From Gammaproteobacteria bacterium (GTDB lineage Bacteria > Pseudomonadota > Gammaproteobacteria > Burkholderiales > Gallionellaceae), in assembly GCA_018814405.1 (NCBI GenBank), contig JAHIZO010000004.1, positions 62,001-126,000 on the forward strand: 64,000 nt of DNA. The letters run 5' to 3'. This document shows, one piece after another, positions 1 to 64,000 of this stretch (the first letter of the stretch is position 1; the number at the start of each line of letters is the position of its first letter). Under the pieces are notes generated by a model. That model worked only from the letters and a program-made list of their open reading frames with translations. It had not been told where the DNA came from and made no database searches. The translations under genes and the position numbers were made by a program.

Positions 1-1
1 G

Positions 2-721
2 TTTGCCAACCTGTCTTTGAAAGGCAAATTCATAGCGCTCGAGTTAGTTTCGTTCATCATGTTTCTGGCGATGGCGATCTTTGGTTTGGTCCTGATGTAG
101 GGCGCCGTTGATGATGAGAAGACAAACATCCGGCAGCTGGAGATCGCGGGCGAGATTGAAAGTGCCTCGGGCGAGGTTTCGCGACTCGGTGAGGATGCAT
201 CGCTTATCAGTGATGTGGTGAAAGTGATCAAGGAGATCGCCGATCAGACCAACTTGTTGGCATTGAATGCCGCGATCGAAGCTGCGCGAGCCGGCGAACA
301 GGGCCGAGGTTTTGCTGTGGTGGCGGATGAAGTGCGGAAACTGGCCGAGCGTACAGCTGGTGCGACCAGCGAGATCAGCCAGATGTCGGGCAAGATCGGT
401 GCAGTGGCAGCGAATGCATTGTCGGGTATGGACAAGGTGGTCAATACCACCCGGCAGGGGGTCGGCGATGCCGAGACCGCGCAGGCTTCGATCAAACATA
501 TCCAGAAGAGCTTCGGCGAAGTCGCCAGTGTGATCGACGATATCGCTGGGGCCCTTGAAGAGCAGAACTCTGCAGCTTCGGAACTTGCCAAGAGTACCGA
601 ACGCGTATCGCAGATGTCGGAAGAGAATGCCGGGGCAGCAAGAGGATTGCTTGAACTGGCGAATGCGTTGGAAGTGAAATCAAGAGAGGTCAGGCAGTCT
701 GTGGAAGTATTCAAGGTTTGA
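2..721 (+). pseudogene. Decayed methyl-accepting chemotaxis protein
   Basis: The frame is open from the left edge and first encodes a basic/hydrophobic start typical of a chemoreceptor (NLSLKGKF, then a membrane segment FIMFLAMAIFGLVLM). It then meets an in-frame TAG at 98-100. After the stop the same frame continues with a short helical stretch ([20 protein letters not shown]) and the full receptor signalling tip ([20 protein letters not shown]) to a TGA at 719-721. A normal receptor has about 150 ligand-binding residues plus a HAMP domain between these parts; here they are missing, so an internal in-frame deletion is inferred in addition to the stop. Restart at GTG 215 could give a 168-residue soluble signalling fragment. 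The true start lies left of the window. Confidence 0.75.
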
Positions 722-758
722 TCTTGTTATAGAACAATAATAAATTCTGGAGGAAGTC

Positions 759-1886
759 ATGTTTGGCGGAAAAATGAAGCAGGACTATCAAGCAGCACAG
801 AATCGTCTGGTAGAGACGGAGCGTGATATCAGCAGCCTGCGCGAAGAGCTGGCCAAGCTGGAGAGCCAGCGAGATGGCTATCGCAAAGAGGCGGAACAGG
901 CGAAGCAGAAATGTGAAGTGGCTGACAAGATCTACGCCAACATGCAGGGCTTCGGAGAGTCGTTTATCGCGCTACAAACCTCCCAGGTCGAAGCCGCCAC
1001 ATCTTTGCGCGAAGAGAAGCAGCATGCTGTTGAGGCGGCAACTGTCTCGGTCAATAACCGCGAAGCGGTACTTAACATTGCATCCAGCTTGGAGTCTCTT
1101 TCCGGCGATACCCTGCGCACCTCCAAGAACGTGCAAGGTCTGACGGAACGTGCGGCTCAGATCGGCAGCATCGTGCAGCTGATCAAAGAGATCGCCGACC
1201 AAACCAATCTACTGGCACTGAATGCAGCGATCGAAGCCGCCCGTGCCGGCGAGCAAGGACGAGGCTTTGCGGTAGTGGCCGATGAAGTGCGCAAGTTGGC
1301 GGAGCGTACTGCCAAAGCGACCAGTGAGATATCGGTAATCGTCACCGCGATCCAGGACGAGACCCATCATGCCAAGACGCAGATGGAAGAATGGGCGGAG
1401 AAGTCGCAGGTGTTCAGCAAGGATGTCGGCACAGTGATGGAGAACATGAAGCACCTGCTGGATCTGTCCCATACCATGGAGGGCACCATATCGGCGGCGG
1501 CGCTGCGCAGTTTCGTCGAGGTCGCCAAGATCGATCACATCCTCTACAAGTTCGAGATCTACAAGGTATTCATGGGTATCTCCGATCGGCAGCCGGATAG
1601 CTTCGCATCCCATACCGCTTGCCGTTTGGGTAAGTGGTATTTTGAAGGTGAAGGCAAGGATTGTTTTTCAAAACTGGATGGTTATCAGGCTGTGGCTGCC
1701 CCGCATCAGGGCTTTCACAATAGCGGTAAAGAGGCTGTGGCCGCTTTCCATTCCGGCAATCCATTGCGCGGTATGGAATTGGTGAGCAAGATGGAGGCGG
1801 ACAGTATGGCTGTCTTGTCTGCCCTGGAGCGCATCGCTATTGCAGGAGAAGGTGACAATAGTCTGTTGTGTGCTTCGCCTAACTGA
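759..1886 (+). CDS. Soluble chemoreceptor with C-terminal CZB zinc-binding domain
   Basis: A 375-residue cytoplasmic methyl-accepting chemotaxis protein with no membrane segment. Residues 15-60 are a coiled coil. The signalling hairpin tip lies at about 142-185 ([20 protein letters not shown]). A chemoreceptor zinc-binding (CZB) domain covers about 250-340 with the expected His-Cys-His-His ligands, read as H260, C288 (in CRLGKWY), H316 and H320. TlpD-type CZB receptors sense oxidants or energy state through zinc; the same role is inferred here. The start is fixed by a GGAGGAAG ribosome site 5 bases upstream. It follows the decayed receptor by 37 bases and precedes cheR. Confidence 0.9.
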
Positions 1887-1895
1887 CAGTGCACT

Positions 1896-1928
1896 GAGTT
1901 CCGGTTGGCCCCTATCGAACCGGAACTC
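1896..1928 (+). other. Perfect 11-bp hairpin between receptor gene and cheR
   Basis: GAGTTCCGGTT and AACCGGAACTC form an exact 11-bp inverted repeat around an 11-base loop, just after the receptor stop codon and 15 bases before cheR. There is no following T-run, so it is not a standard intrinsic terminator. It may be an mRNA-stabilising hairpin or a palindromic protein site. Confidence 0.5.
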
Positions 1929-1942
1929 GCTACAACCTCTAT

Positions 1943-2755
1943 ATGCATCGTGAATTCTCCTTTACCGACCAGGATTTCCAAAAGATACGCACGCTGATCC
2001 ATCGTCATGCCGGTATCGCGTTGGCGGATACCAAACAGGAACTGGTTTACAGCCGTCTGGCCAGAAGACTTCGTGCAACGGGGATCAAGACCTTTGCCGA
2101 GTATCTGGCTTTCCTGCAGAAAGGGCATGAGGATGAGTGGGAAGCTTTCGTCAATTCTTTGACGACCAATCTCACGTCTTTCTTTCGCGAGGCGCATCAT
2201 TTCAAACTGTTGTCCGAGTTCCTGCTGCAGCTCGACAAGTCCCATACGATAAATTTGTGGTGTTCTGCCTGCTCGACTGGTGAAGAGGCTTATTCAATGG
2301 CTATCACTGCCGCCGAGACATTCGGCAGTTTTGAACATCCCGTGCGCATCATCGCCTCCGATTTGGATAGCCATGTGCTCGAGACTGCAAGAATAGGGCG
2401 CTACAAGGCCGATGCGGTACAAAAGCTCGGTGCAGATCGGGTGGAAAGATTCTTTATTCCGGATGGTGCCGGGTATTTCAAGGTGCGTCCGGAATTGCAG
2501 CGTCGCATGGAGTTCAAGCGAATCAATCTGCTCGAATCGAGATACCCGATCCAGCAGAAGTTGGATGGCATCTTTTGCCGAAATGTGATGATCTATTTCG
2601 ACAAGGATACCCAGTTTGATATTCTGAAAAAGTTCGCCCCCTTGCTGCATTCGCATGGCCTGTTGTTCGCAGGGCATTCGGAGAGTTTCTATCATGCCGC
2701 GGCTTATTTTAAATTGCGCGGCCAGACAGTTTACGAGCTGGCCAAGCATGTTTGA
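1943..2755 (+). CDS. cheR: Chemotaxis protein methyltransferase CheR
   Basis: A 270-residue S-adenosylmethionine-dependent methyltransferase that methylates glutamates on chemoreceptors. The N-terminal helical domain (residues 1-80) is followed by the CheR signature TTNLTSFFRE, the SAM-binding motif CSACSTGEEAYSMA, the acidic strand IIASDLDSHVLE and the CRNVMIYF motif near residue 215. Length is normal for the family (about 270-290). No strong ribosome site is visible before the ATG. Its last eight bases overlap the start of cheB, which implies translational coupling. The usual cheD gene is absent between the two. Confidence 0.95.
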   Translation: MHREFSFTDQDFQKIRTLIHRHAGIALADTKQELVYSRLARRLRATGIKTFAEYLAFLQKGHEDEWEAFVNSLTTNLTSFFREAHHFKLLSEFLLQLDKSHTINLWCSACSTGEEAYSMAITAAETFGSFEHPVRIIASDLDSHVLETARIGRYKADAVQKLGADRVERFFIPDGAGYFKVRPELQRRMEFKRINLLESRYPIQQKLDGIFCRNVMIYFDKDTQFDILKKFAPLLHSHGLLFAGHSESFYHAAAYFKLRGQTVYELAKHV

Positions 2756-3326
2756 CAGGCGACTTATTGTCGTTGGTTCCTCCACCGGGGGGACAGAGGC
2801 ATTACGCGTGTTCCTGTCCCGGATGCCGGTGGATGCCCCCCCCATCCTCATCACTCAGCACATGCCGGAGAGCTTCGTGCCTTCATTTGCCGCCCGACTG
2901 GATGGATTGTGCGCGCTGCGAGTCAAAGTGGCCGAGCAGGACGAAGAGATCAGCGGAGGAACGGCTTATATTTCGCCTGGTGGCGCGCATCTGCAGATCG
3001 CCAAGTATGGAACGGGCTATCGTGTAGCGTTGAACTACGATCCTCCGGTGAACTTTCACCGTCCTTCGGTGGAGGTGTTGTTTAAATCCGCTGCCAAGGT
3101 ATTGGGGGCGCGAGCTGTCGGGGTGATGCTCACTGGCATGGGAAAAGATGGTGCAGCCGCCATGATGGAGATGAAGCAGGCAGGCGCCATCAATCTGGCG
3201 CAGGATGAAAAGAGCTGTGTGGTGTTCGGCATGCCGCGTGCCGCGATTGAACTGGGGGCCGTGGATGAAGTGCTGTCGCTGGAAAAGATCGCCGAGCGGG
3301 CGATCATCCACAGTAGGGAAAGTTAA
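2748..3326 (+). CDS. cheB: CheB methylesterase catalytic domain, no receiver domain
   Basis: Encodes 192 residues covering only the CheB catalytic domain, which hydrolyses receptor glutamyl methyl esters and deamidates glutamines. The catalytic triad is visible: Ser in GSSTGG (about residue 11), His in ITQHMPE, and Asp in TGMGKDGA. Standard CheB has about 350 residues with an N-terminal receiver domain phosphorylated by CheA. Here no receiver is encoded: the ATG lies inside the end of cheR, and upstream sequence in this frame is only cheR read out of frame. Activity is therefore probably not controlled by CheA phosphorylation in the usual way. Confidence 0.88.
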   Translation: MFDRRLIVVGSSTGGTEALRVFLSRMPVDAPPILITQHMPESFVPSFAARLDGLCALRVKVAEQDEEISGGTAYISPGGAHLQIAKYGTGYRVALNYDPPVNFHRPSVEVLFKSAAKVLGARAVGVMLTGMGKDGAAAMMEMKQAGAINLAQDEKSCVVFGMPRAAIELGAVDEVLSLEKIAERAIIHSRES

Positions 3327-3365
3327 GCGGGGCAAAAGACCGACCCGCCTAACAAGTCGTTAGCC

Positions 3366-4835
3366 TCAGTTGTGTTTGGCTAAATCCGGGTGTTTATCGG
3401 CAACCATCTGGTCGATCACCGCCATCACATCCAAACTGGCTTCTTCCGCCACCCTCAATTGATCCATGATCTGGTCCTGCAGGCTTTCATCGTGCGCCCA
3501 GTTCATCTCCATCAGCGTCAGCATGCGATGCACCGATCCGTGCACCTTGCTATGCGGTGCATCCAGCTTGCGGAACGATGGCATCTCGCCGAACACTTCT
3601 TTGCCCGCGCCGCTATACCACTTGCCGAGGCGGCAGTTCAGATGGTCAACGCCCACCGCAGTCTTGTATTCCTCGTTGTTCCAATCATTGACCAGTACAT
3701 AGGCACGCTGTTTGTAGATGACGTGGTCGACCTTCACCAGTGAGGCGAAGCTCAGATCCTGAGCGTAGCGGGCGCTGGACAATGAGGTGACAGCGGATTC
3801 ATAGAATTGGCCGAACTTGTGTTCCAGCTTGCTGATGACGCTCTGTGAAGAATTGGCGATCTCGTGCATCTCCTGCGAGTCGGTCAGCATCTTGGCCGAT
3901 TCACTTTGCAGCATCAGCATGATGCGTCCGATGGATTCGGAAGCATTTTTGGTGTTCTCGGCCAGTTTGCGCACCTCGTCCGCCACCACGGCAAATCCGC
4001 GTCCGGCTTCGCCTGCGCGCGCCGCTTCGATGGCTGCATTCAGCGCGAGCAGGTTGGTCTGATCGGCGATGGATGTGATCAAGCCAACAGCTTTGGTGAT
4101 CTCACTGCTGCGCGCGTTCAGATTGGTGATCGCTTCGTTGGCATGGTTCACACGTGCCACGATGCCCGACAGACGTTGCACCACATCCTTGACCGATTCA
4201 CGACTCTCTTCCGCATCCGTGCGCGTACGGCGTGAGAGGCGGGCCAAGTCTTCCATGTTGTCGGTGATGGTCTTCAGGTCGTTCTGGTTGGAGACCAGAT
4301 TCTTCAGTAGATTATCGGTGTTCAGATGGTGCGCGCGCGACAACATATGGGTGCGCATAGCGCTGCGTTTCTGTTCGGCCATGCCCTCCAGCAGGATGTT
4401 CTGGTTGGCCAGACCTTTTTTGAATCCACCATGCACGCCGCCGCTCATAGCCTGGCGTTCGAAGTTGCCCGCCAGATTCGCGCGGAAGCTGGTCTCCTGT
4501 TCGCGGAAGAAGGTGGCCAGTTGGTCCAGCATGTCGTTCACATCCCAGCACAGCAGGCTGATCTCGTCGCGGGCCTTGCCGATGCCCGTGACACGCGAAT
4601 TGAACTTTCCTGCCGCGACGGCATGCACCACCTCTTCGACTTTCTTCAGCGGCGACAGCCACTGACGGGTCAGCCATTGGCCGATTGCCGAGACGGCGAC
4701 ACCCACCACAAGGAAAGTGATCATGAACGCATCGAAACCGTGACGCGCAAAACTGGTCAGGATGATGATCAGCGTACCGAAGGAGAATGCCCACAGCAGG
4801 GCGGAGAACCTAGATTGCAAGGACCAGTTCGTCAT
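3366..4835 (-). CDS. Membrane chemoreceptor with HAMP and CZB domains (signalling half of a split Aer-like sensor)
   Basis: A 489-residue methyl-accepting chemotaxis protein. Two closely spaced membrane segments (about residues 10-27 and 36-55) leave almost no periplasmic domain, as in Aer. A HAMP-like region follows, then the signalling tip ([20 protein letters not shown]) and a C-terminal CZB domain with [16 protein letters not shown] and DAPHSKVH, supplying the His-Cys-His-His ligands. The gene start overlaps the end of the upstream PAS gene by 26 bases, so the two are almost certainly co-translated. Lacking an external sensor, it probably receives its signal from the PAS protein or through the zinc domain. 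Confidence 0.9.
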
Positions 4836-5328
4836 AGCTCATTCCTTTATCGTTCAGGAGATCCACCAGGATCTTGGTGGAGGCGGCGATGGCATTGGCC
4901 GGGCCGGCCTTGCGTTCTGCCTCCAGCATGGCGGCATACAGCGGCGTCACCGCGTCGATGCCGCTGCGCTTGGGTTTGCGTCGTACCGAGAAATATCCGC
5001 TGATGTTGCCGGAAGAATCGAAGGTCGGGGTCACATTGGTGAATACCCAGTAAAAACCGCCATCCTTGGACATGTTCTTCACATAAGCGAAGCATTCTTC
5101 TTTCTTCTGGATCTTGTCCCACAGCAACTGGAACACGGCACGCGGCATATCCGGATGGCGGATGATGTTGTGCTGGGTGCCCAGCAGTTCCTCTTCGCTG
5201 TATCCCGAGAATTCGATGAAGATACGGTTGCCGTAAGTGATGCGACCTTTTAGATCTGTCATGGAGACGATGAAATCGTCATCCCGCATCACTCGCTCGA
5301 CCGAGGTCGGTGTGATATCTCTTTTCAT
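4810..5328 (-). CDS. Stand-alone PAS-domain protein, Aer-like redox sensor half
   Basis: A 172-residue soluble protein. Residues about 5-125 match the Aer-type PAS domain: [40 protein letters not shown] and [15 protein letters not shown]. In Aer this domain binds FAD and reports redox state. The C-terminal tail (about 126-172) is amphipathic. There is no membrane or signalling region; these are on the overlapping downstream gene. The ATG is chosen because AGGGGGAAG lies just upstream and a sigma-28-type promoter lies 34 bases before it. FAD binding is inferred from family resemblance, not seen. Confidence 0.85.
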
Positions 5329-5361
5329 GCTTCCCCCTGATGCGATATGTCTTGAATATCA

Positions 5362-5388
5362 TTATCGGCCACTTCTATGACTGCTTGA
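5362..5388 (-). promoter_or_regulatory. Sigma-28 (FliA) type promoter for the PAS/chemoreceptor pair
   Basis: On the minus strand TCAAGCAG is followed after exactly 11 bases by a perfect GCCGATAA. This fits the flagellar sigma-28 consensus (TAAA or TCAAG, then GCCGATAA). The -10 element sits 34 bases before the PAS gene start. The cognate sigma factor FliA is encoded in this window. Confidence 0.8.
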
Positions 5389-5529
5389 GGTGCCTGCCGC
5401 AATGATGCCATCTTATGCCGGGCAGGTGCACGGTAATCTGGGCAATAGGACTGAAAAACGCCCTCAATTCGCACGCTTGCTTCGCGCGAACCCCGACCAT
5501 AATCGCCGCACCGATACAGGACGGACGAC

Positions 5530-6693
5530 ATGGCCGATCAGGACAGCGATCTCGAAAAAACAGAATCGCCCTCGCAACGCAAATTAGACAAGGCGCGCGA
5601 GGACGGGCAGGTTGCGCGCTCGCGCGAGCTATCCACCTTTATGGGTTTGGTGGCCAGTGGTGCAGGATTGTGGATGATGGGCGAGATGCTGGGGCAGGGC
5701 ATGTTGCGCTTGTTCCATAACGGTCTGACGCTGGATCGCGCGCTCGCCTTTAACATCGAACTGATGCTGCCGAGACTGCGTGATCTGTTCATGGATATCA
5801 CGCTCGTCTTTGTACCGTTCCTCGGCTTGTTGGTGCTGGTCGCGCTATTCTCTCCCATGCTGATGAGCGGCTGGCTGTTCTCCACCAAGGCTTTGCAGCC
5901 GAAGTTCAGCAAGCTCAATCCGTTCAGCGGCATCAAACGTATGTTCTCGGCAAACAGCGCCATCGAACTACTCAAGGCACTGGGCAAGGCCTCCTTGGTG
6001 GGCGGAATCGGCGCATGGGTGGTATGGAGCAATCGTGATGAAGTGCTGCAGCTGGTGAGCGAGCCGGTGGTGAGTTCCATTCCGCATTTGAACAATATGA
6101 TCTGGTGGAGCTACGCTGCCATCGTGGCGGGCATGCTGTTGATCGTGATCATCGACGTGCCGTTCCAATTGTACGAACACACCAAGAAATTGAAGATGAC
6201 CAAGGAAGAAGTGCGCCGCGAGTCCAAAGAGACGGAAGGCGATCCGCAGGTCAAAGGACGTATCCGCAGCATGCAGCGCGAGATCGCCCGCCGCCGCATG
6301 ATGTCCGAGATCCCGACCGCCGATGTGGTGGTGACCAACCCTACCCACTACTCTGTAGCGCTTAAATACAGTGAAGACAAGATGCGCGCGCCTATCGTGG
6401 TCGCCAAGGGTTCACATCTGCTGGCGGCCAAGATCAAAGAGATCGCCAAAGAGCATAACGTGCCCATCCTCGAAGCGCCGCCGCTGGCGCGCGCATTGCA
6501 CAAACATAGCGAACTTGGCGCCCCCATACCGGAGGCCTTGTACACCGCTGTCGCTGAAGTGCTGGCCTATGTCTACCAACTGCGCCGCTACAAGAAGCAG
6601 GGCGGTGCCAAGCCGGTGGTGCCGGGCGAGTTGCCCGTTCCTAAAGCGCTCGATCCGCTGACCACCCAGCAAGCTGAAGCCGGGGCGGATTGA
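5530..6693 (+). CDS. flhB: Flagellar export apparatus protein FlhB
   Basis: A 387-residue inner-membrane component of the flagellar type III export gate that switches substrate from hook to filament proteins. The sequence begins with the usual ESPSQRKLDKAREDGQVARS, has four membrane segments between about residues 35 and 210, and a cytoplasmic domain carrying the self-cleavage motif NPTH at 270-273. Length is normal (about 380). It opens a compact gene run with flhA, flhF, flhG, fliA and the motor genes. The 200-base divergent gap to the PAS gene probably holds its promoter, but I see no convincing box on this strand. Confidence 0.97.
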   Translation: MADQDSDLEKTESPSQRKLDKAREDGQVARSRELSTFMGLVASGAGLWMMGEMLGQGMLRLFHNGLTLDRALAFNIELMLPRLRDLFMDITLVFVPFLGLLVLVALFSPMLMSGWLFSTKALQPKFSKLNPFSGIKRMFSANSAIELLKALGKASLVGGIGAWVVWSNRDEVLQLVSEPVVSSIPHLNNMIWWSYAAIVAGMLLIVIIDVPFQLYEHTKKLKMTKEEVRRESKETEGDPQVKGRIRSMQREIARRRMMSEIPTADVVVTNPTHYSVALKYSEDKMRAPIVVAKGSHLLAAKIKEIAKEHNVPILEAPPLARALHKHSELGAPIPEALYTAVAEVLAYVYQLRRYKKQGGAKPVVPGELPVPKALDPLTTQQAEAGAD

Positions 6694-6836
6694 TGCCAGG
6701 TTCGGGCACTGCGCACAATAGCCGCACAATTCCCCTTCTATTCCCACCTTTGATTTGACGCGTCCTCCAGATAATACGTATGAGCCGTGCCCCCCTTTGG
6801 CGGGGCGGCGAAACGGATAGCACAACGAGGCGTGAC

Positions 6837-8921
6837 ATGAACGACATCATCAATACACTCAAGGGTTCACTGCTCAGTACCGGCATGCGCGGACTGGCGG
6901 GGCCATTACTCATCGTGATGATCCTGTCGATGATGGTGCTGCCGCTGCCGCCGTTCCTGCTCGACATCCTGTTCACCTTCAACATCGCGCTGGCCATCAT
7001 GGTGTTGCTGGTGGCGATGAATACCACCAAGCCGCTGGATTTTGCGGTGTTCCCGGCAGTGCTGTTGATCTCCACACTGTTGCGTCTGTCGCTCAACGTC
7101 GCTTCCACCCGCGTGGTGTTGCTGGAAGGCCACACCGGCCCAGCGGCTGCCGGCAAGGTCATCGAATCATTCGGCCACTTCCTGGTCGGAGGTAATTACA
7201 CCGTCGGTCTGGTGGTGTTCATCATCCTGGTCATCATCAACTTCGTGGTCATCACCAAGGGTGCGGGGCGTATCGCCGAAGTCGGCGCGCGCTTCACTTT
7301 GGATGCCATGCCGGGCAAGCAGATGGCGATCGATGCCGACCTGAATGCCGGCCTGATCGGCGAGGATGTGGCGCGCAAACGCCGTAGCGAAGTGGCGCAG
7401 GAAGCCGAGTTCTACGGTGCCATGGACGGTGCATCCAAGTTCGTGCGCGGTGATGCAGTGGCCGGCATCATGATCATGCTGATCAACGTGATCGGCGGTC
7501 TTGTGGTCGGCATGCTGCAACATGATCTGGATCTGGCGACCGCCACCAAGAACTACACCCTGCTCACCATCGGTGACGGTCTGGTGGCGCAGATCCCCGC
7601 ATTGGTCATCTCCACCGCCGCCGGTATGGTGGTGAGCCGTGTCGCGTCCGAACAGAACATCGGCCAGCAACTGAGCCATCAATTGGTTTCCAATCCGCAT
7701 GTCATCGTGTTGACCGCCGCCATCATCGGCATGCTGGGCATGATCCCCGGCATGCCGCACTTCGCATTTTTGATGCTGGCCGGTGCGATGGGCTGGTTCG
7801 CCTACTATCTGATGCAAGTGGCGCAACGCGCCCAAGTCAAAGAGCAAGAAGTGGAGACACAAGAGGTCGCGATCCCGGAAGCGGCAGAAGCCAGTTGGGA
7901 AGACGTGTCGCAAGTGGACGTGCTGGGACTGGAAGTGGGCTATCGCCTGATCGCGCTGGTGGACAAGGCACAGGATGGTGACCTGCTGCGCCGTATCAAA
8001 GGTATCCGTAAAAAATTCACGCAGGATATGGGATTTTTGCCGCCGCCTGTGCATATCCGTGACAACCTCGACCTGTCACCCAACAGCTATCGCATCACAC
8101 TCAAAGGCGCCGAGATCGGTAGTGGCGAGGCTTATGCGCAACAGCTGCTGGCGATCAATCCCGGCAACGTGAGCGGCACATTGCCGGGCACGCCGACCAA
8201 GGATCCCGCATTCGGCCTGCCCGCGATCTGGATCGAACAGAACCTGCGCGACCAGGCACAGGCTCTGGGCTACACCGTGGTGGATGCCGGCACCGTGGTG
8301 GCGACACACATGAGCCACCTGATCCAGACCTACGCCGCCGAACTGTTGGGACGTCAGGAATTACAACAGTTGCTCGACCATCTGGGCAAGATCGCGCCCA
8401 AGCTGACCGAAGACCTGATCCCCAACCTGCTGCCGTTCACCACGGTGCAGAAGGTGTTGCAGAACTTGCTCGACGAAGGCATGCATATCCGCGACATGCG
8501 CACCATCCTCGAAACCTTGGCCGAACATGCACCGAAGACACAGGATGCCACGGTGCTCACCTCGCTGGTGCGCATCGGGCTGGGCGCTTCCATCGTGCAG
8601 CAATACTACCCATCGTCGCAGGAACTGCAGGTCATCGGTATGGACAAGGAACTGGAATATGTACTCGGCCAGGCATTGCAGGCAGGCGGCTCCGCCATCG
8701 AGCCGGGGCTGGCCAATACCTTGTTGAACGAAGCACGTGCTGCCGCAGAAGCACAAGAGCGATTGGGTCTGCCCACCGTGTTGTTGGTGCCCGGCGGCTT
8801 GCGCGATCTGTTGTCGCGCTTCCTGAAACGCGCAATACCGCAACTCAAAGTGATTTCACAAGAAGAAGTGCCCGGCTTCAAAACGATCCGGGTGACAGCC
8901 ATGGTAGGAGGTAGAGCATGA
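6837..8921 (+). CDS. flhA: Flagellar export gate protein FlhA
   Basis: A 694-residue membrane protein forming the nonameric export gate of the flagellar secretion system. The N-terminal half has about eight membrane segments and the conserved FHIPEP-like region (RLSLNVASTRVVLLEGHTGP; RFTLDAMPGKQMAIDADLNA). The C-terminal half, from about residue 350, is the cytoplasmic chaperone/substrate docking domain. The start with GAGG 7 bases upstream (MNDIINTLKGSL) is preferred over an in-frame ATG 57 bases earlier, because it fits the family length and ribosome site. The stop overlaps flhF by four bases (ATGA). Confidence 0.96.
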   Translation: MNDIINTLKGSLLSTGMRGLAGPLLIVMILSMMVLPLPPFLLDILFTFNIALAIMVLLVAMNTTKPLDFAVFPAVLLISTLLRLSLNVASTRVVLLEGHTGPAAAGKVIESFGHFLVGGNYTVGLVVFIILVIINFVVITKGAGRIAEVGARFTLDAMPGKQMAIDADLNAGLIGEDVARKRRSEVAQEAEFYGAMDGASKFVRGDAVAGIMIMLINVIGGLVVGMLQHDLDLATATKNYTLLTIGDGLVAQIPALVISTAAGMVVSRVASEQNIGQQLSHQLVSNPHVIVLTAAIIGMLGMIPGMPHFAFLMLAGAMGWFAYYLMQVAQRAQVKEQEVETQEVAIPEAAEASWEDVSQVDVLGLEVGYRLIALVDKAQDGDLLRRIKGIRKKFTQDMGFLPPPVHIRDNLDLSPNSYRITLKGAEIGSGEAYAQQLLAINPGNVSGTLPGTPTKDPAFGLPAIWIEQNLRDQAQALGYTVVDAGTVVATHMSHLIQTYAAELLGRQELQQLLDHLGKIAPKLTEDLIPNLLPFTTVQKVLQNLLDEGMHIRDMRTILETLAEHAPKTQDATVLTSLVRIGLGASIVQQYYPSSQELQVIGMDKELEYVLGQALQAGGSAIEPGLANTLLNEARAAAEAQERLGLPTVLLVPGGLRDLLSRFLKRAIPQLKVISQEEVPGFKTIRVTAMVGGRA

Positions 8922-10204
8922 ACGCAAGAAAATTCATCGCAGGCAGCTCACGCGAGGCCCTGAAACTGGTACGCATCGAATTGGGTGAGGACGCAGTCAT
9001 CTTGTCCAATCGCAAAGTGGCCGAAGGGGTCGAGATCGTCGCCATCCTGGGCAGTGAACTGGCACATCTGAACGAGACGCGCGTGGTCGAATCCCGCGCT
9101 TCATCCAAGCCACGTGTCGACAAACGTATCGAAGCGCGCCCCGGTCTGTCCGACCGGGCACAGAATCAGGCTTCCACGCTGGGTGCAAAGATCCTCGCAG
9201 CTGAAACACAACGCGCGGTGATACCGGCACCTGTTGCCGTCCAAGCTGCAGAAGAACCTGCCGAGCAGCAGCGTCTGTTGAGCGAACTGAAATCCATGCA
9301 CAAGCAGATGCAGGAGCAGATGGCCACGCTGGCGTGGGGCAACATCCAGCAGCAAGACCCGAAGCGCTCCGGTCTGATGCGCGATATGGTCAACGTCGGC
9401 TTCAGCCCCGCCTTGTCGCGCCGCCTGCTGGACAAGATGCCAGCCAATGCCGATCTGAACTGGGTCAAACGTATCCTCGCGCACAATCTGCGCGTGGCCG
9501 GCGTGCAGGACGATGTGGTGACGCGCGGTGGCGTGTATGCGCTGGTCGGCCCTACCGGTGTGGGTAAGACGACGACGACTGCGAAGCTGGCGGCACGCGC
9601 TGTGGTGCGCTATGGCGCTGACAAGGTGGCACTGGTCACCACCGACAGCTACCGTGTCGGCGCTTACGAGCAACTGCGCATCTACGCCAAGATCCTCGGC
9701 GTGACGGTGCATGCCGTGCGCGATGCCAATGATTTGAAACTCACCCTGTCCGGCCTCAAGCACAAGCATCTGGTACTCATCGACACCATGGGCGTCGGCC
9801 AGCGCGACAGCCGCGTGGCCGAGCAGACCCGCATGTTCGACGAAGCCGGTATCGACCGTTTGCTGTTACTGAACGCCACCAGCGCTGGCGGTACGCTGGA
9901 TGATGTGGTGAAGATGTACGGCGGTCCCGGTGTGATCGGTTGCATTCCGACCAAACTGGACGAAGCAGTCACGCTGGGCACGGTGTTGGATGTGGTGGCG
10001 CGCCACAAGCTGGCCATGCATTACATCGCCAGTGGTCAGCGCGTGCCGGAAGACTTGCACGAAGTGAAGCTGGACTATCTGTTGCATCGCACTTTCAAAG
10101 ACGTCGGCAAGGCATCTAACTTCGCTCTGCCGGAGATGGATTTCCCGGCCTTCATGGCCGGACTGACCAGCGGTGTAGCCGCGGGGAGGGAATATGCGCA
10201 CTAA
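8918..10204 (+). CDS. flhF: Flagellar SRP-type GTPase FlhF
   Basis: A 428-residue GTPase of the signal-recognition-particle family that sets the position and number of polar flagella. The N-terminal basic domain begins MNARKFIAGSSREALKLVR. The GTPase NG domain shows GPTGVGKTTTTAKLA (about residue 211), TTDSYRVGAYEQL and LVLIDTMGVGQRD. It is translationally coupled to flhA (4-base overlap) and to the following MinD-like gene (11-base overlap). FlhF normally partners FlhG, supporting a polar-flagellum organism. Confidence 0.95.
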   Translation: MNARKFIAGSSREALKLVRIELGEDAVILSNRKVAEGVEIVAILGSELAHLNETRVVESRASSKPRVDKRIEARPGLSDRAQNQASTLGAKILAAETQRAVIPAPVAVQAAEEPAEQQRLLSELKSMHKQMQEQMATLAWGNIQQQDPKRSGLMRDMVNVGFSPALSRRLLDKMPANADLNWVKRILAHNLRVAGVQDDVVTRGGVYALVGPTGVGKTTTTAKLAARAVVRYGADKVALVTTDSYRVGAYEQLRIYAKILGVTVHAVRDANDLKLTLSGLKHKHLVLIDTMGVGQRDSRVAEQTRMFDEAGIDRLLLLNATSAGGTLDDVVKMYGGPGVIGCIPTKLDEAVTLGTVLDVVARHKLAMHYIASGQRVPEDLHEVKLDYLLHRTFKDVGKASNFALPEMDFPAFMAGLTSGVAAGREYAH

Positions 10205-11123
10205 GACTCAAAATTTCGGCTTCGGCGATCAGGCCGCGGGTCTGCGCAAGCTGCTGGCGCGGGGCAATGCGCAGGTGATCACCGTGCTGGGGGCACGCGA
10301 CGGACTGGGCGCGACCAGCATCGTCACCAATCTGGCCGCGGTGTTCGCCCATTCCGGCAAGGACGTGCTGGTGCTGGATGAGAATCTTTCCCACGACAAT
10401 GTAGCCAACACGCTGGCACTGCGTCCGCGTTTCGATCTGTTGCATGCGGCACGCGGCGACAAGAGTTGGCAGGACGTGCTGCTGCAAGGCATGGCCGGTC
10501 CCGGTGTGTTGCCGGTGGCGCGCGCGATGCAGTCGCTGCCCAAGATGAGCGAGGCCGAGCGGGAACGTCTGCTGGAATCCCTGTTGGGTGCGGCGGTCGG
10601 TCGCGATGTGGTGCTGGTGGATGCAGCGCGCGACGGGAATTCCGTCTGCGCCAGTCTGTCCGGCGACGAACCCTTGCTGCTGGTGCTGAACGCCACTGCC
10701 AGCGGCATCACCGACAGTTATGCCTTGCTGAAGAAGATGGCGATGCACAACGGTCGCCAAGCCTTCGATATCGTGGTCAACCGCGTCGGCAGTGAACGCG
10801 AGGCGCTGGCGGTGTTCGACAATATGGAAAAGGTCGCGCGACATCATTTGCAGGTAAGTCTTTCGTATCTGGGCTATATTCCAGTTGATGAAAAGCTGAA
10901 ACGTGCGACACAATTGTGCCGTCCGGTAGTGGAAGCTTTCCCCTCTGCCGCATCGTCGATGGCGATGCGCGAGATCGCGCAAGGACTGTTACGAGCACCA
11001 AGCGTCAGCGAGCATGTACAGGACCGTTTGAGCAGTGTCATGCAAAGGCTGATGCGCATGTCGCAGCCGCGTGCCAATAACGGTATGCGTGCGCATGCCG
11101 GCGGAATGGCAGCGCTGACATGA
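10194..11123 (+). CDS. flhG: MinD/ParA-like flagellar number regulator FlhG (FleN) with degenerate P-loop
   Basis: A 309-residue ParA/MinD-family protein placed directly after flhF, where FlhG/FleN is expected. FlhG normally hydrolyses ATP and limits flagellar number by stimulating FlhF. The deviant Walker A normally reads KGGxGKT; here it is RDGLGAT (R35-T41), so both the signature lysine and the P-loop lysine are missing. The second motif is LVLDENLSHDN rather than LLDADLG. The fold is still recognisable (DVVLVDAARDG, FDIVVNRV). Identity is secure from context, but ATP hydrolysis is doubtful. Confidence 0.88.
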   Translation: MRTKTQNFGFGDQAAGLRKLLARGNAQVITVLGARDGLGATSIVTNLAAVFAHSGKDVLVLDENLSHDNVANTLALRPRFDLLHAARGDKSWQDVLLQGMAGPGVLPVARAMQSLPKMSEAERERLLESLLGAAVGRDVVLVDAARDGNSVCASLSGDEPLLLVLNATASGITDSYALLKKMAMHNGRQAFDIVVNRVGSEREALAVFDNMEKVARHHLQVSLSYLGYIPVDEKLKRATQLCRPVVEAFPSAASSMAMREIAQGLLRAPSVSEHVQDRLSSVMQRLMRMSQPRANNGMRAHAGGMAALT

Positions 11124-11911
11124 GCCCCGTTGCCGTCGCCGAGGCGCCGGTAACGCGCCAGGCAAAGTCCACTGCCGGCAAGATTGGAAGAATAAAGAAA
11201 ATGTACACGCCCAATGGACTGACCGATAAGAACCAATGCCTGCAGGAACATGCGGCATTGGTGAAACGTATCGCTCACCATATGATGCTCAAGCTGCCGG
11301 GCAGTGTGGATGTGGATGATCTGATCCAGGCGGGCATGATCGGTCTGCTGGATGCCGCCAGCCGCTACGACGAATTGCGCGGTGCCCAATTCGAGACCTA
11401 TGCGGCACAGCGTATCCGCGGTGCGATGCTGGACGAATTGCGCGGGGCAGACTGGTTGCCGCGCAGCATGCGCCGCGATACGCGCCGCATCGAGAACGCC
11501 ATCAGCAAGTTGCAACAGAAACTGGGACGAGCACCCACCGAGACCGAGATCGCGCAGGAGTTGGGTGTCGGCTTGTCAGAGTACCAGCAGTTGCTGCAGG
11601 AAGCGCGTGGTGCACAACTGGTCTACTACGAAGATTTTCATAATGAAGACGACGAGAGCTTCTTTGATCGCCACGATTACAGCACCGAGGCCAATCCACT
11701 GGAGTTGTTGCAGGACGAGCGTTTCCGTTCGGCCTTGATGCAGGCCATCGAACGCCTACCGGAGCGAGAAAAACTATTGATGGGTATGCACTACGAGCAG
11801 GAAATGAATTTGCGAGAGATCGGCGAAGTGATGGGTGTCTCGGAATCCCGCGTGTGCCAATTGCATAGCCAAGCCGTGGCGCGCTTGCGTACTACTTTAC
11901 GGGGACACTGA
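11120..11911 (+). CDS. fliA: Flagellar RNA polymerase sigma-28 factor FliA
   Basis: Sigma factor for late flagellar and chemotaxis genes. Region 2 is clear (LVKRIAHHMMLKLPGSVDVDD; YDELRGAQFETYAAQRIRG) and region 4 contains the promoter-reading helix-turn-helix (MNLREIGEVMGVSESRVCQLH). The ATG overlapping the flhG stop gives 263 residues. A second in-frame ATG at 11201 (MYTPNGLTDKNQ), with GGAAG ten bases upstream, gives 236 residues, the usual FliA length, and may be the true start. The stop overlaps the motor gene by one base. Its likely target promoter lies at 5362-5388. Confidence 0.95.
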   Translation: MSPVAVAEAPVTRQAKSTAGKIGRIKKMYTPNGLTDKNQCLQEHAALVKRIAHHMMLKLPGSVDVDDLIQAGMIGLLDAASRYDELRGAQFETYAAQRIRGAMLDELRGADWLPRSMRRDTRRIENAISKLQQKLGRAPTETEIAQELGVGLSEYQQLLQEARGAQLVYYEDFHNEDDESFFDRHDYSTEANPLELLQDERFRSALMQAIERLPEREKLLMGMHYEQEMNLREIGEVMGVSESRVCQLHSQAVARLRTTLRGH

Positions 11912-12651
11912 TGGACATACTCAGCCTGTTCGGACTGGTTGTCGCCGTCGCCGGTATTTTGGGCGGCCAGTTCCTCGAGGGCGGTGAGATCGATGTGTTG
12001 CTGCAGTTGGCAGCCTTCCTCATCGTGTTCGGCGGTACGATGGGCGCGGTGATGGTGCAGCATCCGCTGAAGATATTCCTGAACGGCGTCAAGATGGCCA
12101 AGTGGGTGTTCGTCACACCCAGAACAGAAGCACAGCAATTGACCTATCGCCTCACTGCCTGGGGCAATGCAGCCCGCAAAGACGGCATCCTCTCCCTGGA
12201 AAGTCAGATCAAGACCGTGAACGATCCCTTCGTGCAGAAAGGACTGCAACTGTTGGTGGATGGTCACAGTGCGGAAAAAGTGCGCGAAGTGCTGGAGATC
12301 GATCTGAATACTTACGAGACCCTGCACTGGCAGAGTGCGCGTGTATGGGAGGCGGCAGCCGGTTATTCGCCCACCATCGGTATCCTGGGCGCGGTGCTGG
12401 GACTGGTGCACGTGATGCAAAGTTTGGGCGAGCCTTCCAAGCTGGGTGCCGGTATCGCGGTCGCGTTCATCGCCACCATCTATGGTGTGGGATTCGCCAA
12501 TCTGGTGTTCCTGCCTATCTCGGGCAAACTCAAGATACTCATCCAGCGTGAAGTCAATAAACGCGAGATGGTGATCGACGGACTGTGCATGATCGCCAAT
12601 GCGGAGAATCCGCATTACATCGAGAACAAACTCCGGGGTTATCTGGGTTGA
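11911..12651 (+). CDS. motC: Flagellar motor stator protein, MotA/MotC family
   Basis: A 246-residue inner-membrane stator subunit of the ion channel that turns the flagellar motor. The pattern is typical of MotA/PomA: membrane segments at about 1-22, 32-52, 148-170 and 180-205, with a large cytoplasmic loop between the pairs. A conserved Pro-containing region (AAGYSPTIGILGAVLGLVHVM) precedes segment 3. Position after flhG-fliA matches the second stator set motCD of Pseudomonas, hence the symbol. It is followed two bases later by the MotB-type partner. Confidence 0.9.
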   Translation: MDILSLFGLVVAVAGILGGQFLEGGEIDVLLQLAAFLIVFGGTMGAVMVQHPLKIFLNGVKMAKWVFVTPRTEAQQLTYRLTAWGNAARKDGILSLESQIKTVNDPFVQKGLQLLVDGHSAEKVREVLEIDLNTYETLHWQSARVWEAAAGYSPTIGILGAVLGLVHVMQSLGEPSKLGAGIAVAFIATIYGVGFANLVFLPISGKLKILIQREVNKREMVIDGLCMIANAENPHYIENKLRGYLG

Positions 12652-12652
12652 A

Positions 12653-13417
12653 ATGGCACGCCGTGCGAAAAGACAGGGGCCGGACAATCATGATCGATGG
12701 ATGGTCTCCTACGCCGACTTCATCACCCTGCTGTTCGCGTTCTTTGTGGTGATGTACGGCATCTCTTCGGTCAACGAAGGCAAGTACAAGGTGTTCAGCG
12801 GTTCCATGACCAAAGCCTTCGGCACCAAGGCGGGTAGCGGCGATATGGGCACCGGCATGAGCGAAGAGGAAATGTATTTCAAAGCGCTGATCGAACGTCG
12901 CAATGCCCGTCTGGCAGAAAAATACATCAAGCAACAGGAACGCATGAAACGCCTGAGCGAAGCGCTCAACAGCAAGCTGGCGAGCTTCGTCAACAAGGGT
13001 GCGATGAGCGTGACCCAAACCGAGCGCGGTGTCACGCTGGACATCAACGCCAGCATGCTATTCCTGCCGGGTGATGCCGCATTGCAAGCGGAGGCGGTCG
13101 GGACTTTGACGGATGTCGCCAAGATATTGGCCGCGGAAGATATGCCGGTGGAGGTCGAAGGCTATACCGACAATCTGCCGATTGCGACCATGCAGTTCCC
13201 ATCCAATTGGGAGTTGTCATCCGCCCGTGCCAGTAGCGTGGTGCGTCTGTTCGTCGAACAAGGTTTGTCTACTGAACGTCTCAAAGCCATCGGCCATGCG
13301 GACAATGATCCGGTGGCATCAAACGACACTTCCGAAGGCCGCGCCCGCAACCGTCGTGTGACGGTCACTGTGCTGGCACCGCCCCCGGAAGCGGTGATCT
13401 CAAGCAGCGAGAGCTGA
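12653..13417 (+). CDS. motD: Flagellar motor stator protein, MotB/MotD family
   Basis: A 254-residue stator partner that anchors the motor to peptidoglycan. A single membrane helix begins in [21 protein letters not shown]22 in this motif is the ion-carrying aspartate. Residues about 115-245 are an OmpA-like peptidoglycan-binding domain ([38 protein letters not shown]). The ATG is chosen because it starts the conserved MARRAKRQ basic tail one base after the motC stop. It ends in an 18-base tail-to-tail overlap with lipB. Confidence 0.92.
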
Positions 13418-14047
13418 TCCTTTTTGAAGCAGGTGTTGCTGCAAACCATGTACCAGATTCTGCGTCAGTTCAGCCTGTAGCGCTTCAAACTCAGGGGCGA
13501 TACCCTGTGCCACACATTGCGTCACACGCAGTCCTTGATAGCCGCAGGGATTGATGTTGTTGAACGGCGTCAGGTCCATATCCACATTGAACGACAGCCC
13601 GTGATAGCAGCAGCCTTTTTTGATCTTCAAACCCAGCGCGGCGATCTTGGCATCGTTCACATACACACCGGGCGCATCGACCCGCCCTTCTGCTTGCACA
13701 CCATGTTCCGCCAGCAGGTCGATCACGGCCTGTTCGATCAGGCGCACCAGATCGTGCACGTTGATCTTCCAACGGCGCAGGTCGAGTAATAGATAGATCA
13801 CGATCTGACCTGGGCCGTGGTAGGTGATCTGTCCGCCACGGTCGATCTTCACGACTGGTATGGATGTCGGGTTGAGCAAGTGTTCGGGTTTGCCGGCTTG
13901 CCCCTGCGTATAGGTCGGTGGATGTTGCACCAGCCATATCTCATCCACGGTTTCCGCGTTACGTTCACTGGTGAACTGCTGCATGGCACGCCATGTCGGT
14001 TCATAGTCGACCATGCCCATGGCGCGGATGTGGATGGGAGGTGTCAT
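13400..14047 (-). CDS. lipB: Octanoyl-ACP:protein N-octanoyltransferase LipB
   Basis: A 215-residue enzyme that moves octanoate from acyl carrier protein to lipoyl domains, the first step of lipoate synthesis. Conserved motifs are present: [28 protein letters not shown], the lysine-containing [14 protein letters not shown], and [12 protein letters not shown] with the catalytic Cys. The start overlaps ybeD by four bases. lipA, which often follows, is not present; a motor gene converges on it instead. Confidence 0.96.
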
Positions 14048-14313
14048 AGCACCATCTTCACCATCGGGTGGCCACTGAGTGCGCGATAGATGTTGTCGAG
14101 CTGCTCGCGCGAGGTGACGTGTACCGTGCAAGTCAGGCTCAGATATTTCGCGCCACTGCTGGCTCGCATCTCGATGTTCGCTGCGTTGAAATCCGGTGCG
14201 TGCAGCTGCACGGCTTCGGCTACCGCCTGTGCGAAGTCTTGTTGTGCGACACCGAATACCTTGATAGGGAAGTCGCAGGGGAAGTCTATAAGGGAGTCTT
14301 TGGGGTCGATCAT
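14044..14313 (-). CDS. ybeD: YbeD/DUF493 family protein
   Basis: An 89-residue protein of the YbeD family (DUF493), an ACT-like fold of unknown exact role usually found between dacA and lipB. Visible features are the start [19 protein letters not shown] and the conserved end GHPMVKMVL. The ATG forms an ATGA overlap with the aminotransferase stop; a GTG two codons earlier is possible. The neighbours suggest a link to lipoate or cell-wall metabolism, but none is proven. Confidence 0.9.
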
Positions 14314-15164
14314 TTGCACATGATTTCCTTTTTGAATGTTTGATACAGCGGATACAGTTGCGCGAACATCGCGCCGGGTTTTCCACTGCCGATGGCTTGT
14401 CCATCCAGCGAGGTGATGGGCATCACCTCGCGGGTGGAGGAGGTGAGTATCAGTTCGTCCGCGCTAAATAATTCTTCTTTCATGATCTTGCGTATCTCGG
14501 CCTTGATGCCGTGGGCAGCAGCGAGTTCGAGGATCACATCGTAGGTGATGCCAGGCAACATCAGATGGTCTTTCGGGGGCGCGAACAGCACGTCATCCTT
14601 CACCATGAAGATGTTGCTGGCTGAGCCTTCGGTCATGAAGCTGTCGTCACGGATCAGGATGGCTTCGCCACAACCGGCGTCGATCGAGGCTTGTCGCATC
14701 AATACATTGGGTAACAGCGAGATGGCTTTGATGTCGCAACGCAGCCAGCGGTTGTCTTGCACTGTGATGCAGGCGACGCCGCTTGCGATGGTTTCGGCAG
14801 AGGGATGCGACAGCGGGCTGCTCATCACAAACACAGTGGGCGGTACCGGTGGGTTCGGGAAAGGATGGTCGCGCTTGGCGACGCCGCGCGTGATATGCAG
14901 GTAGAGATAGTGGTCGTCCAGCGGCAGTTGCGCGATCAGCACATCCAGAATGGCTTCCCATTCTTCCTCGCTGTGCGGGTTGGGCAGGCGGATACCGTCC
15001 AGACTGTGTTGCAGACGCTGCAGGTGATCGCGCATGCGGAAGGCATTGCGCGCATAGACCGGGATGACTTCATACACGCCGTCACCGAACAGGAAGCCGC
15101 GGTCCAGCACCGGCACTTTGGCTTCTTCGATGGGCATGAAAGCCCCGTTCAGATACACGTTCAT
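14310..15164 (-). CDS. dat: D-amino acid aminotransferase (fold-type IV PLP enzyme)
   Basis: A 284-residue pyridoxal-phosphate enzyme of fold type IV, resembling D-alanine transaminase, which interconverts D-alanine and D-glutamate precursors for peptidoglycan. The PLP-binding lysine is expected in [12 protein letters not shown]. Other family motifs are [23 protein letters not shown] and the phosphate-binding [12 protein letters not shown] good ribosome site (TAGGAGACGACG) precedes the ATG. It sits between a D-Ala carboxypeptidase-like gene and ybeD-lipB, the usual order in Betaproteobacteria. A branched-chain aminotransferase or aminodeoxychorismate lyase is less likely. Confidence 0.9.
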
Positions 15165-15173
15165 CGTCGTCTC

Positions 15174-16313
15174 CTATTGGAACAACAATTTTATCGCATC
15201 CACTCCGCGCGAGAACACGTTGGCCAGCGGTACGGTCTGCAAAGCCACCACTGGCAGATCGAGATAAGGCTGGCCGTTCAGCGACAGGTGTAGTGTGCCG
15301 ACCTGTTGCCCGGCATTTACCGGTGCGAGTAGCGGCTGCTTGGTCTCCAATTGTGCGCTCAACTGTTCGCGTTGTCCGGCGGGGATGGTGACATAGCGAT
15401 CTTCGCGGAAGCCGATGGCGAGTTGATCGACGGTGCCTTTCCATACGTGCATGCCGCTTACTGCTTGCTGTTTCCGGTACAACGGCAAAGACTCATATTG
15501 ACGAAAACCGTGGTTCAGCAGGCGCTGCGTTTCGGTGGTGCGCAGATTCTCTTTGTTTGCACCGATCACCACGGCGATCAGACGGCGCGGCTCACGCAAG
15601 GCGGAAGCGGCCAGCGAAAAACCGGTCTCCTCGCTGTAGGCGGTCTGCATGCCGTCCACGTGCGGGTCCAGCCACAGCAGGCGATTGCGGTTGAACTGGT
15701 TGATGCCGTTGTAGCTGTATTCGCGCAAGGCATACAGGTTGTAGAACTCCGGGAAGTCGCGCACCAGGGCTGCCGCGATCAGCACCAGATCATGCGCGCT
15801 GCTGTAATGCTGTGCATCGGCCTCGCCGGTGGCATTGGTGAAATGTGTGTCGCGCAGCCCCAGCCGTTGTGCTTCGGTGTTCATGTGGTCGGCGAATGCG
15901 ATCTCGTGGTTGGCGACACCTTCCGCCAGTACCCGTGCGGCATCATTGGCCGATTGCACGATCAGCCCGCGCAACAGCACTTCAACAGTCACCTCTTTGC
16001 CTGCTTCCAGAAACATGCGCGTCTCTTCGTTCTGCAATCGCAGTGCATAGGGCGTGGGGGTCAGGCGTTGGGTGAGCAACAGTTCGCCGCGTTTGATCGC
16101 GCCGAACACCACATAAGCGGTCATCAGTTTGGTCAGCGAGTCGGGTGCAATATGGTCATCTGCAGCTTCGGTCACCAGCATCTGTCCGCTACTGGCGTCG
16201 TACAGCGCGTAGTGCTTCGCCGCCAAAGTAGGGGAAGGGGGGAACGCCAGGGCAGAATTGAACCAGCCGGACAGCAGGCACAGCAGAAAGATGGGGATTC
16301 GCATATCGATCAT
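15174..16313 (-). CDS. dacC: D-alanyl-D-alanine carboxypeptidase-like protein (PBP5/6 family) with altered KTG motif
   Basis: A 379-residue penicillin-binding protein of the DacA/DacC family, secreted by a signal peptide (IFLLCLLSGWFNSALA). The active-site SxxK is SLTK at 59-62 and the SxN motif is SAN at 121-123. The third motif, normally KTG in a GxKTGxT context, reads QTA (GMQTAYS, residues 221-227). Without that lysine, peptide processing and beta-lactam binding may be lost. The C-terminal domain and final amphipathic helix (NVFSRGVDAIKLLFQ) are intact. Neighbours dat-ybeD-lipB are the normal order. Confidence 0.88.
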   Translation of the reverse strand: MIDMRIPIFLLCLLSGWFNSALAFPPSPTLAAKHYALYDASSGQMLVTEAADDHIAPDSLTKLMTAYVVFGAIKRGELLLTQRLTPTPYALRLQNEETRMFLEAGKEVTVEVLLRGLIVQSANDAARVLAEGVANHEIAFADHMNTEAQRLGLRDTHFTNATGEADAQHYSSAHDLVLIAAALVRDFPEFYNLYALREYSYNGINQFNRNRLLWLDPHVDGMQTAYSEETGFSLAASALREPRRLIAVVIGANKENLRTTETQRLLNHGFRQYESLPLYRKQQAVSGMHVWKGTVDQLAIGFREDRYVTIPAGQREQLSAQLETKQPLLAPVNAGQQVGTLHLSLNGQPYLDLPVVALQTVPLANVFSRGVDAIKLLFQ

Positions 16314-16418
16314 GACCAAAAGAGGCGCGGATTATACAGTGCCATGCCAGCCAGAATATTGCTGGCTACGCCGACGAGCTTGAGTTGCAGTGCGTCTGCA
16401 CGTATCCTCCTCACCACT

Positions 16419-17321
16419 ATGACAGACGACAACTCCCCTACCCTGGATTTCACACAGGAAATGAGCAGATCAGTTGATCTGCGACAAGGCATACGCCATC
16501 TGGACTCGCTTCCGGCCATGCCTGTCATCGCGCAAAAACTCATGTCCCTGAATTTGGATAGCGATGAAGGGGAACAGCAAATGATGTTGCTGATCTCGCA
16601 AGATCCCTTGATCTCGGCCAAGATCATCGGCCTGTCGAATTCGCCGCTGCTGGGCGCTTCGCGCAAGGCAACATCGGTCAAGGATGCCGCCATGTTGCTC
16701 GGCCTCAATCGGGTCAAGTCGGTGGCAACGGGTATTGCCGTGATGTCGCTGGTGAGCAAATCCATCGGACGTTTCGATCCACAGGAACTCTGGCTGCACA
16801 ACCTGAGCGTCGCGTTCGCCATGCTGCCGGTGGTGCGCGCCATGCCGTATAAATCGCGCCCGCAGGACGATCTCATCTTCCTTGCCGGCATGTTGCACGA
16901 CATCGGCTATCTGGCGCTGGCGCATCTGGATGAAAAGCGCAGCGATGACCTGCATATGCGTATCGCCATCGAACCGGATCGCCCGTCTATCGAGATCGAA
17001 GGCGAGCTGCTGGAAGCGACGCATGACGAGCTGGGTGCCGAACTGGCCAAATACTGGAACCTGCCGGAAGAGCTGGTCGCCGTGATTCGCTATCACCACA
17101 AGCCCGATGCGCCCGAGGGCGCGGCTGGGCTGCCGCTGGCACGCATCATCAATATCACCGAAAAACTGATCCCGCCTATGGGGCTGCGCGAATTTGTCGG
17201 TAATCAAGTCACCGATGAAGAATGGGCGGCTTTGGGTATCGATCCTGATCAGGCTGATGAGATCGCTGCGCAAGCAGCCGAGCAGTCCGAGCAGGCGATA
17301 CAGTTCGTCAGCTCGCTCTGA
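16419..17321 (+). CDS. HDOD-domain signalling protein
   Basis: A 300-residue protein with an HDOD domain at about 25-230 (LPAMPVIAQKLMSL, DPLISAKIIGLSNSP, FLAGMLHDIGYLALAH). HDOD proteins are HD-like helical regulators found in signalling and motility control; the exact partner is unknown. HD-type residues (MLHDIG, YHHKPD) partly survive, so a residual metal site cannot be excluded. The ATG gives MTDDNSPTLDFTQ. It is divergent from dacC and converges on prrA/regA. Confidence 0.88.
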   Translation: MTDDNSPTLDFTQEMSRSVDLRQGIRHLDSLPAMPVIAQKLMSLNLDSDEGEQQMMLLISQDPLISAKIIGLSNSPLLGASRKATSVKDAAMLLGLNRVKSVATGIAVMSLVSKSIGRFDPQELWLHNLSVAFAMLPVVRAMPYKSRPQDDLIFLAGMLHDIGYLALAHLDEKRSDDLHMRIAIEPDRPSIEIEGELLEATHDELGAELAKYWNLPEELVAVIRYHHKPDAPEGAAGLPLARIINITEKLIPPMGLREFVGNQVTDEEWAALGIDPDQADEIAAQAAEQSEQAIQFVSSL

Positions 17322-17336
17322 GCCACGGCGCGTCTT

Positions 17337-17870
17337 TTAATCCACCACGTGCCGTTTCGCCAGCTTGCGCTGTAAGGTGCGGCGGTGCATGTTGAGCAAG
17401 CGGGCAGTGGCGGAGATGTTGCCGTTCTGTTCCAGTAACACGCGGTTGATGTGTTCCCATTCCAGGCGATCGACGGTGGCGGGTTGGGCTTCCACCGCTT
17501 TGTCCGGATCGGCGCTATGGCAGAAAGCCGCCACGATCTCGTCGGCGTTGGCGGGTTTGGAAAGATATTGCGTCGCCCCCAGTTTGATCGCTTCCACCGC
17601 AGTGGCGATGCTGGCGTAACCGGTGAGCATGACGATGCGCGTGTTGGGGTCCAGTTCGTGCAAGCGCTGTACCAGCACCAGTCCTGAAGCACCGTGCATC
17701 TTGAGATCGATCACCGCGAATTCCGGCGGATTCTCTTCCGCCAGCGGCAGCGCACTTTCCACACTGTTCGCATCGCTCACCGCGTAACCGCGTTTCTCCA
17801 AAGCGCGCCTCAACACGCTTCTGAACGTGTCATCATCATCCACCAGCAACAGGGTTGGCAGGTCGCTCAT
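17337..17870 (-). CDS. regA: PrrA/RegA/ActR-type redox response regulator
   Basis: A 177-residue two-component regulator. The receiver domain has acidic residues DDDD at 11-14, phosphoacceptor D55 (FAVIDLKMHG), and the conserved lysine in YLSKPA. A short linker leads to a Fis-type helix-turn-helix (GNISATARLLNMHRRTLQRKL), nearly identical in layout to RegA/PrrA. These regulators adjust respiration, carbon and nitrogen metabolism to redox state. It is expressed after the kinase with a four-base overlap. Confidence 0.93.
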   Translation of the reverse strand: MSDLPTLLLVDDDDTFRSVLRRALEKRGYAVSDANSVESALPLAEENPPEFAVIDLKMHGASGLVLVQRLHELDPNTRIVMLTGYASIATAVEAIKLGATQYLSKPANADEIVAAFCHSADPDKAVEAQPATVDRLEWEHINRVLLEQNGNISATARLLNMHRRTLQRKLAKRHVVD

Positions 17871-19231
17871 GCGCTTTCCTTGCTGCGGGGTAGAACGACT
17901 TCGGTGGTGGCACCGCCGCCTTCACGGTTGGACAATTGCACGCTTCCGCCCAGCCGTTCCAGCGTGGCGTTGGCGAGGAACAGTCCGAGTCCGCGACCTT
18001 CTTCCTTAGTGGTGAAGAAGGCGGCACCGGCGCGCGCGGCAGCTTCCGGTGTGAGACCGGGGCCGTGGTCGCGAATCTCCAGTACGGTTTGTGCATCGTT
18101 CCAATGCAGCAATACTTCCATCTCGTCCGGCGAGGCATCGGCGGCGTTGTTGAGCAGGTTCAGCAAGGCGGCGCGCAATGCCGGATCGGCACTTAGTAGC
18201 GGAGCGGGCTGCACACCATCGACCTGATAACGGTATTGCACGGTGGGGCGCAGCAACTGCCATTCGTCCAGCACTTCTTGCAGGAACGTTGCCACATCCA
18301 TCTCATCCGGTGTCTCCTGTGCATGACGGATCAATGTGTCGAGGATGCGCTTGCAATTCTTCACCTGATCGTCGAGCAGACTCAGGTTCTCTTTCTGCTC
18401 CGGATTCTCACATTCATCCCGCATCTCGCCGATCACCACCGCCATGGTGGACAGCGGTGTGCCCATCTCGTGCGCGGCACTGGCGGCCAGCGTGCCGAGC
18501 GCGACGATGCGCTCGTTGCGCAGCGTCTCTTCGCGCACGCGGTTGAGCTGGGCATCGCGCAATCGCACCGCTGCTGCCATCTCGACCGCGAAATAGGCGA
18601 TCACCGCCGCGCTGATGAGGAAGCCCAGCCACATGCCGAGCACGTGGGTGTTGAAGGCATCGCCCAGCGGCGAGGCTTCGGGTGGGGCGGTGGGGGTGGA
18701 TTCGGTGCGACAGAAGTCAGGGTCGTCATGTCCGGCGTGCTGATCAGGGGCGATCTGTGTCATGGCTGGCCCGTGTTGCGCATGGGCATCGCCCGTTGGC
18801 AACGGTACATACCACACCATCAGCATGCTGTAGCAGGCCAGCGTCAGTGCCGCCATGCCCCAGGTGTAGCGGCGCGGCAGGATGGCTGCGGCCAGCACCA
18901 GCGGCAGCAGATAAAGCGAGATGAAGGGATTGGTGGAGCCGCCCGCGTAATAGAGCAATACGCTGAGGATGGTCACGTCCAGCGCCAGTTGCACGAACAG
19001 TTCCAGATGGCTCACCGGATAGTCGCGTGATAGTCGCCACCAGGTGAAGCCGTTCGCCAGTGCCAGTGTCGCGATGGTGGTCAGCATCGGCAGCCAGGCG
19101 AAATCCGTGCTGAGGAAGCGGTGCACCAGCAGCAACGTGGTCAGTTGCGCGAGGATGGCCCAGTTGCGCAACATGAAAAGTCGGCGCAGGTGCGAGTGTC
19201 CGGTTTGGGAGGCGAGCAGGGAAGCATGCAT
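17867..19231 (-). CDS. regB: PrrB/RegB/ActS-type redox sensor kinase with His/Met-rich insert
   Basis: A 454-residue membrane histidine kinase. About six membrane segments occupy residues 20-215; the ubiquinone-binding signature GGSTNPF is at 97-103. The H-box is AHEMGTPLS (H254) and the ATPase domain shows NNAADAS, DHGPGL and GRGLGLFLA. A long loop between the last two membrane segments (about 145-190) contains H150, H153, M157, H165, H168 and C174, unusual for this family and suggestive of metal binding. Start is at the MHASLLASQ codon. The divergent neighbour is a copper-receptor gene. Confidence 0.92.
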   Translation of the reverse strand: MHASLLASQTGHSHLRRLFMLRNWAILAQLTTLLLVHRFLSTDFAWLPMLTTIATLALANGFTWWRLSRDYPVSHLELFVQLALDVTILSVLLYYAGGSTNPFISLYLLPLVLAAAILPRRYTWGMAALTLACYSMLMVWYVPLPTGDAHAQHGPAMTQIAPDQHAGHDDPDFCRTESTPTAPPEASPLGDAFNTHVLGMWLGFLISAAVIAYFAVEMAAAVRLRDAQLNRVREETLRNERIVALGTLAASAAHEMGTPLSTMAVVIGEMRDECENPEQKENLSLLDDQVKNCKRILDTLIRHAQETPDEMDVATFLQEVLDEWQLLRPTVQYRYQVDGVQPAPLLSADPALRAALLNLLNNAADASPDEMEVLLHWNDAQTVLEIRDHGPGLTPEAAARAGAAFFTTKEEGRGLGLFLANATLERLGGSVQLSNREGGGATTEVVLPRSKESA

Positions 19232-19349
19232 GGCGCGGATTCTACCGGAAGCCCGTGGTTGCGGGCGTGCGACAAAATGACGCAGGGTTGCGCACTGCAC
19301 TTTCCTTACAATCTTTTCCAGTTGGATTTTAAAAACCGGAGGAGATGAG

Positions 19350-21386
19350 ATGAAGTTGAAGATGATCGCGGCAAGTGTCGTACTGGCTTTGAGCAACCCT
19401 GCATTGGCAGCAGACGAGGCACTGGATGAAGTGGTGGTGACCGCGCCGCAGAGCAGCGCACCGCTGACCGTGAAGACCGATCCGAAGAAGCCGCGCCAGC
19501 CGGTGCCGGCGCATGACGGCGCCGATTATCTCAAGACCATCCCCGGTTTCTCGGTGATCCGCAAAGGCGGTACGGACGGTGATCCGGTGCTGCGCGGCAT
19601 GGCCGGTTCACGCCTCAACATCCTGCTCGACGGTGAGAACATCCTCGGCGGCTGCGGTATGCGTATGGACCCGCCCACCGCCTATGTGTTCCCCGCTGCT
19701 TACGACAGCATCACTGTGTTGAAGGGGCCGCAGACCGTTCTGTACGGGCCGGGCAACTCGGCCGGCACCGTTCTGTTCGAGCGCAATATCGACCGCGCGC
19801 AACAGTCCGGCATACACGCAGACGGTTCGCTGATGCTCGGCAGTTACGGGCGCAACGACCAGATGCTGGATGTGAAAGGGGGCAGCCAGGATCACTATGT
19901 GCAGGGCATCTATACCCGCAGCGACGCGAATGACTACCAGGACGGCAACGGCGCAGCCGTGCATTCTGCCTATACACGCTGGAGCGCCAATGCCGCGCTG
20001 GGCTGGACGCCGAGCGACGATATACGTCTTGAGCTGAGCGCCGCCAAGAGCGATGGCAAAGCCGCCTATGCCGACCGCGCCATGGATGGTGCCAAGTTCG
20101 CGCGCGACAACCTCGGATTGAAGTTCGACAAGCGGAACATGGGCGGCTTGCTGGACGGGGTCGAAGCGCAGCTCTATCACAACTATATCGATCACGTGAT
20201 GGACAACTATTCGCTGCGTACCTTCGCCGCGTCGATGATGATGCCGAACCCGGCTGTGTCCAATCCGGATCGCACCACTGATGGTGCGCGTGCGGTGGTG
20301 ACGCTGGTGCCTGGTGACGCGATGCAATTGAAGCTAGGCATGGATCATCAGGTAAACAAGCACACGCTGCGTTCGACCATGAACCAGAACATGACCCCAT
20401 ATGAATCTAAGACGCGTGTGCAGGATGCCGCCTTCAGGAATTCCGGCGTGTTCGGCGAACTGAGCGTTGGAGTCTCCGACACGTCACGTGTCGTCGGTGG
20501 ATTGCGCGCCGACAACTGGCATGCCGAGGACAGTCGGTCGATGGTGATGCGCGGCATGACCACGGTGATGAACCCGTCCGCCAACCATACCCGCAGCACG
20601 ACGCTGTCTTCCGGTTTCGTTCGTCACGAACAGGAGATCGGTGCCCACACGGTGTATGCCGGTCTGGGTATGACGCAGCGTTTCCCCGACTATTGGGAGT
20701 TGATCAACAAGGAAAGCGCGACCTCGGCCAGCGTGTTCGACACACTGAGTCCCGAGAAGACCACGCAGATCGATGTCGGCATGAGCTATGCGGCAGGTGA
20801 CTGGAGCGGTTCCGTCTCCGGTTTCTACAGCAAAGTGAGCGACTTCATCCTGATCGAATCCAATGTGAACAAGGGCACCGCGATGATGCCGGTAATGGTG
20901 AGTATCGCGCGCAACATCTCGGCTACCACCTACGGCGGCGAGGCGGGTGTGGTATGGCACATGATTGATACGGTCAAGTTGGATGGCACCTTGTCGTATG
21001 TGCGTGGCAGCAACGATACGGATAGTCTGGCGCTGGCACAGCTACCGCCGCTGGAGGCTCGTCTCGGCGCGACTTTCGACAACCGGACCTGGAGTGTCGG
21101 TGGTCTGTTGCGTGTTGTGGCGGCACAGGATCGTGTGGCGGTGAATCAGGGTAACATCGCGGGTCAGGACATCGGGGCAACCGCCGGTTTTGCGGTCTTC
21201 TCGTTGAATGGCGCGTATCGCCTTGGCAAGACGGCGCAACTGAGTGCCGGTGTGGATAACCTGTTCGATCGCAGCTATGCGGAGCATCTGAGCCGTGCCG
21301 GCAGTATGGTCAGCGGTTTCACACAAACTTCGCGTGTGAACGAGATGGGCCGCAACATCTGGGTGAAGGCGAACGTTGCTTTCTGA
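19350..21386 (+). CDS. TonB-dependent copper receptor (OprC/NosA type)
   Basis: A 678-residue outer-membrane receptor. A signal peptide (residues 1-20) and TonB box-like DEVVVTAP precede a plug domain with ADYLKTIPGFSVIRKGGTDG and the copper-receptor stretch GCGMRMDPPTAYVFPAAYDS, followed by VLKGPQTVLYGPG. The rest is a 22-strand barrel ending in phenylalanine (VKANVAF). The Cys/Met-rich plug motif fits the OprC/NosA copper family rather than siderophore receptors. The two PCuAC-like genes directly downstream support copper import. Confidence 0.88.
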   Translation: MKLKMIAASVVLALSNPALAADEALDEVVVTAPQSSAPLTVKTDPKKPRQPVPAHDGADYLKTIPGFSVIRKGGTDGDPVLRGMAGSRLNILLDGENILGGCGMRMDPPTAYVFPAAYDSITVLKGPQTVLYGPGNSAGTVLFERNIDRAQQSGIHADGSLMLGSYGRNDQMLDVKGGSQDHYVQGIYTRSDANDYQDGNGAAVHSAYTRWSANAALGWTPSDDIRLELSAAKSDGKAAYADRAMDGAKFARDNLGLKFDKRNMGGLLDGVEAQLYHNYIDHVMDNYSLRTFAASMMMPNPAVSNPDRTTDGARAVVTLVPGDAMQLKLGMDHQVNKHTLRSTMNQNMTPYESKTRVQDAAFRNSGVFGELSVGVSDTSRVVGGLRADNWHAEDSRSMVMRGMTTVMNPSANHTRSTTLSSGFVRHEQEIGAHTVYAGLGMTQRFPDYWELINKESATSASVFDTLSPEKTTQIDVGMSYAAGDWSGSVSGFYSKVSDFILIESNVNKGTAMMPVMVSIARNISATTYGGEAGVVWHMIDTVKLDGTLSYVRGSNDTDSLALAQLPPLEARLGATFDNRTWSVGGLLRVVAAQDRVAVNQGNIAGQDIGATAGFAVFSLNGAYRLGKTAQLSAGVDNLFDRSYAEHLSRAGSMVSGFTQTSRVNEMGRNIWVKANVAF

Positions 21387-21453
21387 TACTTGAATCAGGC
21401 TAGAATCGAGTCGCCGCACCGGGTGCGCCGACATAACCAAGAAGGAGTTTCAA

Positions 21454-21960
21454 ATGCGTAAGTATCTTTTTGCCGGACTGTTCGTTTTGTCTGCCGCCGC
21501 GCAGGCGGATGAGGTGATGGTCAACGAGGCTTGGACGCGCGCCACGGCGCCGGGTCAGGATAGCGCGATGGTGCAGGCGGTCATCACCAGCAAGCAGGCG
21601 GCGCAACTGGTCGGTGTCTCGTGCGAATGTGCCAAGATGGCCGAGCTGCACAGCATGGTGCATGAGGACGGCATGATGAAGATGCGTCAGGTCGAGGCTA
21701 TCGATCTGCCGGCTGGTGAAGCGGTCGATCTGGGTGCCGCCGGGTATCATCTGATGTTGATGGGTTTGAAGCAGCAGATCAAGGAAGGCAACAAGATCCA
21801 GCTGACCCTCACTCTGCGCTACAAAGACGGCAAGACAAAGCAAGTGAAGTTCAGAGCACCCGCCAAGGCCTTGAATGCGAGCGTTGACAAGTCTATGCAC
21901 AAGCAGCCCGCTGCTGGTGGTCATGACATGGGTAACATGCACAATCATATGCAGCATTGA
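21454..21960 (+). CDS. Periplasmic PCuAC-type copper chaperone
   Basis: A 168-residue secreted protein (signal peptide MRKYLFAGLFVLSAAAQA). It carries the full PCu(A)C copper(I) motif H-x10-M-x21-H-x-M: H66, M77, H99, M101. A C-terminal tail rich in His and Met (GGHDMGNMHNHMQH) probably binds further copper. Such proteins deliver copper to cytochrome oxidase or pass it to other carriers. AAGGAG lies just before the ATG. It is 67 bases after the receptor gene and 14 bases before a paralogue. Confidence 0.9.
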   Translation: MRKYLFAGLFVLSAAAQADEVMVNEAWTRATAPGQDSAMVQAVITSKQAAQLVGVSCECAKMAELHSMVHEDGMMKMRQVEAIDLPAGEAVDLGAAGYHLMLMGLKQQIKEGNKIQLTLTLRYKDGKTKQVKFRAPAKALNASVDKSMHKQPAAGGHDMGNMHNHMQH

Positions 21961-21974
21961 TAACGGAGGGCGGT

Positions 21975-22448
21975 ATGCGCAGATCCCTGTTCCTGATCCT
22001 GACCTTGCTGCTGGCGCCGCAGGCATTCGCGGCCAGAGAGGTGATCGTGGACAAGGTATGGATGCGCGAAAGCGTGCCAGGGCAGACAGCCGCCACCGTA
22101 CAGCTCAATCTGTATGTGACCAAGGATGCGCAGTTGCTGGGCGTCAGCAGCCCGTTGGCAGTGGGTGGTGAGATACGCCACATCATGAAGCGCGGCGGCA
22201 AGATGCAGCAACGCACTTTGCGAAATCTGAAGCTGGCCGGGCACAGCAATACCCTGTTCGGTGAGCGTGGTCTGTACCTGATGCTGACCGGACTTAAGCA
22301 AGCCCTCAACGTTGGCGACAAGGTGCCGGTAGTCCTGTCTCTCAAAATAGATGGGAAGGTGCGCACCATCGATGTGGAAGCCGAGGTCAGGAAGTTGGAG
22401 CTGAGCTACAAGCATTACAACGACCCTGCGGTAATGGATCATCAGTAA
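21975..22448 (+). CDS. PCuAC-like periplasmic protein lacking a canonical copper histidine
   Basis: A 157-residue paralogue of the preceding protein with its own signal peptide (RRSLFLILTLLLAPQAFA). The DUF461/PCuAC fold is recognisable (VWMRESVPGQTAATVQLNLY, GLYLMLTGLKQALNVGD), but the second metal histidine is replaced: YLM instead of HLM. H69, M71 and M77 remain. It may bind copper differently or have another role. The start with GGAGGG upstream is preferred over an earlier in-frame codon. A terminator follows. Confidence 0.8.
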   Translation: MRRSLFLILTLLLAPQAFAAREVIVDKVWMRESVPGQTAATVQLNLYVTKDAQLLGVSSPLAVGGEIRHIMKRGGKMQQRTLRNLKLAGHSNTLFGERGLYLMLTGLKQALNVGDKVPVVLSLKIDGKVRTIDVEAEVRKLELSYKHYNDPAVMDHQ

Positions 22449-22465
22449 CTCATTTGTTTTGTAAA

Positions 22466-22494
22466 GAAAAAAGGCGGCTGCGGGCCGCTTTTTT
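22466..22494 (+). terminator. Intrinsic terminator of the copper cluster
   Basis: AAAAAAG(G)CGGC pairs with GCCGCTTTTTT, leaving one bulged G and a five-base loop, followed by the T-run. It lies 18 bases after the PCuAC-like stop codon. Confidence 0.85.
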
Positions 22495-22500
22495 CATGCC

Positions 22501-22526
22501 CTTGAAATTCTTGCCGGCGACCATAG
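22501..22526 (+). promoter_or_regulatory. Candidate sigma-32 heat-shock promoter of hsp20
   Basis: CTTGAAA is followed 11 bases later by GACCATAG, resembling the sigma-32 elements CTTGAAA and CCCCATnT. Its position directly upstream of a small heat-shock gene supports the call. Only four core bases of the -10 element match. Confidence 0.6.
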
Positions 22527-22530
22527 ATTG

Positions 22531-22558
22531 CAGACAGGCGGGCTAGCCCGCTTGTCTG
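22531..22558 (+). other. Twelve-bp hairpin in the hsp20 leader
   Basis: CAGACAGGCGGG and CCCGCTTGTCTG pair across a CTAG loop with a single G-U wobble. The structure would sit at the very start of the hsp20 transcript and ends 24 bases before the start codon. No T-run follows, so it is not a terminator. Confidence 0.6.
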
Positions 22559-22581
22559 TAAATCAACTCAAGGAGAACGAA

Positions 22582-24618
<2,037 letters not shown>

Positions 24619-24631
24619 GAAAGGAAGAACG

Positions 24632-25219
24632 ATGGCGACCAAACAAACGGGCGAAAGAAAACTACAGATCCTGCAAACCATCGCCGAGATGCTGGAGCAG
24701 CCCAAGGGTGAGAAGATCACCACTGCGGCATTGGCAGGACGCCTGCAGCTGTCTGAAGCGGCACTGTACCGGCATTTCGCCAGCAAAATGATGATGTACC
24801 AAGGTTTGATCGACTTCATCGAGCAAACCGTGTTCGGATTGATCAACAAGATCACTACCGAAGAGCAGGATGGTTTGCGGCAACTGGAAGGCACTCTCGC
24901 CCTCCTACTGGGCTTCGCGCAGAAGAACCGTGGCATGACACGCGTGCTGATCGGTGATGCGTTGGTGAACGAAGACGAGCGCCTGCAGACGCGTATCAAC
25001 CAGTTTCTGGATCGTGTCGAGGCTACCCTCAAGCAATCCCTGCGTATCGCGTCCACACAGGGCCGATTGCCTGCAGAGGCTGAGGTCGGTGCGCATGCCA
25101 ACTTGTTGCTGTGCTATGTGGTCGGTCGCTGGCAGCAGTTCGGCAAGAGCGGCTACAAGCGTCTGCCAATGGAGCAGTGGCCGCAACAGTGGGCGATATT
25201 GAAGCTGCAGTTCAATTAG
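24632..25219 (+). CDS. slmA: Nucleoid occlusion factor SlmA
   Basis: A 195-residue TetR-family DNA-binding protein that blocks FtsZ assembly over the chromosome. The helix-turn-helix is in TAALAGRLQLSEAALYRHFASK near residues 32-53. The C-terminal helical ligand/FtsZ region has the expected length. Location after argB-HAD matches SlmA (TtkA-like) rather than a metabolic repressor. A ribosome site AAGGAAGAACG precedes the ATG. Confidence 0.9.
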   Translation: MATKQTGERKLQILQTIAEMLEQPKGEKITTAALAGRLQLSEAALYRHFASKMMMYQGLIDFIEQTVFGLINKITTEEQDGLRQLEGTLALLLGFAQKNRGMTRVLIGDALVNEDERLQTRINQFLDRVEATLKQSLRIASTQGRLPAEAEVGAHANLLLCYVVGRWQQFGKSGYKRLPMEQWPQQWAILKLQFN

Positions 25220-25380
25220 GCTTGGTTGCGGCACCTAGTGAAAGCCGCTATATTCCTGAGCACGCACTTCTCACGCCAAATCTCGCAATCGTAAGCGCGC
25301 GCGCATTGAACCATCCCCTACAAAAAGCAGGTGGCCCGGTTGGTGTGGGCCGTGGATGAACGATTGCGACGGAGCAAAAA

Positions 25381-26916
25381 ATGACTGACAAAATAATCAT
25401 ATTCGACACCACCTTGCGCGACGGCGAGCAAAGCCCCGGCGCATCCATGACCAAAGAAGAGAAGTTGCGCATCGCGCGCCAACTGGACAAACTGGGCGTG
25501 GATGTGATCGAAGCGGGTTTTGCCGCCGCCAGCCCCGGCGATGCCGACGCCATCCATAGCATCGCCAAGATCATCGAGCGTTCTACTGTGTGCTCTCTGG
25601 CGCGCGCCAGCGAGAAAGATGTGCGTGCCGCAGGCGAGGCGATCAAGCCGGCCAAGCACGGGCGCATTCACACGTTTATCGCGACATCCCCCATCCACAT
25701 GCAGCACAAGCTGCGCATGAGCGAAGACCAGGTGGTCGAGCGTGCGGTGCAGGCGGTGAAGTGGGCGCTGGAATATACCGACGATGTCGAGTTCTCCGCC
25801 GAAGATGCGGTACGTTCTGAAATGGATTTTCTGGTGCGTATCTTCGATGCGGTCATCCAAGCGGGTGCGACGACATTGAACGTGCCGGACACCGTGGGCT
25901 ATAGCATCCCTTTGTTGTGGGGCGAGCGTTTCAAGGAGCTTATCGCGCGCGTACCGAACAGCGACAAAGTGATCTGGTCCACCCACTGTCATAACGACTT
26001 GGGTATGGCTTCCGCCAACTCATTGGCGGCGGTGATGAATGGCGCACGCCAAGTGGAATGCACCATCAACGGTCTGGGCGAACGCGCGGGCAATGCTTCT
26101 CTTGAAGAAGTGGTGATGGCGATCAAGACCCGCCGCGATGTGTTCACTTGCGACACGGGTATCGATACCACGCAGATCGTGCCGACTTCCAAGCTGGTAT
26201 CCAGCATCACCGGTTACCCGATCCAGCCTAACAAAGCCATCGTCGGCGCGAACGCCTTCGCGCATGAATCCGGCATCCATCAGGACGGTGTGCTCAAGCA
26301 TCGCGAGACCTACGAGATCATGCGTGCCGAAGATGTGGGTTGGGGCGCGAATAAGATGGTGATGGGCAAGCACTCCGGCCGCGCCGCGTTCCGTGCACGC
26401 TTGCAGGAATTGGGCATCGTGCTGGATGGGGAAGAGGCAGTGAATGCTGCGTTTGCGCGTTTCAAGGATCTGGCCGACAAGAAGCACGAGATATTCGACG
26501 AAGACTTGCAGGCGCTGGTGAGCGATGAAGAAGCCGCGCAGGTGAGCGAGCATTACCGTTTAGTGGCGATGGGGGCGCATTCCGAGACAGGCGTGCTGCC
26601 GGTCGCGCGCGTGGTATTGAGCGTGGGCGGCAAGGAGACACATGCCGATGCTCAAGGCGGTGGCCCGGTGGATGCGATCTTCAAAGCCATCGAGCAGATC
26701 GCCAAGAGCGAGACCGAGTTGTTGTTGTATTCGGTGAACAACATCACCAGCGGTACCGATGCGCAAGGTGAGGTGACGGTGCGTCTGACCAAAGGCGGGC
26801 GAGTGGTGAACGGGCAGGGCGCGGACACCGACATCGTGACTGCATCGGCAAAAGCTTATCTGAATGCGCTGAACAAGTTGCACGCCGGAACCGAGCGTGC
26901 CCATCCGCAGGTCTGA
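25381..26916 (+). CDS. leuA: 2-isopropylmalate synthase LeuA
   Basis: A 511-residue enzyme condensing acetyl-CoA with 2-oxoisovalerate, the first committed step to leucine. The HMGL-like TIM barrel shows [30 protein letters not shown] and [14 protein letters not shown]; metal ligands are in HCHND. The C-terminal leucine-feedback domain covers about 390-505. The 160-base upstream gap holds a GGCCC/GGGCC hairpin at 25333-25351 but no leucine-codon leader peptide that I can see. Confidence 0.97.
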
Positions 26917-26921
26917 GAGGC

Positions 26922-27197
26922 ATGTCTAAGGCGGGCAAACATTGCTGTCGCCTGACCCTGTTGCTTGGGGGGGTGATGGCTGTTGCAGCAGTGGCGGTGC
27001 CGCTCGCCGAGAAAGTCCCTCGCCCAAAGCCTGAGATACTTTCCAAGAACAAGCCGGTGCTCTTTATTGAGAACCGTCCGGAAACGGGCTCCAAAGCGGA
27101 AAAGGACATAAAGGAAGCCGAGCTTCCTTTGCTCGGCCCGGTGAAACAACCTGCCAGTGAACCTCAGCCGCTGGAACTGAAAGGTGTGCGCGGCTAG
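26922..27197 (+). CDS. Small secreted or anchored hypothetical protein
   Basis: A 91-residue product that I do not recognise. A hydrophobic N-terminal segment (LTLLLGGVMAVAAVAVPLAE) could be a signal peptide or anchor; the remainder is Pro/Glu/Lys-rich and probably unstructured. GAGAGG upstream supports translation, and it starts five bases after leuA. Its TAG shares bases with the stop codon of the opposing gene. Real coding is likely but not certain. Confidence 0.55.
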   Translation: MSKAGKHCCRLTLLLGGVMAVAAVAVPLAEKVPRPKPEILSKNKPVLFIENRPETGSKAEKDIKEAELPLLGPVKQPASEPQPLELKGVRG

Positions 27198-27865
27198 TTG
27201 CTTGTGTTATCCGCAATTGCTGTGCGTGCTTCGGCAGCCGTCAGAACACTTTCCTTGAACATATGGCGTTCTGTTTTGCCGTCGACCTTTACATCGTAGC
27301 CGTCACAATCCAAGCCTAGCCATTGCGTGGCGGTCCCGGTTGTTTGGGCGTTCAATTCTGCAAGCAGCACCTCTTCCTCATCTTGCAAGGCATAGCGCGG
27401 CATCAGATATTTCTCCGTCTTGACCCAATGAATGTCGCCAAAGCCGCCGATGAAACGGATCGCCAGCGGTGTGATGCGGTAGAAATTGAAGTCCGCCATG
27501 TCAAAGTATGTCTGCGCTTCAGGGAAGTAGCGCAGGTAGCGCTTGCCGCAGTTCTCTCTATCCTGCTGGAACACGGCATGGCCGACTACGGTGACGCGTC
27601 CCTGCGTCTGGATGTGCGGATCATCCTGATTGTGCGTGATCAGGCTGACACGCGAATCGTTCAGTATGTTCTTGGTGTGCTCTGCCAGTCCGCTGATCAG
27701 GATCAGCAGGCTGCCATCGTGATCGACCATGTAGGGCGAGATGGAAGTGAAAGGATGGCCATCGAATTTTTTGGATAGTGTGCCCAGCGCGCCGTAGCGG
27801 TGGGCACGCAGCAACTGGCGTGCTGTGCGGCCGTGGTCTTGTATCGTGGTTTTGTCGGTTATCAT
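27194..27865 (-). CDS. HugZ/HutZ-like pyridoxamine-phosphate-oxidase-fold protein
   Basis: A 223-residue protein with the flavin/haem-binding split-barrel fold. The N-terminal part (ARQLLRAHRYGALGTLSKKF, HPFTSISPYMVDHDGSLLIL, SGLAEHTKNI) matches this family, and the C-terminal DUF2470-like domain contains LGLDCDGYDVKVDG. Relatives include haem-degrading HugZ/HutZ, but many bind other cofactors, so the substrate is open. Stop codons overlap with the small gene on the other strand. Confidence 0.85.
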   Translation of the reverse strand: MITDKTTIQDHGRTARQLLRAHRYGALGTLSKKFDGHPFTSISPYMVDHDGSLLILISGLAEHTKNILNDSRVSLITHNQDDPHIQTQGRVTVVGHAVFQQDRENCGKRYLRYFPEAQTYFDMADFNFYRITPLAIRFIGGFGDIHWVKTEKYLMPRYALQDEEEVLLAELNAQTTGTATQWLGLDCDGYDVKVDGKTERHMFKESVLTAAEARTAIADNTSN

Positions 27866-27888
27866 GCACGTATTGTATTGAGTCGGGC

Positions 27889-29112
27889 ATGAATATGGAA
27901 CGTCTAAAACAGGATGTGCTGGATGCGCTGCGTTTTCTGCGCTTTGTCGCGTTGCGCTTGCGCGATGATCGCTGTCTGGAGATGGCGGCCAGTCTTACTT
28001 TCACGACGCTGCTGTCTCTGGTGCCATTGATCACCATCATGCTGACGGTGTTTGCCGCCTTTCCCGTATTTTCAGATATGTCGAACGAGATCAGGTCTTA
28101 TGTGCAGGCCAATATGTTGCCCGAGACCGGCGGCAAGATGATCTCGCGTTATGTGGAGCAATTCGCACAGTCTGCCTCCAGACTGACGGCGATGGGTATC
28201 ACTTTCCTCGCTATCGCCGCGATGATGATGATGATGACGATAGATAACGCCTTCCATCGTATCTATCGCGTATCCCGACAGCGCAAGCTGCTGCAGCGCA
28301 TTCTGGTGTATTGGGCAGTCATCACGCTTGCCCCCCTGCTGGTCGGTGCCAGCCTGTCTATAACCTCATGGTTGGCCACTTTGTCATCCGGGTATACGCA
28401 GCATGTACCGTTCGGCGGGATGACAGTGCTCAAACTGTTTCCGGTGATACTGACTGCGGCAGCATTCACATTGCTATTCAGCGTCGTGCCCAATCGCTAT
28501 GTGCCGATCCGGCATGCGTTGATCGGCGGTGTGATCGCAGCGGTCGCATTCGAATCCATGAATCTGGCGTTCGCTTATTACATCAAGAACTTCCCGACAT
28601 ATAAGCTGGTGTATGGCGCTTTCGCCAGTCTCCCGATCTTTCTGTTGTGGATCTACCTGTCTTGGCTGATGCTGTTATTCGGGGCCATCATCTCTGCCGC
28701 ACTTCCTCACTGGCGCAGCGAGCATTCGCTAAAGAAAGATCAGGCGACGCAACTGTATTTTGCGTTGCATATGCTCAAATTCATGGATGAAGGGTTAAAG
28801 ACGGGTGAGGTGCAAGTGCTGCATGATCTGTCGCGTAAGCTCCGTATCGGGTATGAGGAAGTGGAGCGGATCCTGCAAAGACTGAGCGATGCCAAGATGG
28901 TGAGCAAGTTGTCCGATCAGGGTTGGGGTATGGTGCGTGCACCGGAATATGTCACGGTATCAGAGTTGATCCGCTTGTTCCTGCTGGATACCTCGGTCTT
29001 GCCCAAGCAATCCGCCGATCCGCATATCGAGGCATGGTTCACGGCGCTGGAACAGCGTATGCACAAGCCGGAGCAGCAGACTTTGCGTGATATCTGGGCG
29101 ACCCTTGTCTGA
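27889..29112 (+). CDS. YihY/virulence factor BrkB family membrane protein
   Basis: A 407-residue integral membrane protein of the YihY (UPF0761) family, once mis-annotated as ribonuclease BN. About six membrane segments lie between residues 30 and 275, with the signature AASLTFTTLLSLVPL and KLVYGAFASLPIFLLWIYLS. The extended cytoplasmic tail (about 285-407) looks like a winged-helix fold (VQVLHDLSRKLRIGYEEVERIL), seen in longer family members. Function is unknown. Confidence 0.92.
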   Translation: MNMERLKQDVLDALRFLRFVALRLRDDRCLEMAASLTFTTLLSLVPLITIMLTVFAAFPVFSDMSNEIRSYVQANMLPETGGKMISRYVEQFAQSASRLTAMGITFLAIAAMMMMMTIDNAFHRIYRVSRQRKLLQRILVYWAVITLAPLLVGASLSITSWLATLSSGYTQHVPFGGMTVLKLFPVILTAAAFTLLFSVVPNRYVPIRHALIGGVIAAVAFESMNLAFAYYIKNFPTYKLVYGAFASLPIFLLWIYLSWLMLLFGAIISAALPHWRSEHSLKKDQATQLYFALHMLKFMDEGLKTGEVQVLHDLSRKLRIGYEEVERILQRLSDAKMVSKLSDQGWGMVRAPEYVTVSELIRLFLLDTSVLPKQSADPHIEAWFTALEQRMHKPEQQTLRDIWATLV

Positions 29113-29190
29113 GTGGTTGCCGCATTGTTTTATTTCGGTTCTAATGCGCGCCGTTTGAAATTTGCAATTGAATAACTTTGGAGTGGGACA

Positions 29191-29754
29191 ATGAATTTAC
29201 TGGAAAAGATCTTTGAAGGCGTTCTGTGGAACAGTCGCTTTGTGGTGTTAACGGCGGTCGTCGGCAGCCTGCTGGCCGGTATCGCGATCTTTTACATGGC
29301 GACCGTTGATGTCATCTATCTGTTCCAGCATGCGCTGCACTACGCTGACTCCTCGCTTACTTCCGAGGCACGCAAGGTGTTGCATGACAGTACGATCACG
29401 CATGTCGTCGAAGTAGTGGATGGTTACTTGCTGGCGACGGTCATGCTGATCTTTTCGCTGGGGCTGTACGAATTGTTTATCAGCGACATCGATCAGGCGC
29501 AGGGTAGCCGCTCGGCCAGCAAGATACTGGTGATCAACACACTGGATGATCTGAAGTCCAAGCTGGCCAAAGTGATCCTGATGATCTTGATCGTGACGCT
29601 GTTCAAGGAGGCGATGACGATACATATCGCAACGCCGATGGATCTGCTTTACCTTGGTGGCAGTATCGCGCTGGTAGCATTGGCCTTGTACTGGACGCAT
29701 GCCTCAGAAGGCAGCCATTCGGCTGAGGGTGACAAGGAAAAGGCGGGACATTGA
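29191..29754 (+). CDS. YqhA/UPF0114 family membrane protein
   Basis: A 187-residue inner-membrane protein with four predicted helices (about 20-38, 75-95, 125-145, 150-168) and the family signature SRFVVLTAVVGSLL and INTLDDLKSKLAKVILMILI. Family function is unknown. GGAG precedes the ATG by about 8 bases. The stop codon TGA overlaps the next ATG by one base, coupling it to the thioredoxin-like gene. Confidence 0.9.
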   Translation: MNLLEKIFEGVLWNSRFVVLTAVVGSLLAGIAIFYMATVDVIYLFQHALHYADSSLTSEARKVLHDSTITHVVEVVDGYLLATVMLIFSLGLYELFISDIDQAQGSRSASKILVINTLDDLKSKLAKVILMILIVTLFKEAMTIHIATPMDLLYLGGSIALVALALYWTHASEGSHSAEGDKEKAGH

Positions 29755-30206
29755 TGCGAGCCCGATTGCTCGCATCGGCGCTGTCGCTTTGTCTGGCGCT
29801 GCCAGCCATGGCGCAGCCCTTCGAATTTCCAGATTTAAAGGGCAAAGTGCAACGTTTGTCTGACTACAAAGGCAAATGGGTGTTAGTGAATTTCTGGGCG
29901 ACCTGGTGCCCGCCTTGCTTGGAAGAGATCCCTGATCTGGTCGACCTGCATGAGTCACATAAGCGCAAGGATCTGGTGGTGATCGGCGTGGCGCTGGATT
30001 CCACCGAGAAATCGGTGCGTGAATTCGTAAAGCGTTTCGCCATCAGTTATCCGGTCGCGGTGAGTGACTACGATCAAGCCGCACAAGTAGGTGAAGTGAA
30101 CGTGTTGCCCACTTCTTATCTATACAATCCGGATGGTGAGTTGGTCAGTTATCAGGAAGGCATGTTGACGCGCAGCAGCGTCGAGTCCTACATCAAGAGC
30201 CGATAG
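29754..30206 (+). CDS. Periplasmic TlpA/ResA-type thioredoxin-like protein
   Basis: A 150-residue protein with an N-terminal signal peptide (LLASALSLCLALPAMA) and a thioredoxin fold. The redox pair is in NFWATWCPPCLEEIP. TlpA/ResA proteins reduce disulphides in periplasmic targets such as apocytochrome c or copper-site proteins; which one applies here is not known. The cis-Pro loop VLPTSYLYNPDG is intact. Confidence 0.9.
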   Translation: MRARLLASALSLCLALPAMAQPFEFPDLKGKVQRLSDYKGKWVLVNFWATWCPPCLEEIPDLVDLHESHKRKDLVVIGVALDSTEKSVREFVKRFAISYPVAVSDYDQAAQVGEVNVLPTSYLYNPDGELVSYQEGMLTRSSVESYIKSR

Positions 30207-30208
30207 TG

Positions 30209-30844
30209 TCAGCCGTTATGGCGCGGGGTGCTGAATGGTGATTTCCAGTGCTTCTGCCAGGCCGACTTGACCAGATTCGGATATTTGGATTTTCCCAAAC
30301 TGCCGTTGTAGCGCCCCAACGCACGATACAGATTGCCTTTCTCGATATCCAGATAGTGGCGCAGGATGGTGCAGCCGTAGCGCAGGTTGGTACGCAGGTG
30401 GAACAGGTTCTGGTCGCCGCTGCCGATGGCTTTGGTCCAGAACGGCATCACTTGCATGTAGCCGCGCGCACCGGATTTTGAAACCGCATATTTCTTGAAG
30501 CCGCTCTCCACCTCGATCAGTCCCAGCACCATATGCGGATCCAATCCGGCGCGCGTTGCTTCGTAATGTACGGTACTCAGGAAATCAAAACGGAAGTTCG
30601 CATCGGGCATGCGTTTCGCCAGTCGTTGTGACATCTCGTCCAACCAGGATTGCGCCTCTTGTTGCGATGCAAAAGCCAGTTTTGGGGCAGCCTGATCAGA
30701 CACGGCACGTTGCAGAAGGGTGCGTACACTGGCGGAAAGTTTTTCTTCCCTCTGTGCACCGGCTTGCACCGTGAGCGACAGGCACAAACCCGCCGTCGCA
30801 AGCGACAGTATCAGGGCGGATCTGCTGAGGACTTTCAATCTCAT
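30209..30844 (-). CDS. Lytic transglycosylase (SLT domain)
   Basis: A 211-residue secreted peptidoglycan-cleaving enzyme. A signal peptide spans about residues 1-28. The goose-lysozyme-like domain shows the catalytic glutamate in [15 protein letters not shown], followed by [12 protein letters not shown] and ALGRYNGS. It starts inside the proS stop (four-base overlap), an arrangement common in Betaproteobacteria. Confidence 0.92.
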
Positions 30845-32550
30845 AGTTTGGATTGTACGAGCTTGAGCACATCTTGCAAGGCGATGACCTGCGCGGCCTC
30901 GTCTTTTCGCCCCTGATACTCGACGTTGTTCTCTTTCAGGCTGCGGTCACCGAGCACGATGCGATGCGGGATACCGATCAGTTCCAGATCGGCGAACATC
31001 ACGCCGGGGCGTTCGTCGCGATCGTCCAGCAACACTTCGATACCGACTGCCTGCAACGCTTCGTAGAGTTTGTCGGCGGCAGCTTTCACCGCTTCACTCT
31101 TCTTGTAGCCGATAGGGGCAATGGCGACCTGGAACGGTGCCATGCCAGCCGGCAGGGCGATGCCGCGCGCGTCGAAGTTCTGTTCGATGGCGGCGGCCAC
31201 GATGCGTGACACACCGATGCCGTAGCAGCCCATCTCCATCACTTGTGCTTTGCCGTTCTCATCCAGATAGGTCGCTTCAAGCGCTTCGGAATATTTGGTG
31301 CGCAACTGGAAGATGTGGCCGACTTCGATACCGCGACACAGTTCAAGTGTGCCTTTGCCGTCCGGCGAGGGGTCGCCTGCGACTACGTTGCGGATGTCGG
31401 CGACCAGATCCGGTTCGGGCAGATCGCGTCCCCAGTTGATGCCGGCGGTGTGGAACTTGGGCTTGTTGCTGCCTGCCACAAAGTCGCTCATGGCCGCGAC
31501 CGCGCTATCCGCGATCACGCGCACCTGGCTACGGTCGATGCCGACCGGGCCGAGGAAACCGGGCGGGCAATCGAAGAATGCGCGAATCTCGTCCTCGCGT
31601 GCGAAGCGGAATTCGGCCAGCCCGGGTAATTTGTTGACCTTGATCTCGTTCAGGCTGTGGTCGCCGCGGATCAGCAGGATGGCCAGCTTCTCTTCGGCAA
31701 TGACGGCCAACAGTTTCACGGTACGCTGCAAGGGGATGTCGAGCAGGGCAGCGACATCCTCGCAAGTGGTCTGGCGCGGGGTGGAGACTTCGCGCATCGC
31801 TTCGCTGGCTGCCGCACGGGGGGCGGTCGGTGCAAGGGCTTCAGCCAGTTCCACGTTGGCGGCGTAATCAGAGCTAGGACAGAAAGCCAAGCCGTCCTCA
31901 CCGGAATCGGCCAGTACATGGAACTCATGTGATCCAGAGCCGCCAATGGCACCGGTATCGGCAGCCACGGCACGGAACTGCAGGCCAAGACGGGTGAAGA
32001 TGCGCGAGTAAGTCTCGTACATCACTTGATAGGTCTGTTCCAGACTCTCGAAATTCGCATGGAAGGAATATGCATCCTTCATCATGAACTCGCGCGCGCG
32101 CATCACGCCGAAACGGGGGCGAACCTCGTCGCGGAACTTGGTCTGGATCTGGTAGAAGTTCAATGGCAATTGGCGATAACTCTTCACTTCGCGACGCGCG
32201 ATGTCGGTGATGACTTCCTCGTGCGTGGGGCCGAAGCAGAACTGGTGGTCGTGCCTATCCCGGATCTTCAGCATCTGCGGGCCGAACACATCCCAGCGGC
32301 CGGTCTCCTGCCACAGTTCGGCGGGTTGCACCGCAGGCATCAGCAGTTCGATGCCGCCGCTGTTGTCCATCTCATCACGCACTACTTTTTCGACTTTGCG
32401 CAGCACACGCAATCCCAAAGGCATCCAGGTGTACAGCCCGCTGGCGAGCTTGCGGATGTAGCCCGCGCGCAGCATCAGGCGGTGGCTGGGTAGCTCGGCT
32501 TCGGCAGGCGCTTCTTTGAGAGTGGAGATGAAGAAATTTGAAACACGCAT
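30841..32550 (-). CDS. proS: Prolyl-tRNA synthetase
   Basis: A 569-residue class II synthetase of the bacterial type. Class II motifs: [12 protein letters not shown] and the downstream motif 2 loop [20 protein letters not shown], and motif 3 [18 protein letters not shown]. The YbaK-like editing insertion, which removes mischarged alanine, lies at about 230-380 ([18 protein letters not shown]). The C-terminal anticodon-binding domain is complete. Divergent from rppH. Confidence 0.97.
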
Positions 32551-32672
32551 GTTATTGACTCGTGAGGCGGAATTTGTGAAGGCGCGATTCTACTGCAAGC
32601 GGCCAGTCTCGTCTTTCCTGTAGGGCTGAAATGTGGAACAATCCGGCCATCGAAAAATGTATGGGGCGAATC

Positions 32673-33173
32673 ATGATAGACCGTGAAGGTTATCGCCCGA
32701 ACGTCGGCATCATTCTGACCAACGCAAAGAATCAGGTATTCTGGGGCAAACGCATCAGGCAAGATGCCTGGCAGTTCCCGCAAGGGGGCATTCAGCACGG
32801 TGAGACGCCGGAACAGGCGATGTACCGTGAATTGCATGAAGAAGTGGGCCTGCATGCCTGTCATGTGAAGATATTGGGCCGTACCCGGGATTGGATGCGT
32901 TACGATGTGCCGCAAAGTTGGGGCAAGTCACGCTCGCATTACAAGGGGCAAAAGCAGATATGGTTCCTGTTGCGTCTGACAGGACGGGATTGCGATGTCT
33001 CCTTGCGAGCATCCGGCCATCCCGAGTTTGACGCCTGGCGTTGGACCGAATACTGGATAGAGCTGGACACCGTGATCGATTTCAAACGTGATGTGTATCG
33101 TTTGGCGCTCAACGAACTGGTGCGTTACCTGCCTGCCTTGCGCGGCCAGGAGCACTTGGCAATTCAAAAATAG
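32673..33173 (+). CDS. rppH: RNA pyrophosphohydrolase RppH
   Basis: A 166-residue Nudix hydrolase that removes pyrophosphate from the 5' end of mRNA, triggering decay. The start [17 protein letters not shown] is the family's canonical N-terminus and is preferred to upstream in-frame ATGs. The Nudix box is [18 protein letters not shown] with its preceding GG. Divergent from proS, as usual in this class. Confidence 0.95.
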
Positions 33174-33201
33174 CAGTCGTTCATTTCAATCAGGAGGAAT
33201 C

Positions 33202-33798
33202 ATGATCACCCAGTACAAACCATTGGCATCCGCACCATTGAAGACCGGTTCTTCCTTCGTGCGTCCGACTCAGACGTTGCCGGAGATCGTCAAACTCAGC
33301 AATCCGGCCACCGATGTCATGACCGATTTGACCAAAGTGTCAGTGGTTAGCGTACGCGCCAGAACTTCGATGGACAAGGCCAACGCCAAGATGATCAAGT
33401 ACGGCGTGCGTATGCTGCTGGTGCTGGACGACAACGAGCAGATCGCCGGCCTGATCACCGCCACCGACGTGCTGGGCGAGAAGCCGATGCGCTTTCTGCA
33501 GAACATGGGCGGCACGCATGCCGACATCATGGTGCGCGACATCATGACCACACAGCGTGAGATGGAAATATTGGACATCGAAGATGTCAAGAAAGCCAAG
33601 GTCGGTGATGTGGTGATGACGCTGAAGGCGGCCCATCGCCAACATTCTCTGGCGGCAGCGACGGCCCCCGACGGCACGCAGACTATATGCGGCTTGTTCT
33701 CTATCACCCAGATCGCACGCCAACTCGGCGCGCAAGTGCAGAACTTCGAGCTGGCAAGCACTTTCACCGAGATCGAAGCAGTCATCGCGCAACATTAA
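33202..33798 (+). CDS. CBS-domain protein
   Basis: A 198-residue protein with a CBS pair: the first at about 38-95 (NPATDVMTDLTKVSVVSV, MLLVLDDNEQIAGLITATD) and a second, more divergent one at about 108-175 (VRDIMTTQREMEIL, GLFSITQIARQLG). CBS pairs often bind adenosine nucleotides. No catalytic domain is attached. AGGAGGAAT gives a very strong ribosome site. Its role is unknown. Confidence 0.85.
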   Translation: MITQYKPLASAPLKTGSSFVRPTQTLPEIVKLSNPATDVMTDLTKVSVVSVRARTSMDKANAKMIKYGVRMLLVLDDNEQIAGLITATDVLGEKPMRFLQNMGGTHADIMVRDIMTTQREMEILDIEDVKKAKVGDVVMTLKAAHRQHSLAAATAPDGTQTICGLFSITQIARQLGAQVQNFELASTFTEIEAVIAQH

Positions 33799-33842
33799 TT
33801 TCGATAACCCGCTTATCGCCACCACCGTACAAGGAACAATCA

Positions 33843-34769
33843 ATGTTGAAATCGCAGTGGCTGTTTTCAAGTGTCTTGCTGGTTGCCATGCTTTCAGGGT
33901 GTGCCGGAACTCATGAGCCCGGTAACGCAATCTACATGCGTATGGACGAGCAGCCTTCGCCAAGCGCCCGGCTGCAGAAATATCCGGTATTGGTGCGGCT
34001 GGTGGCATATGAAGATGCGCGTGATGTGTCTGATCCGCGACTGATCGGTCAGGCGACTACACGCGTGCTGGGCATGACTGGCAAAAACATCATGCTCGAT
34101 AGCGAGGTGGCGAAAGTGGTCGCTGCCAGTATGAAGAAGCGTTTGAGCGACGATGGTTTGCAATTCGTCGAGGACGACAAGGCGCAGTTCCAGTTGGGTG
34201 GTGTGGTTAAGACGCTGTCAGTTGATATCAAGGAACGGGACTACCTGAACATTGTTATCGAATCGACCCTGACCGAGACAGCCAGCGGACGCGTCATCTG
34301 GTCAGGCGTGGTTGCCGAGAGGAAAGAGCGTTATGCCGGTGTCATGGGTGATAGCAAGGGTGATGTCGCAGCCTTTCTGAAGAGCGGACTGAAAACGATC
34401 AGTCACAAGACCAGTGAGTCGATCTTGTCGGTATTGATGGCGACGCGCCCGGAGTTGTTCGGTGTGGCGGGCGTAGCAGTAGCGGCCCCTGGGGTGACAG
34501 TTTATGCAGATACGCCGGTACCGGTTGTCGCACCCGGAGCTATTGTGAAGCGAGTTGCCGCGACCGGGAAATTGGCGCTGACTTCTGAACCTGACAACGT
34601 CAAAGTGTATGTCGATGATGTCTATTACGGTCTGACACCGCTGGAAGCCGAGATGCCATCAGGTATCTACCAGCTACGTTTTGAACTGGACGGATATGCA
34701 AAGAGCAGCGAAAAGGTTTCAGTGCGTCTCGGTGATCGCACGGAACTGAAGGTGAAGCTGCATCACTGA
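33843..34769 (+). CDS. Outer-membrane lipoprotein with C-terminal PEGA domain
   Basis: A 308-residue lipoprotein: signal peptide with lipobox LSGC (Cys at 20). The middle region (about 45-215) resembles lipoprotein assembly/turnover folds without a match I can name. The last about 70 residues form a PEGA domain (TSEPDNVKVYVDDVYYGLTP, FELDGYAKSSEKVSVRLGD), a surface beta-sandwich module. A bidirectional terminator follows. Function unknown. Confidence 0.85.
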   Translation: MLKSQWLFSSVLLVAMLSGCAGTHEPGNAIYMRMDEQPSPSARLQKYPVLVRLVAYEDARDVSDPRLIGQATTRVLGMTGKNIMLDSEVAKVVAASMKKRLSDDGLQFVEDDKAQFQLGGVVKTLSVDIKERDYLNIVIESTLTETASGRVIWSGVVAERKERYAGVMGDSKGDVAAFLKSGLKTISHKTSESILSVLMATRPELFGVAGVAVAAPGVTVYADTPVPVVAPGAIVKRVAATGKLALTSEPDNVKVYVDDVYYGLTPLEAEMPSGIYQLRFELDGYAKSSEKVSVRLGDRTELKVKLHH

Positions 34770-34785
34770 ACCAATCGAGGCAGTA

Positions 34786-34820
34786 AATAAAAAAGCCCAC
34801 ATTGTGTGAGCTTTTTTATT
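34786..34820. terminator. Bidirectional intrinsic terminator
   Basis: AATAAAAAAGC and GCTTTTTTATT form a perfect 11-bp outer stem with an inner CACA/TGTG stem. A-runs and T-runs on both sides let it serve the lipoprotein gene on the plus strand and dut on the minus strand. Confidence 0.9.
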
Positions 34821-34835
34821 GGCAGTGTCAATGTG

Positions 34836-35285
34836 TCAGTGTTTGCCGGTACTGCCGAATCCGCCTGCGCCGCGATGGCTGATCGGGAATTCTTCCACGA
34901 TGTTGAACTGCACCTGCGCCACCGGCACGATGACCATCTGTGCGATACGTTCCATCGGCATCAGCTCGAAAGGGTGTGAGCCGCGGTTCCATACCGAGAT
35001 GAAAATTTGTCCCTGATAGTCCGAGTCGATCAGGCCGACCAGATTGCCGAGCACGATGCCATGTTTGTGACCGAGGCCGGAGCGGGGCAGGATCATCGCT
35101 GCATAGTGCGGGTCGTTCAGGTGCAGCGCGATGCCGGCAGGCACCAGTTCGCATTGGCCGGGACGTATGGTGATCGCTCCGTCCACGCAGGCGCGCAGGT
35201 CGATGCCGGCAGAACCCGGTGTGGCATACAGCGGCGGATGATCGTGCAGGCGCGGGTCCAGAATCTTGACGTCCACTTTCTTCAT
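34836..35285 (-). CDS. dut: dUTP diphosphatase
   Basis: A 149-residue trimeric dUTPase that hydrolyses dUTP to dUMP. All five motifs are visible: [35 protein letters not shown], the [10 protein letters not shown] stretch and the C-terminal GGFGSTGKH. The start overlaps coaBC by four bases, the usual arrangement. Confidence 0.97.
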
Positions 35286-36496
35286 GAATTGCTCCCTTTC
35301 TTGTAAAGCATGGTGGCATGACGCAGCAGGGCGCGCGCCAGCGTTGATTTGTCGGTACGCGGCAATACATGTTCACCCGCGTCATCGAATAGCACGAGTT
35401 CGCTGTCTTCGGCGCCGATTGCGTCCTGCGCCAGATTGGCGGCCAGCAAGGGGATGTTCTTCCTTTTGCGTTTGGCTGTCGCGTATTCGTGCAGCTTCTC
35501 GCTCTCAGCTGCAAAGCCAACACAGAAGGGCGCGCCGGGCTGACTGGCGACCCAGCTGAGGATATCCGGATTCGGCACCAGCTCCAGATTCAAACTCGTA
35601 TCACGCTTCTTAAGCTTCTGTTCGCTAGGCTGTGCCACACGGTAATCTGCCACCGCCGCCACGCCGATAAACATGTCAGTCTGTGCCACTGTCTGTTGCA
35701 CAGCTGCGAACATCTCTGCTGCGGAAGTGACATTCAACACCTGGGCCCCGGCTGGTGGTGGCAGTGAGACCGGACCGGAAATCAGTGTGACCTGTGCACC
35801 CATATCCAAGGCGGCCCGTGCGATGGCATAGCCCATCTTGCCGCTGCTGCGATTGGTGATGCCGCGCACCGCGTCGATGGCTTCGTAGGTCGGGCCGGCG
35901 GTTACAAGCAGGCGAATGCCTGCCAGTTCATTGGAGCGTTCAACGGACAAGGCGGTCAGGATGTCTTGTGCCAGCGCCTCCGCTTCCAGCATGCGCCCCA
36001 TGCCTTCCTCGCCGCAGGCCTGCACGCCGCTGACCGGGCCGAGCAGCGTCACACCGTCCGCAGTCAGTCGCTGCACGTTGCGCTGTGTCGCGGCATTCGA
36101 CCACATCTGTTTGTTCATGGCTGGTGCGACCAGCAACGGGCAATCACGTGCAAGGCAAAGCGTGGAAAGCAGATCGTCGGCCAGACCCAGCGCCAGCTTG
36201 GCAATGAAATCCGCCGTGGCCGGTGCGATCACGATGGCATCGGCTACGCGGCTGCTGTGGATGTGGGACATGCCTTTGTCGTCCTGCCATTGGTCGAGCA
36301 GCACCGGCGATCCGGTGAGTGCTTGCATAGTGGCGGGGGTGATGAAATGTGTCGCGGCTTCGGTCATCGCCACTTGTACCGCGATGCCCTGCTTGATCAG
36401 CAGGCGAGCAAGCTCGGCAGCTTTGTAAGCCGCGATGCCGCCGGTGATGCCGAGGATGATGCGCCGATTTGGCGTGGCTGATGTCATGCCGCGCAT
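35282..36496 (-). CDS. coaBC: Bifunctional CoaBC (phosphopantothenate-cysteine ligase / decarboxylase)
   Basis: A protein of about 404 residues for coenzyme A synthesis. The N-terminal flavin decarboxylase domain shows [19 protein letters not shown], the catalytic His region [18 protein letters not shown], and the [14 protein letters not shown] substrate loop. The C-terminal ligase domain starts near residue 195 ([20 protein letters not shown]). Two in-frame ATGs three codons apart are possible starts; neither has a strong ribosome site, so the longer is given. Confidence 0.95.
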
Positions 36497-36558
36497 CTTA
36501 ACAAGAAAGTGTCACGTTTGCCGCAAGGGGGGGCAGCGGATTACGCAAAGACAGAGAT

Positions 36559-37014
36559 TCAACCAAATAACTTTTTCATCGTGGTATTCACCCAGCCGGA
36601 TGTCTCTTGGTCTGCATTGTCGAGCAGAGTGCTGACCGATTCTACATAGTCGCGATCTTCGCCCTTGATATGGTTTACCAGCCAGCCTTGTAATAGCTTC
36701 AAAAGTTCCGGTGCCACATCCTCACCATTGCGCGCGCGTTCACGAATCGCAGCCACCTTCTTCATGAATAGTTCATGGATGCGCTGATGGCCCTTAAGGT
36801 ACTGATAGCCAGCCTTTTCCTGCAGGCTCTCCTCGAATTCGAAGTGGGTCACGGTGTAATTCAGCAAGCCTTCCATCACATGTTCGGTTTCATCTGCATT
36901 GCCGGTGCGACAGGCATCGTCCAGTTGGTTGATAAAATCGATGATGCGCTTGTGCTGATCGTCGATGACAGTGATGCCCGTTTCCAGATCCTGCGTCCAT
37001 GACATGAGTGCCAT
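36559..37014 (-). CDS. Bacteriohemerythrin
   Basis: A 151-residue single-domain hemerythrin, an O2-binding di-iron protein. All seven iron ligands are seen in order: H21, H57, E61, H76, H80, H115 and D120. Family members carry or sense oxygen, often in microaerophiles. Start is fixed by AAGGGGAAATC upstream. It stands alone between coaBC and mutM. Confidence 0.93.
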   Translation of the reverse strand: MALMSWTQDLETGITVIDDQHKRIIDFINQLDDACRTGNADETEHVMEGLLNYTVTHFEFEESLQEKAGYQYLKGHQRIHELFMKKVAAIRERARNGEDVAPELLKLLQGWLVNHIKGEDRDYVESVSTLLDNADQETSGWVNTTMKKLFG

Positions 37015-37130
37015 GATTTCCCCTTGTAGGTCAGCGGTTCGGTGATGGAGTGCAACGTCTTTTGTGTGGCGAAAGATACTAGATTTATCGGGGCGCGTGT
37101 TGCACCGACTGGGCTCACTTCCCTGATAAA

Positions 37131-37946
37131 TCAATGCTGGCAATGTGGGCAGTAGAAAGTGGAGCGCTGTCCTTGCTTGATGATGCGGATGGGCGTTCCG
37201 CATTGGAGGCAAGCTTCATTGCCGCGTCCGTAGACGAAGTAATGCTGTTGGAAATAACCGCTGGAACCGTCGCTGTGGATGAAGTCGCGCAGCGTGCTGC
37301 CGCCTTTTTCGATAGCGGCGCGCAGGACATCCTGCACGGTCTGTACCAGTACCGCGCAACGTGCACGCGACAATCTTTTTGCAGCCAGTTGCGGGCGGAT
37401 ACCCGCGCGGAACAGCGCCTCGTTGGCGTAGATGTTGCCCACGCCGACCACCAGATGATTGTCCATCAGCGCCAGTTTGATCGCGATGCTACGCGAGCGG
37501 GTGGCACGATACAGATAATCCGCATCGAAGGCATCACTCAATGGTTCAGGTCCGAGTCGATTCAGCAAAGGATGTTCGGCGATATCGCCCTCATGCCACA
37601 ACACGGCACCGAAGCGGCGCGGGTCGCGCAAACGCATCAGCTTGCCGTTGTTCAAAACGAGGTCGAAATGGTCGTGTTTTTCCGGCGGGGTCCCGTGCGG
37701 CAGGATGCGCAGACTGCCGCTCATGCCTAGATGCAGGATGAGCGTGCCGTGCTCGAAAGCGATCAGCAGGTATTTCGCGCGGCGCTGCAAGTTGAGGATC
37801 TCGCATCCGCACAGCAGCGCGGGTAATTCAGCGTGTATCGGCCAGCGTAGTTGCGTGTTGCGCACGATCACGCCTAGGACCTGCGCGCCTTGCAGATGCG
37901 GCGCGATGCCGCGCAGCGTGGTTTCGACTTCGGGTAATTCTGGCAT
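37131..37946 (-). CDS. mutM: Formamidopyrimidine-DNA glycosylase MutM (Fpg)
   Basis: A 271-residue base-excision enzyme that removes 8-oxoguanine. The catalytic N-terminal Pro-Glu is in [13 protein letters not shown]. The helix-two-turn-helix region is [17 protein letters not shown], and the C-terminal zinc finger has CLQC and CPHC. Overlaps the start of the downstream-listed membrane gene's stop by one base. Confidence 0.97.
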
Positions 37947-39271
37947 CAGTTAGCGTGATGTCTGCGCCACCACAGCCAGCCCCCTATGCCGACCATCAGC
38001 AGCGGCAGTACCAGCAGCAGGCCGTAGGTGAAGGCGGTCAGTTGATGCTTGCTGAAGGAGAGGCTGCCGTCCTTGGCAGTGTGTGGCGTGAGGGTGATGA
38101 ATTGTTCGTCGCCCGCCAGCCAGTTCACCATGTTCATGCCCAGATCCAGATTGCCGCCGTTGCCTGAGTAAGCGTTGGACAGGAAGGCGCCACTGCCGAC
38201 CACCACGATGCGTTGCTCGCGTTCCGGCCCACTGCGTTGCAGGGCGATGGCCAAACTGAATGGACCTGGCACATCCTGTGCCGCATCAAAGTGCATATCG
38301 TGTCGCTGGCTTATCCAGCCGTTGGTCGCACCTTCCGCCAGCGTGTGGCGTGTCCAGTCATCACTATTTTCTGCACTCAATGCGGTGGCGTAAGGGAAGA
38401 CAGTGATCAAGTCGAAGTTGCGGGTGACGGGGTGCGGCGGATAGCCACCGCCCAGCGTCCAGTCCTTGGGCGCGTTTAGCTGCTGCGCCGCTGGATCGAT
38501 GATCATGCCCGGCAACGGATCGACATGCAGTTGCTCGGACAAGCTCTCTAGGCCGCGCATCGGTTCGGCATCCAGCAACCATAGCAGGTTGCCGCCGCGT
38601 TCCACGAAGCGCACCAATTTCGCACTTTCGCCCTTGAACAGTTTGCGTTGCGGCTGGGTGATGACCAGCAAGCTGATATTGTCCGGCACCTCTTGGGCGA
38701 CAGTCAGATTGAGCGGCGAGATTCGGTAACCGTTCTGTGTCAGTCTGCGGCCGAATTCGCCCAGATCGTGATTGGCGCTGCCGTCCAGTTTGCGTTCGCC
38801 ATGGCCGGTCATATACATCACCAACTGTTCGCGCTTGCGCGCAAGTCGCATCAAGGCGCTGGTCAGCGTTTGCTCGTTGAGCGTGGTCAGATGTTCGCGG
38901 CGGCCAGCGTAGCTCAACACCATCTCGCCATTACCGCGTATCCCCGAATTGCGCACCGCCTCCGGCTCTTTTAGCGGATCGACGAAAGAGAGTCGGATGT
39001 CGGACTTGTAGCGCTGGTACAGCGCGACGAAATCGCTCACCAGTTTGCGCACATCGCCTTGCTTCGCATCTTGCTCGGTGGCGTAGACGGTGATCTCCAG
39101 CGGTTGGTCGAGCTGGGCCAGAATGTGCACACTGCCTGCTTCCAGACTGTTTAGCTCGTTCTGCGTGAAGTCACGCTGCAAGGGGATACGTGCCGCAAAT
39201 TGGTATAGCGCGACACAGGTCACGATCAAACCGATGTAGAACAGGCTGCGATAGAGCAAGGGGCGTTTCAT
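37946..39271 (-). CDS. GldG-like auxiliary subunit of an ABC exporter
   Basis: A 441-residue protein with one membrane helix at each end (about 7-27 and 413-433) and a large extracytoplasmic region resembling GldG/ABC-2 auxiliary proteins ([30 protein letters not shown]). It is the third gene of an ATPase-permease-GldG operon with overlapping starts. In Bacteroidetes the relatives act in gliding; elsewhere the substrate is unknown. Start MKRPLLYRS overlaps the permease stop by one base. Confidence 0.85.
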
Positions 39272-40002
39272 CAATGGCCTCCCCGTTCGCGTTGCAGATG
39301 GTGGATGGTCAGCATCAGGAAGAAGGTGCAGAACAGCACGAAGTAGACGATATCTGCACTGCTGAACAAACCCGAGTTCAGATTCATGAAATGCATATTG
39401 GGAGACAGCGCGCGCAACAGTCCGCCCGCCATGTCGAGCATCCATAGCGCGACCGAAACGGCCAGCGCAGTGAAAGCGGCGACCACTGGCTGGCGACTGA
39501 TGGCAGAGAAATACAGACCGAGTGCGGCATAAGCCGCGGCCAGCAGCCACAGGCCGAGCAGATTGCACAGGATCAGACCGGTATCGGCCTGCGTGCCCAG
39601 CGCCAGCAGTGCCATCATCGCCACGGCGGCCAGAATGACGAGCGAGAGCAGTGCCAGCAGACCGGCGAACTTGCCGAGCACGATCTGGGTGGAAGAGAGC
39701 GGGGACGTGGCAAGCAGCAACCATGTCTGGTTGCGTCGCTCTTCCGCGATCAGCCGCATGCTGAACAGCGGCGTCAGCATCAGCAGCAATAGTGCGAGCA
39801 GATTGGCCAGCGGTGCGGCGATGGAGATGGTCGCGCCCGGCGCGTCGTCCATCTGTGCCAGTTGTGTTTGTATCTGCAGATAGTCATCCAGGCGTGCAAG
39901 GAAGAACCAGCCGAGGATGAATTGCAACAGTGCCAGCATCATCCAGGTCGAGGGTGCCGAGAACAGCGTGTGCAGGTCTTTGCGGGCGAGGGTGCGGATC
40001 AT
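39271..40002 (-). CDS. ABC-2 type permease (GldF-like)
   Basis: A 243-residue membrane protein with six predicted helices and the ABC-2 signature region (MRLIAEERRNQTWLLLATSP), which contacts the ATPase. It is coupled to the ATPase gene by a four-base overlap and to the GldG-like gene by one base. Substrate unknown. Confidence 0.9.
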   Translation of the reverse strand: MIRTLARKDLHTLFSAPSTWMMLALLQFILGWFFLARLDDYLQIQTQLAQMDDAPGATISIAAPLANLLALLLLMLTPLFSMRLIAEERRNQTWLLLATSPLSSTQIVLGKFAGLLALLSLVILAAVAMMALLALGTQADTGLILCNLLGLWLLAAAYAALGLYFSAISRQPVVAAFTALAVSVALWMLDMAGGLLRALSPNMHFMNLNSGLFSSADIVYFVLFCTFFLMLTIHHLQRERGGH

Positions 40003-40736
40003 GCGTGCTCGCTTTCCGCATTGGCATTCAGGCGCAGGAAGCTGGATTCGATATCGCTTTGCTGGCGCAAATCATCCAGCGTGCCATTGAAGATCGCGCG
40101 CCCCTCGCGCAGGATCACAGCACGATCACAGACCTGTTCGACTTCGTGCAGCAAATGCGTGGACAGGATCACACTGCTGCTGTCGCCCAGTTCACTGATC
40201 AGTGCGCGGATGTCGCGTATCTGTGACGGGTCGAGGCCGACCGTGGGTTCATCCAGAATGACGACGGCGGGTTGGTGGATGATGGCCTGCGCGATGCCCA
40301 CACGTTGCTGGAAACCTTTGGAAAGTTCGCCTATCAAGCGCTGCCCCCAATCCAACAGGCCGCAACGTCGTTTTGCCAGTTCCAGATATTCAGGCAGTTG
40401 TACTTTGCTTATCTTGTGCAAGCGGGCGGCGAACAACAGTTGGTCGTCCACACGCATATCGCGATACAGAGGCGGATGCTCCGGCAGAAAGCCCAGACAG
40501 GCTTTGCCCAGATCGGCGCGCCGCGCCAGATCGAAGTCACATACTTCTACACTGCCGCTGTTGGGTTGCAGCGCACCGGATAGCATCATCAGCGTGGTGC
40601 TTTTGCCTGCCCCGTTGTGGCCCAGCAGTCCCAGCACCTCGCCGCGGCGCAGTTCAAACGTGACATCGTCCACTACCCGGCGCTTGCCGTGAGAGCGCAC
40701 CAGATTGCGGGCGGAAAGCGTGGTTGGAGCAAGCAT
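39999..40736 (-). CDS. ABC transporter ATPase of the Gld-type exporter
   Basis: A 245-residue ATP-binding subunit. Walker A is GHNGAGKSTT, the Q-loop region contains FLPEHPPLY, the signature LSKGFQQRVGIAQA, Walker B VVILDEPTVGLDP, and the H-loop ILSTHLLHEV. The ABC-2/CcmA-like subfamily fits export. It opens the minus-strand operon, divergent from the TPR lipoprotein gene. Confidence 0.93.
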   Translation of the reverse strand: MLAPTTLSARNLVRSHGKRRVVDDVTFELRRGEVLGLLGHNGAGKSTTLMMLSGALQPNSGSVEVCDFDLARRADLGKACLGFLPEHPPLYRDMRVDDQLLFAARLHKISKVQLPEYLELAKRRCGLLDWGQRLIGELSKGFQQRVGIAQAIIHQPAVVILDEPTVGLDPSQIRDIRALISELGDSSSVILSTHLLHEVEQVCDRAVILREGRAIFNGTLDDLRQQSDIESSFLRLNANAESEHA

Positions 40737-40816
40737 GTGTATGAGGGCTGCGCGGTTTTGAGTTGCGACGAATATAACCTAATATGTCGGCTCGTATCAA
40801 AACACCCAGGCCCTAG

Positions 40817-42562
40817 ATGATCTTTCCGACACGAATCCTTGCTCTGCCACTGATCTTGCTGCTGGCAGCCTGCGCGAACACGCCGCAGAAATCCCCTGAC
40901 CAAGCACCTGAAGCTGATGTGACGCATCATGGTCGTCTGGAGCAGATCGCCCCTGAGCCCAAGCTGGATCTGCCCGATGTCGCGCTGACGGATCGCATGT
41001 TGTATGAGTTCTTGCTGGGTGACATCGCGGCGCAGCGTGGCCGTCCGGAATTGGCCGCTCAAGCCTATCTCGATCTGGCGCAAACCTCCCGCGATCCCCG
41101 TGTGGCACGCCGTGCCGCGCAATTGACGTTCGAGGCGCATCAATATGATCTGTCGCTGGAGGCGTTCAAACTGTGGCAGGAGCTGGAACCTTCCTCGCCG
41201 TTGGCGAAGCAGATGTTGGTCTCGTTGCTGCTCTCCGGCGGCCAGTTGGAAGAAGCGCGTCCCCATGTAGTTGAAATGCTGGCAGCCGAGCCGCAGAAGG
41301 GGCGCTCGTTCATGAGCTTGTATGGTTTGCTGGCACGTGTGCCGGATAAAGCTGCTGCACTCGACTGGTTGACCGAAGTGGCGAAACCCTATCCGGAGGT
41401 TGCCGAGGCGCATTGGGCGCTGGCCCAGACCGCCATCACCGCCGGCAAGCCGGAGCTGGCTCTGGACGAAGCGAACAAGTCGCTGGAACTGAAACCGGAC
41501 TGGGATCTGGCAGTGATGCTGGCCGCGCAGCAGACTAAGCTGGATGCGCCGCAACGTGCTGTCACGATGCTGTCGCGCTTTTTGAAAGCACACCCGGAAC
41601 GCCATGAGGTACGTCTGTTCTATGCGCGCATGTTGCTGGAACAGAAACATTATGAGTCGGCTCGCGAGCAATTCGCTGAACTGTTGGAACAGCGCCCGGA
41701 CAGTGCCGAACTGGCCTTCGCCATCGCCATGATCTCGCTGCAGATGGGCGAACTGGATCGTGCCGAACAGGAACTGCGTCAGGCTTTGTCCGGCAAGGGG
41801 GGCGATAACGACACGCTGCGCTTCTATCTTGGGCAACTATATGAAGCCAAACAGGAATGGACCGCCGCCCTGCAACACTATCGCCAGATCCAGGGGGGTG
41901 ACAGGCTGTATATCTCGCGTTTGCGAATCGCCTATCTGCAGAACAAGCTGGGCGAATTGGCCGCAGCACGCAAGACACTGGCGGAGACGACTGCCAAGGA
42001 TGATGCGCAGCACGTGCAACTGGTGATGGTGGATGCGCAATTCCTGCGTGAAGCCGGACAGCATGCGGAAGGCCTCAAGGTGCTGATGGCTGGATTGAAA
42101 AGATTCCCCGATCAACCGGAACTGCTTTACCAAGCCGCTTTGCAGGCCGACAGGCTGAGCAAGCATAAAGACTTTGAAGAACTGATCCGCAAACTGATCA
42201 AGATAGAGCCCAATAATGCACATGCCTACAACGCACTGGGTTATGGCTGGTTGGTGCGCAATATCCGTATCCCGGAAGCAATGGAGCTGGTCGAGAAAGC
42301 CTACAGGCTGGCACCGGACGATGCAGCCATCATCGACAGCATGGGCTGGGCTTATTACCGCTTGGGGCAGTTGGACAAGAGTCTGGAATTCCTGCGCCGT
42401 TCCTATGCGGTCAATCCCGATCCAGAGATCGCCGCCCATCTGGGTGAAGTGCTGTGGGTGAAGGGTGAGCGCGAAGCCGCGCAGAAAGTTTGGCGCGCCA
42501 GCGAGCAAGAACATCCGGACAACACGATGTTGCGCGATGTGATCCATAAGTTCCTGCCATAA
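40817..42562 (+). CDS. TPR-repeat outer-membrane lipoprotein
   Basis: A 581-residue lipoprotein: lipobox LLAAC with Cys at 19. The rest is about a dozen tetratricopeptide repeats, for example EVAEAHWALAQTAITAGKPE and AAIIDSMGWAYYRLGQLDKS. It precedes lolB and ispE in a fixed betaproteobacterial order and probably scaffolds envelope proteins. No enzyme domain is present. Confidence 0.9.
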   Translation: MIFPTRILALPLILLLAACANTPQKSPDQAPEADVTHHGRLEQIAPEPKLDLPDVALTDRMLYEFLLGDIAAQRGRPELAAQAYLDLAQTSRDPRVARRAAQLTFEAHQYDLSLEAFKLWQELEPSSPLAKQMLVSLLLSGGQLEEARPHVVEMLAAEPQKGRSFMSLYGLLARVPDKAAALDWLTEVAKPYPEVAEAHWALAQTAITAGKPELALDEANKSLELKPDWDLAVMLAAQQTKLDAPQRAVTMLSRFLKAHPERHEVRLFYARMLLEQKHYESAREQFAELLEQRPDSAELAFAIAMISLQMGELDRAEQELRQALSGKGGDNDTLRFYLGQLYEAKQEWTAALQHYRQIQGGDRLYISRLRIAYLQNKLGELAAARKTLAETTAKDDAQHVQLVMVDAQFLREAGQHAEGLKVLMAGLKRFPDQPELLYQAALQADRLSKHKDFEELIRKLIKIEPNNAHAYNALGYGWLVRNIRIPEAMELVEKAYRLAPDDAAIIDSMGWAYYRLGQLDKSLEFLRRSYAVNPDPEIAAHLGEVLWVKGEREAAQKVWRASEQEHPDNTMLRDVIHKFLP

Positions 42563-42566
42563 GTCG

Positions 42567-43115
42567 ATGCGTAGTTTAGTTCTAGCCTCATTGTTGCTGT
42601 CTGCCTGTGCGACGACGCCCTCTGTCGTGCAGCGTCCCGCCGCAGTCGATGCCCCATTCGTCATTAACGGCCGTATAGCGATCATCCAGCCTGCCCGGCG
42701 CGACAGTGCCGGTTTGCGTTGGACGCATGATGCAGCTGCGGACGAAATGCTCTTGCTGTCCCCGCTGGGTCAGGCCGTGGCGCGCATCACCTCCAATGCG
42801 CAGGGTGTAGCGCTGGAAGCGGATGGTGAGACACATATGGCACCGGATGCAGAGACGCTCACGCAAGAGTTGCTGGGCTGGCAGTTGCCGCTCTCCGGCT
42901 TGCGCTATTGGATCGCCGCCTTACCCGCGCCAAGTGGCGAATTTCACAGCGAGCAGGATGCGCAAGGCAGGATGTCGGTGTTGTATCAGCAGGGCTGGAC
43001 CATCCGTTACACGCGCTATGCGGGCGAAGCACGTGACGCATTGCCGCTGCGCCTGAGTTTGCAGCGCGAAGGCATGGAAGTGCGGGTGTTGATCGACGAA
43101 TGGGAGGTGCAATGA
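42567..43115 (+). CDS. lolB: Outer-membrane lipoprotein receptor LolB
   Basis: A 182-residue lipoprotein (lipobox LLSAC, Cys at 14) that accepts lipoproteins from LolA and inserts them in the outer membrane. The GRIAIIQPARRDSAGLRW strand and the TLTQELLGWQLPLSGLRYW motif are typical. The stop overlaps ispE by four bases. Confidence 0.9.
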   Translation: MRSLVLASLLLSACATTPSVVQRPAAVDAPFVINGRIAIIQPARRDSAGLRWTHDAAADEMLLLSPLGQAVARITSNAQGVALEADGETHMAPDAETLTQELLGWQLPLSGLRYWIAALPAPSGEFHSEQDAQGRMSVLYQQGWTIRYTRYAGEARDALPLRLSLQREGMEVRVLIDEWEVQ

Positions 43116-43975
43116 ACACTCTGGTGTGCGCTGCACCCGCCAAGCTGAACCTGTTCCTGCACGTGGTCGGCCGTCGCGACGATGGCTATCACCTGCTGCA
43201 GACATTATTCCGTTTCATCGACCTGAACGACACCTTGCATTTCACCCTGCGTGACGATGGCGATGTGTGCCGGCTTAACGCGCTGGAAGGTGTACCGCCG
43301 GAGCAGGATCTGTGCGTGCGTGCGGCACGTCTGCTGCAGTATGAGACCGGCTGCACATTGGGGGTGGATATCGAGGTCGAAAAACGCATCCCCATGGGGG
43401 GGGGCTTGGGCGGCGGCAGTTCGGATGCGGCTACCACGCTATTGGCGCTGAACAAGCTGTGGCAGCTGGGTTTGGGTCGTGAACGCTTGATGGCGCTGGG
43501 CTTGACGTTGGGGGCGGATGTGCCGGTATTCGTGTTCGGCGACAACGCTTTTGCCGAAGGCGTGGGAGAGCGTCTGCAGGCGTATGAATTGCCGGAAGCT
43601 TGGTATGTCGTGCTGTGTCCGCCGGTGCATGTGCCGACAGCAAAGATTTTTACGCATTCTGAATTGACACGAAATACGATTTCGATGACAATGCGCGCCC
43701 TTCCGAAGGGGGAAACGTTTCGGACTGGCCGACAAGCTGGTTTGAACAACGATCTGCAGGCTGTGGCCTGTAAGTTGTACCCAGAAGTTGCGGAATATCT
43801 TGCCTGGTTGACGCGGTTTGCTCCGGCAATGATGACAGGCTCGGGCGCATGTGTATTTGCCGAGTTCGCAACGGAAGCGGAAGCAAAAGCGGTATTGCAG
43901 CAGTTGCCACCGAATATGCGCGGATATGTCGCGCACGGCCTGCAACAGCACCCTCTCAGGGAATTCGCTGCATAA
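43112..43975 (+). CDS. ispE: 4-diphosphocytidyl-2-C-methyl-D-erythritol kinase IspE
   Basis: A 287-residue GHMP kinase of the non-mevalonate isoprenoid pathway. Motif 1 is [19 protein letters not shown], the ATP loop [14 protein letters not shown], and the C-terminal motif [12 protein letters not shown]. Directly followed by tRNA-Gln after six bases. Confidence 0.96.
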
Positions 43976-43981
43976 AGTTTT

Positions 43982-44056
43982 TGGGGAGTCGCCAAGTGGT
44001 AAGGCACCGGATTTTGATTCCGGCATTCGTAGGTTCGATCCCTACCTCCCCAGCCA
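43982..44056 (+). tRNA. tRNA-Gln (anticodon TTG)
   Basis: A 75-base cloverleaf. Acceptor stem TGGGGAG pairs with CTCCCCA; the anticodon stem CCGGA/TCCGG encloses loop TTTTGAT with anticodon TTG at 44014-44016. The T-arm is GTAGG-TTCGATC-CCTAC. The terminal CCA is encoded. Confidence 0.97.
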
Positions 44057-44117
44057 GTTAATAGAAGTATCGATGGGCGCTCGCGCCCTTTTCATTTTTC
44101 TCAAAGAGGTGCTCCCG

Positions 44118-45065
44118 ATGTCCGGCGACATGATGGTTTTCACCGGCAATGCCAATCCCAAGCTGGCTGAAAGCGTAGCTAGGCATCTAGGAATCCATCT
44201 CGGTCGTGCAACCGTCAGCCGTTTCTCCGACGGCGAAGTGATGGTGGAGATCCTTGAGCATGTACGCGGTAAGGATGTCTTCATCCTGCAATCCACCTGC
44301 GCGCCAACCAACGATAATCTGATGGAAGTCATGGTGATGGTCGATTCCCTGCGCCGTGCGTCGGCTGCCCGCATCACCGCCGCCATCCCGTATTTCGGTT
44401 ATGCACGCCAGGATCGACGTCCACGCTCTGCACGTGTGGCGATCACCGCCAAAGTAGTGGCGAACATGCTGAGCAGCGCCGGTGTTGACCGCGTGCTGAC
44501 CATGGACCTGCACTCTGACCAGATCCAAGGCTTCTTCGACATCCCGGTGGACAACATCTACGCCAGTCCCATCCTGCTGTCCGATGTGTGGCGTTGTGAC
44601 TACCCCAACCTGATCGTGGTGTCGCCCGACGTGGGCGGCGTGGTGCGTGCACGTGCACTGGCCAAGCAACTGGATGCCGATCTGGCCATCATCGACAAAC
44701 GCCGTCCCAAGCCGAACGTGGCCAAGGTGATGAACATCATCGGTGACGTGGCAGGCCGTACCTGCCTGATCATGGACGACATGGTCGATACTGCGAACAC
44801 CCTGTGCGAAGCCGCCAATGCGCTGAAAGAGAAGGGCGCAACCCGCGTGCTGGCCTACTGTACCCACGGCGTGTTGTCCGGCCCCGCTATCGAACGCATC
44901 GAAAAGTCAGCCATCGATGAGTTGGTCGTGACCGACACCATCCCCTTGCAGGAGAATGCGCGCAATTGCAGCCGCATCCGCCAGCTCAGCGTCGCCGAAC
45001 TGATGGCCGAGACCCTGCGCCGTATCAATGCGGAAGAGTCTGTCAGCTCCCTGTTCGTTGATTAA
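44118..45065 (+). CDS. prs: Ribose-phosphate pyrophosphokinase (PRPP synthetase)
   Basis: A 315-residue enzyme making PRPP from ribose-5-phosphate and ATP. Motifs: [30 protein letters not shown], the cation-binding [11 protein letters not shown], and the PRPP loop [12 protein letters not shown]. The ATG with AGAGGTGC upstream is chosen; an in-frame ATG 45 bases earlier is less likely. Confidence 0.97.
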
Positions 45066-45148
45066 GTTTTAGTGGTGACCATGTTGGTCATCACACAACC
45101 CGGAATACTCTGGTCGCGGAGTGTTCCAATTGAAGTGGAGAAGTAATA

Positions 45149-45775
45149 ATGTCTATCGAAATCAGCGCAACAAAACGCCAAGTGCAAGGAACGGGTGCGA
45201 GCCGCCGTCTGCGCAAAGCGAATCGCGTCCCCGCCGTCGTGTACGGTTCCGGCGACGCAATCATGATCGAACTGGATCACAACGCAATCTATTTCGCACT
45301 GAAGAACGAAGCGTTCCACGCTTCCGTGCTTTCGCTGGATCTGGATGGCAAGAAAGAATCCGTGCTGCTGCGCGACTTCCAGATGCATCCTTTCCGCCAG
45401 CAAGTGCAACACGTTGACTTTCAGCGCGTCGACCCCAAGAAGAAAGTGCACAAGAAGGTGCCTTTGCACTTCATCAACGACGAAATCGCTCCTGGCGTAA
45501 AACTGGGCGGCGGAAAGATCACGCACGTGCTGAACGAACTGGATGTCGTATGTCTGGCTAAAGACCTGCCGACTTCGATCGAGATCGATCTGGCTGCGCT
45601 GGAGCTGGGACATTCTGTTCACATCGCCGACATCAAGCTGCCTAAGGGCGTTGAAGTGGCTAACCATCACCACGCTGCCGATGCAGTGGCTACCGTGCAA
45701 GTGCCTCGCGGTGCAGTTGAAGCTGTCGCAACTGCCGAAGCAGAAGCTGCACCTGCTGCTGAAGAAAAGAAGTAA
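45149..45775 (+). CDS. rplY: 50S ribosomal protein L25 (CTC form)
   Basis: A 208-residue long-form L25/Ctc that binds 5S rRNA. The N-terminal L25 domain includes RRLRKANRVPAVVYGSG and QMHPFRQQVQHVDFQRV; the C-terminal TL5-like domain covers about 95-185, ending in an Ala/Glu-rich tail. GGAGAA precedes the ATG. A strong terminator follows. Confidence 0.96.
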   Translation: MSIEISATKRQVQGTGASRRLRKANRVPAVVYGSGDAIMIELDHNAIYFALKNEAFHASVLSLDLDGKKESVLLRDFQMHPFRQQVQHVDFQRVDPKKKVHKKVPLHFINDEIAPGVKLGGGKITHVLNELDVVCLAKDLPTSIEIDLAALELGHSVHIADIKLPKGVEVANHHHAADAVATVQVPRGAVEAVATAEAEAAPAAEEKK

Positions 45776-45789
45776 TCACTTCTTGAACA

Positions 45790-45827
45790 ACCCGCCATGT
45801 CATCTAACGGTGCATGGCGGGTTTTTT
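45790..45827 (+). terminator. Intrinsic terminator after rplY, abutting pth start
   Basis: CCCGCCATG and CATGGCGGG form a perfect 9-bp stem, extendable by A-T, followed by TTTTTT. The 3' arm ends only ten bases before the pth ATG, so it carries the only purine-rich sequence near that start. Confidence 0.9.
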
Positions 45828-45831
45828 CATT

Positions 45832-46410
45832 ATGAGCGAGCAAATCAAACTCATCGTCGGGCTGGGTAACCCCGGCAAGGAATATGACACCACGCGCCAC
45901 AATGCAGGTTTTTGGTGGGTGGACGAACTCGCGCGTATGCATAACGCCACCTTTAAGGCCGACAGCAAGTTTCACGGCCTTGTCGCAAAATCCAATCTGC
46001 ATGGGCATGAAGTGCATCTGCTCAAGCCGCAGACATTTATGAACGTGAGCGGTCGCGCCGTGGGTGCGTTGGCCAACTTCTACAAGTTCGCACCGTCGCA
46101 GATACTGGTGGTACATGATGAACTCGATCTGCCGCCGGGCAGTGCAAAGCTTAAGTTGGGCGGCGGCCACGGCGGACATAACGGATTGAAGGACATCATC
46201 GCGCATCTGGGCACTAAAGATTTCTGGCGCCTGCGCATCGGCGTCGGTCATCCTGGTGATCGTGCGGAAGTGGTGAATTTCGTGCTCAATGCACCACGCA
46301 AAGAAGAGCAAGTTTTGATCGATGAAGCATCACAACGCGCACAAGATGTCGCGCCGATGATCATCGAAGGTAAACTCGAAGCAGCGATGTTGAAGCTACA
46401 TAGCAATTAA
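45832..46410 (+). CDS. pth: Peptidyl-tRNA hydrolase
   Basis: A 192-residue enzyme that recycles tRNA from prematurely released peptidyl-tRNA. Catalytic His is in [44 protein letters not shown] and [13 protein letters not shown] are family motifs. [18 protein letters not shown] is the canonical start. No good ribosome site is visible because the rplY terminator occupies that place; an in-frame ATG 18 bases upstream lies inside the hairpin. Confidence 0.95.
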
Positions 46411-46424
46411 CCAAGGAAACAACC

Positions 46425-47516
46425 ATGAGTCTCAAGTGCGGTATCGTCGGCCTCCCCAATGTGGGCAAATCCACCATGTTCAATGCCCTGACCAAGGCGG
46501 GTATCGCGGCGGAGAACTATCCCTTCTGCACCATCGAACCCAACGTCGGTATCGTTGAAGTACCCGATCCGCGTATGGATGGACTGGCCAAGATCGTCAA
46601 TCCGCAGCGCATGCAGTACGCCATCGTCGAATTCGTCGATATCGCGGGTCTGGTGGCGGGGGCGTCCAAAGGTGAAGGCCTGGGTAACCAGTTCCTCGCC
46701 AATATCCGCGAGACCGATGCCATCGTCAACGTCGTGCGCTGTTTCGACGACGAGAACGTGGTGCACGTGGCGGGCAAGGTCGATCCGATCTCCGACATCG
46801 AAGTCATCCTCACCGAATTGGCGCTGGCCGACATGGCCGTGGTGGAGCGCACCATTCACCGTGACGGCAAGAAAGCCAAGTCTGGCGACAAAGATGCGCA
46901 GAAGCTGGTGGCGATGCTGGAGAAACTGCTGCCGCACCTGAACGAAGGTAAGCCGGCGCGTACTTTCGGTCTGAGTGAAGAAGAGGTGGAACTGCTCAAG
47001 CCGCTGTGCCTGCTCACCATCAAGCCGGCGATGTATGTCGGAAATGTGCTGGAAGACGGTTTCGAGAACAACCCGTATCTGGATCGTCTGCGTGAACACG
47101 CAGCGAAAGAAGGTGCGCCTGTAGTGGCGCTGTGCGCCAAGATCGAACAGGAACTGGCCGATCTGGAAGATGCCGACAAGAAAGAATTCCTGGCCGACCT
47201 CGGTCTGGAAGAGCCCGGCTTGAATCGCCTGATCCGTGCCGGTTATGAGTTGCTGGGTCTGCAAACCTACTTCACAGCAGGCGTGAAGGAAGTGCGCGCC
47301 TGGACCATCCATAAAGGCGACACCGCCCCGCAAGCGGCCGGTGTCATCCACACCGACTTCGAGAAGGGTTTTATCCGTGCGCAGACCATCTCCTACGAAG
47401 ACTTCATCGCCTGTGGCGGCGAAGCCGGTGCCAAGGAAAAGGGCAAGATGCGTGTGGAAGGAAAAGAATACGTGGTGCAGGATGGCGACGTGATGAATTT
47501 CCTGTTCAACGTCTAA
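46425..47516 (+). CDS. ychF: Redox-regulated ATPase YchF (OLA1 family)
   Basis: A 363-residue Obg-family P-loop protein that prefers ATP. G1 is [16 protein letters not shown], followed by [12 protein letters not shown] and [17 protein letters not shown]; the usual G4 specificity motif NKxD is absent as in all YchF. The C-terminal TGS-like domain ends in [21 protein letters not shown] precedes the ATG. Order pth-ychF is conserved. Confidence 0.97.
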
Positions 47517-47533
47517 GGTGTAATTCTCGTTTG

Positions 47534-47573
47534 ATGTAAAAAGGCCAAGCCGGAAGGCTTGGCCTTTTTACAT
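47534..47573. terminator. Bidirectional intrinsic terminator after ychF
   Basis: An 18-bp perfect stem (ATGTAAAAAGGCCAAGCC and its complement) with a GGAA loop; A- and T-runs on both sides let it stop ychF and the opposing HDOD gene. Confidence 0.92.
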
Positions 47574-47591
47574 TCGAGGGTTTGGTTACAC

Positions 47592-48437
47592 TTAATCGTC
47601 GTTCAGAAAAGCCAGCATGTCCGATTTCAATTCTGAGAACTCTTGGTCGGTCATTTCAAAGTGCGCGAGTACATCTGTGCCGTGCAGATCCCACTCCTTG
47701 TCGCGCACATGCAGGTGCTCGTCGGTGACGCACACCGCCATGTGTATCAAGCCAATCAAGTCACGCACATCGTCACCGGCATGGGCGCTGGGTGAGGTGA
47801 ATATCGTCGCGTCATGGTGATAGCGAATGGCGGTGCAGACCCGCACAGGCAACGCCCATGAACGCGTGAGCATGTTGCCGACCACGGCATGGTTGGTGGA
47901 GAAATGCGTATCTTCAATGTGGCAGTGCGGAATGCCCTTTGCCCCCTGCGTCATGAGCGTTTCCCGATAATCCGGAAACTTCTGCATCAGCACCGGGATG
48001 CCGCAGTCATGGAACAGCGCCGCGAGATAGCTTTCTTCCCGCGATAGTGTGGGGAATCTGGCAGCCATTCTTTCGGCGACGCTGGCCGCGATGCTGGAAC
48101 GTTCCCAGAATTTTTCGAATTGCTGACCATCCTCACCGAGGCTTTGGCGCAACGCGATGTTGTGCACCAGATTCGCGACGTTCTTGATGCCCAGAACGCT
48201 GGCGGCATGGAAAACCGAAGTGACTTTGGTTCTCAAGCCGATGAAGGGTGAATTCGCCAGCTTCAACAATGGCGCGAGCATGCCAGCATCCTTGCTGATC
48301 AAATGCGCGATCTTTTCCATGCTGGCATCAGAATTCTTGATCTCGCGCATGAGCTCGTTCAGCATCGTCGGGCAAGGCGGGATAAAGATGCCGTTCAGTG
48401 TTTGTTCGGTAGCGGAGAGCGACAATTCTGAGTTCAT
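47592..48437 (-). CDS. HDOD-domain protein
   Basis: A 281-residue HDOD protein, the second in the window. Domain about 20-215: PPCPTMLNELMREIKNSD, KDAGMLAPLLKLANSPFIG, YLAALFHDCGIPVLMQKFPD and RYHHDATIF. Partner unknown; such proteins link to signalling and cell-cycle control. AGGAAACGCAG precedes the chosen ATG; a non-ATG start 27 bases earlier is less likely. Confidence 0.88.
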   Translation of the reverse strand: MNSELSLSATEQTLNGIFIPPCPTMLNELMREIKNSDASMEKIAHLISKDAGMLAPLLKLANSPFIGLRTKVTSVFHAASVLGIKNVANLVHNIALRQSLGEDGQQFEKFWERSSIAASVAERMAARFPTLSREESYLAALFHDCGIPVLMQKFPDYRETLMTQGAKGIPHCHIEDTHFSTNHAVVGNMLTRSWALPVRVCTAIRYHHDATIFTSPSAHAGDDVRDLIGLIHMAVCVTDEHLHVRDKEWDLHGTDVLAHFEMTDQEFSELKSDMLAFLNDD

Positions 48438-48769
48438 CTGCGTTTCCTGTGTTTGAGTGAGCAACGTGCGCGGCAGGCATGATGCATAAGTTTTCGCTGT
48501 TTTTCCATATGTCGAAATATATAGGCCACGGTATAGATAACGGTGCCCGTGAAATGTAGCAGCGCAAGAATACTGTTCTGTTACACTGCGCGCCGCAATC
48601 TCGTTTCAGTCTGATGTAACTACTAGCCAATCCACTAAGCCAGCAAGTTGGCAAGTGGCTGGTTATAGTGATTGCCGCCGATTCCGGTACGCAACAACCA
48701 CCTCATTCAGCCTCAGACTGGCGTTCTTATTGAACGACAGGCCGTTTGTACCAAGAAGAAAGAAAATAA
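48438..48769. other. Divergent intergenic region without a gene
   Basis: Separates the minus-strand HDOD gene from rhlE. It is A/T-richer than the flanks and must hold both promoters, but I see no element strong enough to name and no plausible small gene. The long spacing gives rhlE a potentially long untranslated leader. Confidence 0.5.
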
Positions 48770-50110
48770 ATGACATTCGCATCCCTCGGCTTGTCCGAAG
48801 AACTCGTTCGCGCCGTTACCGAGCGCGGTTACACCGAACCCACCCCCATTCAGGCCCAAGCCATTCCCGTCATCCTCAAAGGCGGCGACCTCATGGGCGG
48901 CGCGCAGACCGGCACCGGCAAGACTGCCGGATTCACGTTGCCGCTGTTGCAACGTCTGATGGAAAAACCCGTCACCGGCAAAGCGCCCATCCGCGCGCTG
49001 GTGCTGACCCCCACGCGCGAACTCGCCGCCCAAGTGGAAGAGAGCGTGCGCCTGTACGGCAAACACCTGCCGCTCAAATCCATGATGATGTTCGGCGGGG
49101 TCAACATCAATCCGCAGATCAAACAACTGCACGGCCGCGTGGATATTCTGGTGGCGACACCGGGTCGTCTGCTCGACCACCTGCAACAGAAGACAGTGAA
49201 CCTGTCGCAAGTCGAGATACTGGTGCTGGACGAAGCTGACCGCATGCTGGACATGGGCTTCATCCGCGATATCAAGAAAGTGCTGGCCGTGCTGCCCAAG
49301 CAACGCCAGAACCTGCTGTTCTCCGCCACTTTCTCCGACGAGATCAAGCTGCTGGCCGACGGCCTGCTGAACAATCCCGCACTGATCGAAGTGGCCCGCC
49401 GCAATCAGGCCAACGAGCTGATCGAACAGCGCGTCTATCCGGTCGACCGCGAGCGCAAACGCGAACTGCTCACGCACCTGATCAAGGAACATAACTGGTT
49501 CCAAGTGCTGGTGTTCACACGCACCAAGCACGGCGCGAACCGTCTGGCCGAACAACTCGACAAAGACGGCATCCCCGCGATGGCGATCCACGGCAACAAG
49601 AGCCAGGCTGCCCGTACCCGTGCGCTGGCCGAATTCAAGACCGCCAAGCTGCAAGTGCTGGTCGCCACCGACATCGCCGCGCGCGGTATCGACATCATCG
49701 AACTGCCGCACGTGGTCAACTTCGAACTGCCCAACGTGGCGGAAGACTATGTGCACCGCATCGGCCGTACCGGCCGTGCCGGTAGCGAAGGCGAAGCCAG
49801 TTCATTGGTATGTGTAGATGAACACAAACTGCTGCGCGACATCGAGCGCCTTATCAAGCGTGAGATCCCCGTGGTGAACGTACCGGGCTTCGATGTCGAT
49901 CCGCGCATCAAAGCCGAACCGATCCTGAACGGTTCGAATCGCGGTGGCGGACAACGCCAGGGACAAGGTCGCGGTCAATCCGCACCTCGCGCAGGTGGCG
50001 GACAAGGCCGTGGCGCACCGCGTCCCGGCGGCAAGCCTGCCGGTGGTGGCGCAGGTCGTAGTGGCGTGCCGGGTGCTGCCCAGCATCGTTCCGGCGGTCG
50101 CGGTCGCTAA
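48770..50110 (+). CDS. rhlE: DEAD-box RNA helicase RhlE
   Basis: A 446-residue ATP-dependent RNA helicase. Q motif [12 protein letters not shown], Walker [40 protein letters not shown] and [10 protein letters not shown] are all present. The last about 65 residues are Gly/Arg/Gln-rich and likely bind RNA nonspecifically. RhlE assists ribosome assembly and RNA turnover, often in the cold. Confidence 0.94.
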
Positions 50111-50117
50111 GTAACTG

Positions 50118-50235
50118 TCCACTAAAATCACGAAAAAACACGAACACGAAAATTGCGCATCAGCAAGACGATGCCCGATTGAAAGAATCCTTTTCAGTTC
50201 GATTTCATTTCGTGCTTTTCGTGTCTTTCGTGGAT
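50118..50235. repeat. MITE-like element with imperfect CACGAA inverted repeats
   Basis: The left arm (TCCACTAAAATCACGAAAAA, then CACGAACACGAAAATT) and the right arm at 50204-50235, whose complement reads CCACGAAAGACACGAAAAGC, are imperfect inverted repeats built of CACGAA units. About 50 bases of unique sequence lie between. No gene is inside. The shape resembles dispersed palindromic repeats. Confidence 0.6.
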
Positions 50236-50260
50236 AAATGGTTTTGTTAAGGAAAACAAG

Positions 50261-50833
50261 ATGACTGCAACCGTAAGCAACGAACAAGCCATCGCCGACA
50301 CCACGCTGTGGCTGGAGAAAGCCGTCATCGGCCTCAACCTGTGCCCGTTCGCCAAGGGCGTGCACGTCAAAGGTCAAGTACGCTATTTCGTGAGCGCCGC
50401 ACAGACGCCGGATGAATTGCTGGTCGATGTGTTGCGTGAACTGGAGCTGCTGGCCGAGACGCCGCGCGACAAGATCGACACCACGCTGTTGATCCATCCG
50501 CATGTGCTGACCGACTTCCTCGACTACAACGACTTCCTCGCCGTGGTGGATGCAGCACTGGAGGAAGTCGATCTGGCGGGGGAACTGCAAGTCGCCAGCA
50601 TGCATCCCGACTACCAGTTCGCCGACACCGAAGCGGACGACATCACCAACTACACCAACCGCTCGCCGTACCCCACGCTGCACCTGATACGCGAAGACAG
50701 CATCGACGAAGCCGTGGCTGCTTTCCCGGAGGCCGAGATGATCTTCGAGAAGAACATGGAGACCATGCGCAAGCTGGGCCACGAAGGCTGGGATGCGTTA
50801 GGTTTGGCGGCAGTGCAAAGAAGCAAAAAGTGA
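50261..50833 (+). CDS. DUF1415 family protein
   Basis: A 190-residue protein of the DUF1415 family, function unknown. Conserved stretches include LEKAVIGLNLCPFAKGVH, DKIDTTLLIHPHVL, DFLDYNDFL and the C-terminal ANYTNRSPYPTLHLIRE-like segment (NYTNRSPYPTLHLIRE). AAGGAAAAC precedes the ATG. Confidence 0.9.
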   Translation: MTATVSNEQAIADTTLWLEKAVIGLNLCPFAKGVHVKGQVRYFVSAAQTPDELLVDVLRELELLAETPRDKIDTTLLIHPHVLTDFLDYNDFLAVVDAALEEVDLAGELQVASMHPDYQFADTEADDITNYTNRSPYPTLHLIREDSIDEAVAAFPEAEMIFEKNMETMRKLGHEGWDALGLAAVQRSKK

Positions 50834-50891
50834 TTCAGGCATAATTTCGCCCGGCCTTAGGCCATAACTCATCTTGAATTTGGAGAGACGC

Positions 50892-51548
50892 ATGGACATC
50901 GCTCGCATCGTACTGAACCGCCACACCTGCAAAGCCTACGACGCGGCCCGCAAAATACCGGCAGCGCAGGTCGAACAACTCAAGACACTGTTGCGCTACT
51001 CCCCCTCATCGATCAACTCGCAGCCCTGGCACTTCATCATCGCCTCCAGCGAAGCAGGCAAGGCGCGCATCGCCAAGGCTGCGCAGCAAGGTGCTTACGC
51101 ATCCAACGGCCCGAAGATACGCGACGCCTCCCACGTCGTCGTGTTCTGCGCCCGCACCGCGATGGATGATGCACACCTTGCCGGTCTGCTCGCGCAGGAA
51201 GATGCCGACGGACGCTACCCCACGCCGGAGAGCAAGGCAGCGCAAAGCAAGGGACGCAGCTTCTACACCGGCCTGCACCGCTACGAAGCCAAAGACACGC
51301 AACAATGGATGGAGAAGCAGGTGTACCTCGCCCTCGGCACGCTGCTGCTGGGCGCTGCCGCACTAGAGATCGATGCCACGCCGATCGAAGGCTTCGACAT
51401 GCGCATCCTCAACGAAGAACTCGGCCTGCGCGAGCAAGGCCTGACCAGTGTAGTGTTGGCTACGCTGGGCTATCGCAGCGTGGAAGACTTCAATGCCAAG
51501 CTGCCGAAATCACGCTTCCCGATGGAGCAGGTGATTTCGGAGTTGTGA
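50892..51548 (+). CDS. Oxygen-insensitive NAD(P)H nitroreductase (NfsB-like)
   Basis: A 218-residue FMN enzyme of the nitroreductase family. RHTCKAYDAARKI, the flavin-binding SPSSINSQPWHFI, and the C-terminal GLTSVVLATLGYRS match NfsB. It reduces quinones and nitro compounds; the native substrate is unknown. The ATG with GGAGAG upstream is chosen over an earlier in-frame codon. Confidence 0.92.
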   Translation: MDIARIVLNRHTCKAYDAARKIPAAQVEQLKTLLRYSPSSINSQPWHFIIASSEAGKARIAKAAQQGAYASNGPKIRDASHVVVFCARTAMDDAHLAGLLAQEDADGRYPTPESKAAQSKGRSFYTGLHRYEAKDTQQWMEKQVYLALGTLLLGAAALEIDATPIEGFDMRILNEELGLREQGLTSVVLATLGYRSVEDFNAKLPKSRFPMEQVISEL

Positions 51549-51574
51549 TGGGTGAATGACGGTATCCTTGATCC

Positions 51575-52555
51575 ATGATCACACCCGACTATTCGCAACT
51601 CACCCCCGACTGCGTACTCAACGCGCTGGAAAGTATCGGCCTGCGTTGTGACGGGCGGCTGCTTGCGCTCAACAGCTACGAGAACCGCGTATATCAGGTC
51701 GGCATGGACGAGGGCGCACCACTGGTCGCCAAGTTCTATCGCCCTGCGCGCTGGACCGATGCTGCCATCCTCGAAGAGCATACCTTCGTGCGAGAGCTGG
51801 TCGAACGCGAGATACCCGTGGTACCTGCCTCGGCCATCAACGGCAGCACCTTGCATCACTTCGACGGTTTCCGTTTCTCGGTCTTCGCCAAACACGGCGG
51901 ACGCGCCCCTGAACTGGAAGACCGCAACACACTGGAATGGCTGGGGCGTTTTCTGGGGCGCATCCATGCCGTTGGTGCGATCAAGGAATTCCAACATCGC
52001 CCGACCCTGAATATCGACACCTTCGGCATTGAGGCCCGCGACTACCTGCTGACCAACGACTTCATCCCGCCCGATATCCTTGAAGCATGGCGCACCGTGT
52101 CGCAACAGGCGCTGGACGGCGTGCGCCACTGTTTCGACAGGGCAGGGGACGTGAAGCGATTGCGCCTGCATGGCGACTGCCACGCGGGTAACGTGCTGTG
52201 GACGGACGAAGGCCCGCACTTCGTCGACTTCGACGACAGCCGCATGGGGCCAGCCGTGCAAGACCTGTGGATGCTGCTCTCCGGCGAACGCGAAGACCGC
52301 GTGCGGCAGATGGGCGACGTGCTGGCCGGTTACGAAGACTTCTGCGAATTCGATGCACGCGAACTGCACCTCATCGAAGCATTGCGCACTTTGCGCTTGA
52401 TCCACTATTCCGCATGGCTCGCCCGCCGCTGGGACGACATCGCCTTCAAGCAAGCCTTCCCCTGGTTCAACACGCAGATCTACTGGCAGAACCGCATCCT
52501 GGAATTGCGCGAGCAGATCGCACTGATGGAAGAGCCGCCGCTGTGGCAAAACTGA
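51575..52555 (+). CDS. srkA: Stress response kinase SrkA (YihE)
   Basis: A 326-residue Ser/Thr kinase of the aminoglycoside-phosphotransferase fold. The Brenner motif is LHGDCHAGNVLW and the metal-binding motif FVDFDDSRMGP; the ATP-lysine strand is PLVAKFYRPARW. SrkA protects E. coli against MazF and envelope stress. The tail overlaps ychJ by 13 bases. Confidence 0.94.
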   Translation: MITPDYSQLTPDCVLNALESIGLRCDGRLLALNSYENRVYQVGMDEGAPLVAKFYRPARWTDAAILEEHTFVRELVEREIPVVPASAINGSTLHHFDGFRFSVFAKHGGRAPELEDRNTLEWLGRFLGRIHAVGAIKEFQHRPTLNIDTFGIEARDYLLTNDFIPPDILEAWRTVSQQALDGVRHCFDRAGDVKRLRLHGDCHAGNVLWTDEGPHFVDFDDSRMGPAVQDLWMLLSGEREDRVRQMGDVLAGYEDFCEFDARELHLIEALRTLRLIHYSAWLARRWDDIAFKQAFPWFNTQIYWQNRILELREQIALMEEPPLWQN

Positions 52556-52929
52556 TAGCTTGCCCCTGCGGCAGCAACAAACCTTACGCGGAATGTTGTG
52601 CCCGTTACATCGAGGGCGGAACACCCGCCCCGACTGCCGAAGCCCTCATGCGCTCGCGCTACACCGCCTATACCTTGCTCAACGAAAGCTATCTGTTGGC
52701 AAGCTGGCATCCCTCTACACGTCCCGACTCATTGGGCTTGGCCGACGAAGCACCGACCAAGTGGATAGGTCTGGATGTGAAGCGTCATGAACAGCAGGAT
52801 GAAGCACACGCCATCGTCGAGTTCGCTGCACGTTACAAAGTGAACGGCAAAGCGCATCGTCTACAGGAAGTCAGCCGTTTCGTGCGCGAGGCGGGGCAGT
52901 GGTTCTATGTTGATGGGGAGGTCGGCTAG
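52543..52929 (+). CDS. ychJ: YchJ/UPF0225 family SEC-C motif protein
   Basis: A 128-residue protein. A zinc-binding SEC-C-like motif (CPCGSNKPYAECC) near the start is followed by the YchJ NTF2-like domain (LMRSRYTAYTLLNESYLLAS). Function unknown. It starts with GTG inside the srkA end, with GAAGAG upstream; no ATG is available in this frame. Translation coupling is likely. Confidence 0.85.
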   Translation: MAKLIACPCGSNKPYAECCARYIEGGTPAPTAEALMRSRYTAYTLLNESYLLASWHPSTRPDSLGLADEAPTKWIGLDVKRHEQQDEAHAIVEFAARYKVNGKAHRLQEVSRFVREAGQWFYVDGEVG

Positions 52930-52942
52930 CTTTTCGCAAGCA

Positions 52943-52972
52943 CTGCCTGCCCGCAAATGGGAAGGCAGGCAG
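52943..52972 (+). other. Nine-bp hairpin after ychJ
   Basis: CTGCCTGCC and GGCAGGCAG pair across a 12-base loop right after the ychJ stop. There is no T-run; it may be a weak terminator or a message-stabilising hairpin. Confidence 0.5.
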
Positions 52973-53020
52973 CGCACCTAACTGACGTAACATATCGGCC
53001 TTTCATCACACCTGACCCGC

Positions 53021-54511
53021 ATGTCCGCTATCGTCCTCACCACCCTCAACGCGCGCTACATCCATGCCTCGCTGGGCTTGCGCTATCTCGCCGCCAACAT
53101 GGGAGAGCTGGAAGAAGACACGGAGATCATCGAGTTCGTCCTGCAGAACCGTGCAGAGGAGATCGTCGAAACTTTGCTTGCGGCCCAGCCGCGCATCATC
53201 GGTTTCGGCGTATACATCTGGAACGTGACCGAGATCACCCGCGTGGTCGCTTTGCTCAAACGCGTCGCCCCGCACATCACCGTGGTGCTGGGCGGGCCTG
53301 AAGTCAGTTACGAATGCAATGAACAGGAAGTCGTGCGCCTGGCCGACTACGTGATCACCGGCTGGGGCGATATCAGCTTTGCCAAACTGTGCCGCGAACT
53401 TATGCAGCAGCACCCGCAGGCACAGAAAATCATTGCCGGCATCCAGCCGAAGCTGAGCGAGATCAAGCTGCCCTATGCGCTTTACTCGGACGACGACATC
53501 GCACACCGCACGCTGTATGTTGAAGCCTCGCGCGGTTGCCCGTTCAAATGCGAATTCTGCATCTCGTCATTGGACAAGACCGCTTGGGCCTGCGATCTGG
53601 ACCGCATTCTTGATGCGTTGGACAAGCTCTATCAACGCGGCGCGCGCGAGTTCAAATTCGTCGACCGCACCTTCAACCTCGACATCAAGGCCGGCGTGCG
53701 CATCCTGGAATTCTTCCTCGAACGTCTGGACGAAAAACTTTTCGTGCACTTCGAAGTCATCCCCGACCATCTGCCTGAGCAATTGAAGGCGCTGATCGTT
53801 AGATTTCCTGCCGGATCGCTGCAATTCGAAGTGGGCATCCAGACCCTGAATCCCGAAGTGCAGGCACTGATCTCGCGCAAACAAGACACGGCCAAAGCGG
53901 AACAGAACCTGCGCTGGCTGCGCGAGGAAAGCCACGCACACGTCCACGTCGACCTCATCATCGGCCTGCCCGGTGAAGATGTGGCGAGCATCGCATATGG
54001 CTTCGACCGACTCATTGCGCTGAAGCAGCAAGAGATACAGGTCGGCGTGCTTAAGCGTCTGCGCGGCACGCCCATCATCCGCCATACCGAGGCGTACGCC
54101 ATGCGCTACACCCCGTATCCGCCGTACACCATACTCGCCACCGACCGCATCGATTTTCAAACTATGCAAAGGCTGGTGCGCTTCGCCCGCTACTGGGATC
54201 TGGTAGGTAACTCACAACGTTTTCCGCAGACACTGGAACTGTTGCTGGATGAAAGTCCGTTCGTACGCTTCCTGACCTTCTCCGACTGGGTCTACGCCAC
54301 CACGCACAAGACGCACCAGATCCCGCTGCCCAAGCTGTTCGATCTGCTTTTCACAGGGCTGACCACGGCACTGGCAGTACCGATAGAAAAAACCCGCACA
54401 GCACTGGAACAAGATTTTATTAAATCTGGCTGCAAGGAAATCCCCCTGTTCATGAAGATCGAGAAGAATCCGCCCCGCAAGACCAAGGCAGAAGCGCAAG
54501 CAAAACGGTAG
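53021..54511 (+). CDS. B12-binding-domain radical SAM protein (DUF4080)
   Basis: A 496-residue enzyme. Residues 1-140 are a cobalamin-binding-like domain (TTLNARYIHASLGLRYLAAN, GFGVYIWNVTEIT, VVLGGPEVSYE). The radical SAM cluster cysteines are in SRGCPFKCEFC near residue 176. The rest contains SAM-barrel motifs (FEVGIQTLNPEVQ, DLIIGLPGEDV) and a DUF4080 tail. The reaction is unknown. Confidence 0.9.
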   Translation: MSAIVLTTLNARYIHASLGLRYLAANMGELEEDTEIIEFVLQNRAEEIVETLLAAQPRIIGFGVYIWNVTEITRVVALLKRVAPHITVVLGGPEVSYECNEQEVVRLADYVITGWGDISFAKLCRELMQQHPQAQKIIAGIQPKLSEIKLPYALYSDDDIAHRTLYVEASRGCPFKCEFCISSLDKTAWACDLDRILDALDKLYQRGAREFKFVDRTFNLDIKAGVRILEFFLERLDEKLFVHFEVIPDHLPEQLKALIVRFPAGSLQFEVGIQTLNPEVQALISRKQDTAKAEQNLRWLREESHAHVHVDLIIGLPGEDVASIAYGFDRLIALKQQEIQVGVLKRLRGTPIIRHTEAYAMRYTPYPPYTILATDRIDFQTMQRLVRFARYWDLVGNSQRFPQTLELLLDESPFVRFLTFSDWVYATTHKTHQIPLPKLFDLLFTGLTTALAVPIEKTRTALEQDFIKSGCKEIPLFMKIEKNPPRKTKAEAQAKR

Positions 54512-54806
54512 GAAGGACTTCAGGAGGAATAGCTACCAAAGCAGCCAATGAGCTAACTATCTGCCAATGGCTGCTATGAAATATTTACGAGCCATAGGTA
54601 TGGCAGATCTGGCGTGAATGCGCGCAATCGAAATCTATTAAGTATCGTTACCTCATCCTCCAATGCGTTGCACCATTTCGAAGCCTGATGGCCCTCAAAT
54701 GGAGCATGAATAGCATGGCAGCGCTTATAAACGTTCATCTGTTAGGAATCTATTGGGGTGGCTCGCTTATTGCTCCAATCCGGTTCAATGAGAGCCGGGA
54801 GCCAAA
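54512..54806 (+). other. Intergenic region before nasT with two interlocking inverted repeats
   Basis: No gene was found. AGCAGCCA (54540-54547) pairs with TGGCTGCT (54568-54575), and within that loop ATCTGCCA (54559-54566) pairs with TGGCAGAT (54601-54608), a pseudoknot-like order. TGCACCATTT at 54669-54678 resembles half an NtrC site. No clear promoter is visible. Confidence 0.4.
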
Positions 54807-55382
54807 TTGAAACGAATTCTAATCATTGATGATATTAAAGACAGGGCGGCGTGGTTGAGGGCCAGTCTGGAACTAGCTGATTTCCATGTGACCGGTGTGC
54901 TGGCATGGGAACAGGTGGACGAGCACGCGATTCAGGCGGCGGCAGCTGACGTCATCATCGTGGATGCGAATGCGCCGGGACGGGATACGCTGGAGCAGAT
55001 CAGCCTGATGTCCACCACGCTGGAAAAACCTGTAGTCGTGCTGGGCGGCAAGAAAGATCAGCAGAGCATCCAAGAGGCGATGCGTGCTGGGGTCAGCGCG
55101 TACGTGGCTCATACGATCCAGAGCGAGGATCTGAGCGAGATCATCCATGTGGCGGCGGCACGCTTCTTGGAACACAAGCGGCTGCGCGATGAATTGAAGG
55201 AAGCGCGGAACGAACTGGTCGAGCGCAAGACGGTGGACCGTGCCAAAGGCATCCTCATGGCCGATCACGGCTACAGCGAGGCGGATGCCTACAAGCGCAT
55301 GCGCAGCATGGCGATGAGCAAAGGCAAGCGCATGGCGGAGATCGCCGACGCGATCATCCTGGCCAAGGAACTGAGTGCCTGA
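54807..55382 (+). CDS. nasT: NasT-type response regulator with ANTAR RNA-binding domain
   Basis: A 191-residue transcription antiterminator. A receiver-like domain (residues 1-120; LIIDDIKDRAAWL, phosphoacceptor-like Asp in VIIVDANAPG) is followed by an ANTAR domain (residues about 130-190; RAKGILMADHGYSEADAYKR). NasT binds paired hexaloop hairpins in nitrate-assimilation leaders and prevents termination. The start is TTG with GGGAG upstream; no ATG is close. The usual repressor partner NasS is not next to it. Targets are at 55562-55645 and 58870-58966. Confidence 0.92.
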   Translation: MKRILIIDDIKDRAAWLRASLELADFHVTGVLAWEQVDEHAIQAAAADVIIVDANAPGRDTLEQISLMSTTLEKPVVVLGGKKDQQSIQEAMRAGVSAYVAHTIQSEDLSEIIHVAAARFLEHKRLRDELKEARNELVERKTVDRAKGILMADHGYSEADAYKRMRSMAMSKGKRMAEIADAIILAKELSA

Positions 55383-55402
55383 CGGGCGGCATGCAGTGAG
55401 CA

Positions 55403-55436
55403 GGCGCACCGTTATGGCATAGGTGGCGCACCAGAA
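55403..55436 (+). repeat. Tandem direct repeats, candidate activator sites
   Basis: GGCGCACC-N3-ATGG occurs twice (55403 and 55425) exactly 22 bp, two helical turns, apart, about 100-130 bp before the sigma-54 promoter. GCACC is the left half of NtrC-type sites, but the right halves are poor. Position is right for an enhancer. Confidence 0.4.
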
Positions 55437-55529
55437 TGGGACGGTAGAGGCATCCGCTACCCAGACTCACAAGGGCAGAGAAAAAAATATTTCCATAGAT
55501 AACAATGAGTAATGGCTAGAAGCATTTGC

Positions 55530-55545
55530 TGGCACGGCTGTTGCT
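55530..55545 (+). promoter_or_regulatory. Sigma-54 promoter of the nitrate operon
   Basis: TGGCAC-N5-TTGCT is a perfect match to the -24/-12 sigma-54 consensus. Transcription should start near 55556, just before the first leader hairpin. Implies nitrogen-limitation control by NtrC. Confidence 0.9.
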
Positions 55546-55561
55546 TATAACAAAACATCAA

Positions 55562-55609
55562 CGGATCAACGGCGATTCGAAGGATTTGCAACACAGGACA
55601 AAGGCGTCC
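55562..55609 (+). promoter_or_regulatory. ANTAR (NasT) target leader 1: paired hexaloop hairpins
   Basis: P1: CGGATC-[AACGGC]-GATTCG, six pairs with one G-U. P2: GGAC-[AAAGGC]-GTCC. Each loop has six bases with A at 1 and G at 4, the recognition pattern of ANTAR proteins. P2 overlaps the 5' arm of the terminator, so both cannot form together. Confidence 0.85.
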
Positions 55610-55645
55610 CACTGCGTACAGCGCAGTCGGACGCCTTTTTTATTT
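55600..55645 (+). terminator. Leader terminator before nrtA
   Basis: AAAGGCGTCC-C-ACTGCG pairs with CGCAGT-C-GGACGCCTTT, a 17-bp stem with one C-C mismatch and a five-base loop, followed by T-rich sequence. It lies between the promoter and nrtA, so would stop transcription unless NasT holds P2. Confidence 0.92.
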
Positions 55646-55679
55646 TCGAGCCACAAAGTTTTCTAAAGGAGATTTGAAG

Positions 55680-56969
55680 ATGGATAAGTCAAAACTGGAA
55701 GCGGTCGTTGCGAGCGCGCAAGCGCCTGAACAGAATAGTCGGAGGGAATTCATGAAACAGACAGGTGCAGTACTGGGTGCGGCGGGGATCATGTCCATGG
55801 TCCCCATGGGAACACGTTCTGCAGCTTGGGCGGCGGGCTCGGATGCGCCAGAGTTGAAGGAGGTGAAGGTCGGCTTCATCCCGTTGACCGATTGCGCCTC
55901 GGTGGTGATCGCCTCGCTGATGAAGTTCGACGAGAAATACGGCATCAAGATCGTCCCCTCCAAGGAGGCATCTTGGGCGGCGGTGCGCGACAAGGTGGTC
56001 AACGGCGAATTGCATGCCGCGCACATCCTGTACGGCATGGTGTACGGCGTGCATCTTGGCATCGGCGGCAACCAGAAGGACATGGCCGTGCTAATGACCA
56101 TAGACAACAACGGTCAGGGCATCTCGCTGGCCAACCAGCTCAAGGACAAGGGCGTCACCGACGGTCCCTCGCTGGCGAAGCTGATCAAGGCGCAACCGCG
56201 CGAATACACTTTCGCCCACACCTTCCCGACCGGCACGCACGCCATGTGGCTGTACTACTGGCTGGCGAACTACGGCATCAACCCGATCTCCGAAGTGAAG
56301 ACCATCACCGTGCCGCCGCCGCAGATGGTGGCCAACGCGCGCGTCGGCAGCATGGACGGTTTCTGCGTGGGCGAGCCGTGGAACGCGCGCGGCATCTACG
56401 ACAACGTCAGCTTCTCGGTGGCGTCGTCGCAGGATGTCTGGCCGGACCATCCGGAAAAAGTGCTGGGTGCCACGGACGAGTTCGTGCAGAAATATCCCAA
56501 CACCGCACGCGCGCTCGTCATGGCGATGCTGGATGCGGCGAAGTTCATCGATGCCGAATCGAACCGCGCCAAGGTGGCCAAGATCATTTCCGCCAAGTCC
56601 TACGTCAATGCGCCGGTCGATGTCATCGAGGGGCGCTTCCTAGGCAACTATGAAGACGGTCTGGGTAAGAAGTGGCACGACCCTAACCACATGAAATTCT
56701 TCAACGATGGCAAGGTGCCGTTCCCCTATCTGTCCGACGGCATGTGGTTCCTCACCCAGCACAAGCGCTGGGGGCTGCTCAAGGATGATCCGGACTATCT
56801 GGGCGTCGCCAAACAGATCAACAAGATCGAGCTGTACAAGCAGGCCGCGTCGCAGGTCAAAGTGGCCGTACCCAAGGACGTGATGCGTTCCTCCAAACTG
56901 ATCGACGGCAAGGTATGGGACGGCAAGGATCCGAAGCAGTACGCGGCCAGCTTCAAGGTGCGTGCATGA
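55680..56969 (+). CDS. nrtA: Nitrate ABC transporter substrate-binding protein NrtA (NasF)
   Basis: A 429-residue periplasmic nitrate-binding protein. A Tat signal SRREFMKQTGAVLGAAG (residues 21-37) sends it folded across the membrane. The NrtA/SsuA-like domain includes VGFIPLTDCASVVIASLMKF, ASWAAVRDKVVNGELHAAH and DGFCVGEPWNARG. AAAGGAG precedes the ATG by 8 bases. The Tat signal separates it from cytosolic NasS sensors. Stop overlaps nrtB by four bases. Confidence 0.94.
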   Translation: MDKSKLEAVVASAQAPEQNSRREFMKQTGAVLGAAGIMSMVPMGTRSAAWAAGSDAPELKEVKVGFIPLTDCASVVIASLMKFDEKYGIKIVPSKEASWAAVRDKVVNGELHAAHILYGMVYGVHLGIGGNQKDMAVLMTIDNNGQGISLANQLKDKGVTDGPSLAKLIKAQPREYTFAHTFPTGTHAMWLYYWLANYGINPISEVKTITVPPPQMVANARVGSMDGFCVGEPWNARGIYDNVSFSVASSQDVWPDHPEKVLGATDEFVQKYPNTARALVMAMLDAAKFIDAESNRAKVAKIISAKSYVNAPVDVIEGRFLGNYEDGLGKKWHDPNHMKFFNDGKVPFPYLSDGMWFLTQHKRWGLLKDDPDYLGVAKQINKIELYKQAASQVKVAVPKDVMRSSKLIDGKVWDGKDPKQYAASFKVRA

Positions 56970-57739
56970 TGAAGATCAGGAACTTCTTTGCGGAGCAGCT
57001 GCTTCCGCCCGCCATCGGCATCGGCGTGTTCATTCTGGTGTGGAGCCTGATCGCGCAGACCGGCGAAAACCTGCCGGGACCGCTCAAGACCTGGGATTCC
57101 GCGGTGGAACTGTTCAGCGATCCGTTCTACCAGAACGGGCCGAACGACCAAGGCATAGGCTGGAACGTGCTCGCTTCGCTGGGTCGTGTCGGCATCGGCT
57201 TCGGCCTGGCCGCGCTGGTCGGCATCCCGCTGGGCTTCCTGATCGGACGCGTCGACTTCCTCAACCGGATGAGCGCACCGGTGGTGAGCATGCTGCGGCC
57301 GGTGTCGCCACTGGCCTGGCTGCCCATCGGCCTGCTGGTGTTCAACGCATCGAACCCGGCCGCCATCTGGGTGATCTTCATCTCCAGCATCTGGCCGATG
57401 ATCATCAACACCGCGATGGGCGTGCGCCAGCTGCCACAGGATTACCTCAATGTGGCGCGCGTGCTGAACCTGTCCGAATGGAAGGTGTTCGCCAAGATCC
57501 TGTTGCCCGCGACGCTGCCCTACATGCTCACCGGCATCCGTCTGGCTATCGGCACGGCATGGCTGGTGATCGTCGCGGCAGAGATGCTGACCGGCGGCGT
57601 GGGCATCGGCTTCTGGGTGTGGGATGAATGGAACAACCTGAACGTCGAACACATCATCATCGCCATCTTCGTGGTAGGCATCGTCGGCCTGCTGCTGGAG
57701 ATGATGCTGATCCAGATCGCCAAGCGATTCAGTTACTGA
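56966..57739 (+). CDS. nrtB: Nitrate ABC transporter permease NrtB
   Basis: A 257-residue inner-membrane permease with about six helices and the binding-protein-dependent permease EAA-like loop (LNVARVLNLSEWKVFAKILL). It forms the nitrate channel with the ATPase. ATG overlaps the nrtA stop. Confidence 0.94.
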   Translation: MMKIRNFFAEQLLPPAIGIGVFILVWSLIAQTGENLPGPLKTWDSAVELFSDPFYQNGPNDQGIGWNVLASLGRVGIGFGLAALVGIPLGFLIGRVDFLNRMSAPVVSMLRPVSPLAWLPIGLLVFNASNPAAIWVIFISSIWPMIINTAMGVRQLPQDYLNVARVLNLSEWKVFAKILLPATLPYMLTGIRLAIGTAWLVIVAAEMLTGGVGIGFWVWDEWNNLNVEHIIIAIFVVGIVGLLLEMMLIQIAKRFSY

Positions 57740-57750
57740 GCGGGGGGGCC

Positions 57751-58542
57751 ATGAGTAAATACGTGCAAATCGAGAATGTACAGATGAAGTTCAACACCAA
57801 GCAGGGACCGTTCATCGCGCTCAGGGACATCGACCTGAAGATAGATCCGGGCGAGTTCATCACGCTGATCGGCCACTCCGGCTGCGGCAAGTCCACCTTG
57901 CTCAACCTGATCGCCGGGCTGCTGCTGCCCAGCGAGGGCGTCATGCTGTGCGCGAACCGCGAGATCACCGGGCCGGGCCCGGATCGCGGCGTGGTGTTCC
58001 AGAACCATTCGCTGCTGCCCTGGCTGACCTGTTTCGAGAACGTGCACCTTGCGGTCGAGCGCGTGTTCGGACAGACGGAGAGCAAGGCGCAACTCACGCA
58101 GCGCACCAACGACGCGCTGGAACTGGTGCACCTGTCGCATGCGGCGCAGAAATTGCCGCATGAGATCTCCGGCGGCATGAAGCAGCGCGTCGGTATCGCG
58201 CGCGCGCTGTCCATGCAACCCAAGGTGCTGCTGATGGACGAGCCCTTCGGTGCGCTGGATGCCCTGACCCGCGCACACTTGCAGGATGAGTTGATGAAGA
58301 TCGTGGCCGATACCAAGAGCACCGTGGTGATGGTGACGCACGATGTGGACGAGGCGGTGCTGCTGTCCGACCGCATCGTGATGATGACCAACGGGCCGGC
58401 CGCGACCATCGGCGAAATACTGACGGTCGATCTGCCCAAACCGCGCGACCGTCTGGCGCTGGCCAACGATGCGAGATACCACAGCCTGCGTGGCGCGGTG
58501 CTGGAGTTCCTGTACCAGAAGCAGGCCAGGAAAGCGGCCTGA
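57751..58542 (+). CDS. nrtC: Nitrate ABC transporter ATPase (NrtC/NrtD type, short form)
   Basis: A 263-residue ATPase. Walker A GHSGCGKSTLLN, Q-loop FQNHSLLPW, signature ISGGMKQRVGIARA, Walker B VLLMDEPFGALD, H-loop VMVTHDVDEA. It lacks the NrtA-like C-terminal domain of cyanobacterial NrtC, so is of the NrtD/NasD type. GGGGGGG precedes the ATG. Confidence 0.94.
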   Translation: MSKYVQIENVQMKFNTKQGPFIALRDIDLKIDPGEFITLIGHSGCGKSTLLNLIAGLLLPSEGVMLCANREITGPGPDRGVVFQNHSLLPWLTCFENVHLAVERVFGQTESKAQLTQRTNDALELVHLSHAAQKLPHEISGGMKQRVGIARALSMQPKVLLMDEPFGALDALTRAHLQDELMKIVADTKSTVVMVTHDVDEAVLLSDRIVMMTNGPAATIGEILTVDLPKPRDRLALANDARYHSLRGAVLEFLYQKQARKAA

Positions 58543-58558
58543 TGCGATGGGAAAGAAC

Positions 58559-58822
58559 ATGACCTGCGTCGACATCCTGTACATCGGGCGTCCCAGCGAG
58601 TTCCTGCTGACGACCTCGGAACGGATGGAAGTGCCGGCTGCGGCTCCCACGCTGCAGCAGCTGCTGGGCAGCTTGCGTGCGCGCGGTGAGCGCTGGGCCT
58701 ACGAGCTCGATGCGCGGTATGTGATGTGCACGGTCAACCGGGTTCCGGCTGTCGCATCGGCACGCCTCGCGGCGGGAGACGAGATCGGCATCTATTCGCG
58801 CAAGTCCATCTTCGAGGCGTAG
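58559..58822 (+). CDS. MoaD/ThiS-like beta-grasp protein without C-terminal Gly-Gly
   Basis: An 87-residue protein resembling MoaD: APTLQQLLGSLRARGERWA, MCTVNRVPAVASARLAAGDE, IGIYSRKSIFEA. Real MoaD ends in Gly-Gly, which is thiocarboxylated; this one ends FEA. It sits between nitrate transport and nitrite reductase genes and ahead of a molybdopterin nitrate reductase, suggesting a cofactor or protein-protein role. The ATG with GGGAAAG upstream is chosen; one 12 bases earlier is possible. Confidence 0.75.
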   Translation: MTCVDILYIGRPSEFLLTTSERMEVPAAAPTLQQLLGSLRARGERWAYELDARYVMCTVNRVPAVASARLAAGDEIGIYSRKSIFEA

Positions 58823-58869
58823 TGCGTCGCATCGGAACGGTTGAATTGAACGGCAGTACGGCAGGCGAA

Positions 58870-58925
58870 GGATCGCACCCAACGGCGGGCGCAATCCGGC
58901 AGATGATAACGACAAAGGCGTCGTT
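58870..58925 (+). promoter_or_regulatory. ANTAR (NasT) target leader 2: paired hexaloop hairpins inside the operon
   Basis: P1: GGATcGCaCCC-[AACGGC]-GGGcGCaATCC, nine pairs with two mismatches. P2: AACGAC-[AAAGGC]-GTCGTT, six perfect pairs. Loop sequences are identical to those of leader 1, with A1 and G4 in each. P2 overlaps the following terminator. No sigma-54 box is seen before it, so read-through from nrt is likely. Confidence 0.88.
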
Positions 58926-58966
58926 TCGGCCCACCCGGACGGGTAGGGATCGGACGACGTTTTTTT
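58914..58966 (+). terminator. Leader terminator before nirB
   Basis: CGTCGT pairs with ACGACG, and CCCACCC pairs with GGGTAGGG around a GGAC loop; flanking AAAGG pairs with the T-run. Seven T follow. It lies 17 bases before nirB and would block nirBD-nasA unless antiterminated. Confidence 0.92.
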
Positions 58967-58983
58967 ATTGAGAGGAGTGCAAG

Positions 58984-61428
58984 ATGGAACAAGACAAGAA
59001 GCGGCTGGTGGTGGTCGGAAACGGCATGGCGGGTATACGCACCATCGAGGAATTGCTCAAGATGTCGGCGGATGAATTCGACATCACCGTGTTCGGCGCC
59101 GAGCCACAGCCCAACTACAACCGCATCCTGCTGTCGCCCGTGCTGTCCGGCGAGATGCCGTTCCAGGACACGGTGCTGAACGACTGGAACTGGTACGAGG
59201 AAAACCACATCACCCTGCACACGGGCAAGACGGTGACAAAGATCGACCGCATGCGCTGCACGGTGGAAACGGAGGACGGCATCGTCGTTCCCTACGACCG
59301 TCTGCTGATCGCCACCGGTTCCAATCCCATCATGCTGCCGGTCCCCGGCATAGACCTGCCCGGCGTGATCGGCTATCGCAGCATCGCCGACGTGGAGCAG
59401 ATGCTGGCCGCGGCGCAGCCGGGCAAGCGTGCGGTGGTGATCGGCGGCGGCCTGCTCGGGCTGGAAGCGGCGAACGGTCTGTCGCTGCGTGGCATGGAGG
59501 TGTCCGTGGTGCATCTGTGCGAATGGCCGATGGAGCGCCAGCTGGACAAGGTCGGCGGCGGACTGCTGAAAGAGGCGCTGGAGAAGCGCGGTCTGAAGTT
59601 CTATCTGTCGCGCCAGACCGACGCCATCCTCGGCGAGACGGCGGTCACCGGACTGAGATTTAAAGATGGCGAAGAGATCGCTGCCGATCTGGTGGTGATG
59701 TCGGCGGGCATCCGCCCCAACATCGCGTTGGCCAAGTCGGCCGGCATCCATTGCGAGCGCGGCATCATGGTGAGCGACACCATGCAAACCTACGACCCGA
59801 AGATATATGCGGTGGGGGAGTGCGTGCAGCATCGCGGGCAGACTTACGGTCTGGTCGCGCCGCTGTTCGAGCAGGCCAAGGTGGCGGCGAACCATCTCGC
59901 GCAATACGGCCGGATGCGCTACGAAGGCTCGTCCGTCTCGACCAAACTCAAGGTGACCGGCATCGACCTGTTCTCCGCCGGCGATTTCAATCCGGTGGCG
60001 GGGGATGACGAGCTGTTGCTGCAGGATGCGGCGCGCGGCGTGTACAAGAAGCTGGTGCTGCGCGACAACAAGCTGCGCGGGGCGGTGATGTACGGTGACA
60101 CCGTGGACGGTCCCTGGTATTTCCAGATGATGCGCGACGGCACCGATGTGTCCGAGATGCGCGAGCACCTGCTGTTCGGCCAGATGCACCTCGGCGACTC
60201 CGGCCACGGTGCCGGCGCCAGCGTGGCCAACATGCCGGACACGGCCGAGATCTGCGGCTGCAACGGCGTGTGCAAGGGCAGCATCGTCGATGCCATCGTC
60301 GACAAGAAACTGTTCACGCTGGACGAGGTGCGCGCCCATACCAAGGCCTCCGCCTCCTGCGGCTCGTGCACCGGGCTGGTGGAAGCGATCCTGGCGAACA
60401 CGCTGGGCGGCGACTATTCCGCCAAACCGAGCAAGAAGCCGATCTGCGCCTGCACCGAGCACGCGCATCAGGATATGTACAAGACGATACGCGCGCGCGG
60501 ATTGAAGAGCATCCCTGAGCTGATGCAGGCGCTGGAGTGGAAGACGGCGGACGGCTGCCATGTGTGCCGACCCGCGCTCAACTACTATTTGCTGGCCGCC
60601 TGGCCGGGCGAGTATGTGGACGACAGCCGCTCGCGTTTCATCAACGAGCGCGTGCACGCCAACATCCAGAAGAACGGCACCTATTCGGTGATCCCGCGCA
60701 TCTGGGGCGGCGTCACCTCGCCTGCGCAACTGCGTGCCATCGCCGAGATCGCCGAACGCCATGAAGTGCCCACCGTGCACATCACCGGCGGACAGCGCAT
60801 CGGTCTGTACGGCATCACCAAGGAGAACCTGCCGAAGATGTGGGCCGAGCTGGTCGAGGCGGGTTTCGTCTCCGGCCATGCCTACGGCAAATCCTTGCGC
60901 ACGGTGAAGACCTGCGTCGGCTCGGAGTGGTGCCGCTTCGGCACGCAGGACTCCACCGGCCTCGGCATCATGGTCGAGCAGATGACCTGGGGTTCGTGGA
61001 CGCCGCACAAGTTCAAGATCGCGGTGTCCGGCTGCCCGCGCAATTGCGCCGAGGCCACCATCAAGGATTTCGGCATTGTCTGCGTGGACTCGGGTTACGA
61101 GATACATGTCGGCGGCAACGGCGGCGTCAAGGTGCGCGTCACCGATTTCCTGTGCAAGGTGTCAAGTGAAGCCGAGGTGCTGGAATATTGCGGCGCCTTC
61201 ATGCAACTGTACCGCGAGGACGCCCATTACCTGGACCGCACCGCACCGTGGATAGAACGCGTCGGCCTGCCTTTCGTCAAGCGCCACATCGTCGATGACG
61301 CAGAGGGCCGTGCCGAGTTGTACGCGCGCTTCCTCAAGTCGCAGCAATATTCGCAGGACGACCCGTGGAAAGAGCGCGCCGAAGGCAAAGAAGCGCATGA
61401 GTTCACCGCACTCGCCACCATCGTATAA
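58984..61428 (+). CDS. nirB: NADH-dependent nitrite reductase large subunit NirB
   Basis: An 814-residue enzyme reducing nitrite to ammonium. FAD/NADH domains occupy about 1-300 (VVVGNGMAGIRTIEELL, AVVIGGGLLGLEAANGL). A BFD-like [2Fe-2S] domain at about 421-465 has CGCNGVCKGS and SCGSCTGL. The sirohaem/[4Fe-4S] domain has TCVGSEWCRFG (about 642) and SGCPRNCAEA (about 682). AGAGGAG precedes the ATG. Confidence 0.97.
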   Translation: MEQDKKRLVVVGNGMAGIRTIEELLKMSADEFDITVFGAEPQPNYNRILLSPVLSGEMPFQDTVLNDWNWYEENHITLHTGKTVTKIDRMRCTVETEDGIVVPYDRLLIATGSNPIMLPVPGIDLPGVIGYRSIADVEQMLAAAQPGKRAVVIGGGLLGLEAANGLSLRGMEVSVVHLCEWPMERQLDKVGGGLLKEALEKRGLKFYLSRQTDAILGETAVTGLRFKDGEEIAADLVVMSAGIRPNIALAKSAGIHCERGIMVSDTMQTYDPKIYAVGECVQHRGQTYGLVAPLFEQAKVAANHLAQYGRMRYEGSSVSTKLKVTGIDLFSAGDFNPVAGDDELLLQDAARGVYKKLVLRDNKLRGAVMYGDTVDGPWYFQMMRDGTDVSEMREHLLFGQMHLGDSGHGAGASVANMPDTAEICGCNGVCKGSIVDAIVDKKLFTLDEVRAHTKASASCGSCTGLVEAILANTLGGDYSAKPSKKPICACTEHAHQDMYKTIRARGLKSIPELMQALEWKTADGCHVCRPALNYYLLAAWPGEYVDDSRSRFINERVHANIQKNGTYSVIPRIWGGVTSPAQLRAIAEIAERHEVPTVHITGGQRIGLYGITKENLPKMWAELVEAGFVSGHAYGKSLRTVKTCVGSEWCRFGTQDSTGLGIMVEQMTWGSWTPHKFKIAVSGCPRNCAEATIKDFGIVCVDSGYEIHVGGNGGVKVRVTDFLCKVSSEAEVLEYCGAFMQLYREDAHYLDRTAPWIERVGLPFVKRHIVDDAEGRAELYARFLKSQQYSQDDPWKERAEGKEAHEFTALATIV

Positions 61429-61439
61429 GGAGAACTGGA

Positions 61440-61766
61440 ATGAACTGGATACAAGTCGGCAATCTGGAAGACATCCCGCGTCAGGGTTCGCGGGTGGTCA
61501 AGACCGCAACAGGCGAGATCGCGCTGTTCCGCAGCGTGGACGATCAGGTGTTCGCACTCAATAACCGCTGCCCGCACAAAGGCGGGCCGCTGTCGCAAGG
61601 CATCGTGCACGGCAAACGCGTCACCTGTCCGCTGCACAGCTGGGTAATCGATCTGGAGAGTGGCGAGGCCATCTCACCGGACAGCGGATGCGCACATCGG
61701 CTTGAAGTGCGCGTCGCCCACGGCGAATTGTTTCTCGAAGCCGAGGCGGGAGTATGCAAAGCATGA
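61440..61766 (+). CDS. nirD: Nitrite reductase small subunit NirD with intact Rieske ligands
   Basis: A 108-residue Rieske-fold partner of NirB. Cluster ligands are complete: C44 and H46 (CPHKGGPL), C63 and H66 (CPLHSW), so it probably holds a [2Fe-2S] cluster, unlike E. coli NirD, which lacks these residues. AAGGAG is upstream. Overlaps nasA by four bases. Confidence 0.94.
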   Translation: MNWIQVGNLEDIPRQGSRVVKTATGEIALFRSVDDQVFALNNRCPHKGGPLSQGIVHGKRVTCPLHSWVIDLESGEAISPDSGCAHRLEVRVAHGELFLEAEAGVCKA

Positions 61767-64000
61767 TTGCACCGAAGGCCATACGTACCGCCTGCCCGTA
61801 CTGCGGCGTGGGCTGCGGCGTACTGGCCACGGTGGCGGAAGATGGCGCAGTGCGTGTGTCCGGTGACGCGCAGCATCCGGCCAACCTCGGGCGCTTATGC
61901 TCCAAGGGTGCGGCGCTGGCCGAGACGCTGGGCGGCGACGGGCGGCTGCTGCATCCCGTCGTGGATGGGGCGCAAGCGTCCTGGGAGGTGGCGCTGGCGC
62001 GCGTGGCCGATGGCTTCAAGCAGGTCATCACCGAACACGGGCCGGAAGCGGTGGCGTTCTACGTCTCGGGTCAGCTGCTGACCGAGGATTACTACGTCGC
62101 CAACAAACTGATGAAAGGTTTCATCGGCAGCGCCAACATCGACACCAATTCGCGCCTGTGCATGTCCACGGCGGTGGCGGCGCACAAGCGCGCCTTCGGC
62201 GCCGATGCGGTGCCGGTCTGTTATGAGGATATCGAGGCGGCGGACCTGGTGGTCATCGTCGGTTCCAACTATGCGTGGGCGCATCCGGTGCTGTACCAGC
62301 GTCTGGCCGCGGCGAAGAAGGCTCGCCCGGAGATGCGGGTGGTGGTGGTCGACCCGCGCCGCACGGCGACCTGCGACATCGCCGACCTGCACTTGGCCAT
62401 CGTGCCCGGAAGCGATGCGTACCTGTTCAACGGCCTGCTGCATCACCTGCGGCGCGAGGATGCACTTGATCTGGCTTACGTCGAGGCACATGTGGAGGGA
62501 TTCGCTGCGGCGTTCGAAGCGGCGCGTTCGGTCAACTCCATCCCTGCGGTGGCGCAGGTTTGCGGCGTCGCCGAGACTGACATCGGCGAATTCTTCCGCC
62601 TGTTCGCGCGCACCGAACGTTGCGTGACCATCTTCTCGCAAGGGATCAATCAATCTTCCAGCGGCGTGGACAAGGCCAATGCGATCATCAACGTGCATCT
62701 GGCCACGGGCAGGATCGGGCGTCCCGGCATGGGGCCGTTCTCGGTGACTGGCCAGCCGAATGCGATGGGCGGACGCGAGGTGGGCGGGCTGGCCAATCAG
62801 CTGGCGGCGCACATGGATTTTTCCGATGCGGCCAGCATCAATCTGGTGGCGCGATTCTGGGATGCACCGAACATCGCGCAGCAACCCGGACTGAAAGCGG
62901 TAGACATGTTCCAGGCCATCGCGGATGGCAAGATCAAGGCGGTGTGGATCATGGGCACCAATCCGGTGGTGAGCATGCCGGATGCGGATCGTGTGCGCGC
63001 CGCTTTGCTGGATTGCGAACTGGTGGTGGTGTCCGATTGCGTGCTGCATACCGACACTACGGCCTGTGCCGATATCCTGCTGCCGGCTGCAGGCTGGGGC
63101 GAGAAGGACGGGGCGGTGACCAATTCAGAGCGGCGCATCTCGCGCCAGCGGGCTTTCCTGCCCGCGGCAGGCGAGGCGAGGCCGGACTGGTGGATCATCA
63201 CTCAAGTCGCCCAGCGCATGGGCTTCGGCGCGGCATTCGCGTACAGCAGACCTGCGCAGATATTCAACGAGCATGCCCGGCTGTCCGGCTTTGAGAACGC
63301 GGGGCAGCGCGCCTTCGACATCAGTGCGTTGTCTGGATTGGATGAGTCCGCATATGATGCACTGCAACCGCTGCAGTGGCCGCTCGATGCGCGCTCGCCC
63401 GCCGGGACGCAACGCATGTTCGCCGACGGGAAGTTCTGCACGCCCAGCGGCAAGGCGCATATGGTGGCGGTCGCGCCGTGCCTGCCCGCCGTGTCGACCG
63501 ATGACGATTTCCCGCTGCGGCTGAACACCGGCCGCATCCGTGACCAGTGGCACACCATGACCCGCACCGGCAAAGTGCCTAGACTGAATGCACATCAATG
63601 GGAACCCTTCGTGCAGATCCATGCACACGATGCGGAAGATCGACTGCTGCAGGATGGCACGCTGGCGCGCATCACCAGCCGGCACGGCACGATGTTGGCG
63701 CGGGTGCAGGTCAGCGCCGAGCAGCGCATCGGTTCGCTGTTCGCGCCCATGCACTGGAGCGATGCGTTTGCGAAAGCGGCCCGGGTGGACGCGCTGGTCG
63801 CTCCCATCACCGACCCGATCTCCGGCCAGCCGGAATCCAAACACACGCCGGTGCGGATCGAGCCCTATCGGCCCGCCTGGCAGGGCTTCGTGCTGAGCCG
63901 CAACAGGCTGGAACTGCCGGGCGCAGACTATTGCGCCAGTTCGCAGGGCGACGGCTATTGGCGGCATGAACTTGCGGGCGAGCTGGCGCCGGAGGACTGG
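61763..64000 (+). CDS. nasA: Assimilatory nitrate reductase catalytic subunit NasA (partial)
   Basis: The first 746 codons of a molybdopterin oxidoreductase; the gene continues past the window (family about 900 residues). The N-terminal [4Fe-4S] motif uses C11, C14, C18 and C46 (CPYCGVGCG, GRLCSKG). C133 in NSRLCMSTAV is the likely molybdenum ligand. GQPNAMGGREVGGLANQLAA is typical of NasA. ATG 61763 overlaps the nirD stop and has GGGAG ten bases upstream; ATG 61754 is a close alternative. Confidence 0.94.
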   Translation, partial: MIAPKAIRTACPYCGVGCGVLATVAEDGAVRVSGDAQHPANLGRLCSKGAALAETLGGDGRLLHPVVDGAQASWEVALARVADGFKQVITEHGPEAVAFYVSGQLLTEDYYVANKLMKGFIGSANIDTNSRLCMSTAVAAHKRAFGADAVPVCYEDIEAADLVVIVGSNYAWAHPVLYQRLAAAKKARPEMRVVVVDPRRTATCDIADLHLAIVPGSDAYLFNGLLHHLRREDALDLAYVEAHVEGFAAAFEAARSVNSIPAVAQVCGVAETDIGEFFRLFARTERCVTIFSQGINQSSSGVDKANAIINVHLATGRIGRPGMGPFSVTGQPNAMGGREVGGLANQLAAHMDFSDAASINLVARFWDAPNIAQQPGLKAVDMFQAIADGKIKAVWIMGTNPVVSMPDADRVRAALLDCELVVVSDCVLHTDTTACADILLPAAGWGEKDGAVTNSERRISRQRAFLPAAGEARPDWWIITQVAQRMGFGAAFAYSRPAQIFNEHARLSGFENAGQRAFDISALSGLDESAYDALQPLQWPLDARSPAGTQRMFADGKFCTPSGKAHMVAVAPCLPAVSTDDDFPLRLNTGRIRDQWHTMTRTGKVPRLNAHQWEPFVQIHAHDAEDRLLQDGTLARITSRHGTMLARVQVSAEQRIGSLFAPMHWSDAFAKAARVDALVAPITDPISGQPESKHTPVRIEPYRPAWQGFVLSRNRLELPGADYCASSQGDGYWRHELAGELAPEDW

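Follow-up and report, generated by a model that had tools for sequence, protein, structure and literature searches.

The nitrate gene run and its two leaders

The window, i.e., the whole 64,000-nucleotide stretch of DNA analysed here, contains a run of nitrate genes on the forward strand. It starts with nasT (54807–55382; TTG start codon), whose product combines a receiver domain (PF00072) with an ANTAR domain (PF03861, E 2.6e-18). This is the sole ANTAR gene found in the window's genome, and it sits in the same gene cluster as the two leaders described below. A possible sigma-54-like promoter of nasT, TGGCTCGCTTATTGCT (54759–54774, +), has one mismatch and lies 32 bases 5′ of the start; it is a weak candidate, and at up to two mismatches the sigma-54 pattern occurs 46 times in the window against 49.4 expected by chance. 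The sigma-54 promoter assigned to leader 1 and the nrt operon, TGGCACGGCTGTTGCT (55530–55545, +), has no mismatch, and the genome contains a match to sigma-54 (rpoN). A second perfect match to the consensus, TGGCACATGCCTTGCT, occurs elsewhere in the window (23916–23931, +).

Leader 1 consists of hairpin P1 (55563–55578; loop AACGGC, 55568–55573), hairpin P2 (55596–55609; loop AAAGGC, 55600–55605) and an intrinsic terminator (55600–55641) that P2 overlaps and that ends in a run of six T (55636–55641). It is followed by nrtA (55680–56969; start codon judged by eye), encoding a nitrate-binding protein of the NMT1_2 family (PF13379, E 7.4e-97), and by nrtB (56966–57739) and nrtC (57751–58542), encoding the permease and ATPase of the nitrate ABC transporter, which score above the cut-offs of TIGR01183 and TIGR01184, respectively. 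The last gene before leader 2 (58547–58822) encodes a small ThiS/MoaD-like protein, with 24 bits for PF02597 (cut-off 22.5) and 27.1 bits for PRK11130, below the cut-off of 94. Leader 2 (58870–58966) then separates it from nirB (58984–61428; ATG at 58984) and nirD (61440–61766), the large and small subunits of nitrite reductase (TIGR02374 and TIGR02378, both above cut-off). The open reading frame that runs off the window (61754–64000) is nasA-like and would encode an assimilatory nitrate reductase, judging from gene order and sequence reading rather than from a family scan. All these genes and both leaders lie on the forward strand, and their spacing is compatible with both leaders lying on one RNA.

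Direct reading of leader 2 reproduced the letters and coordinates given in the earlier note, which had described two hexaloop hairpins with loops AACGGC and AAAGGC. P1 (58870–58897) has the core CCC-AACGGC-GGG (58878–58889; loop 58881–58886) and an imperfect outer helix extending to GGAT/ATCC. P2 (58908–58925) reads AACGAC-AAAGGC-GTCGTT (loop 58914–58919) and overlaps an intrinsic terminator (58914–58966), whose run of seven T (58960–58966) ends 17 bases 5′ of nirB; a Shine-Dalgarno-like GAGAGGAG lies between them (58970–58977). The loops have the same letters as those of leader 1, again as the note had it. Leader 2 thus has the features of an ANTAR target, namely, two hexaloop hairpins with A1 and G4 in each loop and a P2 that overlaps a mutually exclusive intrinsic terminator. 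The P1–P2 linker is 10 nt counting the long imperfect P1 and 18 nt measured from the P1 core. According to the published account (PMC3369931), EutV sites have linkers of 5–12 nt and a linker of 14 nt is harmful; the leader 2 linker is therefore longer than those of the eut sites unless the outer P1 helix is counted.

The fold of 58866–58970 was more stable than all 200 shuffles (z = −3.9), but with slightly different ends (58860–58975) z was only −2.2 and five shuffles were as low. The antiterminator region alone (58876–58930) is no more stable than its shuffles (z 0.45), so P1 and P2 are supported by comparison between leaders and not by folding energy. A terminator scanner found no terminator in 58400–59000; it takes only short loops and unbroken stems, which is probably why it missed that of leader 2.

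Both strands of the window were scanned for pairs of A..G.. hexaloop hairpins in which the second hairpin overlaps a terminator. Leaders 1 and 2 were the only matches, and 20 dinucleotide-shuffled versions gave none; the rule was widened to tolerate one mismatch once a strict version (4-bp stems, no mismatch) had missed leader 2. Among the best 80 of 160 NirB loci, the scan gave 45 matches on the nirB strand, a total that includes a few leaders twice where two hairpin pairs suit the same terminator, versus a single match on the opposite strand. Even the widened rule missed one relative (L002), whose leader was found by a 3-bp rule.

A covariance model, R1, was built from 26 leaders (14 nirB-type and 12 nrtA-type), including leaders 1 and 2. 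At E ≤ 0.01 and with stricter filters, it matched only these two in the 2.38-Mb genome, with 83.8 bits for leader 1 and 55.0 bits for leader 2, scores from a model partly trained on them. Elsewhere in the window, the opposite strand of leader 1 reached 26.4 bits and the next best place 12.7 bits. A1 and G4 are present in both loops of all 26 aligned leaders, although the selection rule required this. In the alignment, P1 and P2 pair in 91.9% of cells, and cells with a double change number 31 against a shuffled mean of 14.0, a count reached by none of 500 shuffles; this excess is the compensatory stem change expected of ANTAR targets. The number of pairs with any double change, three, is not above that of shuffles (3.5), most variation lying between the two leader types, and three of the nine pairs are invariant. 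For the alternative structure of P1 plus terminator, 95.9% of cells are paired, with 35 double-change cells versus 16.3 from shuffles. Neither leader reaches the gathering score of any Rfam family.

These results support the claim that leader 2 is an antitermination leader of the NasT/ANTAR type within an nrt-nir-nas gene run, as far as sequence can indicate. A plain terminator or attenuator that NasT does not recognise would be consistent with the low stability of P1 and P2 as isolated hairpins; given that both loops repeat the letters of leader 1, with A1 and G4, and that P1 and P2 covary across the leader set, such an element is highly improbable.

nirB leaders with and without a promoter

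The earlier note had reported no separate sigma-54 promoter for leader 2. Indeed, no sigma-54 site with up to two mismatches occurs between 55545 and 60280, and the best sigma-54 matrix score in 58542–58881 is at chance level (349 of 500 shuffles were as high). A simple consensus search also found no sigma-70-like site in 57700–59000, nor in the three relatives scanned (L003, L006 and L012), where the search covered the 500 bases up to nirB. Consensus scans likewise showed no independent promoter in 58542–58870, the stretch where, by the note, a strong one would refute its reading; the absence is one of consensus and model scans, which a weak or unusual promoter there could escape.

A leader was searched for within 700 nt 5′ of nirB in 44 loci and was found by scan in 28. 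These leaders fall into two classes with nothing between them: 17 have a sigma-54 site 39–49 nt 5′ of P1 (score 15.0–23.9), and 11 have none (best score −9.9 to 3.3), by a matrix built from 20 sites, many of them among the scored leaders. At least two further leaders (L008 and L032) were missed by the scan and seen by eye, both with a sigma-54 site. Most promoter-bearing leaders (14 of 17) lie 20–95 nt 5′ of nirB, and the other three (L018, L022 and L134) lie 411–581 nt 5′ of it, ahead of thiS. In three loci (L017, 4025–4171; L027, 2847–2993; L028, 1330–1476), the terminator loop of the nirB leader carries a long insert (CACCCTCTCC...) with the stem arms intact.

The 11 promoterless leaders, those of the window, L002–L007, L012–L014 and L122, all belong to Gallionellaceae and sit between nrtC(-thiS) and nirB in 11 species. 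Both leaders are on one contig in nine of them, about 3.0–3.4 kb apart, and a tblastn search of the intervening DNA detected no genes other than nrtABC, with or without thiS. L007 and L014 have split contigs, with leader 2 downstream of nrtC-thiS or nrtC on one and a leader 5′ of nrtA on another. The ThiS/MoaD-like gene is present in several relatives; it was not found between nrtC and nirB in L012–L014 and L122.

The two classes bear on whether leader 2 is instead the ordinary 5′ leader of a separate nirBD-nasA unit, with a promoter that the scans missed, so that the two leaders would act in parallel and not in series. Such a promoter would not be unusual, as 17 of the 28 sampled nirB leaders have one, and so do three of the four ANTAR-controlled eut regions of E. 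faecalis (PMC5821096). However, nothing resembling a sigma-54 site precedes any of the 11 promoterless leaders, whereas the strong sites of the relatives stand at a nearly fixed distance; no sigma-70-like consensus site was seen in the four sequences scanned; and in L012 the nrtC stop codon lies only about 45 nt 5′ of the P1 loop. A separate unit is thus unlikely. With no promoter of its own visible for leader 2, one promoter feeding two serial checkpoints, as the earlier note proposed, would be the simplest reading.

In at least four loci (L009, L019, L020 and L140), nrtABC runs into nirB with leader 1 only, so the operon can exist without a second gate. At E ≤ 0.01, R1 has at least one match in 55 of 158 genomes of Gallionellaceae. 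Among 399 genomes of the order, it found a leader in 44, seven of these being Gallionellaceae; as the model was trained on Gallionellaceae and relatives, it will miss divergent leaders. Two R1 matches on one contig occur in five genomes outside the family, and no clear copy of the window's arrangement was found in the four of them considered (G378, G349, G278 and G224; G406 was left out). An ANTAR protein is present in all 17 relatives searched, two of which have two. In another family, a NasT-type leader lies directly 3′ of nasT (L144, 1367–1444; L143, 4646–4721), which is another internal placement; it precedes a long open frame that looks porin-like by eye.

Both cores, of 12 nt in P1 and 14 nt in P2, are 100% identical in all 11 promoterless leaders, whose species were picked for carrying the motif, though not for the exact core letters. 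Over the same 11, identity is 53% in the linker, 44% in the 45-nt upstream spacer, 71% in the terminator part, 82% in the 16 nt before nirB and 67% at nirB four-fold sites. The corresponding values for the window's group of seven are 46% (linker) and 70% (four-fold sites). The smaller group (L012–L014 and L122) offers no contrast on its own (linker 90%, four-fold sites 80%), so the contrast rests on the window's group and on both groups pooled, and part of the conservation may reflect recent ancestry. No species within the two promoterless groups of the NirB tree lacks the leader 2 motif. This conservation speaks against the view that leader 2 is a remnant of operon joining that has survived by chance and no longer has any control function. 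The comparative picture does fit two units that were joined with loss of the second promoter, but the cores stayed unchanged in all 11 species while spacer, linker and synonymous sites, compared over the whole set of 11, changed, and an unopened terminator 5′ of nirB would be costly. A functionless relic is accordingly very unlikely.

Promoter-bearing nirB leaders make up much of the sample and keep the promoter at an almost constant distance, which makes the promoterless state look derived. Leader 2 has probably lost its promoter when the nrt and nir units were joined and was then kept, to judge from these comparisons. Leader 2 as a recent duplicate of leader 1 was rejected, because each type has its own stem letters across species: nirB-type leaders have CCC/GGG and CGAC/GTCG, and nrtA-type leaders mostly have ATC/GAT or ATC/GGT and GGAC/GTCC. 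P2 has a fifth and a sixth pair (six pairs) in all 11 promoterless leaders; the fifth is broken in 16 of the 17 promoter-bearing ones, the seventeenth (L018) not matching the pattern used. This difference may represent one or two evolutionary events, not eleven.

On the NirB tree, the promoterless state needs two changes, and 0% of 200 bootstrap trees allow one, although support is weak (87/42) for the fork separating L012–L014 and L122 from the promoter-bearing L132. The NrtC tree resolves too little to tell one loss from two. The terminator loops of L003–L005 resemble those of L012–L014 and L122 (mean z 16.8), compared with z values of 5.1 and 5.9 for these two sets against ten promoter-bearing leaders. 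The loops of the window and L002 have diverged from all others (z 1.5 versus L012–L014 and L122), and the 46-nt upstream spacer shows weak similarity between L003–L005 and L012–L014 with L122 (mean z 2.6, range −0.3 to 6.7). Because of the terminator-loop similarity, two independent promoter losses are not claimed; a single origin with later exchange appears equally likely.

Proposed serial control of nitrate uptake and reduction by NasT

The region 58870–58966 is probably a NasT-dependent transcription antitermination leader inside an nrtABC-thiS-nirBD-nasA operon, serving as the second of two gates in series. This reading draws together the leader anatomy, the shared candidate regulator, the lack of a visible promoter, the conservation across species and the promoter-bearing relatives, as read from sequence and comparison; co-transcription, NasT binding, termination and its relief, a quantitative effect and an origin by the joining of units are what it would imply. 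A transcript from the sigma-54 promoter before nrtA would first meet leader 1. By the published ANTAR mechanism (PMC3369931), unbound leader RNA forms the terminator, while bound protein holds P1 and P2. NasT on both hexaloops of leader 1 would therefore maintain the P1/P2 antiterminator in place of the terminator, and nrtABC-thiS would be transcribed. About 3.3 kb further on, the same polymerase would reach leader 2, where NasT would be needed again for nirBD-nasA; without its action, transcription would end at 58966. Expression of nirBD-nasA would thus depend on two NasT events on one RNA, which would give less leak and make reduction track nitrate more steeply than uptake does.

The predicted terminator energies are nearly equal (−28.1 kcal/mol for leader 1 and −27.8 kcal/mol for leader 2), and the antiterminator hairpins are more stable in leader 2 than in leader 1 (P2, −5.7 versus −4.0; long P1, −12.1 versus −2.4). 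With stronger antiterminator hairpins against nearly equal terminators, the leader 2 gate may be the softer one in the model, opening at a lower NasT level. The two gates are unlikely to answer different signals, since they have the same loops and the genome has one ANTAR protein. Accordingly, the expected effect is a steeper or tighter form of one nitrate response for nirBD-nasA. The earlier note's suggestion that one transcript could yield different ratios of uptake and reduction is a plausible prediction.

A second gate could also have been retained for another reason. As a noise filter, leader 2 would stop chance transcription arising within nrtABC-thiS and be opened by NasT on nitrate; the mechanism would be the same as that of the two-gate reading and compatible with it. 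In conjugation operons, internal terminators combined with antitermination have been described as a way of countering spurious transcription (PMC8955417). Here, however, only about 3 kb would be guarded, and related operons manage without leader 2, which leaves the filter possible but somewhat doubtful.

A separate cytoplasmic NasS was not found in the window's genome, which is 98.7% complete and has two NMT1_2 proteins, NrtA (326.2 bits) and a distant one (49.6 bits). The ten other genomes with serially arranged leaders each have a single strong NMT1_2 protein, with second matches at no more than 76 bits; the absence of NasS is weaker for three of them (G142, G146 and G118), which are only 62–72% complete. 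A signal-less homologue in G086 scores 303 bits, so a protein of this kind would have been seen. NrtA has a twin-arginine-like signal motif, SRREFMKQTG, judged by eye, and TatC is present in the genome. A twin-arginine NrtA would fold in the cytoplasm and could bind nitrate and NasT before export. NasT might read one sigma-54 transcript twice, with reduction following roughly the square of NasT activity and uptake following it once, and with NrtA as the nitrate sensor in place of a dedicated NasS; this combined proposal is speculative and, on balance, quite improbable. Three loci (L132, L133 and L135) have a single strong homologue without a clear twin-arginine signal. In L139, a signal-less NrtA homologue (9478–10644) lies beside a distinct nrtA-nrtB-nrtC-nrtC set and is a candidate cytoplasmic NasS.

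The two-gate arrangement has partial counterparts in known systems. With the ANTAR dual-hexaloop RNAs (Ramesh et al. 2012, PMC3369931), leader 2 shares the A1/G4 hexaloop pair, the overlap of P2 with the terminator and the nitrogen genes downstream; it differs in its position within an operon and in lacking a visible promoter. The eut cluster of E. faecalis, with four EutV-controlled terminators according to the same paper, likewise has several ANTAR leaders and one regulator in one cluster. Unlike here, three of its four regions have constitutive promoters (PMC5821096), and its regulator is a phosphorylated response regulator answering ethanolamine. At least 13 ANTAR sites in six transcription units have been predicted in D. 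acetoxidans (PMC3369931).

Closer to nitrate metabolism, the nasA leader RNA of P. denitrificans is bound by NasT and has two identified hairpins, and a hairpin I mutant grew on nitrate like the nasT mutant, according to two reports (PMC3795266, PMC5424462). As described there, that system differs in having a single leader and a NasS sensor gene beside nasT. In Bradyrhizobium, NasT-type hairpins have been predicted 5′ of both narK and bjgb (PMC6759348), two genes of the narK-bjgb-flp-nasC unit that RT-PCR showed to be a single transcript (PMC4724949); serial NasT leaders in a nitrate operon have therefore been predicted before. The Bradyrhizobium gene order differs, however, and under denitrification narK-bjgb-flp rose in the nasT mutant. 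Since a putative FixK box is reported before bjgb (PMC6759348, PMC4724949), the second leader there may be served by a separate promoter. What is new here is the promoterless form of the second NasT leader, together with the conservation of this form and the existence of promoter-bearing relatives. Searches of open-licence papers gave no account of an nrt-nir operon with a second NasT leader ahead of nirB. P. aeruginosa nirBD is reportedly the subject of Romeo et al. (2012).

The relatives offer three natural versions of the locus: a nirB leader with its own sigma-54 promoter, a promoterless leader in a joined operon, and a joined operon without leader 2. The role of a second antitermination gate within one operon can thus be tested.

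narK RNA, P11 and NasT leaders

The narK RNA is said to originate from Weinberg et al. (2017). In the consensus of its Rfam family, RF03032, what reads as a sigma-54 promoter precedes the CAACGGCG hairpin and CGACAAAGACGUCG. Leader 1 matches this model over its whole length (55531–55610; 39.0 bits, E 3e-6), and leader 2 matches only positions 31–72, the half without the promoter (19.4 bits); neither reaches the gathering score of 43.2 bits. As a model independent of the sigma-54 matrix, RF03032 was also applied to nirB leaders in 20 genomes, where all nine promoter-bearing leaders scored 29.1–40.2 bits and seven of eight promoterless ones scored 18.1–27.3 bits; the model reported no match for the eighth (G135).

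In a sample of 369 genomes of the class, RF03032 found five places at E ≤ 1e-5 (leader 1 of the window, L150, L151, L152 and L154), two of them above the gathering score. According to the motif scan, four of the five carry the P1/P2 loops and an overlapping terminator beyond the end of the model. The fifth, L154, fails the scan, although inspection by eye shows a sigma-54-like stretch, a T-run and the two loops. A NasT-like gene (29–35% identity) lies within about 1.5 kb of three of the four places outside the window; none was found within the stretch examined for L151. Thus, RF03032 appears to describe a sigma-54 promoter joined to a NasT/ANTAR leader, and these comparisons suggest a function for this Rfam family, that of a NasT leader with a sigma-54 promoter. 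RF00625 (Pseudomonas sRNA P11) also aligns to leader 1 (55518–55635), promoter and terminator included, at 34 bits, below its threshold of 70, and P11 may therefore be a terminated NasT leader.
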